Below are positions 1-36,103 of a stretch of DNA of 36,103 nucleotides, piece after piece (position 1 is the stretch's first letter; every line of letters begins with the position of its first letter). The stretch comes from Candidatus Microgenomatus sp. (GTDB lineage Bacteria > Patescibacteriota > Microgenomatia > UBA8517). The stretch is from the NCBI GenBank assembly GCA_020724555.1, contig DYGT01000005.1, forward strand, positions 3,539 through 39,641, given 5' to 3'. The translations under genes and the position numbers were made by a program. A model generated the notes under the pieces. The model made no database searches. It was not told where the DNA came from and saw only the letters and a program-made list of their open reading frames with translations.

Positions 1-3
1 TAT

Positions 4-1158
4 TTAATAGTTTATGTGAAGGTAAAAGGTGTCCAGGCCATCGTCGTGGTGGACGCGTACGTAGCGCAAGCGGCAGCCGCTTGAACCGGTGTAGGAACCC
101 TGAAATAAGGTACCGGCTTGCACAGCAGTTACGGCGGAGCTACTGCTATTGATATCTATACCGTTATGGAACTGGTAGATTCTGCCTACCCATGAATTTT
201 GTACCGCCCAAGTATAACCAAAGCCCTGAGAAAACTTGATAGGAGGCGAAATCGGCCAATCCCAAGAACCCGCCGGGTTAAATGCATCTCCATCCCCGCT
301 CCCGCAAGCGCTGCCGGAGCAATTTTCATAATCCACCGGCTTTAAATAATTAAACGGATTTAAAGCGGCTCCGCTTTGACTGACTATAAAATGCAAATGA
401 GTACCGTTTGAATTACAGGATGGACCCTGAATTATGCTTGCAATGCGCTCACCCTTCCCCACTTTACCAACTTCTGTTTCATCTCCCTTTCCAGCGATAA
501 TTGCCTGGATGGCTTCAAATTCAGCTTTCGCCTGAGCGAGCAAAGCCTGATACTTTGCTTCGTCATTTTTAGTCTCCATCAACAAATGATCTTTGGCGGC
601 TTTTTGCCCGTCCAATTGCTCTTTTTGAGCGCCAAGCACTGCTTCTAAATCAACTAATTCATCTTTTTGCGTAATATAGCTTGTCTGAGCGCTTTCCAAT
701 TTTTCCAAAAGCTTCCTGTCTGACTCCTGAATGCGCTGTAAATAATGGTAACGGGAAACTGCTTTGCTAATGTCTGGTGAGGAAAACAAAATAATAGCAG
801 AATCACTAAGCCTCGACATACGGTATGTCTCAACCGCACGCTGGGAAAATGCTCCTTTTAAGTCATCAAGCGATAACTGCAACTGGTCTATGCGTCCCCC
901 CAAAAGAATAATTTGTTCCTGTGTCTGGTCTATTTTTAATTCAGTTAAGCGGATTTGGGCATCAAATTGCGCAATTTGGTTTGCCAAAGTCCCCGCTTTT
1001 GCCTGAAGTTCTGAAATTTTTTGCGTATACTCGGTTATTTGCTGATTCAAATGTTCCAGCTTTTCCTGCTGGGTTTCTGCTTTTACGGAAATGCTGCTAA
1101 TAAATAAAATACCGAAAATTAAGATTGCTAAACTAAAAATGAAGGACAGTTTTTTCAT
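4..1158 (-). CDS. Murein hydrolase activator/peptidase M23 (EnvC/PcsB-like): signal peptide, long coiled coil, C-terminal LytM domain with permuted motif order
   Basis: N-terminal hydrophobic signal, heptad-rich coiled coil, then GTHLHFIV, FHNGIDI and YLH zinc/catalytic motifs; lies directly downstream of ftsX. Confidence 0.88.
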   Translation of the reverse strand: MKKLSFIFSLAILIFGILFISSISVKAETQQEKLEHLNQQITEYTQKISELQAKAGTLANQIAQFDAQIRLTELKIDQTQEQIILLGGRIDQLQLSLDDLKGAFSQRAVETYRMSRLSDSAIILFSSPDISKAVSRYHYLQRIQESDRKLLEKLESAQTSYITQKDELVDLEAVLGAQKEQLDGQKAAKDHLLMETKNDEAKYQALLAQAKAEFEAIQAIIAGKGDETEVGKVGKGERIASIIQGPSCNSNGTHLHFIVSQSGAALNPFNYLKPVDYENCSGSACGSGDGDAFNPAGSWDWPISPPIKFSQGFGYTWAVQNSWVGRIYQFHNGIDINSSSSAVTAVQAGTLFQGSYTGSSGCRLRYVRVHHDDGLDTFYLHINY

Positions 1159-1166
1159 AAATCTTC

Positions 1167-2081
1167 TTATTTTACCATGCGCAGGGAACGGGAAACCGCA
1201 GCCATGCTCCCCATAAGAGCAATCACTAGTCCCACCAAAAGCTCGCCGCCCAAGATGGCACCGATAAGAAGGAAAAAGTCCGTACTTTTATCCGGCAAGA
1301 CCGGGATGTCGCCAAAATAGTTTAAAATCGCAGGGGTCATATACATAACCAGCACAGAAGACAAAAGCCAACCGATAATTACCCCAAGGACAGCATAGGT
1401 TGTGGCTTCAAAAATAATGGGCATGCGAATAAACCACGGTGTTGCCCCGATAAGTGTCAGATTTTCAATTTCCGACCGGCGCATAGTGATACGCATCCCC
1501 ATCACTACCAAAAGCACCAAAAAGCTGGTTGCAGCCAATACTAAAACTGCCACCAACCCTCCGACGCGGATATAATAAATGATGGTTTTTAGGCGCTCAA
1601 TCACATCCCCTAAAGAAGAAGAACTCCCCAGATTGGCGGTAAAGCTGACATTATCTACACCTTCCATCCCTGAAATCTCATCGATTATTTCCTGGGTAAA
1701 ATTAAGGTCAATTACTGAAAACTCAATGCTTGCCGGAAATATCGAAGGACTTACAAGCTCCCCCAAAAGAGGATTGTCTGCGGTTGCTTCACGGTATATT
1801 GCCAGTGCTTCTTCTTTTGAAACAAAAGTTACCTGCTCTACGCGCGCGTCATTGGTTAGTTTTCCCAAGATTGAGTCCCTTTGGGCGTCTGTGGCGTCTT
1901 CCTGCAGAAAAACAATTACCTGCGGGCGCGTCGCAAAATAATTTAAAACCTGATTTGAGGAATATAAAACGATTGCCAAAAGGGTGGTCACAAAAAATGT
2001 AAGCGACAAAACGCTTATCGCCGCCATCGCCTGGAATGGAGAGCGCCGTACTGATTGTAATCCGGTTGAGATGTGTCCCAT
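1167..2081 (-). CDS. ftsX: Cell division protein FtsX (ABC transporter permease)
   Basis: FtsX-like N-terminal TM, extracellular domain and C-terminal permease TMs; overlaps ftsE stop by 1 nt. Confidence 0.95.
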   Translation of the reverse strand: MGHISTGLQSVRRSPFQAMAAISVLSLTFFVTTLLAIVLYSSNQVLNYFATRPQVIVFLQEDATDAQRDSILGKLTNDARVEQVTFVSKEEALAIYREATADNPLLGELVSPSIFPASIEFSVIDLNFTQEIIDEISGMEGVDNVSFTANLGSSSSLGDVIERLKTIIYYIRVGGLVAVLVLAATSFLVLLVVMGMRITMRRSEIENLTLIGATPWFIRMPIIFEATTYAVLGVIIGWLLSSVLVMYMTPAILNYFGDIPVLPDKSTDFFLLIGAILGGELLVGLVIALMGSMAAVSRSLRMVK

Positions 2082-2812
2082 TATTCTTCTTTTTGATCTT
2101 CTTCCTCTTTGTTATTATCCTCCTTAGAGTCCAAATCTTTAGGGTCAGAATCGCTTGTCAGTCTGCCTTGCTCTATAACAATCTCGCGCTTTTTCATCGC
2201 TTTTACCAGATCATGCGAATGCGTGGTAATAATAACGGTCTTTCCTTCTTCATTGATTTTTTGCAATAGTTCCATAATACCTTCGGCGGTTTTTGGATCC
2301 AGGTTGCCCGTAGGTTCATCTGCAAAAACTAATTTGGGGTTAACCACAAGCGCACGGGCCAGAGCTGCCCGCTGGAGCTCACCACCGGAAAGCTGGGAAG
2401 GAAAAAGGTGCGCCCTTTCGGACAAACCCACCAAGCTTAGTACTTGCTCAACCCGGGGGTTGCGCTCCAGCTTGGGCGTACCTTTAACAGCCAGGGCTAT
2501 TAAGGCGTTTTCAAAGATTGTCCTATCGGTAAGGAGTCTATAATCCTGAAATACAGAACCAATATCGCGGCGTAAATAGGGAATCTGGTGGTTTTTAAGA
2601 TTATGCACCTCAAGTCCATCAAAATAAATCTCACCTTCACTGGGACGTATCTGTCTGATCAAAAGCCTTAAAAGTGTGGTTTTTCCGGCTCCTGACGGGC
2701 CTGTGATAAAAACAAACTCACCGGGCGCAACCGCAAAGCTGATATCAGTTAAGGCCTTAATTGGCCCGAAATTTTTACTGACTTTTTTATATTTAAGCAT
2801 GGGCAAGCTCAT
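2081..2812 (-). CDS. ftsE: Cell division ATP-binding protein FtsE
   Basis: Walker A GPSGAGKTTLL, signature LSGGELQRAALARAL, Walker B LVFADEPTGNLD. Confidence 0.97.
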   Translation of the reverse strand: MSLPMLKYKKVSKNFGPIKALTDISFAVAPGEFVFITGPSGAGKTTLLRLLIRQIRPSEGEIYFDGLEVHNLKNHQIPYLRRDIGSVFQDYRLLTDRTIFENALIALAVKGTPKLERNPRVEQVLSLVGLSERAHLFPSQLSGGELQRAALARALVVNPKLVFADEPTGNLDPKTAEGIMELLQKINEEGKTVIITTHSHDLVKAMKKREIVIEQGRLTSDSDPKDLDSKEDNNKEEEDQKEE

Positions 2813-2826
2813 AATCTTTTTGAGGT

Positions 2827-3336
2827 TTACTTAATCTCAGCAACACTCCCGACCTCCATCAAATATCCAGCTTTTTGTCCGGCTATGGTATTGCCTTTAA
2901 CACGGACTTTTTTACCAACATATTTATCGAGGTTCAGCACAGTTGAAGTCAAATAAACATATTTTTCCTCTCCCATTCCGCGGTCTAAATAATGAGTGCC
3001 TTCTCCGTCAATTCCACCCTCCATTAATACCCCCTCTTCGGTTTCCGCAAACTGGGATTCGTCTACATTTGTGCTTCCATTGCCGTTTTCGCCTTCACTT
3101 GTGCCATTAGATGATGTGCCCTGACTCCTACCGGCATTAGCCCCGGACAAAAAATAACCGGACATAACTCCCGCGATAATTACAAGTAAAGCTAAAAGTG
3201 GCGTTGAATATTTTTTCATATCAAATTGCTTTTTTTTCGGCGGCCCGTCAAAAGAGCGTAGCACAGATTGTTTTTGAACTCCAGACGGGTTTTGGTTTAA
3301 GGTGGTATTCTGCTGCACTTGAATTACTTTTTCCAT
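2827..3336 (-). CDS. Hypothetical single-TM protein with Ser/Gly/Asn-rich linker and small C-terminal domain
   Basis: Complete ORF, one TM helix, upstream of ftsE; TATATT -10-like box 6 nt before ATG. Confidence 0.75.
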   Translation of the reverse strand: MEKVIQVQQNTTLNQNPSGVQKQSVLRSFDGPPKKKQFDMKKYSTPLLALLVIIAGVMSGYFLSGANAGRSQGTSSNGTSEGENGNGSTNVDESQFAETEEGVLMEGGIDGEGTHYLDRGMGEEKYVYLTSTVLNLDKYVGKKVRVKGNTIAGQKAGYLMEVGSVAEIK

Positions 3337-3387
3337 AAATTCAATATAACATCCCCACTCATTTGCTACAAGATAGGAAGAAAAAAA

Positions 3388-4464
3388 TTAAGCCAATTTT
3401 ATTTCAGCATTAACGAATTCATCCAGATCGCCGTCGAGCACGGCATCGGTATTACCTGTTTCCACTTCGGTGCGTAAATCCTTAACCATCTTATATGGGT
3501 GAAGCACATAGGAGCGGATCTGGGTTCCCCAGGTAGCCGGCGTATATTCGCCTTTAATCCCTGCCGCTTCCAGTTGTTGTCTTTCTTGTTCGCGAGCCCA
3601 CAGCTTGGCGCGCAGTAAATCCATGGCATAACGGCGGTTTTGCTCTTGAAAACGCTCGGTTTGGCTTGTAACCACAATACTCGTGGGTTTGTGGGTAAGC
3701 CTCACGGCCGTACTTACTTTATTAACATTCTGACCTCCATGGCCGCCAGCGCGGTAAAACTGCCAGTCCAAATCTTCATCTTTGATTTCAATGTCAGCGG
3801 CATCCGAAGCTTCAAGCTCCGGCAGCACCTCAACTAAAGCAAAAGAAGTTTGTCGCAGAGCATCAGCATTAAAAGGGCTTTGCCGCACCAGCCTGTGGGT
3901 CCCCGCCTCTCCTTTTAAAAACCCGTAAGCATATGGGCCCTCTACCCGAAATACCACGGACTTTAGACCAGCCTCCTCTCCGGGGTTTTCTTCCAATATT
4001 TCATATTTCCAGTTTCTACGCTCAAAAAACCGCAAATACATGCGCATTAAAATTGAAGTCCAATCCATAGCTTCCGTTCCTCCCTGCCCTGCATGAATAG
4101 AAACCAGCGCATTTTTTTTATCATATTTCCCGGACAAAAATGAAGAAAGCTCCATCTTATCTACGCTTTTTTCCAATTTTTCCAAGTCAGCCTCTATTCC
4201 CTGAGCTGATTCTTCTTCCTCGGCAAGCTCAAGGATTGCTTGGGCCTCACCCATAATTTTGTCAAACAAGGAGACCTCACTTTCGATTTCAGCCAATTCC
4301 TGCATCAGTTTTTTAGCTCGATCTTGGTCGTCCCACAAGCCTTCCTCACTGCTTTGAATTTGCAGTTCCTCAAGCTTTTTTCTTTTTTTAACCATGTCAA
4401 CGCTTTCGGCATAGCTATTAAGCCTTGTTATTAAATCTTCTGCGCGTTTTTTAAGTTCATACAT
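3388..4464 (-). CDS. prfB: Peptide chain release factor 2
   Basis: GGHGGQNVNK (GGQ) and SPF motif (VRQSPFNADALRQTSF); single ORF with no programmed frameshift. Confidence 0.97.
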   Translation of the reverse strand: MYELKKRAEDLITRLNSYAESVDMVKKRKKLEELQIQSSEEGLWDDQDRAKKLMQELAEIESEVSLFDKIMGEAQAILELAEEEESAQGIEADLEKLEKSVDKMELSSFLSGKYDKKNALVSIHAGQGGTEAMDWTSILMRMYLRFFERRNWKYEILEENPGEEAGLKSVVFRVEGPYAYGFLKGEAGTHRLVRQSPFNADALRQTSFALVEVLPELEASDAADIEIKDEDLDWQFYRAGGHGGQNVNKVSTAVRLTHKPTSIVVTSQTERFQEQNRRYAMDLLRAKLWAREQERQQLEAAGIKGEYTPATWGTQIRSYVLHPYKMVKDLRTEVETGNTDAVLDGDLDEFVNAEIKLA

Positions 4465-4491
4465 ACTTCGGGTAGTATAGCAAAATATTGC

Positions 4492-4974
4492 TTAATTGCA
4501 GATCTGGGATTTAAAATCTGTCTGTTCGCGAGGCGTTAGCTTCTGCCAGTCTATAAGCATTTTTTCTAAAGGCGAAACTTGGGCATTAGAGGCCGGCACT
4601 TCAGCAGTAACTCCCATAACATCAACCAATCTGTCTCTACCTCTATCCAGGACGTTCACAATTGGCTTGGGCGCATTTTGCCAACCCAAAAGCTCGGTCA
4701 CAATGGTTCTTCCCCCGATTACAAATATCCCCTCAAGTATCAAAGCTAGCGCAAAACCAAACGCTATTCCGGGCAAAATTCCTCCCATTTTCCAATGAGC
4801 CAGTCTGTGGCGCAACTGCCCCATCATCAAAATCAAAAGAAATATTAAAATAGCCATGGCTATCGCCTGAAGATAGGAAAGCTGAAAAATCAGCCCTCCG
4901 GGGAGTGGAAATTCTGTTATCGTCTCAAACAATTTGCCGGCATTTTGGGATACCTTGGAAGGCAAAGCGTTCAT
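4492..4974 (-). CDS. Hypothetical membrane protein
   Basis: Complete ORF with two predicted TM segments. Confidence 0.65.
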   Translation of the reverse strand: MNALPSKVSQNAGKLFETITEFPLPGGLIFQLSYLQAIAMAILIFLLILMMGQLRHRLAHWKMGGILPGIAFGFALALILEGIFVIGGRTIVTELLGWQNAPKPIVNVLDRGRDRLVDVMGVTAEVPASNAQVSPLEKMLIDWQKLTPREQTDFKSQICN

Positions 4975-4988
4975 GAATTAATTTTACA

Positions 4989-5288
4989 CTATAGCGTTGA
5001 AGCAGTTTCTTCCAATTCAAGTAAATCCGACTCAAATCCGTCGATCACTGTGTCTTCAAATTCCATTTCCAATACCTCTAAATCTGTCGAATTGGATAAA
5101 TCCTGGTTATTTGCAGCAGCAGACGGCAAAGGCGAATTTTGTAACGGACGGGACGAAATCTGCGTTTTCAGATCGGAATTATTTAAAAACGAAGAAAATA
5201 AAATGGTCCCACCCAAAACTAAAATAATTAAAGCCATGATCATCACAATTATTAAGGAAAATCCGCTCTGTAATTTTTTATTGTCCAT
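4989..5288 (-). CDS. Hypothetical small membrane protein with pilin-like N-terminus (QSGFSLIIVMIMALIILVL)
   Basis: ORF abuts the next gene; N-terminal hydrophobic segment resembles PilX/prepilin N-termini but lacks the +5 Glu. Confidence 0.6.
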   Translation of the reverse strand: MDNKKLQSGFSLIIVMIMALIILVLGGTILFSSFLNNSDLKTQISSRPLQNSPLPSAAANNQDLSNSTDLEVLEMEFEDTVIDGFESDLLELEETASTL

Positions 5289-5884
5289 TATTTTAAAGCC
5301 TCCTTTAATAAATCTAAGACTTCGCCAACAGAATCTCTGGCTTTTGCTATTTCCAGTTTAATAGCATTGCTATCCTGCTTGAAATTGGCAATCTGTCCTC
5401 TGACGCTTTGTCCTAAATTGTCTTCATCAACTTCAAGAACATAGATGTTATTGCCAAAGTCCCCGAGCAGCGCGTCTTGGGCGGTTTCAATGTCTTCGCG
5501 TGCAATGGTGATAGCTGCTCGGATATCTGAAACGTCAATTCCATCTGCCTCCAGAGTATCTGTCCTTGTTTCCAGTTTATCCAAAATATTAGTTAAGCGA
5601 TCCAGTGCATTAGCATAATGGTCAAGCATATTTTCAGCCACGGTTTCGAAGCGGTTGTTTAAATTCTCCAAAACATTTCTTTGTCTTTCATTGCTGATTA
5701 ATTGTAACCTGTTTTTGAACTCTTGGCGCTTTTGCTCGCGGGTTTGTTCTGTCTTGCTAATATTTTGCTCAAGCGTTGCTCTGGTCTGATTTCTGATTAA
5801 CTCACGTGGAGTGGTTTGTAGCTCTGCTCCGGGAGAGGCAACCTGCAAAGATAACAATATCGTTAATGCCAAAGAAGGAAACAT
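5288..5884 (-). CDS. Hypothetical secreted coiled-coil protein
   Basis: Signal peptide followed by alpha-helical Gln/Glu/Arg-rich sequence. Confidence 0.7.
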   Translation of the reverse strand: MFPSLALTILLSLQVASPGAELQTTPRELIRNQTRATLEQNISKTEQTREQKRQEFKNRLQLISNERQRNVLENLNNRFETVAENMLDHYANALDRLTNILDKLETRTDTLEADGIDVSDIRAAITIAREDIETAQDALLGDFGNNIYVLEVDEDNLGQSVRGQIANFKQDSNAIKLEIAKARDSVGEVLDLLKEALK

Positions 5885-5927
5885 AACTCATTTTACTTAA
5901 CCGGATTTATGTTTGTCAAATTATTGC

Positions 5928-6563
5928 TCAGCCCTCCGGAGATGGGCTAGGGCTTTCACCGGCTTCCTCTTTAGTTTCCTGACGCGGCCCGGTCAATATC
6001 TGGATATCAAAATCTTCCATTTCTTCTTCGACTATCCGCACGTCCGTATACATTTCTTCTAAAAGTTCGTTAATTTCTTCTTTTACGTCCTCGCTTACTC
6101 CAGGCCCATAGGTAACCGTAGTTGCAGTTTCGTCCTGTTTTTCGGCATTAGCGGCTTCAATATTAGCATAACCCAAGTCGGCAAGTTCTGCCTGTAGCAA
6201 ACTGGCCTCTCCGGCAACACCCGTACCGTTTAAAATACTAATTCTTAAGTCCTCCATAGCCACTGGTGATGCAGATGGTGTAGGTGTCGGTGTCGTTGTT
6301 TCCGCTGGCCTAGGAGTGGCAAAAGTGCTAAGACCGTCCTCCTCCTGTTCTACATTTTCATCATTTCCGATGGGATACGCCTGAAGTAACAAAAAACCTC
6401 CACCTGCAACAATTAAAATGGCAATGATAATGCCGATAATCCATGGAAGTTTATTGCCGCCGTTCGGCTGTTTTGGCTCAACAAAGCCTACGTCGTTTTG
6501 GGTGTGTGGTGTATAACTTTGACCTTGATCCTCCATCTTTCCTTTGAGCGTATCAAACCACAT
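5928..6563 (-). CDS. TM-anchored protein with LytR C-terminal-like (LytR_C) domain
   Basis: TM helix, Thr/Pro/Ser linker, then LRISILNGTGVAGEASLLQAELADLGY...; start codon uncertain. Confidence 0.75.
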   Translation of the reverse strand: MWFDTLKGKMEDQGQSYTPHTQNDVGFVEPKQPNGGNKLPWIIGIIIAILIVAGGGFLLLQAYPIGNDENVEQEEDGLSTFATPRPAETTTPTPTPSASPVAMEDLRISILNGTGVAGEASLLQAELADLGYANIEAANAEKQDETATTVTYGPGVSEDVKEEINELLEEMYTDVRIVEEEMEDFDIQILTGPRQETKEEAGESPSPSPEG

Positions 6564-6613
6564 ATCTTTTGTCTTGTCAATACTTGACTATATTATCCTT
6601 TGTATCCTGGAAA

Positions 6614-7086
6614 TCAAAAATACTTGGCTAAGCCTTGGGGTTTGTCGCCGGATTTGCCTATTTTGGGTAAATCGCGCGACAATTTTTTTGTTGGTATTTC
6701 ACTTACATCAATACTTTTCCGGTCAGCAAGTATTAATCCCATAATAATTTTTCTAGCTTTTCGTGCCTCAGATTTATTCAATTTAATTATAGGGCCGGGG
6801 TTAGTCTCATATCCGGCAGTTTCTAATACCAAAGATGCAAACAATATTCCACTGTAAACAGTTACTGTTTTGATATCAGCCAAAGTAATTGGAAAAATAT
6901 GTTTGGAAAAGGACCATATCGTTTAATAACGGTAATTTTATGGTGATCTATCACAATGGAGTCAGGAAAAAGGTCAAACGGAAAAACGGAGTTTAACCGG
7001 TAAATAACACCACTGCCTTTATTTTTTTCTGTTTCCAAAGCCTTGGCGGAATTTTTCTTTGTATCTTGGTTGTTTGTATTTTCCAT
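6614..7086 (-). pseudogene. Conserved-looking hypothetical protein split by a frameshift (ORFs 6862..7116 and 6614..6883)
   Basis: N-terminal part ...YRLNSVFPFDLFPDSIVIDHHKITVIKRYGPFPNIFF joins by a -1 shift at the T5 run (~6893) to PITLADIKTVTVYSGILFASLVLETAGYE...; likely start is ATG at 7086 (MENTNN). Confidence 0.6.
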
Positions 7087-7116
7087 TTTAATTTTAATAT
7101 TTATATCCAAATGCAT

Positions 7117-7143
7117 GCGGGTGCATGTATTACATGCACCCGC
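7117..7143. repeat. Perfect 12-bp inverted repeat GCGGGTGCATGT-att-ACATGCACCCGC
   Basis: Direct reading of the sequence; no adjacent U-tract on either strand. Confidence 0.85.
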
Positions 7144-7156
7144 CCATTTAACACTT

Positions 7157-7411
7157 TTAAGTACTCAGAAGCCGCCTTAGATAAATAAGTACGACCGCCC
7201 CCAAAGTTGCAACGAGTAAACTGTAAACATTAAAACCTGTTATACCGGGGGATCCGAACAGACTCATAATCAGTCCTCCTAAAACTGCTCCTAATATTCC
7301 TAAAACTATATCTGTGCCAGTTCCTTGCTGCCTGCGCGTACCCATAATTACAGAGGCTATCCACCCGGCAATAAGGCCCAAAATTACCCACAATACGATA
7401 TTTATAATCAT
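7157..7411 (-). CDS. GlsB/YeaQ/YmgE family (transglycosylase-associated) membrane protein
   Basis: Gly-rich small TM protein GLIAGWIASVIMG...GILGAVLGG; strong SD CCAAGGGAGGTG upstream. Confidence 0.9.
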   Translation of the reverse strand: MIINIVLWVILGLIAGWIASVIMGTRRQQGTGTDIVLGILGAVLGGLIMSLFGSPGITGFNVYSLLVATLGAVVLIYLRRLLST

Positions 7412-7566
7412 GTTTTCTCACCTCCCTTGGTGTTAATCATATATTTAAATTAACAACCGTAAGTGAGATTTCATTAAACTTAATGTAAGAATACTGTTAA
7501 TCTTAGTTTTACCCAATCCTTACACATCTTTTAACTACTTCTAAAAAGGGCTTGCTGTAATAAGAT

Positions 7567-7800
7567 ATGCTTAGCTCCCAAGATTTTTTTTACTATATGG
7601 CCGGTATTTCTTTGACAATCATAGCCATAGCGATAACATATGCAGTCATCCAGTTAGGACAAACCCTAAAAACCATTAATGAAATATCCCAAGAAATAAA
7701 AAGCGGTGTAAAAAACGTAAGCTTTATAAAAAACGGAATAAAAGTAGGGATACTATCAGTAATTCAAAAAATTATTGGTAAAGGGGGTGATGATAAATGA
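7567..7800 (+). CDS. Small membrane protein (DUF948-like)
   Basis: Single N-terminal TM; ATGA overlap with next ORF. Confidence 0.65.
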   Translation: MLSSQDFFYYMAGISLTIIAIAITYAVIQLGQTLKTINEISQEIKSGVKNVSFIKNGIKVGILSVIQKIIGKGGDDK

Positions 7801-8027
7801 ACAAAAACAAAGACAACAGGATGTCTCCTTTGGGTGCCGCAGCGATTGGCGCAGCGGTTGGAGCAGCGGCCGTGGTTTTGGCAAACGAAGACACCAGAAA
7901 CAAAATAAAAAACAAACTCAAAAACGCCAAGGAAAAAGCACAAGACAAAGCTGAAACAACCAAACAAAAAAGCAAAGATAAAGTTGCAAAAAAACTTGAA
8001 GAAGCACGGACGGCACTGGAAAAATAA
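7797..8027 (+). CDS. YtxH-like small protein
   Basis: Ala/Gly hydrophobic segment followed by Lys-rich helical tail. Confidence 0.65.
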   Translation: MNKNKDNRMSPLGAAAIGAAVGAAAVVLANEDTRNKIKNKLKNAKEKAQDKAETTKQKSKDKVAKKLEEARTALEK

Positions 8028-8030
8028 AGT

Positions 8031-8642
8031 CTATAAAGGCTCGTTGCCCGGTTTCCATTTTATATCCGTGCCGTTTGCGGGTTTTTGGTTTTTACTTACT
8101 GCTTTTCCGGACAAAAGAGCGTCTATGGCGTCTCTTAAATCTTTACCGGTTACAGGTAAATCATTGCCCGGCCTGGCATCATCAAACTGGCCATGATAGG
8201 CAAGCTCACCTTTTTCATTAAACACAAAAAAATCAGGAGTATATATAACCGTATAATCCCGGGCAGTTTCCTGAGATTGGTCGTACAAGATGGGAAAATA
8301 AAAATTAAATTCTTCGGACATTTCCCGAAGCCCCCCGGGGGAATCTTCTTCGTAATTTTCTGCATCGTTTGAACTTATAGCAACGATTGATACACCCGAG
8401 CCTTCATAATAATCAGCCAATTTTGAAATCCCATCGCCTATGTGCTGGGTATAAGGATCCCCATGGGAAAGAAACATCACTAAAAGCACCTTTTCTTCCA
8501 AAAAATCTTCCAAAGTATAAAACTCGCCGGATTTAACATCCTGTAAATTAAATTCAGGCGCTTTTGTGCCCAAGGGCATAACTCCTTTATTTTTTTCTTC
8601 CATTTCTGATTTCACCTTATCCTTAACAGTGTCTTGAGTCAA
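8031..8642 (-). CDS. AhpC/TSA (PRX_like1-type) thioredoxin-fold protein lacking all cysteines
   Basis: APEFNLQDVKSGEFYTLEDF, AISSNDAENYEEDSP, TPDFFVFNEKGELAYHGQFDDARPGN, IKWKPGNEP; no Cys in translation. Confidence 0.88.
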   Translation of the reverse strand: MTQDTVKDKVKSEMEEKNKGVMPLGTKAPEFNLQDVKSGEFYTLEDFLEEKVLLVMFLSHGDPYTQHIGDGISKLADYYEGSGVSIVAISSNDAENYEEDSPGGLREMSEEFNFYFPILYDQSQETARDYTVIYTPDFFVFNEKGELAYHGQFDDARPGNDLPVTGKDLRDAIDALLSGKAVSKNQKPANGTDIKWKPGNEPL

Positions 8643-8694
8643 TGAAGAAAAATCAGCTCAAGATAATCACATCATGGTCCTGGCAATCATTTGT

Positions 8695-11430
8695 TTAGTC
8701 TGGTAACTGAGGATAATGGCACTTTTTCCATTTTTTACCGGAGCCACACCAGCAGGGGTCGTTCCTGCCGATTTTTTTAGTATTACCACCGGCTACGTCT
8801 TTAGGTGAAGTCCGCTTGATTAATGGCTCACCTGTTTGAGGCGTAGCATCGGCTGTGGTTTCTAAAAGCCCCATATTGTCGCGCTCATCTACATTGGTGC
8901 GTGCCTGCGCCAGGGGAATTTCGCTTGGCGCCCTGGCAACTGCGATCCTAAATATCCGGCGGGAAAGCTCCTCGTCAATCCTGTCCACTAAGCGCTCAAA
9001 AAGACCGTAAGCTTCGTTTTTAAATTCCACCAAAGGATCCCTTTGGCCGTAAGCCCGAAGCGTTATGCCTTCGCGAAGGCTGTCAATATGGTCAATGTGA
9101 TCGATCCAGAGGTGATCAATTGACCCCAAATACGCATATTTTTCAATACTGCGCATAACCTCTTCCCCCACCTGCTTTTCGCGGGCATTATAAGTGTCTT
9201 TAACCAAATTAACCAAAAATTCTCTTAACTTTTCTTTGTCTTTGATGCTCTCAAGCTTTGTGCGAAGATGACCACGGCTTTGCTCATCAAAAGGCAAGAT
9301 TTCCAGAAGTGACCCCATCAAGGTTTCGATCTGTGGTTTTTCTTCTTCTTCACTCCAGCTAACCAAAAGCATAAGATCTATCTGGTGCACCAATTTTTCC
9401 AATATTTCTTCTTTTAAGTTATTGCTTTTAAGGACTCGACGCCTGAGTGCATAAATTATTTCGCGCTGCTGGTTGGCGACATCATCGTATTCCACCAAGC
9501 GTTTGCGCATATCAAAATGAATGCCTTCTACTTTTGTCTGGGCTTGCTCAATTACCCTTGAAACCAGCTTGTTCTCAATAGGTTGGTCTTCGGGTAGCCT
9601 CAGGCGGCTCATGATGCCGCTAATTTTCTCTCCGCCAAAAATGCGCATCAGGTCATCTTCAAGTGAAAGATAAAAACGGCTGCTTCCGGGGTCTCCCTGG
9701 CGGCCGGAACGCCCACGCAATTGGTTATCAATACGGCGGCTTTCGTGCCTTTCGGTTCCTATAACATGAAGCCCTCCTGCCTTTATTACTTTATCGTGCT
9801 CTTTTTGCCACTCCACATATTCTTTTGATTTTTTCCATTTTTCCGTATCTACGCCGTCCGGCTTTTCGGGCTTGGAGCCACCCAAGACAATGTCCACACC
9901 ACGGCCGGCCATATTTGTGGCAACAGTAACCGCTCCCGGTTTTCCCGCGTCCGCAATAATCATAGCTTCGCGTTCGTGATTTTTGGCATTTAAGATATTA
10001 TGAGGAATTTTTCTATGCTTCAAAAGCTGGCCCACGACCTCGTTTTTTTCTATGGATGTTGTTCCCACCAAAATAGGTTGACCTTTGTTTCTGCGCGCCT
10101 CTATGTCGGCCACCAAAGCTCCATATTTAGCTCGAACGGTTTTATACACCATGTCACCATAGTCAATCCTTGCCACCGGCTCATTTGTGGGCACAACCAC
10201 CACGTCTAAGTTGTAGATTTTTTTAAATTCATCCGCTTCTGTGGCAGCCGTTGCGGTCATACCGGATAAAGTCTCATACATCCGAAAATAATTCTGAAAA
10301 GAAATGGTTGCCAGGGTTTTACTTTCCTGCTGGATGGGCACGCCTTCTTTTGCCTCCACGGCTTGGTGAAGTCCGTCCGACCAGCGCCTCCCGGGCATCA
10401 AACGGCCGGTAAACTCATCGACAATCACCACTTCACCGTCTTTTACCACATACTGCTGGTCGCGGTGGTAAAGCGTTTTGGCACGAAGAGCGTTTTCAAT
10501 GTGGTGGATAGATTCAAAATCTTTTTCATACAAGTTATCAACTCCCAAAATTTTTTCTACTTTGGCTATCCCGTGCTCGGTCAGGGTTGCCGAACGGCTT
10601 TTTTCGTCAATAGTAAAGTCAGTATCCTGGTTTAGGTTTCCTACAACTTCCGCGAAGCGGTAATATTTATCCGTTGGATCCGTATCCGGAGCCGAAATGA
10701 TAAGAGGCGTTCTTGCTTCGTCTATTAATATAGAGTCTACCTCGTCAACTATGGCAAAATAATGCCCGCGCTGGACCATTTGCTCCAAAGCACTAACCAT
10801 ATTATCGCGCAAATAATCAAACCCATATTCGTTGTTTGTACCATAAGTTATGTCTGCCTCATAAGCTTGCTTGCGGCTCACCGGTTTTAGATGCTCGAGG
10901 CGCTCATCTCCATGGCTTTTATCCGAGTACTCGGGGTCATACAAATAACTTTTTTGTTCACCGGCAATGACGCCTGTTGCTAACCCGCAGTAAGCAAAGG
11001 CAAGTGCGTTCCAACCGGCATCGCGGCGGGCAAGATAATCGTTAACGGTTACTAAATGTACACCTTTTTCGGGCAAAGCCCGAAGGTACAAAGGAAAAAT
11101 GGCGGACAGAGTTTTTCCTTCTCCTGTTTTCTGCTCCACTACCTTGCCTTCAAACAAAGCCACAGCAGCCATCAGCTGAACGTCATAAGCCCGCATCCCA
11201 ATGGTGCGCCTTGCTGCCTCTCGCATTAAGGCATAAGCTTCGGGAAGCAAACTTTCCAGTTTTTCGCCTTTTTTTAAGCGTTTTTTAAAAGTATCGGTCT
11301 TTTGTGTAAAATCTTTTTCTTTGTATTTTTTAACTTTGGGCTCAAGCTTATTTATCGCATCAACAATTTTTTGCAGACGGTTAAGCTCCCTTTGATTAAG
11401 GTCCAATACTTTAGTAAAAATATTAAGCAT
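8695..11430 (-). CDS. secA: Preprotein translocase subunit SecA
   Basis: Full-length SecA with QKTGEGKT, DEVDSILIDEARTPLIIS and C-terminal SEC-C zinc motif DPCWCGSGKKWKKCH. Confidence 0.99.
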   Translation of the reverse strand: MLNIFTKVLDLNQRELNRLQKIVDAINKLEPKVKKYKEKDFTQKTDTFKKRLKKGEKLESLLPEAYALMREAARRTIGMRAYDVQLMAAVALFEGKVVEQKTGEGKTLSAIFPLYLRALPEKGVHLVTVNDYLARRDAGWNALAFAYCGLATGVIAGEQKSYLYDPEYSDKSHGDERLEHLKPVSRKQAYEADITYGTNNEYGFDYLRDNMVSALEQMVQRGHYFAIVDEVDSILIDEARTPLIISAPDTDPTDKYYRFAEVVGNLNQDTDFTIDEKSRSATLTEHGIAKVEKILGVDNLYEKDFESIHHIENALRAKTLYHRDQQYVVKDGEVVIVDEFTGRLMPGRRWSDGLHQAVEAKEGVPIQQESKTLATISFQNYFRMYETLSGMTATAATEADEFKKIYNLDVVVVPTNEPVARIDYGDMVYKTVRAKYGALVADIEARRNKGQPILVGTTSIEKNEVVGQLLKHRKIPHNILNAKNHEREAMIIADAGKPGAVTVATNMAGRGVDIVLGGSKPEKPDGVDTEKWKKSKEYVEWQKEHDKVIKAGGLHVIGTERHESRRIDNQLRGRSGRQGDPGSSRFYLSLEDDLMRIFGGEKISGIMSRLRLPEDQPIENKLVSRVIEQAQTKVEGIHFDMRKRLVEYDDVANQQREIIYALRRRVLKSNNLKEEILEKLVHQIDLMLLVSWSEEEEKPQIETLMGSLLEILPFDEQSRGHLRTKLESIKDKEKLREFLVNLVKDTYNAREKQVGEEVMRSIEKYAYLGSIDHLWIDHIDHIDSLREGITLRAYGQRDPLVEFKNEAYGLFERLVDRIDEELSRRIFRIAVARAPSEIPLAQARTNVDERDNMGLLETTADATPQTGEPLIKRTSPKDVAGGNTKKIGRNDPCWCGSGKKWKKCHYPQLPD

Positions 11431-11526
11431 CCCTCTATTGTAGCAAAGCAGACAATTTTATTGAAACGAACCAGCAAAAACATATTGTCAAAGCGCAAGT
11501 ATTAGGTATAAAATAAATTAAGTACC

Positions 11527-12657
11527 ATGAAAAAATTATTATTAGTGCTTGTTTTTTCACTTTTTATAAGTTTTCCTTTTATAAGTTTTCCTTTATTAAT
11601 CCCCAATTTTACCCTGGCAGCCAATGGAGAAGTGCAAAAAACAGTAGTTGTTTCCGAAGATGAGGTGATTGAGGGAAATTACTATGCAGGCGGGGATATT
11701 GTTGAAATATCAGGCACCATAAATGGCGATGCTTATGTAGCGGCCGGTCAAATCATCGTAAGCGGAACAATAAACGGGGACTTAATTGCAGCCGGTGGAA
11801 GCATTAACATTTCCGGCGAGATTACGGATGATGTAAGGATTGCCGGGGGTAATCTTTTTATAAACGGCATTATCGGTGATGATGTCTCAATGGCAGGCGG
11901 AGAAATAAACATCTCAGATATTGCAATCATAAGCGGAGGTGCCCAAGCAGCCGGTGGGAATATCCTGCACGCGGGTTCAATTGGAGAAGAATTTAAAGCC
12001 GCGGGCGGTTTGATAAGTTTAAGCTCCACCGCTCATATCGGCGGCAATTTTGATTACTTGAGTGAGGCTAGTGCAAATGTATCCGAAGGCGCAACCGTTG
12101 AAGGCACAACCAACAAAAACCAAGGGGGGCCGAATTACGCTTCTACACAAAAAGCTTTTGCAAGTATGTTCAGGGCGATCAGCGCTTTTGTGAGCATCAG
12201 CGGAATTATAACTTTTTTGGTGCTGGGCTTTTTGGTCATAAAATTTGCCCCAAACTACACCGACCGCGCCACAAATGTAATCCAAAACCAAACTCTCAGG
12301 TCGTTTTTAGTCGGCCTTCTTGCCATGATAATTACCCCTGTTTTGTTCATCATACTCACGCTTACTTTAGTTGGTTTTCCGCTTGGATTAATAATGCTTT
12401 TTATAGGATTTTTATATCTCATGTTTGGAAAAATTTATGTCCTTACCGCAATCGGGCAACGAATATTGGGTTATCGCCAAAAATCTCCAACTCCGCTCGT
12501 GGCCTTTTTCTTGGGCATGGTTTTGTATTCATTGGTGATGGCAATTCCGGTGATAAACATACTCATCAAATTTTTAGTTTTAACAATCGGTATGGGTGCA
12601 GCCCTTATTAAAGAAGCCAATACAATCCGTTTAGCAAAAAAGGAAAAAGTGATTTAA
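11527..12657 (+). CDS. Secreted/membrane protein with bactofilin-like beta-helical repeats and C-terminal TM region
   Basis: Signal peptide; repeated Gly-rich units (EISGTINGDAYVAAGQIIVSGTINGDLIAAGGSINISGEI...), then several TM helices. Confidence 0.8.
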   Translation: MKKLLLVLVFSLFISFPFISFPLLIPNFTLAANGEVQKTVVVSEDEVIEGNYYAGGDIVEISGTINGDAYVAAGQIIVSGTINGDLIAAGGSINISGEITDDVRIAGGNLFINGIIGDDVSMAGGEINISDIAIISGGAQAAGGNILHAGSIGEEFKAAGGLISLSSTAHIGGNFDYLSEASANVSEGATVEGTTNKNQGGPNYASTQKAFASMFRAISAFVSISGIITFLVLGFLVIKFAPNYTDRATNVIQNQTLRSFLVGLLAMIITPVLFIILTLTLVGFPLGLIMLFIGFLYLMFGKIYVLTAIGQRILGYRQKSPTPLVAFFLGMVLYSLVMAIPVINILIKFLVLTIGMGAALIKEANTIRLAKKEKVI

Positions 12658-12661
12658 GCCT

Positions 12662-13129
12662 ATGGCCGCAAAAACTAAAAGTGCAAAGCCTTCAACCGGT
12701 CCAAAGCTTTTGTACAGGTCCGAGACCGATCGCATTATCGGGGGCGTTGCCGGAGGATTGGCTGAATATCTGGAAATAGACGCAACACTCATCCGCTTGG
12801 CTTTTATACTAATAACCTTCGCCGGCGGCTCCGGAATATTAATTTACCTCATTTTGTGGCTCATAATCCCAAGCCGGGCAAATATAGATAAAAAAGGCGA
12901 AGATAGGGTAAAATTAAACGCCGCTGAAATGCGGGACCGCGCAAATGAATTTTCCCAAAACCTAAAACACGACAACCGTGTTGGGGGAAGAAGGATCGTT
13001 GGATTTATACTCCTTACGCTTGGATTAACATTTCTCCTCCAAAACTTTAATATCCTTCCCTTTATTGATTTATCCAAATTTTGGCCTTTAATTTTGATAA
13101 TTTTGGGGCTTGCCATTCTCAGCCGCTAG
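12662..13129 (+). CDS. PspC domain-containing protein
   Basis: LYRSETDRIIGGVAGGLAEYLEIDATLIRLAFIL; C-terminal TM pair. Confidence 0.92.
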   Translation: MAAKTKSAKPSTGPKLLYRSETDRIIGGVAGGLAEYLEIDATLIRLAFILITFAGGSGILIYLILWLIIPSRANIDKKGEDRVKLNAAEMRDRANEFSQNLKHDNRVGGRRIVGFILLTLGLTFLLQNFNILPFIDLSKFWPLILIILGLAILSR

Positions 13130-13776
13130 ACAGCCTTACAAATAAACATCAAGTTAGCCTCCGGATAAAAGCGGTCAATCTTAAACCCTACTTTTTTTAA
13201 AACCTTTTCAAACGCGAGCGCCTCTTTTCTTTTTTCACCATAATAAGTGCGGTTAAACACTGCAATTCCTCCCTTATCCACGAGTTTTTTTACCTTCCCG
13301 GTAAATTCCTCAGTAGAAAACTGCTGCGGCACCTCCGTGCCGACATATATATCCACACAAACAAGGCCATACTTATTTTGTGTCTTATTGACAAAATCCC
13401 AAGCGTCACCAAGGATTATTTTTACTTTTTTATCATCCAAACCTAAATATTTTTTCCCCAAAATAACTATATCAGGGTCAATCTCCACTCCGGTTATTTC
13501 GGCATTTGGCCAATACTTATTAACAATATTGGCAATTGAGCCACCCCCAAGACCCAGTATTAAACAATTTTCAATCGATAGACCACCTTTTTTTAAATGC
13601 TTAAACGTAGACTGCCAGACTTTGTGGGCGACCCCCCCGGATTGGGTGATGTTGCCGGCAACGATATGCGGCCCCCAGGCCAAGTCGCGCCAAACTTCAA
13701 GCTTGCCATTATAACGAGACTGCCTTGTTTCCAACAGCAGCCTTCCCGCCAAAAAATCAAGTAAATTATTTGCCAT
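13126..13776 (-). CDS. Spermidine synthase-like methyltransferase-fold protein
   Basis: LILGLGGGSIANIVNKYWPNAEITGVEIDPDIVILGKKYL; start taken as MANNLL because of -10-like TAAAAT 7 nt upstream (track start is 13794). Confidence 0.82.
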   Translation of the reverse strand: MANNLLDFLAGRLLLETRQSRYNGKLEVWRDLAWGPHIVAGNITQSGGVAHKVWQSTFKHLKKGGLSIENCLILGLGGGSIANIVNKYWPNAEITGVEIDPDIVILGKKYLGLDDKKVKIILGDAWDFVNKTQNKYGLVCVDIYVGTEVPQQFSTEEFTGKVKKLVDKGGIAVFNRTYYGEKRKEALAFEKVLKKVGFKIDRFYPEANLMFICKAV

Positions 13777-13877
13777 ACCCCTTATTTTACACAAAAAACA
13801 AAAACCGGTTGATATAAATATTTATGCTTTTTTTATTCATACTTTACTTGTCATTAAATTCCAAATAAAATGCGAAT

Positions 13878-15041
13878 ATGAATACCCCGCTTGCGGATAC
13901 CCTCCGCCCTAAAAACTTAAAAGATTTTGTTGGCCAAAGCCACCTTGTGGGTAAGGGCAAAATAATTAACCAATTAATTTTGGCTGCCAAACAAGCTCAT
14001 GGGCAGGAGTTTCCCTCTATTATTTTCTGGGGTCCGCCAGGAGTGGGTAAAACCACGCTTGCCCGTATAATTGCCAGTGAGCTAAAACTTGAATACCACG
14101 AATTTTCAGCAGTAAATACCTTAAGCAAAGATATCCAAAAACTTATCTCCACGCCCTCTCGGTTACTGATTTTTCTCGATGAAATCCACCGCTGGAATAA
14201 AGCTCAACAAGACAAGCTATTGCCGCATGTGGAATCCGGAAAAATAATTCTAATCGGGGCAACTACCGAAAACCCCAGCTTTTCCGTAATTGCCCCGCTT
14301 CTTTCCCGTAGCCGGGTATTTACTTTAAAACAACTTTCGGCGGCAGAATTAACTGAAATACTGGATCGAGGGCTTAAAAAGCTAAAGCGAAAAATTAAAA
14401 AAAATGCCAGAGAATTTATATTGGAATCAAGCAACGGCGACGCCCGCATACTTCTGACAACGCTTGAAATTGCTGCTTCTTTGACTGACAAAACCATTTT
14501 AGATATTTCAAACGCAGAAGCCGCCCTTCAACGGAGAGCCTTGAGTTTTGACAAACATGGAGAGGAATTTTACAACGTAATTTCGGCATTTATAAAATCA
14601 ATGCGCGCGGGACAAGTAGATGCAACCCTTTACTACCTTGCCCGCATGATCGAGGCCGGGCAAGACCCCCTTTATATTGCCCGCCGTATGGTTGTGTTTG
14701 CCAGTGAAGACATTGGTCTGGCCCAACCTACAGCCCTGGTTGTTGCCAATGAAGTTTTTCGCGCCTGCGAAACCATCGGTTACCCGGAGTGCGCCATAAA
14801 CCTTGCCCATGGAGCAGCCTATCTGACAAATGCAAAAAAGGATAGAAGCGCCTACAACGCATATTTCGCTGCTGTGGATGACGTTCATAAATTCGGCAAC
14901 CTACCAGTGCCTATTAAAATCCGAAACGCTCCTACAAAATTTATGAAAAGCGAAGGTTATGGCAAAGGTTACCAAAAATATGATAAAGAAAGCTACTTAC
15001 CGGATAAAATAAAAAACAAAAAGTATTTTAATAATGGATAA
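13878..15041 (+). CDS. rarA: Replication-associated recombination protein A (RarA/MgsA, AAA ATPase)
   Basis: FWGPPGVGKTTLARIIA, FLDEIHRWNKAQQD, GATTENPSFSVI. Confidence 0.96.
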   Translation: MNTPLADTLRPKNLKDFVGQSHLVGKGKIINQLILAAKQAHGQEFPSIIFWGPPGVGKTTLARIIASELKLEYHEFSAVNTLSKDIQKLISTPSRLLIFLDEIHRWNKAQQDKLLPHVESGKIILIGATTENPSFSVIAPLLSRSRVFTLKQLSAAELTEILDRGLKKLKRKIKKNAREFILESSNGDARILLTTLEIAASLTDKTILDISNAEAALQRRALSFDKHGEEFYNVISAFIKSMRAGQVDATLYYLARMIEAGQDPLYIARRMVVFASEDIGLAQPTALVVANEVFRACETIGYPECAINLAHGAAYLTNAKKDRSAYNAYFAAVDDVHKFGNLPVPIKIRNAPTKFMKSEGYGKGYQKYDKESYLPDKIKNKKYFNNG

Positions 15042-15663
15042 TACAAAAATAATTTTTGATCATTTTAAAAAAGCTGATCCAATTATTTACAAAGCCATGC
15101 ATTCAGTTGACTTTGATAAGTGGTTAATGCCCAACAAAAATCCCAGCGGACAAACTTATTTCCAAGAGCTTTGTTTAAACATCATCGGGCAGCAGTTGTC
15201 CAACAAGGCCGCAAAAAAGATATCTGCTCGGTTTTTATATTACCTGGGCGACCCTCTTTCAGCGCCAAAGCTTGCAAAAACAAAAGATCAAAATCTCCGG
15301 AATATCGGACTTTCCTGGGCAAAAGCCAACTACGTTAAAAATATAGCCAAGGCGTACCTGGACGGTAGTGTGGAATTTGAAAATTTCACTAACATGGATA
15401 ATATAGAAATAATTAATGAGCTAATTACAATTAAAGGAGTGGGGCCATGGACGGCAGAGATGTTTCTAATTTTTACCCTTAAACGTGAGGATGTTTTTTC
15501 CAACGGCGATCTGGGGCTTAAAAAAGGCTTAGCAAAACTGTATGGACTGAATACTATTAATTCGGATAAAATAAAAACCATTACAGAGAAATGGATACCA
15601 TACCGTACTTATGGCTCAATCACCCTCTGGCACAGCCTTGAAAATGAAGTCCCCGTGGGCTAA
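15034..15663 (+). CDS. DNA-3-methyladenine glycosylase (AlkA-like, HhH-GPD)
   Basis: HhH motif ITIKGVGPWTAEMFLIF with downstream catalytic Asp in NGDLGLKKGL. Confidence 0.9.
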   Translation: MDNTKIIFDHFKKADPIIYKAMHSVDFDKWLMPNKNPSGQTYFQELCLNIIGQQLSNKAAKKISARFLYYLGDPLSAPKLAKTKDQNLRNIGLSWAKANYVKNIAKAYLDGSVEFENFTNMDNIEIINELITIKGVGPWTAEMFLIFTLKREDVFSNGDLGLKKGLAKLYGLNTINSDKIKTITEKWIPYRTYGSITLWHSLENEVPVG

Positions 15664-15677
15664 CAGCCCACGGTTTT
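15653..15677 (+). terminator. Hairpin CCGTGGGC-taaca-GCCCACGG-TTTTA; loop contains the TAA stop of the glycosylase
   Basis: 8-bp perfect stem plus short T-run. Confidence 0.65.
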
Positions 15678-15714
15678 AGGTCTAAACCAGACTACATTTT
15701 TGTGTCCAATTTAT

Positions 15715-15741
15715 CCGTGGACTAAAGTTCACGGTTTTTTT
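15715..15741 (+). terminator. Rho-independent terminator CCGTGGAC-taaa-GTTCACGG-TTTTTTT
   Basis: 8-pair stem (one G-U) plus 7 T. Confidence 0.8.
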
Positions 15742-15786
15742 GAATACTTAAATAAATAAAACGATTTTTTGCTATAATTAAGCCCT

Positions 15787-16527
15787 ATGGAAATAACAAT
15801 TCTGAATGCCAACCTTTGGCTTTTGCCCCCACCTGCTGCCATTGACAACAATAAGCGCCTTTTTAATCTTATAAAACTTATAAAAAAATACTCACCCGAT
15901 GTTATTAATCTGCAGGAAATTTGGCTTAATAAATATACAAATATCCTGAAGCTAAATTTGCCTGATTATTATTTAATAAAACCTAAATCTTTTTTTATAA
16001 ACAAATCCGGTCTTGTAACTTTGACCAAATTCAAACCACTAAACACCTCCTTTAGCCAATACCCTAAACACAAAGATTTTGATGCCGTTGAAAAGGTAGC
16101 ATCCAAAGGATACCTTAAAACTACGTTCCAAAAAGAGGATAAAGAGATTACGCTTATCAACACTCACATTTACGAAACCCTTGAGCAGGTAAAGCTTAAA
16201 ATAAAATTCGGCCAGATAAAACACCTTCTTAAAAAGACACTTGAACACAACCCGACTATCGTTGCCGGGGATTTTAACGCAGATACTTTTAATCTACCGA
16301 AAGGGTTTAAAAACTTAACGGCAGAGGATACTCATAAACCAACCTACAGTCTCAAAAATAAATATGCCAACATCTTAATTAACGGCATCATGAATAGGCA
16401 CGGAGTCCACTACGAAAAACCAGATTATGTTTTTGCCAATATCAAAGGCGCTAATATAAAATCTCAGGTCATAAAAAACCCCTTAATTTCCGATCACTAC
16501 CCAATTTTTGCGAAGATAACTTTTTAA
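15787..16527 (+). CDS. Endonuclease/exonuclease/phosphatase family protein
   Basis: NLQEIWLNK, VAGDFNADTF and SDHYPIFA motifs. Confidence 0.9.
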   Translation: MEITILNANLWLLPPPAAIDNNKRLFNLIKLIKKYSPDVINLQEIWLNKYTNILKLNLPDYYLIKPKSFFINKSGLVTLTKFKPLNTSFSQYPKHKDFDAVEKVASKGYLKTTFQKEDKEITLINTHIYETLEQVKLKIKFGQIKHLLKKTLEHNPTIVAGDFNADTFNLPKGFKNLTAEDTHKPTYSLKNKYANILINGIMNRHGVHYEKPDYVFANIKGANIKSQVIKNPLISDHYPIFAKITF

Positions 16528-16568
16528 CAGCTTCTGAATTTTTTTGAGATTTTTTCTATATAGAAGAC

Positions 16569-17798
16569 TTATTTAATTACCTCTTTCCCCATCCACTGTT
16601 GCAAGACGTAAGGGACGGCAATACTGCCGTCTTTGTTTTGGTAATTTTCCATAATCGCAATCGGGATGCGGGAGGTGACCAGCGCAGTGCCGTTAAGCAT
16701 ATGTACATATTCATTGCGGTCACCGTCGCGGTATTTGATATTTAAGTTTCTTGCCTGATAATCCGTGGTGTTGCTGGTAGAGGTTACCTCACCGTAATCG
16801 TTTCTTCCGGGCATCCATGCTTCAATATCATATTTTTTAGCAGCAATTGCGCCCAAGTCTCCGGTACACATTTCAAGCACTCGGTAAGGAATAGCGAGCT
16901 TTTGCATTATTTCTTCTTCTATGGCCAACATCTCTTCATGCATCTTGGCCGATTCTGACGGCTCGGTATAAGCAAACATTTCAAGCTTGGTAAACTGGTG
17001 AACACGGTAAAGCCCGCGGCTATATTTACCATAAGCCCCGGCCTCTTGCCTAAAGCAATGGCTAATAGCGGCATATTTTAAGGGTAAATCCTTTTTAGGC
17101 AAAACCTCATCCGCGTGGTACCCGGCCATAGTTACCTCCGAAGTGGCAATAAGCCCCAAATCCGTGTCTTTTATCTCATAAATCTGGGCTTCATCGCCTT
17201 TGGGATTGTAACCGGTCCCCAAATAATACCTGCTTTTTGCCAAATCCGGAGTACAAATAAGCTTAAATCCTTTTTCGGATAAAAACTCAAGGCCAAACTG
17301 GATGAGGGCAAATTCAAGCCTGACTAAATCATTTTTTAAAAAATAAAACTGGGAGCCGGTAACTTTTGCTCCCCTTTCAAAATCAAGTAAGTCTAAATTC
17401 TGTCCCAATTCGAGGTGGTCCTTGGGCTCAAAATCAAACTCCTTTGCCTCCCCCCATTTTTTAATCTCCACATTTTCCTGCTCACCCACGCCCCGAGGAG
17501 CATTTTCATCCGGCAAATTAGGAATTTGTCCTAATACAGAAATTGCATTTTTTTCGCTTTCGGCAAGCTTTTGCCGAAGAGCGGCAAGCTCATTTTTTAT
17601 TATTTTTCCGGCCTCTGTGTCGCACTCTTTTGCAGCTTTATTTTTACGGGCACGCAGTACCTCAACCCGGGCCAATATTTCGCGCCAGGCGATATCTGCC
17701 GCTATCGCTTTATCAACAAGCGCAGGATCATATCCTTTAGCCGCCACACCATCTTTAACTTTTTGCGGATTATTCCGCAGTATATTTATATCAATCAT
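16569..17798 (-). CDS. serS: Seryl-tRNA synthetase
   Basis: Coiled-coil N-domain and class II motifs (HCFRQEAGAYGKYSRGLYRVHQFTKLEMF). Confidence 0.98.
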   Translation of the reverse strand: MIDINILRNNPQKVKDGVAAKGYDPALVDKAIAADIAWREILARVEVLRARKNKAAKECDTEAGKIIKNELAALRQKLAESEKNAISVLGQIPNLPDENAPRGVGEQENVEIKKWGEAKEFDFEPKDHLELGQNLDLLDFERGAKVTGSQFYFLKNDLVRLEFALIQFGLEFLSEKGFKLICTPDLAKSRYYLGTGYNPKGDEAQIYEIKDTDLGLIATSEVTMAGYHADEVLPKKDLPLKYAAISHCFRQEAGAYGKYSRGLYRVHQFTKLEMFAYTEPSESAKMHEEMLAIEEEIMQKLAIPYRVLEMCTGDLGAIAAKKYDIEAWMPGRNDYGEVTSTSNTTDYQARNLNIKYRDGDRNEYVHMLNGTALVTSRIPIAIMENYQNKDGSIAVPYVLQQWMGKEVIK

Positions 17799-17814
17799 AA
17801 ATTTTTTATAACAA

Positions 17815-18375
17815 TCATAGCCCCAACTTACGGTTTATATTTTGCATGGCCCTAAGGGCTATTTCAATAAACTCCCTAAGCTCAATACCTAACTCACTTT
17901 CACAAAGCTCAATTTGCGCTCTGTCAACACCCGCCGCAAACCCTTTTTGCTTCCATTTTTTTAACACAGATTCAACCGTAACTTCTGATAATTTCTTTCC
18001 TTTAACCAAAGCAACCGCCACGATAAGGCCCGTTAATTCATCACAAGTATAAAGCGCCCATTCCATTTGTGTCTTGGGTTCTGGCGCATCCGGCATATAT
18101 TTCCACGCATGGCTTGAAATTGCAGCTAGGACTTCTGGTGAGATACTGTAACCTTTAAGCCACGCAAGCGTCTGGTGGGTATGACGGCTGGTATCTTCTT
18201 TAACAAATTCATAATCAGCGTCGTGCAAAAGCCCGGCCAAACCCCAGGCTTCCTCATCCCCTCCAAGCCGTCGCGCTAAAGCACGCATCACGACTTCAAC
18301 GGCGAGCATATGCCGCACCAGATTTTGGTTTTTGGTATGCTTTCGCACAAGAGCCAGTGCTTCATCCCTTGTCAT
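17815..18375 (-). CDS. HD domain phosphohydrolase
   Basis: HMLAVEVVM...WGLAGLLHDADYE...SSHAW. Confidence 0.9.
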   Translation of the reverse strand: MTRDEALALVRKHTKNQNLVRHMLAVEVVMRALARRLGGDEEAWGLAGLLHDADYEFVKEDTSRHTHQTLAWLKGYSISPEVLAAISSHAWKYMPDAPEPKTQMEWALYTCDELTGLIVAVALVKGKKLSEVTVESVLKKWKQKGFAAGVDRAQIELCESELGIELREFIEIALRAMQNINRKLGL

Positions 18376-19856
18376 TGTTTTTCCTCCGGACGCAGTAGTG
18401 GAAAAAAGACAGTTTCGCGGATGGGCTTGTCTGCCAAAAAACTAAAAAGCCGCTCAGACACGCCAAACCCTGTAACCGGTGGCATGCCGTATTCTAAAGC
18501 ACGAACAAAATCCGCATCATGCATCTGGGCTTCACTATCGCCCGCATCGCGCATTTTCTGCTGCGCCGCAAAGCGCTCAGCCTGGTCCAAGGGGTCATTG
18601 AGCTCGCTATAGCCATTGCCCATTTCAGACCCGGCCAAAATTATTTGATAGCGCTCGGTTAACTTTGGTCTCTTTTCATCGCGTTTGGCCAAGGGGGATA
18701 CATCAACCGGATGCCCGGTGAGAAACGCAGGACCGGCGATATTTTTTCTGATACTTTTCCAAAGAAGGTCAAGCAAACGCCCTTTCAGGTCCGCTTTATC
18801 ATAAGCGATTTTCAGCTCATCCAGTTTTGCGCGGATATCATCCTCACTAGCCACCAGTACATCTACACCTGTTTTTTCTAATACTATTTGTTGGTAATCC
18901 AACCTTTCCCAGGGCTTACCCAGGTCTACCTCAAAATCTCCGATTTTAAAATTTAATTTTCCAAAAGTCTTTTCTGCAATATATTTATACATCTCTTCTA
19001 CTAACCCCATAGAATCTTCAAAATTCGCATATGCCCAATAAAACTCCATCTGAGTATAATCCTGAAGATGCTCGCGGCTAATGCCTTCGTTTCTAAACTG
19101 CCTACCGATCTCAAAAGTCTTTTCAAAACCGGCAACCATCAAGCGCTTTTGCCAAAGCTCACCCATGGAAATGCGCAAATAGAGATCAATGTCCAAGGCG
19201 TCGTGGTGCGTAACAAACGGTTTTGCATCCGCCCCTCCGGCAGTATTTTCCAGTACCGGAGTTTCGACCTCCAAAAAGCCTTTTTCATTTAAAAAATCCC
19301 GCATTGATCCCCAAAATATTGCTTTCTTTTTTAATAAAGTACGGATCTCGTCATTTAAAATTAAATCCACATATCGCTGCCGGTAGCGCAATTCTTCATC
19401 CTTTATGCCATGCCACTCGGAAGGCAAGGGACGGATTGATTTTGAAAGCAAACGGATTTTTTGGGGAGTGATGGATATTTCACCGCGGACAGTTTTTCCT
19501 ACCACTCCCGAGGCTTCAATAAAATCTCCGATATCCAGAAGGTGAAGATCAGCGTACCCCAAATTCTGCTCATCGCTATTGGTTTCGCCTAATTCCTCAC
19601 GTTTTATAAACAATTGGATTGTGCCCGAGTCGTCCTTTATGTGGCAAAATACGATAGCCCCATGTTCTCGCCAGCTCATAATACGGCCGGTAACTACCAC
19701 TTTTTGGTCTTTGAATTTGTCGAAATTATCAATAATTTCCTGGTTTTTTTGTAGTTTTCGTGCTTTAGAAGGATAAGGATTTATACCTAATTCACGCAAA
19801 CGCTCAAGCTTTTCAAGCCTAACTTTCCGTATATTTTCAAACCTAGTTTCACTCAT
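18372..19856 (-). CDS. lysS: Lysyl-tRNA synthetase (class II)
   Basis: OB-fold anticodon domain, RYRQRYVDLILN, class II motif 2 FRNEGISREHLQDYTQMEFYWAY. Confidence 0.98.
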   Translation of the reverse strand: MSETRFENIRKVRLEKLERLRELGINPYPSKARKLQKNQEIIDNFDKFKDQKVVVTGRIMSWREHGAIVFCHIKDDSGTIQLFIKREELGETNSDEQNLGYADLHLLDIGDFIEASGVVGKTVRGEISITPQKIRLLSKSIRPLPSEWHGIKDEELRYRQRYVDLILNDEIRTLLKKKAIFWGSMRDFLNEKGFLEVETPVLENTAGGADAKPFVTHHDALDIDLYLRISMGELWQKRLMVAGFEKTFEIGRQFRNEGISREHLQDYTQMEFYWAYANFEDSMGLVEEMYKYIAEKTFGKLNFKIGDFEVDLGKPWERLDYQQIVLEKTGVDVLVASEDDIRAKLDELKIAYDKADLKGRLLDLLWKSIRKNIAGPAFLTGHPVDVSPLAKRDEKRPKLTERYQIILAGSEMGNGYSELNDPLDQAERFAAQQKMRDAGDSEAQMHDADFVRALEYGMPPVTGFGVSERLFSFLADKPIRETVFFPLLRPEEKQ

Positions 19857-19890
19857 CTTAATTGTTAGTATACAACGATGTTAAGAAACA

Positions 19891-19915
19891 AAAAACCTCC
19901 CCTGTCGGGAGGTTT
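19891..19915 (-). terminator. Rho-independent terminator downstream of greA (AAACCTCCC-gacag-GGGAGGTTTTTT on minus strand)
   Basis: GC-rich stem plus T-run in greA orientation. Confidence 0.85.
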
Positions 19916-19937
19916 AATCTTTAATTTCAAGCCTCCC

Positions 19938-20414
19938 TTAAGAAAGAGACTTCACTTCTAAAATTTTATAACTAATAGTTCCCGCAGGAGCTTCCACTTC
20001 TACAATATCACCGACTTTTTTGCCGACCAATTTGCTTCCAAGAGGAGATTTAGGTGAAATTCTTTTTTTCATGGGGTCAGCCTCCCATTCACCCACAATC
20101 TCAAATTCCTGGTTAACTCCGTCATTATTTAAGGTTACTAAAGTCCCCAGAGATACTTGCCCATCCACAATATCCTGAGGCTCGATTATCTCAGCGTGGT
20201 CCACGACATGTTTTAGCTCGTCAATCCTGCCGTCTAAAAACTCCAGTTCTTCCTTGGCGTCGATATAGTCGCTATTTTCTCGAAGATCTCCCTCTTGGCG
20301 GGCACGTTCCAGTCTTTCGACAGCTTTAGGTCTTTTATTTGCCATAAGATCAGCAAGCTCGCTTTTAAGAGCTTCAAACCCTTTTCTTGTTACTTGTATT
20401 TCCTGATTATTCAT
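19938..20414 (-). CDS. greA: Transcription elongation factor GreA
   Basis: RARQEGDLRENSDYIDAKEELEFLDGRI; start set at MNNQEI after SD AAGGAGG rather than the track start 20462. Confidence 0.96.
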   Translation of the reverse strand: MNNQEIQVTRKGFEALKSELADLMANKRPKAVERLERARQEGDLRENSDYIDAKEELEFLDGRIDELKHVVDHAEIIEPQDIVDGQVSLGTLVTLNNDGVNQEFEIVGEWEADPMKKRISPKSPLGSKLVGKKVGDIVEVEAPAGTISYKILEVKSLS

Positions 20415-20462
20415 TTTATTTTTCCTCCTTTTTAACATAAAAAGCCTTTCTTTTTCTATCAC

Positions 20463-20588
20463 GAAGGATTAAGAGTACCCTCGCGAGTCAGCGATTAATC
20501 TTCTTTGCTGAAGACTCTTTTACGAAAAAAAAGGAAGCTTGTATGTTAGTTTTTTTCATTGAGAGGCTATTTTTTAATAACAAGCAGT
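20463..20588 (-). promoter_or_regulatory. Structured greA 5' leader with possible 23-aa uORF
   Basis: Mutually exclusive helices and uORF MKKTNIQASFFFVKESSAKKINR* (20559..20488) between promoter and greA SD. Confidence 0.4.
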
Positions 20589-20617
20589 ATTTTATGTATT
20601 TATATGGTCTTTGTCAA
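20589..20617 (-). promoter_or_regulatory. Sigma-70-type promoter for greA: TTGACA-N17-TAAAAT
   Basis: Minus-strand TTGACA (20617..20612), 17-nt spacer, TAAAAT (20594..20589). Confidence 0.75.
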
Positions 20618-20745
20618 GTAAATATTGCGCTTTAGCCTGATTTTCGAAAAAAATAGCTATTTCCAAAAATAAATTTTTGCGTATTATAGTTTTTTTCTGC
20701 TTTACTGCTTCCCAATCTCGATCATTCATTCTATTATAGTTCGCA

Positions 20746-22980
20746 ATGAAACGCCTTTATGTACTTTTTACAATCTCCGGTGCTCTAGGCCTATTGTACC
20801 AGGTAATATGGGCAAGAATGCTTGTCTTAATTTTCGGGAACACCACGTATTCAACCACCACCGTTATCTCAGTTTTCATGGGTGGACTAGCAATAGGCTC
20901 GGTCTTTTTTGGCTGGCTATCTGATAAAAAAATAAATAATTTACGGCTCTGGGGCATTTTAGAATTTTTAATCGGAATATCAGCACTTTTTGTCCTTATT
21001 GCCTTTCCGTATGTAAAAACTTTCTATACTGGCTCAACAAGCATGCGGTTTATTATCTCCGCGCTGTTAATTTTACCCCCGACTTTTTTTATGGGAGGGA
21101 CATTGCCGGTTCTTATAAAACACTTAAACCAAAATAATCTGACAACTACAGTTTCAAAACTTTATTTTGTAAACACTTTAGGGGCATTTATCGGAACGCT
21201 TTTGACGGCGTTTATCTTGCTTGAAATATTCGGGATGGAGCTTACAGTTTTGTTTGCCGCCTGGGCCAATATCAGCCTGGGACTCGTGTCTTTTACAATA
21301 AAATTAAAAAAGAACAACAATCAAATAAATGAAGTTACTCATGCTAACGCGCACAGAGCAAATTACTCAAAATCAACAATTATTTTTATCATGCTTTCAT
21401 TCTTTATGTCTGGAGCGATCTCTCTTTCATACGAAATTGTTTGGACAAGGCTTTTAATCTCCTCTCTGGGGACTTATGTTTATGCCTTTGCAACCATTTT
21501 AGCAACCATCCTTTTGGGTATTGCGGCAGGCGCAATCATAACCCCGGCGATAATTGCAAAAAGCAATAAATATGCGCTTATGTTTGGCATGATCCAAATT
21601 GGCATTGGCCTTTTAGCGGTAATTTCTATTTTAATTTTGGGGCTAGACCTTGCCATGTCTGCGCCAATAAAATTAATCTCAGTACTTCTACCTGCTTCTA
21701 TTTTGATGGGTATGTCTTTTCCCGTAGTTTCGGCTTTATTTGAAAATAGCCAAAGACTCGGGTCTCAAGTGGGGCTTGCCTATAGCTTAAATACGGCGGG
21801 GTCAATTGTGGGGCCAATTGTGACAGGTTTTTTTCTTATTGGCTTTATAGGGACAAACTACACGCTTCTTTTGTTGGCAATTTTAAATTTAACCGTGGGC
21901 GGACTTTTAGTTGCAAGCGAAAATAAAAAGTTTGCTCCTTTTGCCTTCTTGGTAATTTTTCCAATATCAGCCATAATCATAACCGCCAAAACCTCACCCC
22001 ATATATATCTGGAAAATAGCATAAAAGAAAAAATTGCTTATTATGAAAGCCAGGGTTGGGATTGGAAAATATTAGAAGATGAGGCAGCGTCTATCTTAGC
22101 ATTCGCTGGTGACAAAAGCCCGAGTGACAAAGGTTTGATTATAGACGGAGTGCAAACGACCACCCTTACGATACAAACAAAACTTTTAGCGCATCTTCCG
22201 CTATTTCTTCATGAAAACCCCAAAAATATGCTTATTATTGCTTTTGGCATGGGAACTACTTACCGCTCGGCTTTGGCGCACGACATCTATGTAGACGCAG
22301 TCGAACTTGTTCCCTCGGTACCCCTTACTTTTGAAATGTTTTTTAAAAACGGCAATGAGGTTTTAAATAACCCCAAAGGCAAGATTATCATCAACGACGG
22401 AAGAAATTATATTGCTCTAGCGGACAAAAAATATGATGTTATCGCCATCGATCCGCCACCACCAATAAATGCCGCCGGAACTACGGTTTTATATTCACAA
22501 GAATTTTACGAAGATGCCAAAAAAATTTTAAATCAGGAAGGGATCCTGGCTGCTTGGTTTTGGTATGGTTCGTCCGAGGATGACTTTAAAATGCTTTTTG
22601 CCAGCATGCGCAGCGTATTTCCCCATATCTTGGTGGCCGTAAGCCCGGACGGCCGGGGGGTTTTCTTTTTTGGAAGTGAGAAAAAAATAGTTATTAACAA
22701 AGAAATACTTAACAAGCGCTACCAAGGCCTGGTGTACCAAGATTTAAATGAATGGACAAACTCGCCTTACTCTGCGCAAAAACTAATGGAACTTTTTGTG
22801 GGTGATGAGAAAACGGTTGACCGTTTTGTCAAAAACGCAACACCTCTGACCGATAACCATCCAAAAACAGAATATTTTTTTCTCCGCCACAAGTTAAATC
22901 CACGCCCAAATATCAATCCGGATTGGGTTCACCCTATACCGGAAACTTTTGATAAAATGCATAGGATTATCCGTTTATGA
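20746..22980 (+). CDS. Fused MFS-type membrane domain/spermidine synthase-like protein
   Basis: N-terminal multi-TM region; C-terminal Rossmann domain MLIIAFGMGTTYRSAL...KIIINDGRNYIALADKKYDVIAIDPPPPINAAGT. Confidence 0.9.
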   Translation: MKRLYVLFTISGALGLLYQVIWARMLVLIFGNTTYSTTTVISVFMGGLAIGSVFFGWLSDKKINNLRLWGILEFLIGISALFVLIAFPYVKTFYTGSTSMRFIISALLILPPTFFMGGTLPVLIKHLNQNNLTTTVSKLYFVNTLGAFIGTLLTAFILLEIFGMELTVLFAAWANISLGLVSFTIKLKKNNNQINEVTHANAHRANYSKSTIIFIMLSFFMSGAISLSYEIVWTRLLISSLGTYVYAFATILATILLGIAAGAIITPAIIAKSNKYALMFGMIQIGIGLLAVISILILGLDLAMSAPIKLISVLLPASILMGMSFPVVSALFENSQRLGSQVGLAYSLNTAGSIVGPIVTGFFLIGFIGTNYTLLLLAILNLTVGGLLVASENKKFAPFAFLVIFPISAIIITAKTSPHIYLENSIKEKIAYYESQGWDWKILEDEAASILAFAGDKSPSDKGLIIDGVQTTTLTIQTKLLAHLPLFLHENPKNMLIIAFGMGTTYRSALAHDIYVDAVELVPSVPLTFEMFFKNGNEVLNNPKGKIIINDGRNYIALADKKYDVIAIDPPPPINAAGTTVLYSQEFYEDAKKILNQEGILAAWFWYGSSEDDFKMLFASMRSVFPHILVAVSPDGRGVFFFGSEKKIVINKEILNKRYQGLVYQDLNEWTNSPYSAQKLMELFVGDEKTVDRFVKNATPLTDNHPKTEYFFLRHKLNPRPNINPDWVHPIPETFDKMHRIIRL

Positions 22981-23285
22981 GCGATTTTTTAAAAAAAGTT
23001 TTGGCTGAAGTAAATCAAATTCCTGCAGGTAAAGTAGCAAGCTATGGACAGATCGCTTTGTGGGCAGGAAAACCTAAAGCGGCGCGTGAGGTTGGTTGGA
23101 TTTTAAACCAAAACGACCGTATGGATATTCCCTGGTGGCGGGTTGTAAACAAAGAAGGCCGTATTACTTTTAAAGGTAGTTTACTTTATGGGACACAAGA
23201 CCAAATCCGCGCTTTACAAGCAGAAGGTGTCAAAATCAAAAACTACCAAATCGATATGAATAAATATGGCTACTCAAAGACTTAA
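22977..23285 (+). CDS. Alkyltransferase-like protein (ATL, MGMT family with active-site Cys replaced by Trp)
   Basis: MGMT-like fold IPAGKVASYGQIALWAG...; PWWRV in place of PCHRV. Confidence 0.92.
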   Translation: MSDFLKKVLAEVNQIPAGKVASYGQIALWAGKPKAAREVGWILNQNDRMDIPWWRVVNKEGRITFKGSLLYGTQDQIRALQAEGVKIKNYQIDMNKYGYSKT

Positions 23286-23286
23286 T

Positions 23287-23409
23287 TTATTTTTTTGATC
23301 TTTTGTTTTTGGTTTTATTTTTAGTAACTCTTTTTTTTGATGCGACCTTTTTTACAGGCTTTTTAACCGTTTTCTTTGTTACTTTTTTAACTTTCTTTTT
23401 TGCGGGCAT
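23287..23409 (-). CDS. Lys-rich histone H1-like small basic protein (40 aa)
   Basis: Minus-strand ORF MPAKKKVKKVTKKTVKKPVKKVASKKRVTKNKTKNKRSKK* with SD-like AGGGGGTG upstream of ATG; absent from supplied track (too short). Confidence 0.7.
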   Translation of the reverse strand: MPAKKKVKKVTKKTVKKPVKKVASKKRVTKNKTKNKRSKK

Positions 23410-23529
23410 TTTAATCACCCCCTCTTACCACAAGGGGCAAATTCTTATGGGCAAGCACTGTCTTTGTACTCACATCTGCCTTTGCTTAATTAATGTAACT
23501 TTTATAACAATTTGTCAATATAATAAACT

Positions 23530-24816
23530 ATGAAAATCTTTAACAAAAAAAGACTGAGGTTATTAATGTTTCTCCATGCAATAACTTTAATATTATGGCT
23601 TATGGCAAAACCAAATTTTTTTATTTTTAAAAACACGCCTTTTCTTGCACTTGCTCAAATTTCCGGCTTATGGGCGGCTACTGCGGTTAGCTTAAATTTT
23701 GTTCTCGCTGCCCGTTTAGGGGTGGTGAATAAATTTTTGGGAGGATTAGATAAGGCTTATTTACTCCACGCACAAACCGGTAAAATCGCTTTTTTCTATA
23801 TGCTTTTCCACCTCTTACTTTTATTAATAGATGCGCTACCAAGCACTAAATTAGCGCTTTCTTATATCATACCTTTTATAGATATTGCCTATGATATGGG
23901 TAAAATTGCCCTATCTCTTTTTACTCTGCTTTTAGTTTTAACCCTAATAATTAAACTTCCTTATCATATCTGGCGCAAAACCCACCAGTTGATGGTCTTG
24001 CCTATGCTTTTTTTGCTTTTTCATACTCTGCTCATCACCAGCGACGTTTCTGTATATATGCCCTTAAGGATCTGGATAGTGGGAATTGTGAGCATTGGGT
24101 TAACTCTTTATGTATATAAAATGTTTATATATCCAATTTATGGGCCGAAATATTTGTATGTCATAAATAAAATTACTGATATGAGAACTGCCACTGAAAT
24201 AATCTTAAAGCCGGTTAACAAAAAGCTTAATTTCGAACCAGGACAATTTGTATTTGTGCAATTTATCAGTAAAAAGGTAACCCAAGAGGAACACCCCTTT
24301 TCTATATCAAGCTCTCCCGCGAGAAATTATATTCGTTTAACAATTAAAAAAAGCGGAGACTTTACCAACAAGTTGAGTTTATTAGAAGTAAAAGAAAAAG
24401 CAAATATATATGGTCCATATGGACACTTTGGACAACGGGCCTTAACCGGGCAGAAACCTTTAATTTTTATTGCGGGCGGAATCGGCATCACACCGTTTTT
24501 GAGCATCCTCACGTATCTGTCCGAAAATAAAATCGACAAAAAAGTCACACTCTTTTACTCACATAAAATGGGCGAAGCGTTATACAAAAATAATCTTAAA
24601 AAATTACAAAATAAAAATATTAATATAATCTTACACAACTCAAACTCTCAAGGATATATAACTGCTGAGAAAGTACTCAAAACTACAGGCTACCAGCGTC
24701 CTCTAATATTTCTTTGCGGTCCCATAGGGATGATGAAATCATTGTCTCAACAATTTCAAGCTTTAGGGATAAAAGAGAAAAATATATTATTTGAAGATTT
24801 TAACCTCAAAAAATAA
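23530..24816 (+). CDS. Ferric reductase-like transmembrane flavocytochrome (NOX/FRE type) with FAD and NAD(P)H domains
   Basis: Paired heme His in two TMs (HAQTGKIAFFYMLFH; HQLMVLPMLFLLFH), HPFSISSSP FAD motif, GGIGITPFLSIL and CGPIGMM NAD(P) motifs. Confidence 0.93.
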   Translation: MKIFNKKRLRLLMFLHAITLILWLMAKPNFFIFKNTPFLALAQISGLWAATAVSLNFVLAARLGVVNKFLGGLDKAYLLHAQTGKIAFFYMLFHLLLLLIDALPSTKLALSYIIPFIDIAYDMGKIALSLFTLLLVLTLIIKLPYHIWRKTHQLMVLPMLFLLFHTLLITSDVSVYMPLRIWIVGIVSIGLTLYVYKMFIYPIYGPKYLYVINKITDMRTATEIILKPVNKKLNFEPGQFVFVQFISKKVTQEEHPFSISSSPARNYIRLTIKKSGDFTNKLSLLEVKEKANIYGPYGHFGQRALTGQKPLIFIAGGIGITPFLSILTYLSENKIDKKVTLFYSHKMGEALYKNNLKKLQNKNINIILHNSNSQGYITAEKVLKTTGYQRPLIFLCGPIGMMKSLSQQFQALGIKEKNILFEDFNLKK

Positions 24817-24877
24817 TAAAGTCTCTTTTACAATTTTATGCTACAATACCAAAACATATTAAGGGAGGTGAATATGT

Positions 24878-25378
24878 ATGGAAGATAACCAAAACGAACA
24901 AAATACCCAAAAAAACAATAAGCTTCCTTATTATATCGGCGGTGCCATAATATTGCTTTTGATTGTGGGAGGACTATTTTTTTCTTTAGGAACAGATAGC
25001 AGCGACCAAAATACTAATACACTGGGTGAATCCACACAAGAAACTTCGGAAAATGATAAGGTCACCGACACGAACGACCCCGCAGATGAAACAGACGGAA
25101 AATTAGTGGAAATAGAAATGCAGGGAGGCATGTACTACTTTTCAACAGAAGAAATCACAGTTAATAAAGGCGATACAGTACACATAACTTTAACCAGTGA
25201 AGAAGGTATGCATAACATCGTCATCGACGAATTTAATGTGCAATCTGATGTAGTTAACGAGGGCGAAGCGATTACAATTGAATTTGTCGCGGATAAAGCT
25301 GGTGAGTTTGAATATTACTGCTCGGTGGGAAATCATCGGCAAATGGGCATGGTAGGTACGCTTATTGTCGAGGAGTAA
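24878..25378 (+). CDS. Membrane-anchored cupredoxin domain protein (type I copper)
   Basis: TM helix; ligands in GMHNIVIDEF and YYCSVGNHRQMGM; SD AAGGGAGGTG. Confidence 0.9.
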   Translation: MEDNQNEQNTQKNNKLPYYIGGAIILLLIVGGLFFSLGTDSSDQNTNTLGESTQETSENDKVTDTNDPADETDGKLVEIEMQGGMYYFSTEEITVNKGDTVHITLTSEEGMHNIVIDEFNVQSDVVNEGEAITIEFVADKAGEFEYYCSVGNHRQMGMVGTLIVEE

Positions 25379-25421
25379 ATAATGCTGTAAGATGGTTTTT
25401 TCGCAGACAAGTTAAACTATT

Positions 25422-26171
25422 ATGGCTAAAAAACTGCTCGTGATCATCAGTATTTTATTCTTAAGCGGATTGGGTTATCGTGCGGTCAGACCGGACATGT
25501 CCGGAGCTCCACCGTATGGAGAAGCAGAGGACGCTGTCCCCGAGGTAAATTTTTTAAACTGGCTTTCCCAGTGGAAAAGGCCGGAAGGGCCGGCTAAGGT
25601 CGGGCTTCAGGTGGGTCATTATAAAAACAATGAATTTCCCGAAGAACTTGAACATTTACGCGGCAACAGCGGTGCCAAAGGCGGCGGTAAAATGGAATGG
25701 GAAGTAAATCTTGCTATTGCCGAAAAAACGGCTGAAATACTTAAGGAGGCCGGCGTTAAAGTAGATATTCTTCCAGCAACGGTTCCCCCGTCTTATTGGG
25801 CAGATGCTTTTATTGCTATCCACGCGGACGGAAGTGACGATAAAACAAAATCCGGTTTTAAAATCGCAGGTCCTTGGAGGGATTTAACCGGCGATGCAGA
25901 TAAATTAATTGACTATTTGACCGATTCTTACTATTCACAAGTGGGGCTGCCGTGGGACGACAATATTACCGCCAACATGCGCGGTTACTATGCGTTTTCC
26001 TGGTGGAGGCATGAGCACGCCATCCACCCCATGACCACAGCAGCAATTGTGGAAACAGGATTTTTAACAAACGCAAACGACCGAGAAATTTTGCTTAAAT
26101 CACCGGAACTTCCCGCCCAAGCACTTGCTGAAGGCATAATAAAATATCTCCAAAGTGAAGGTTTAATATAA
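25422..26171 (+). CDS. N-acetylmuramoyl-L-alanine amidase (Amidase_3-like)
   Basis: VGLQVGHYKN, ADAFIAIHADGSDDKTKSGFKI, AAIVETGFLTNANDREIL. Confidence 0.88.
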   Translation: MAKKLLVIISILFLSGLGYRAVRPDMSGAPPYGEAEDAVPEVNFLNWLSQWKRPEGPAKVGLQVGHYKNNEFPEELEHLRGNSGAKGGGKMEWEVNLAIAEKTAEILKEAGVKVDILPATVPPSYWADAFIAIHADGSDDKTKSGFKIAGPWRDLTGDADKLIDYLTDSYYSQVGLPWDDNITANMRGYYAFSWWRHEHAIHPMTTAAIVETGFLTNANDREILLKSPELPAQALAEGIIKYLQSEGLI

Positions 26172-26194
26172 GCACAAATAGAATATAACGTCCC

Positions 26195-27238
26195 ATGACC
26201 GAACGAGATTTCAGAATTACCAGAAGACAATTTGGAAAAACTGCTATGGCGGTAGCAGGAGAACTCGCTGCAAAAGCTAGCGGCCTGGCATTCCCCCATC
26301 AAGAAAAAATATTATCTCCAGAAAATAAAATATATCCCGGAGACGTCTTCCATGGAGCTTTTAACGGAGACGGTACATTTATAATAATGGCGTATGGCTC
26401 GCCTACTGGGTGGGGGTCTATTGGCTACAACCTACAAGGAGTAGATAAAGGAGGATTACAAAATACCATTGACACTTTGGATTATTTATCCGGGTTTGCT
26501 CCCACCTGGACAAAACGAGTGCACCGGCACGCCGATGTAATAGGTATCAGTTTTAAAAAAATAAGCGAAACTTCAGAATCGCAAGCTGCCGTCCATTCCG
26601 AATCTTTGGCATTAATTTACGACGTTATAAATGGAAAAGCCGGTACCAATACCACAGCCTCTTTAAGCATAAGAGCCGGCCGCGATGTATCCTTGGAAAG
26701 ACTTTTTGACTTAATCCAAAAGCTCTACCAAGGCAAATTTGTTTACAACGAAAGCGACGTCATCCCCAAGGAAATTTTTACTAGACACGGCATTATGCTG
26801 GGATTAGACTTGGAAGAGATGGTAAATCCGGATGAATTTGGAAACGCCTATTACCCCACCGGAGTTCCAGCAGATCAATTACACGAAATCGTGAGCTGGG
26901 TTAAAAACTTTATGATTAACCGTGGTTTTAGGCATTATTCAACACTTTTATACGAACAGGGCGTTGAGCCGCATATTCCGGATAATCCTCGCGGTTTGAA
27001 ATGGAATGATAAAATTAAAATAGCACACGCCGGTTTTCAAACTACAGCAAGTTCCTCGGCGGAAAACCGCATTAAACTACTTCAAGCAATTGAGAGGCAA
27101 AAAGAAGTTTGGCGAATGAATGGAATTGGCGGTATGATATATACCCATGCTGCTCTCTCACCCGATATTCGAAACGCTTTAACAGACCAAGACATCAAAT
27201 TATACGCAGAAAACCTACAAGCATTAGCTGCACAATAA
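26195..27238 (+). CDS. Hypothetical secreted protein with twin-arginine-like signal (TRRQFGKTA)
   Basis: Complete ORF; N-terminal RR motif followed by moderately hydrophobic segment. Confidence 0.65.
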   Translation: MTERDFRITRRQFGKTAMAVAGELAAKASGLAFPHQEKILSPENKIYPGDVFHGAFNGDGTFIIMAYGSPTGWGSIGYNLQGVDKGGLQNTIDTLDYLSGFAPTWTKRVHRHADVIGISFKKISETSESQAAVHSESLALIYDVINGKAGTNTTASLSIRAGRDVSLERLFDLIQKLYQGKFVYNESDVIPKEIFTRHGIMLGLDLEEMVNPDEFGNAYYPTGVPADQLHEIVSWVKNFMINRGFRHYSTLLYEQGVEPHIPDNPRGLKWNDKIKIAHAGFQTTASSSAENRIKLLQAIERQKEVWRMNGIGGMIYTHAALSPDIRNALTDQDIKLYAENLQALAAQ

Positions 27239-27318
27239 TAAATTCAGATTTTGACAGGTACCCCTTAAAGTAGACACAGATTCTAAAATGAGTCTTACTG
27301 ATTAGGGGGTGAAACGAA

Positions 27319-27567
27319 TTGGCAGGGATATCAAAAGAGGTTAAAGAGGAAATCGTATCAAAGGTCAAAAGTGGGGCAAAAGTTGTGGATGTGTCTAAGG
27401 ATTATGGAGTTTCTACCAAGACCATTTATTATTGGCTCAGAGGTAAAGCTAACAGTGAAGCCAGTGTAATGGAGGTGAGGAGACTCAGGAAAGAGAATGA
27501 AGAGCTAAAGGCCATTGTTGGAGCTCTTACTATGGACTTAACAAAGCTAAAAAAAGAAGCCAGATGA
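27319..27567 (+). CDS. IS3-family transposase OrfA (HTH + leucine zipper)
   Basis: KVVDVSKDYGVSTKTIYYWLRGKA...EVRRLRKENEELKAIVGALTMDLTKLKKEAR. Confidence 0.85.
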   Translation: MAGISKEVKEEIVSKVKSGAKVVDVSKDYGVSTKTIYYWLRGKANSEASVMEVRRLRKENEELKAIVGALTMDLTKLKKEAR

Positions 27568-27583
27568 CTTAAAAAGCCTTGTT

Positions 27584-27955
27584 GTGAGGTTACCATCCTT
27601 CAACAAGAAAAGGATGTGCTTGGCAGTTGGTGTATCAAGGGCTGTTATTTACAAGACTTCAAATTTACTTACCACAAAAGATGAACTTTTGAGAGTCCAT
27701 GTCTTATCAGTGCTATCAGCCCACCCAAGCTATAACCACAGGAGGATTGTACTCAAGCTTAAAATTGGCAAGAAAAGTAGCCCGTGGAAAAATGCATATC
27801 AGGAAAGTTTCTACAATAATTTCAAGACAGATCTGGGACTTGAGTTTGAGAGATTTAATACCCCTGGAGAGCTTATTGAGGCCATTCATCAAACCATTAA
27901 CACTACAACCACAAAAGAATACACACCACCCTAAAGATACCACCAGCAGTTTTCA
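27584..27955 (+). pseudogene. IS3-family transposase OrfB remnant: N-terminal part fused to C-terminal catalytic-E region, then frameshifted
   Basis: VSRAVIYKTS...HPSYNHRRIVLKLKIG joined directly to KKSSPWKNAYQESFYNNFKTDLGLEFERF; C-terminus continues in another frame as HYNHKRIHTTLKIPPAVFKNK. Confidence 0.8.
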
Positions 27956-28006
27956 AAAACAAACACTTGTATTAGAATTCGTGTTTACCAAAAAGGGTAC
28001 TTGACA

Positions 28007-28241
28007 CTCGGTCATACAGCCACGGGTCGAGTTCGTTGCCAGAGAGGTCGACTTTCATCACCCTTCCGTCAACGTAATCGAAGTAGCCGAAGCCACTTCC
28101 GAAACGGTTGCGTGCCTGCTCTGCGGTCATAGCCTCTGCCTTGTACTGCAAGAAGCCCAGCCCTTGAGCGCGAGCGCCATTGTATAGCGCAGCGAACACC
28201 TCAGCCTTGTCCAGTCCTTCCAACGAGATTGCGTCAGACAT
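28007..28241 (-). pseudogene. Phage/plasmid-type small protein of unknown function, 3' end truncated by the IS3 terminus
   Basis: MSDAISLEGLDKAEVFAALYNGARAQGLGFLQYKAEAMTAEQARNRFGSGFGYFDYVDGRVMKVDLSGNELDPWLYDR then IS-encoded residues to stop at 27972; SD AGGAGG upstream; higher GC than surroundings. Confidence 0.65.
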
Positions 28242-28263
28242 GTCATGCCTCCTATGAGAAAAA

Positions 28264-28650
28264 GATCACACTTTCGTGTGGCTAACCGAATGGATAGCTT
28301 CTTGAACACTATTGGTTAATGTCCAAAAAGCTACCCATCCAGCTCGGGAGGCTTGAACTTTCCGTAAACTATTAAAATGCTAAGTAGGTTTTACTTCTTG
28401 GTAAAGCAGAATGTTAAAAGCAATTTTTAACTCTGCTTTATTCAAGAGCTACTATCAGCAACCTACTACTTAATAGCAGAAATCCAGTCAGGAGCTATCC
28501 CGACTTAACGGGAGGATAGACTTCACTCCTAACTAGAGTTCTGCCAACAAAAAAGCGGCTTTAGGTAAAGCTGCCTATCCAAAGCTCATTTTACCCCTTT
28601 TAGTTCAATTTCTTCTAATAATAAATCCTAAAGATTGCTCCTTAGGATAC
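28264..28650 (-). ncRNA. Candidate structured RNA or long structured 5' leader (multiple nested helices)
   Basis: 26-pair stem whose non-Watson-Crick pairs are all G-U only on the minus strand; GAAA-capped hairpin followed by TTTTT; further nested helices at 28369-28476 and 28476-28544. Confidence 0.4.
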
Positions 28651-28708
28651 TTCGTATATTAGCACAAACTATATCAAAAAAATCAATAATTATAGGCTAT
28701 CGTTAAAT

Positions 28709-28834
28709 TTAATCTTCAGGAGAATTGTCAAATTTTATATACCCCTTATCGGCCATCATCTGATACAGGTCTAACTCACTGATTATTAAGTCCCTTACCA
28801 CCAAATCAACAATTTGCCAATAATTGCAAAATCG
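28709..28834 (-). pseudogene. Possible degraded small ORF (…CNYWQIVDLVVRDLIISELDLYQMMADKGYIKFDNSPED*)
   Basis: Open minus-strand reading frame of protein-like composition; no clear start. Confidence 0.3.
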
Positions 28835-28876
28835 GTGAAGTTCTTAAACTCATCAAGGTCAAGCCCAGCAGTAAAA

Positions 28877-29876
28877 ATAGTACCTCATTTGATTGATACC
28901 GACTGCTCTAGTGTAATCACAGACATTTTCACTAAATTCTCAACAGGCGTTGTCAGTAAAAATGAAATCTCAAAAGAACTTAAAAGGCGAAAGGTCAAAA
29001 ATTACAAAGGCAAGATTTTAGCTTTTTCGCAACAAACACTTGATAATATCCTCAACAATATCTACTACACTAGCTACTTAAAGGCTGAAGATGGCAGGAT
29101 TATTAAAGGCCAGCACGAGGTATTATTGACTTGACCCTGTTTCAAAAGTGCCAAAATGTTCTTAAAGAAGAAGCAACAATACTGCCAAAACCAGAAAGCG
29201 AGTACATCCTGATTTTCCTTTACGCAAGTTTGTCAAATGCGGCTTTTTTCATAAACCCTTAACTGCCGCTTGGTCAAATTCCGCTCACTCTGGCAAGTGC
29301 CTCATTATTGGTGCTACAACCCAAACTGTAGCCAATTTAGAAAAACAATTAGGAAAACATATATAGAGAATAGTTTGGTACCTACCTTGTCTCTGTTAAG
29401 CCTTCAGAAGCCTTTATAGAGCGTTTTAGTAAAATTTTTATTAAGAGATACCAAGAAAGAGAAAGTGAAATCAGAGGTGACTACTTAAGGCAATTGGATA
29501 CAATCAAAAAGCTGAAAAAAACAAGCAGTGGGTACTTGAGAAAGGTAAGAAGGGCATTTTACCAGATAATATCCTAAAAGAGGAAATTGAAAAAACAGAA
29601 CTTAACCCTTGCCAAAATGGAGCTAACCGAAATACACGCTGAAGAGTTAGACATCAACGCACTACTAACTTACACTTACGATTTTATTCTAACTGTTGAA
29701 AAAACTTGGTTTGACGCTCAAATTACCTAAAAGTGAGATTGCAGAACCTAATTTTCCCTAAAGGAGTTGAGTTTGCCAATAGTGAATTTTCGAACCATAA
29801 AATTTCCCCTCTTTTTGAGCTAATCGAGGTTTTGGGTACTGAAAAATTAAACTTGGTGACCCTACCGGGATTCGCC
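28877..29876 (+). pseudogene. Large serine recombinase remnant (catalytic domain lost; Recombinase and zinc-ribbon domains frameshifted)
   Basis: VPHLIDTDCSSVITDIFTKFSTGVVSKNEISKELKRRKV...IYYTSYLKAEDGRIIKGQHEVLLT; then in other frames HPDFPLRKFVKCGFFHKPLTAAWSNSAHSGK, PHYWCYNPNCSQFRKTIRKTY, and QNLIFPKGVEFANSEFSNHKISPLFELIEVLGTEKLNLV. Confidence 0.82.
29856..29874. repeat. Partial duplication of tRNA-Glu 3' end (att-like): GTGACCCTACCGGGATTCG vs 29941..29959 GTGACCCCACCGGGATTCG
   Basis: 18/19 identity, direct orientation, located at the 3' end of the recombinase remnant. Confidence 0.75.
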
Positions 29877-29941
29877 ATGCATGACTGCAACACATTATTT
29901 ATGCATTCCTCGAATCCGTGGAAGAACGGACTGCAAGCGAG

Positions 29942-30014
29942 TGACCCCACCGGGATTCGAACCCGGATTACTAGGATGAGAACCTAGCGTCCTAAGCCAT
30001 TAGACGATGGGGCC
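29942..30014 (-). tRNA. tRNA-Glu (anticodon CTC)
   Basis: Minus strand GGCCCCATCGTCTAATGGCTTAGGACGCTAGGTTCTCATCCTAGTAATCCGGGTTCGAATCCCGGTGGGGTCA; cloverleaf complete, CCA not encoded. Confidence 0.95.
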
Positions 30015-30088
30015 CAAACAGCTCTATTTTACCTCAAAGCCAGATTAAAGTATATATATTGGGAAATCTATTCTCTGGCAGGAGTTTT

Positions 30089-32515
30089 TTAAACTGAAGC
30101 AATATAAGCCGGAGGTTCAATCTGGCGTTTACCGTTTTCTTTGTCAACTACAAGAGGCCACTTAACAAGGGCAACTTTAAGCACATCTTCCAAAGTGTCA
30201 GCAAAAATAAATTTTATATCTTTTTTGACATTTTCCGGTACTTCTTCCATATCTTTTCTATTTTCCTCAGGAAGAATAATAGTTTTTAATCCGGCGCTAT
30301 GGCCAGCTATCACTTTTTCTTTTACGCCGCCAATTTCCAAAACCCTTCCGCGCAGGGTGATCTCTCCGGTCATCCCCACATCGCGCTTAACCGGCACACG
30401 GGTTAAAGCGGATACTAAAGTCGTACCCATTGCCACACCCGCAGATGGTCCATCTTTGGGGGTAGCGCCTTCCGGTACGTGGATGTGTACGTCTACTTTC
30501 TTACCGAAATCTTCTCTTAAGCCGAGCTCCCTCCAATGGGACTTGGTCCAGGTAAATGCAGCTTTAGCAGACTCTTTCATCACGTCTCCAAGCTGTCCTG
30601 TAAGTGTCAGCTTGCCCTTCCCAGGCATTAGCGAAACCTCAATAAATAAAATCTCCCCTCCTGTTGAAGTTACAGCCAGACCAGTTGACATGCCGATCTC
30701 GTCTTTTTCACCTCTAATTTGCGAACGGAATTTTCTGGGGCCAAGATATTTTTGTATTTTGGCTTTACTCACCAGAGTTGGAGCTTTTTTGCCTTCCGCT
30801 ACTTCTCTGGCAATTTTCCTGCAAACAGTGGCCAGGGTACGCTCAAGATTCCTCACTCCGGCTTCCCGCGTGTGATACTTGATGATTTCTACTAAAGCAT
30901 CCTGGGAAATTTTAATTTTCTGTCCATCTAGGCCATTTACTTTAAGCTGTTTCGGCCAGAGATATTTTTTGGCAATGTAATACTTTTCGTTCTCAATATA
31001 GCCTGCAAAGCGGATGATTTCCATGCGGTCGCGCAAAGGAGCCGGGATTGTATCCAATATATTCGCAGTACAGATAAAAATTACTTCGGATAAATCAAAC
31101 GGGACTTCCAGATAGTGGTCCGAAAATTCTTTGTTTTGCTCCGGGTCTAATATCTCCAATAGGGCACTTGAGGGGTCACCCCTGTAATCTACTCCCAATT
31201 TATCAATTTCATCAAGCATAAAAACGGGATTTTTGGTACCCGCATTTTTGATTGACTGGATAATACGTCCGGGCATGGCACCTACATATGTACGCCTGTG
31301 GCCACGAAGCTCTGCTTCGTCTCTGATTCCCCCTAAAGAAACACGCACAAATTCACGGTTTAGAGCCTTGGCAATTGACTTTCCGATAGAAGTCTTTCCC
31401 ACCCCAGGAGGACCGACAAAACACAAAATAGTGGGGTACCCCAGGTCATTGTCTTTTTTGTCTTTAAATCCTTGTTTCAATTTCATCACAGATAAATATT
31501 CAAGGATACGCTCTTTGGCTTTATCCAGAGCATAATGGTCTTCATCCAAAATCTTACTGGCTTTTTTAACCGACACCGTAGTTTTGGAATACTTTGACCA
31601 AGGCATATCTATAAGCCAGTCCAAATAATTTCTCAAATACCCACCTTCCGGGCTGTGAGGAGGCAACTGGCTGAGCCTCTGGAGCTCTTTCATGGCTTTT
31701 TCATGGACATCTTTGGGCATTCGTGCTGCTTTAATTTTCTTTTTCAACTCCCCGGTTTCGGTGTCTCCCAATCCTTCCAGATCATCCTCACCAAGCTCCT
31801 GTTCAATGGTGCGCTTTTTTTCGCGAAGCATAGCTTTTTTCATTTGGTCTTCAAATCGACGTTGCGTTTTCATGGAAATCAATCGCTCCAGATCCAAGAC
31901 GTTTACTTCATGATTTAAATATTCCAAGACTTTTTCCAGACGTGTTTCAACAGATACCATCTCCAAAAGTTTTTGTTTTTCCTGTGGTTTAATATCCAAA
32001 AGTGAAGAAATTGAGTCAGCCAGTTCTACGGCATCCGCCTGATTGGAAAGAATACGCATAATTGTGGGCACATCTACGCCTTTACCAAGGTTTACTGCCC
32101 GGCGGAAAAGTTCACTTACTTCCCGGCTCAAAGCTTCCACCCGCTCAGTTTCGGTATCTTTTTCAGCAACTTCTGAAACTTTCACAACAAAATAAGGCTC
32201 TGTAGAAACAACCTCTTCAAGCTTAATCCGGGTTAGGCCGCGAACCATAGCGTGGACGTCGTCTTCGTTAGACATCATCTGTGTAATGGCCGCGAGCGTC
32301 CCTATAGTATACAAATCCTTTGCTTCCGGATCAGCGATTTTTGGTTCTTTTTGATTAAAGATGGCAAGCACCCTGTCGTCCGTAAAAGCACTGTTTACAG
32401 CTGCCACAGATTTTGCCCTGCCGAAGCTTAAAAAAGAATCTGTATGAGGAAAAACTACAGAGCCGCGCATGGCAACTGCGGGAACCGTTCTGGTTGTAAT
32501 AATATCCTTATCCAT
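30089..32515 (-). CDS. lon: ATP-dependent protease Lon
   Basis: LON N-domain, GPPGVGKTSIGKSIA, Ser-Lys dyad region PKDGPSAG...GGVKEKVIAG. Confidence 0.98.
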   Translation of the reverse strand: MDKDIITTRTVPAVAMRGSVVFPHTDSFLSFGRAKSVAAVNSAFTDDRVLAIFNQKEPKIADPEAKDLYTIGTLAAITQMMSNEDDVHAMVRGLTRIKLEEVVSTEPYFVVKVSEVAEKDTETERVEALSREVSELFRRAVNLGKGVDVPTIMRILSNQADAVELADSISSLLDIKPQEKQKLLEMVSVETRLEKVLEYLNHEVNVLDLERLISMKTQRRFEDQMKKAMLREKKRTIEQELGEDDLEGLGDTETGELKKKIKAARMPKDVHEKAMKELQRLSQLPPHSPEGGYLRNYLDWLIDMPWSKYSKTTVSVKKASKILDEDHYALDKAKERILEYLSVMKLKQGFKDKKDNDLGYPTILCFVGPPGVGKTSIGKSIAKALNREFVRVSLGGIRDEAELRGHRRTYVGAMPGRIIQSIKNAGTKNPVFMLDEIDKLGVDYRGDPSSALLEILDPEQNKEFSDHYLEVPFDLSEVIFICTANILDTIPAPLRDRMEIIRFAGYIENEKYYIAKKYLWPKQLKVNGLDGQKIKISQDALVEIIKYHTREAGVRNLERTLATVCRKIAREVAEGKKAPTLVSKAKIQKYLGPRKFRSQIRGEKDEIGMSTGLAVTSTGGEILFIEVSLMPGKGKLTLTGQLGDVMKESAKAAFTWTKSHWRELGLREDFGKKVDVHIHVPEGATPKDGPSAGVAMGTTLVSALTRVPVKRDVGMTGEITLRGRVLEIGGVKEKVIAGHSAGLKTIILPEENRKDMEEVPENVKKDIKFIFADTLEDVLKVALVKWPLVVDKENGKRQIEPPAYIASV

Positions 32516-32540
32516 AACTTGTATTTAGCAGTCTACATAT

Positions 32541-32975
32541 TCAAGTGCTATCTGTCAAGCCTTTGACTAAAATCCCCACAATTAATCCCACAATTACGCC
32601 CATAAAAACATCCAAGGGAGTATGAACCTGAGCCCAGACACGTCCCCAACTTACTAAAATTGCCAAAAAAATAAAAAATAAGCCAATACTTTTTTTATAT
32701 AAATAGATAATGATTGCCACACAAAAACTCAAAGCCGCGTGGCTTGAGGGAAAACTGGAAAAATTATACAAACCCGCTTTTGGCATGCCACTGGTCAACC
32801 GGAAAGGCCGGGGAACCAAATATAGTTCTTTAATAAATAAAACTATGACAAAAGTTGCTAAAACCGTAAAAAGCAAACTAAAAATAGCCCGGTAATTACG
32901 ATGATAAATAAAATATCCCAACGCCCCAAATAAAATAAATAAAGGGCCATATGTATTTAAAAAGGTCATGATCAT
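32541..32975 (-). CDS. PAP2 family phosphatase
   Basis: KELYLVPRPF, FPSSHAALSF, SWGRVWAQVHTPLDV. Confidence 0.92.
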   Translation of the reverse strand: MIMTFLNTYGPLFILFGALGYFIYHRNYRAIFSLLFTVLATFVIVLFIKELYLVPRPFRLTSGMPKAGLYNFSSFPSSHAALSFCVAIIIYLYKKSIGLFFIFLAILVSWGRVWAQVHTPLDVFMGVIVGLIVGILVKGLTDST

Positions 32976-32976
32976 A

Positions 32977-33654
32977 TTATTGGTGAATTATGATACGTGT
33001 TCCCGGGTTTTCGTTTGTAGCAAAGACAGACGAGCTTTGAGCCGGCAAATCTGGCGTTGCCCAGAAATAAAGCTTTTCAGCCACATCCACCGGCAAATTT
33101 ACACAGCCATGGCTATGCGTAGTGCCAAAATCATTATGCCAATAAGCACCATGAAGCCCATATCCGCGCCAACCGGGTATGTCTTCATTGGCAAAATACA
33201 TAACATAAGGAACATTGGGCAAATTATAATAGTAACGCCCTTCCCCGCCTTCCATCCGGGTAGCACGGAGTTTAACCCAGACGCGGAATTCCCCTGTTGG
33301 CGTTGGCCACCAAGGAAGCCCAGTAGAAACAAGGCTCTCCAAAAATAGTTTATCCCCATCCCACGCCCAAAGTTTTTGTTCAGAAAGGTCTACCTCGATG
33401 TAGCGCTCGCTTGGCTCAGCAACACCCATGACTTGCGAATTAACCACGTTTTCTGCCAAAAGTATCGGCGGAAGAGTAAATTCCTCACCATGATATAGCG
33501 CAAGGGTAGCACCCGGCTCCAATAAACCTGAATAATCGTTGGTGGAGCATGCCACAAACGGACTGACTTCATGTAAAGAACGGTTCAAGATACCCACACC
33601 TACCAAAATAAGCAACGGTACTAATAAAAGTAGATGAGTTTTTGAAATGCGCAT
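32977..33654 (-). CDS. L,D-transpeptidase (YkuD)
   Basis: YIEVDLSEQKLWAW, GYGLHGAYWHNDFGTTHSHGCVNLP. Confidence 0.93.
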   Translation of the reverse strand: MRISKTHLLLLVPLLILVGVGILNRSLHEVSPFVACSTNDYSGLLEPGATLALYHGEEFTLPPILLAENVVNSQVMGVAEPSERYIEVDLSEQKLWAWDGDKLFLESLVSTGLPWWPTPTGEFRVWVKLRATRMEGGEGRYYYNLPNVPYVMYFANEDIPGWRGYGLHGAYWHNDFGTTHSHGCVNLPVDVAEKLYFWATPDLPAQSSSVFATNENPGTRIIIHQ

Positions 33655-33712
33655 TACGGTTTAATCCTAACACACGCTCACATATCACTCAATCTTAGGG
33701 TATAATGTTTTT

Positions 33713-34081
33713 ATGAGCCGCCTGAGAACCCTACCGCAAAGCTTTAATTATGCCTTTGAAGGCATTAAGCTGGCGATTAAAAATGAACCGAATTTTCGTA
33801 TCCATCTAACCTTCGGTATCGCCGCGGTTACTCTCGCTTGGTTTGTCGGCTTTTCTATTTATGAATGGTTACTGCTTTTATTTACAATTTGTTTTGTCCT
33901 TATATTGGAGCTTTTTAATACCACGCTTGAAGCAATCGTAAATTTGGTAAGCCCCGACATTAAACCACAAGCAAAAATCGCCAAAGATGTATCGGCCGCA
34001 GCCGTACTTCTTGCTGCTTTTATGTCAATAATCGTCGGTTTTGTGTTATTTTTGCCCAAAATTATAGTAATTCTTAATTAG
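33713..34081 (+). CDS. dgkA: Diacylglycerol/undecaprenol kinase
   Basis: SFNYAFEGIKLAIKNEPNFRIH, ELFNTTLEAIVNL, AKDVSAAAVLLAA. Confidence 0.93.
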   Translation: MSRLRTLPQSFNYAFEGIKLAIKNEPNFRIHLTFGIAAVTLAWFVGFSIYEWLLLLFTICFVLILELFNTTLEAIVNLVSPDIKPQAKIAKDVSAAAVLLAAFMSIIVGFVLFLPKIIVILN

Positions 34082-34818
34082 AACACTAGGACCGCAAGAA
34101 GCCCCACAAAAAAACAATAGAAGGCAAATATTTTAAAACGCTTTTCTGTCAAAAATCTGATTGCCAAACTTATAGCAATTAATCCGGATACAAAAGCTGC
34201 CAGAAAACCAAATAAATAAACTCCAAACGAGGCTCCGCCTTCTCCTGCATACTTTGCAAGCTGATAAAGGCTTGCACCCGCAATTGCTGGCACTGACAAC
34301 AAAAATGAAAATTCCGCCGCTTCTGCACGGTCAACCCCCAAAGAAGTTGCGGCGAAAATGGTGGATCCGGAGCGCGATATACCCGGGATTATGGCAAAAG
34401 CCTGAGCAATTCCTACAAAAAATGCGTCAATTTTCCCTAAAAATTTTCTCCTGCCCCAGCTTTTATCCGTTTGCCAATTCATAATTCCTGTAAGCAAAAG
34501 GGCAATCCCGACGACCGTGGTACTACTAAATATACTTTCAATAAAATCTGAAAATATAAAACCAACGATCCCTGCCGGAATACTGCCGATAACAATAAGT
34601 CCCAGAAAATTGGATTTTATAGAAAAAATTCGTGAACGGAAAAACACTAAAGTCGACAACGCTGTCCCCAGATGCAAAATCACATCAAACAAAACCCCAG
34701 GCTGGTAAAACCCGCCGAATAAAGATTGAGCAATTACAAGGTGGCCGGATGAAGAAACGGGCAAAAATTCTGTTAACCCTTGTACTATTCCCAAAACTAT
34801 GGCATTAAGTATATTCAT
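34078..34818 (-). CDS. uppP: Undecaprenyl-diphosphatase UppP (BacA)
   Basis: GIVQGLTEFLPVSSSGHLVIAQ, PGISRSGSTI. Confidence 0.97.
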   Translation of the reverse strand: MNILNAIVLGIVQGLTEFLPVSSSGHLVIAQSLFGGFYQPGVLFDVILHLGTALSTLVFFRSRIFSIKSNFLGLIVIGSIPAGIVGFIFSDFIESIFSSTTVVGIALLLTGIMNWQTDKSWGRRKFLGKIDAFFVGIAQAFAIIPGISRSGSTIFAATSLGVDRAEAAEFSFLLSVPAIAGASLYQLAKYAGEGGASFGVYLFGFLAAFVSGLIAISLAIRFLTEKRFKIFAFYCFFVGLLAVLVF

Positions 34819-35480
34819 ATTTCAATTGCATGATTTTCCCAATTACTACTGTTTAAGATATCCAGATCAACCGCCCGCTCCAAGCCAAATTTTCCTATTT
34901 TTATCCGCTTCAGGTTATTTAAATATGCATAAGTGCCTAATTCCCGGCCAAGATCCCGGGCAATGGCTCTTATGTACGTTCCGCTGGAAACTTCAAAGAC
35001 AGCCTCTATGCGTGGGTAATTATACTCCAAAAGTTTTGCACTTTTAATAACAATTTTCCTTGACTTAAGATCCACATTTTTTCCAAGGCGGGAAAGCTCA
35101 TAAGCTTTTTTCCCGCCTTTTTTGATTGCTGAAAAATCCGGCGGCACCTGCCTACTCTCTCCCGTAAACTTTTCCAAAACTTTTTTAATATCATTTTTTG
35201 TGGGAATTTTTTCGCATTTTCTAACTACAGTTCCTTCAACGTCATCAGTATTTCGCTCCTCCCCAAGAATTATTTCGGCTTCATATGTTTTATCCATTCC
35301 TTTAGTAAACATTTCAAGTTTTTTTGTGCTGGCTCTTCCTATGGCAATTATTATTAATCCGGTAGCATTAGGGTCAAGTGTCCCTCCGTGGCCTACTTTT
35401 CGCTCCCCCGATATTTTTCGAATCTTGCCAACCACATCGTGGCTCGTGATGCCTTTAGGCTTGTCAAGCAAAAGAAACAT
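34815..35480 (-). CDS. truB: tRNA pseudouridine(55) synthase TruB
   Basis: LDKPKGITSHDVVGKIR, VGHGGTLDPNATGLI, SGTYIRAIARDLG. Confidence 0.97.
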   Translation of the reverse strand: MFLLLDKPKGITSHDVVGKIRKISGERKVGHGGTLDPNATGLIIIAIGRASTKKLEMFTKGMDKTYEAEIILGEERNTDDVEGTVVRKCEKIPTKNDIKKVLEKFTGESRQVPPDFSAIKKGGKKAYELSRLGKNVDLKSRKIVIKSAKLLEYNYPRIEAVFEVSSGTYIRAIARDLGRELGTYAYLNNLKRIKIGKFGLERAVDLDILNSSNWENHAIEI

Positions 35481-35507
35481 AAATCATTTTAACAAAAGAA
35501 GTTAGCT

Positions 35508-36103
35508 TTAACGCAGGTTTCGGAAGCGTTCCTCTACTTTTGGCCAATTAACTACACTCCACCAGGAGTTAATGTATTCTGTACGTCTGTTTTGATATTT
35601 TAAATAATAGGCATGCTCCCACACATCCAGGCCTAAAATGGGGATTTTATTTTCCATTAAGGGAGAGTCTTGATTCGGCAGTGTAATAATTTCCAGCATT
35701 CCTTGGTTCATCACTAAAAATGCCCATCCACTCCCAAAATGAGTGGCAGCAACTTCGCTAAATTCATTTACAAATTTATCAAATCCGCCGAAATATTTTT
35801 CAATTGCAACAAAAAGTTCTCCTTCGGATAAAACTTTAGCGCCAGGCGACATAATTTCCCAAAACAGGCTATGGTTTGCATGGCCGCCACCATTATTGCG
35901 CACCGCCTGCCTGATTTCTTCGGGTAGTATATCTATTTTTTGCAGTAACTCGGAAATCTCAAGAGACTCTAAATCTTTATGCCCTTCTAAGGCTTTATTT
36001 AGCTTTTCCACATAGCCGCCGTGGTGTTTTTGGTGGTGTATCTCCATGGTCATTTTATCAATAGCCGGCTCGAGGGCATCGTAGGGATAAGGAAGATCTG
36101 GTA
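35508..36103 (-). CDS. Superoxide dismutase, Mn/Fe family (Mn-type), 5' end beyond window
   Basis: [46 protein letters not shown]; frame stays open to the edge as [23 protein letters not shown]. Confidence 0.95.

Follow-up and report, generated by a model that had tools for sequence, protein, structure and literature searches.

The window, a 36,103-nucleotide stretch of contig DYGT01000005.1 in the 0.9-Mb genome of a Candidatus Microgenomatus bacterium, carries a block packed with inverted repeats on its minus strand, between a tRNA-Glu gene and a small phage-like open reading frame (ORF). From the promoter towards the ORF, and then for the surrounding debris, we assigned the following features, in part by alignment to L072, a homologous locus in a genome of another family (G291).

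28681..28696, minus strand: upstream promoter element and -35 box, CCTATAATTATTGATT (promoter alignment with L072; motif enrichment in the family)
28656-28661, minus strand: -10 box, TAATAT
near 28649, minus strand: predicted RNA start
28624..28649, minus strand: 5′ hairpin UAUCCUAAGGAGCAAUCUUUAGGAU, 10 bp in the fold, kept with changes in L072
28548..28575, minus strand: hairpin GGCAGCUUUACCUAAAGCCGC followed by a U-run (sequence, fold)
28383..28545, minus strand: extra folded domain, comprising hairpin 28479-28543 and coaxial set 28383-28467 (window-L072 alignment)
28369..28380, minus strand: boxA-like element GCAUUUUAAUAG, slightly degenerate (10/11 match to GYWCYTTDAHA, best site in a 50-nt window)
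28358..28368, minus strand: UUUACGGAAAG, counterpart of the conserved UUGCGGAAA (alignment; leader-trailer test)
28347..28352, minus strand: anti-Shine-Dalgarno (anti-SD) GCCUCC, paired as GCCUCC:GGAGGC in the minimum-energy fold
28284..28344, minus strand: P1, a long hairpin of 28 bp in the fold and the most conserved part (covariation in a 22-locus alignment)
28267..28280, minus strand: P2, a small GNRA hairpin, CACAC-GAAA-GUGUG (recount; subset of homologues)
28247..28252, minus strand: Shine-Dalgarno (SD) GGAGGC, start codon 5 nt on (sequence)
27972..28241, minus strand: phage-like ORF of 89 aa (homology until about residue 78, remainder from the insertion)
27252..28006, plus strand: degenerate IS3-like element (terminal inverted repeats 27252-27277 and 27981-28006)
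29856..29874, minus strand: att-like repeat of the tRNA-Glu 3′ end, 18/19 (repeat search; tRNA-Glu at 29941-30014)

The 89-aa ORF resembles proteins of Dulem virus 39, Streptomyces phage Gilgamesh and the megaplasmids of Priestia and Pseudomonas; a search of related loci found none related through this ORF. The IS3-like element (HTH_Tnp_1, E 2.5e-8; a weak rve_3 match, E 0.0012, below the cut-off) cuts the ORF short at its 3′ end, and the window lacks the unit's trailer and terminator. Adjoining the insertion is a 347-aa ORF (26195-27238) that has no Pfam match and an N terminus resembling a twin-arginine signal. Upstream of the window copy, between tRNA and RNA, lies a decayed recombinase of the serine type (28814-29740, plus strand; PF07508, E 3.3e-4, many stops), and the 19-bp repeat of the tRNA-Glu 3′ end occurs at 29856-29874 and 29941-29959, 85 nt apart, as after site-specific integration. 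The first-pass annotation of this DNA had placed an RNA just upstream of the phage-like ORF, on the same strand and amid mobile-element debris, and that position holds. Because the ORF end and trailer are lost, the promoter spacer is long (19 nt, which may weaken the promoter) and the boxA-like element is slightly degenerate, the window copy is probably the relic of a once-active unit.

The inverted-repeat helices described earlier for this block all pair as stated on recounting. The largest, 28284-28309/28319-28344, contains 26 minus-strand pairs (19 Watson-Crick and 7 G.U, none broken); all seven non-Watson-Crick pairs are A.C on the plus strand, confirming that the helix is continuous only as minus-strand RNA. 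Fully paired helices were also counted at 28267-28271/28276-28280 (5/5), 28369-28375/28470-28476 (7/7), 28383-28390/28460-28467 (8/8), 28402-28410/28432-28440 (9/9) and 28413-28419/28425-28431 (7/7). Helix 28486-28494/28526-28534 has eight Watson-Crick pairs and one G.U on the minus strand, and 28495-28502/28509-28519 is weaker, with one non-pair in 8. As had been cautioned for some smaller helices, 28555-28562/28567-28574 favours the plus strand by one wobble (7 Watson-Crick pairs and 1 G.U, on plus only). Folding of 28242-28660 gave -153.4 kcal/mol on the minus strand (z -8.15, 0/100 shuffles) and -115.3 kcal/mol on the plus strand (z -5.23). Both strands beat their shuffles, as any inverted repeat would, yet the minus strand is clearly the more stable, as expected of the structured minus-strand RNA originally proposed.

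A DNA search of relatives gave two matches to 52 nt of the large hairpin, both in a single genome of the class; each lies between promoter and SD of a small gene, and the two genes differ. A covariance model built from three hairpin sequences, that of the window copy and these two, found the element in 21 of 374 class genomes; a second model (R2), built from 22 loci, extended this to 44/374 class genomes and 16/380 genomes across the phylum, each search using a roughly calibrated per-genome E-value of 0.001 at which about 0.4 false genomes are expected. The loci include the Microgenomates groups Gottesmanbacteria, Shapirobacteria and Woesebacteria. Picking homologues with a three-hairpin model favours sequences that fit it; SD, ORF, boxA and promoter nevertheless agree, though none was part of that first model. 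The class is broader than R2, since four loci found by promoter motif alone and missed by the model (L167, L170, L172 and L183) carry the promoter motif, a boxA-like element and an SD with ORF, their P1 being divergent or missing. Two Terriglobia contigs from a pattern scan of genome contigs were rejected as unrelated repeat hairpins without boxA or SD, and a pattern search of viral contigs gave two chance coding matches and then none.

Behind 60 of the 68 loci, an SD and ORF follow at close range, the ORFs being small, unrelated and GC-rich. This context argues against the free-standing non-coding RNA suggested earlier. No Rfam match reached the gathering score in the window or in 20 homologous loci (at E<10 only chance microRNA-type matches and a sub-threshold bglG element appeared), which gives no support to a kinship with GOLLD, ROOL or OLE, and the same sequences held no rRNA match. 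Terminator control likewise gained no support. A subset of homologues has hairpins at the P2 site (mean z -0.9, p 0.001), but because they differ in sequence and are not followed by a U-run (for example in L115, L079, L076, L077 and L078), the AUCUUUUU after CACAC-GAAA-GTGTG in the window is not a conserved terminator. In the library that we searched, no paper describes an RNA of this kind from Patescibacteria. The family, which stands before small accessory genes across these ultrasmall bacteria, is thus previously unlisted in Rfam and in the literature searched; its parts are of known kinds, and their combination and their use by interchangeable genes are new.

Homologues covary strongly in P1, a test that the first-pass annotation had named as able to overturn its reading. 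In the 22-locus alignment, 18 of 25 pairs show two-sided compensatory changes and 92% of hairpin cells form standard pairs; 0/500 shuffles reach these pairing or covariation values, and shifting the partner by one column lowers pairing to 42-49%. Read on the opposite strand, 74.5% of hairpin cells pair, and across the family the cells hold 110 G.U against 14 A.C. The alignment of the window with L072 spans the entire promoter and leader (457 aligned nt, 69% identity), and of its 109 consensus pairs 29 have changed (18 on one side, 11 on both) with 0 broken. From this comparative evidence we conclude that the block is a real structured RNA of the minus strand, and probably a control element.

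From 5′ to 3′, family members comprise a CCTATAAT-TTGACA promoter, one or more variable hairpins, a boxA-like element, UUGCGGAAA, the anti-SD, P1, often a small P2, the SD, the ORF and a trailer. The promoter consensus CCTATA[AG]N0-4TTGACA occurs at 15/33 strong loci against 0.009 expected per locus; genome-wide, CCTATA-TTGA is no commoner than a reversed control, so the motif is specific to leader loci. A GC hairpin with U-run comparable to 28548..28575 also precedes boxA in other members and in rRNA leaders. The extra domain at 28383..28545 is shared with the G291 homologue and is short or absent in most members.

The anti-SD of each locus prefers its own SD over those of other loci by 2.3 kcal/mol (matched -12.2, swapped -9.9 kcal/mol, p 1e-4), and the complementarity goes past the SD core, as for UUAUCUCCUUU with AAAGGAGAUAU in L030. 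This comparison shows the predicted pairing to be locus-specific and supports occlusion of the SD. Such an off-state is also common to riboswitches and RNA thermometers, in which a ligand or temperature sensed through P1 and the junction would free the SD and boxA would be only a helix strand; one cargo gene even encodes a cold-shock domain. P1, however, is a helix of 25 bp with almost no interruption and lacks the irregular conserved core that an aptamer would have; the cargo functions are unrelated, unlike those of a metabolite regulon; and P1 seems too stable to act as a thermometer, although melting of the SD helix by itself is conceivable. We consider sensing of this kind unlikely. Translational riboswitches and ribosomal-protein leaders resemble the family in that a conserved hairpin is set on a junction closed by anti-SD/SD pairing; the family differs in having no known ligand or common gene function and in carrying a boxA and a trailer in addition.

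The boxA-like element has the family consensus UUGCACYUUWAMAA. In 21 loci found by a model that lacked the element, GYWCYTTDAHA is matched perfectly in 16/21 (0.2% of control windows) and at 10/11 or better in 21/21 (2.5% of control windows). These are the letters of boxA in the rRNA leaders of the same genomes, 6/7 of which carry a GYWCYTTDAHA-type boxA when read from sequence. Since boxA itself lies in the leader-trailer helix described below, its conservation might reflect pairing alone. From the boxA letters, together with a NusB gene in 10/10 genomes tested and Rho in 9/10 (over the cut-off in 6), we infer that Nus factors may bind at this site. In suhB, translation is repressed by Nus factors acting at a boxA that likewise lies upstream of the SD in an mRNA leader (PMC5725501). 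Keeping ribosomes off through Nus factors is thus shown for suhB and proposed here; suhB has not been described with a covarying SD-occluding fold, a long hairpin or trailer pairing, and in our family one leader serves many unrelated genes.

The 3′ untranslated region behind the ORF shows complementarity to the boxA/UUGCGGAA strand. Across 58 loci, matched pairs reach -15.9 kcal/mol against -13.2 for swapped pairs (z -7.5), with controls of -12.6 kcal/mol 200 nt further on and -13.5 kcal/mol at the ORF end; the best case, L125, reaches -33.8 kcal/mol. Minimum-free-energy folds of whole transcripts hold the helix in 26/49 loci (8.0 versus 0.5 nt paired). The leader-trailer helix predicted from these folds is shown statistically rather than for each member, standing out in about half of the loci only, and it is absent from the window copy, in which the trailer is gone. 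By analogy, the conserved UUGCGGAAA, which pairs with the trailer in other members, may have a boxC-like role: in Escherichia coli rrn operons boxC comes after boxA and pairs with the trailer as the trailer emerges (PMC10250234), which makes the parallel with pre-rRNA close. The family shares with rRNA operon leaders the succession of GC hairpin, boxA and a strand complementary to a trailer downstream of the gene body. It is unlike them in that the enclosed transcript is an mRNA, which has an SD-occluding fold of its own and a small ORF in place of rRNA, and in that boxA itself joins the helix.

The same observations might mean that P1 serves mainly as a substrate for RNase III and that the leader-trailer helix signals processing or stability, so that mRNA lifetime and not initiation would be set. 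P1 is a near-perfect duplex of 25-28 bp, conserved in sequence and pairing, and the rRNA leader-trailer helix holds an RNase III site (PMC10250234). Such a role does not need the separate, locus-specific complementarity of anti-SD and SD, and we regard it as improbable.

The genes behind the leaders are diverse. Of 60 ORFs scanned against Pfam, most match no family, and no family is seen in more than one member (cation efflux, kinase with DnaJ, Bax1-I, TPM, zinc ribbons, cold shock); these ORFs share no function that would name a signal, and no common metabolic function. ORFs are richer in GC than their flanks (0.49 versus 0.41, p 2.5e-10). Large phages of unrelated hosts hold relatives of 3/5 cargo families tested and none of the other two. 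Some cargo proteins without assigned function turn up at more than one locus, and several (L087, 1656-2396; L077, L079, L084, L049 and L116) have exchangeable modules in common, some of them also present in jumbo phages; L087 joins pieces of L079, L077 and L084.

Presence of the unit varies between close relatives. Within one genus, G310 has nothing between tRNA-Glu and lon, G071 has a leader unit there, and G202 has a different ORF flanked by direct repeats of the tRNA 3′ end; another G202 contig carries tRNA-Glu, a leader and yet another ORF. The G071 and G202 leaders are identical at 267/278 positions, and their ORFs are unrelated. In G202, L199 (G202:C1:22700-24081) is a single-ORF insert of about 700 bp that has tRNA-Glu 3′-end direct repeats on both sides and no leader RNA. 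A tRNA 3′ end lies within 400 nt upstream on the same strand at six loci (five independent sites) against 0.6 expected; this enrichment is confined to same-strand, immediately upstream 3′ ends, as tRNA proximity in general is not enriched. Direct repeats flank 9/59 loci against 1 control, some of them being terminator duplications and not attachment sites. Three repeats were rejected as att sites, that of L101 owing to native tRNA similarity and those of L105 and L132 because they include terminators. A hairpin with U-run behind the ORF is visible by eye in G071, L105, L106 and L132. An intergenic sequence of about 200 bp (L073 query 1050-1266) has dozens of copies throughout G071 and G202. 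Group I introns lie near two cassettes (L077 907-1112, L086 2657-2874), and the L077 intron appears to interrupt a tRNA gene.

The mobile-element debris around the window copy and the direct repeats at some loci could suggest decayed transposon ends or an attC-like folded DNA recombination site in place of an RNA, but strand asymmetry (the excess of G.U over A.C) and covariation already disfavour this very improbable alternative, as do the fixed place between promoter and SD, the SD complementarity, the boxA-like element, the position of P1 inside the unit and not at its ends, and the lack of nearby recombinase genes. A signature-regex search of about 70 loci found an intact recombinase gene, Xer/IntI-like, near one, and beyond it no integron integrase near an array. 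At that locus (L203 7131-10036, G301:C26) two tandem cassettes lie between TTTACATGTA-type sequences in opposite orientation, followed by the tyrosine recombinase and trmD; this may be a dif-like or integron-like site.

Integron gene cassettes are interchangeable single-gene units, a property shared by the family, whose one tandem pair lies beside a tyrosine recombinase; its units differ in having their own promoter and leader and in being usually solitary. Phage morons are single-gene units with their own promoter and terminator. The family displays moron-like traits, including an autonomous promoter, atypical GC and variable presence, and some of its genes are common to large phages; it differs in being chromosomal, with a common structured leader and no instance in viral contigs by pattern. 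The units behave like portable single-gene cassettes.

With a free RNA, a GOLLD, ROOL or OLE relative and a terminator switch unsupported in view of the SD-ORF context, the missing Rfam match and the lack of a conserved U-run, the block is likely to be an SD-occluding, boxA-bearing 5′ mRNA leader of moron-like single-gene cassettes. On this model, RNA polymerase would start from the dedicated promoter and make a leader whose boxA-like element is accessible while nascent and available to a NusB-S10 antitermination complex, as in rRNA. The leader would then fold, the anti-SD pairing with the SD and closing the junction over the 25-28 bp P1, so that ribosomes are kept off. Once polymerase has reached the end of the unit, the boxA/UUGCGGAA strand would pair with the trailer and loop out the ORF, much as pre-16S rRNA is closed by its leader and trailer. 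The Nus complex might let polymerase read through the untranslated message, a logic that is attractive but unproven, and ribosomes would initiate only after the SD helix had been opened by a protein, by RNase III cutting of P1 or by another signal. Translation control by SD occlusion and the pre-rRNA-like outer shell are the best-supported of these steps. Small unrelated accessory genes in variable places, often beside tRNA 3′ ends, would then constitute portable moron-like cassettes.

More tentatively, and as a possibility that we would sooner doubt than assert, Patescibacteria may maintain exchangeable one-gene cassettes defined by an RNA, in which a pre-rRNA-like shell (boxA, leader-trailer helix and SD lock) ensures processive transcription of almost any captured accessory gene and holds translation back until a shared signal, such as contact with a host, arrives. 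Patescibacterial gene regulation has hardly been explored, and a recurrent candidate RNA switch that can be tested and is common to unrelated accessory genes offers a direct handle on it, while the leader also marks a hidden set of mobile genes. To our knowledge, a transcript closed by a leader-trailer helix is otherwise known only for pre-rRNA. If the Nus link is true, boxA-based control, so far a matter of rRNA and a few leaders, would take in a broad class of mRNAs, and an mRNA, too, would be closed by a leader-trailer helix.
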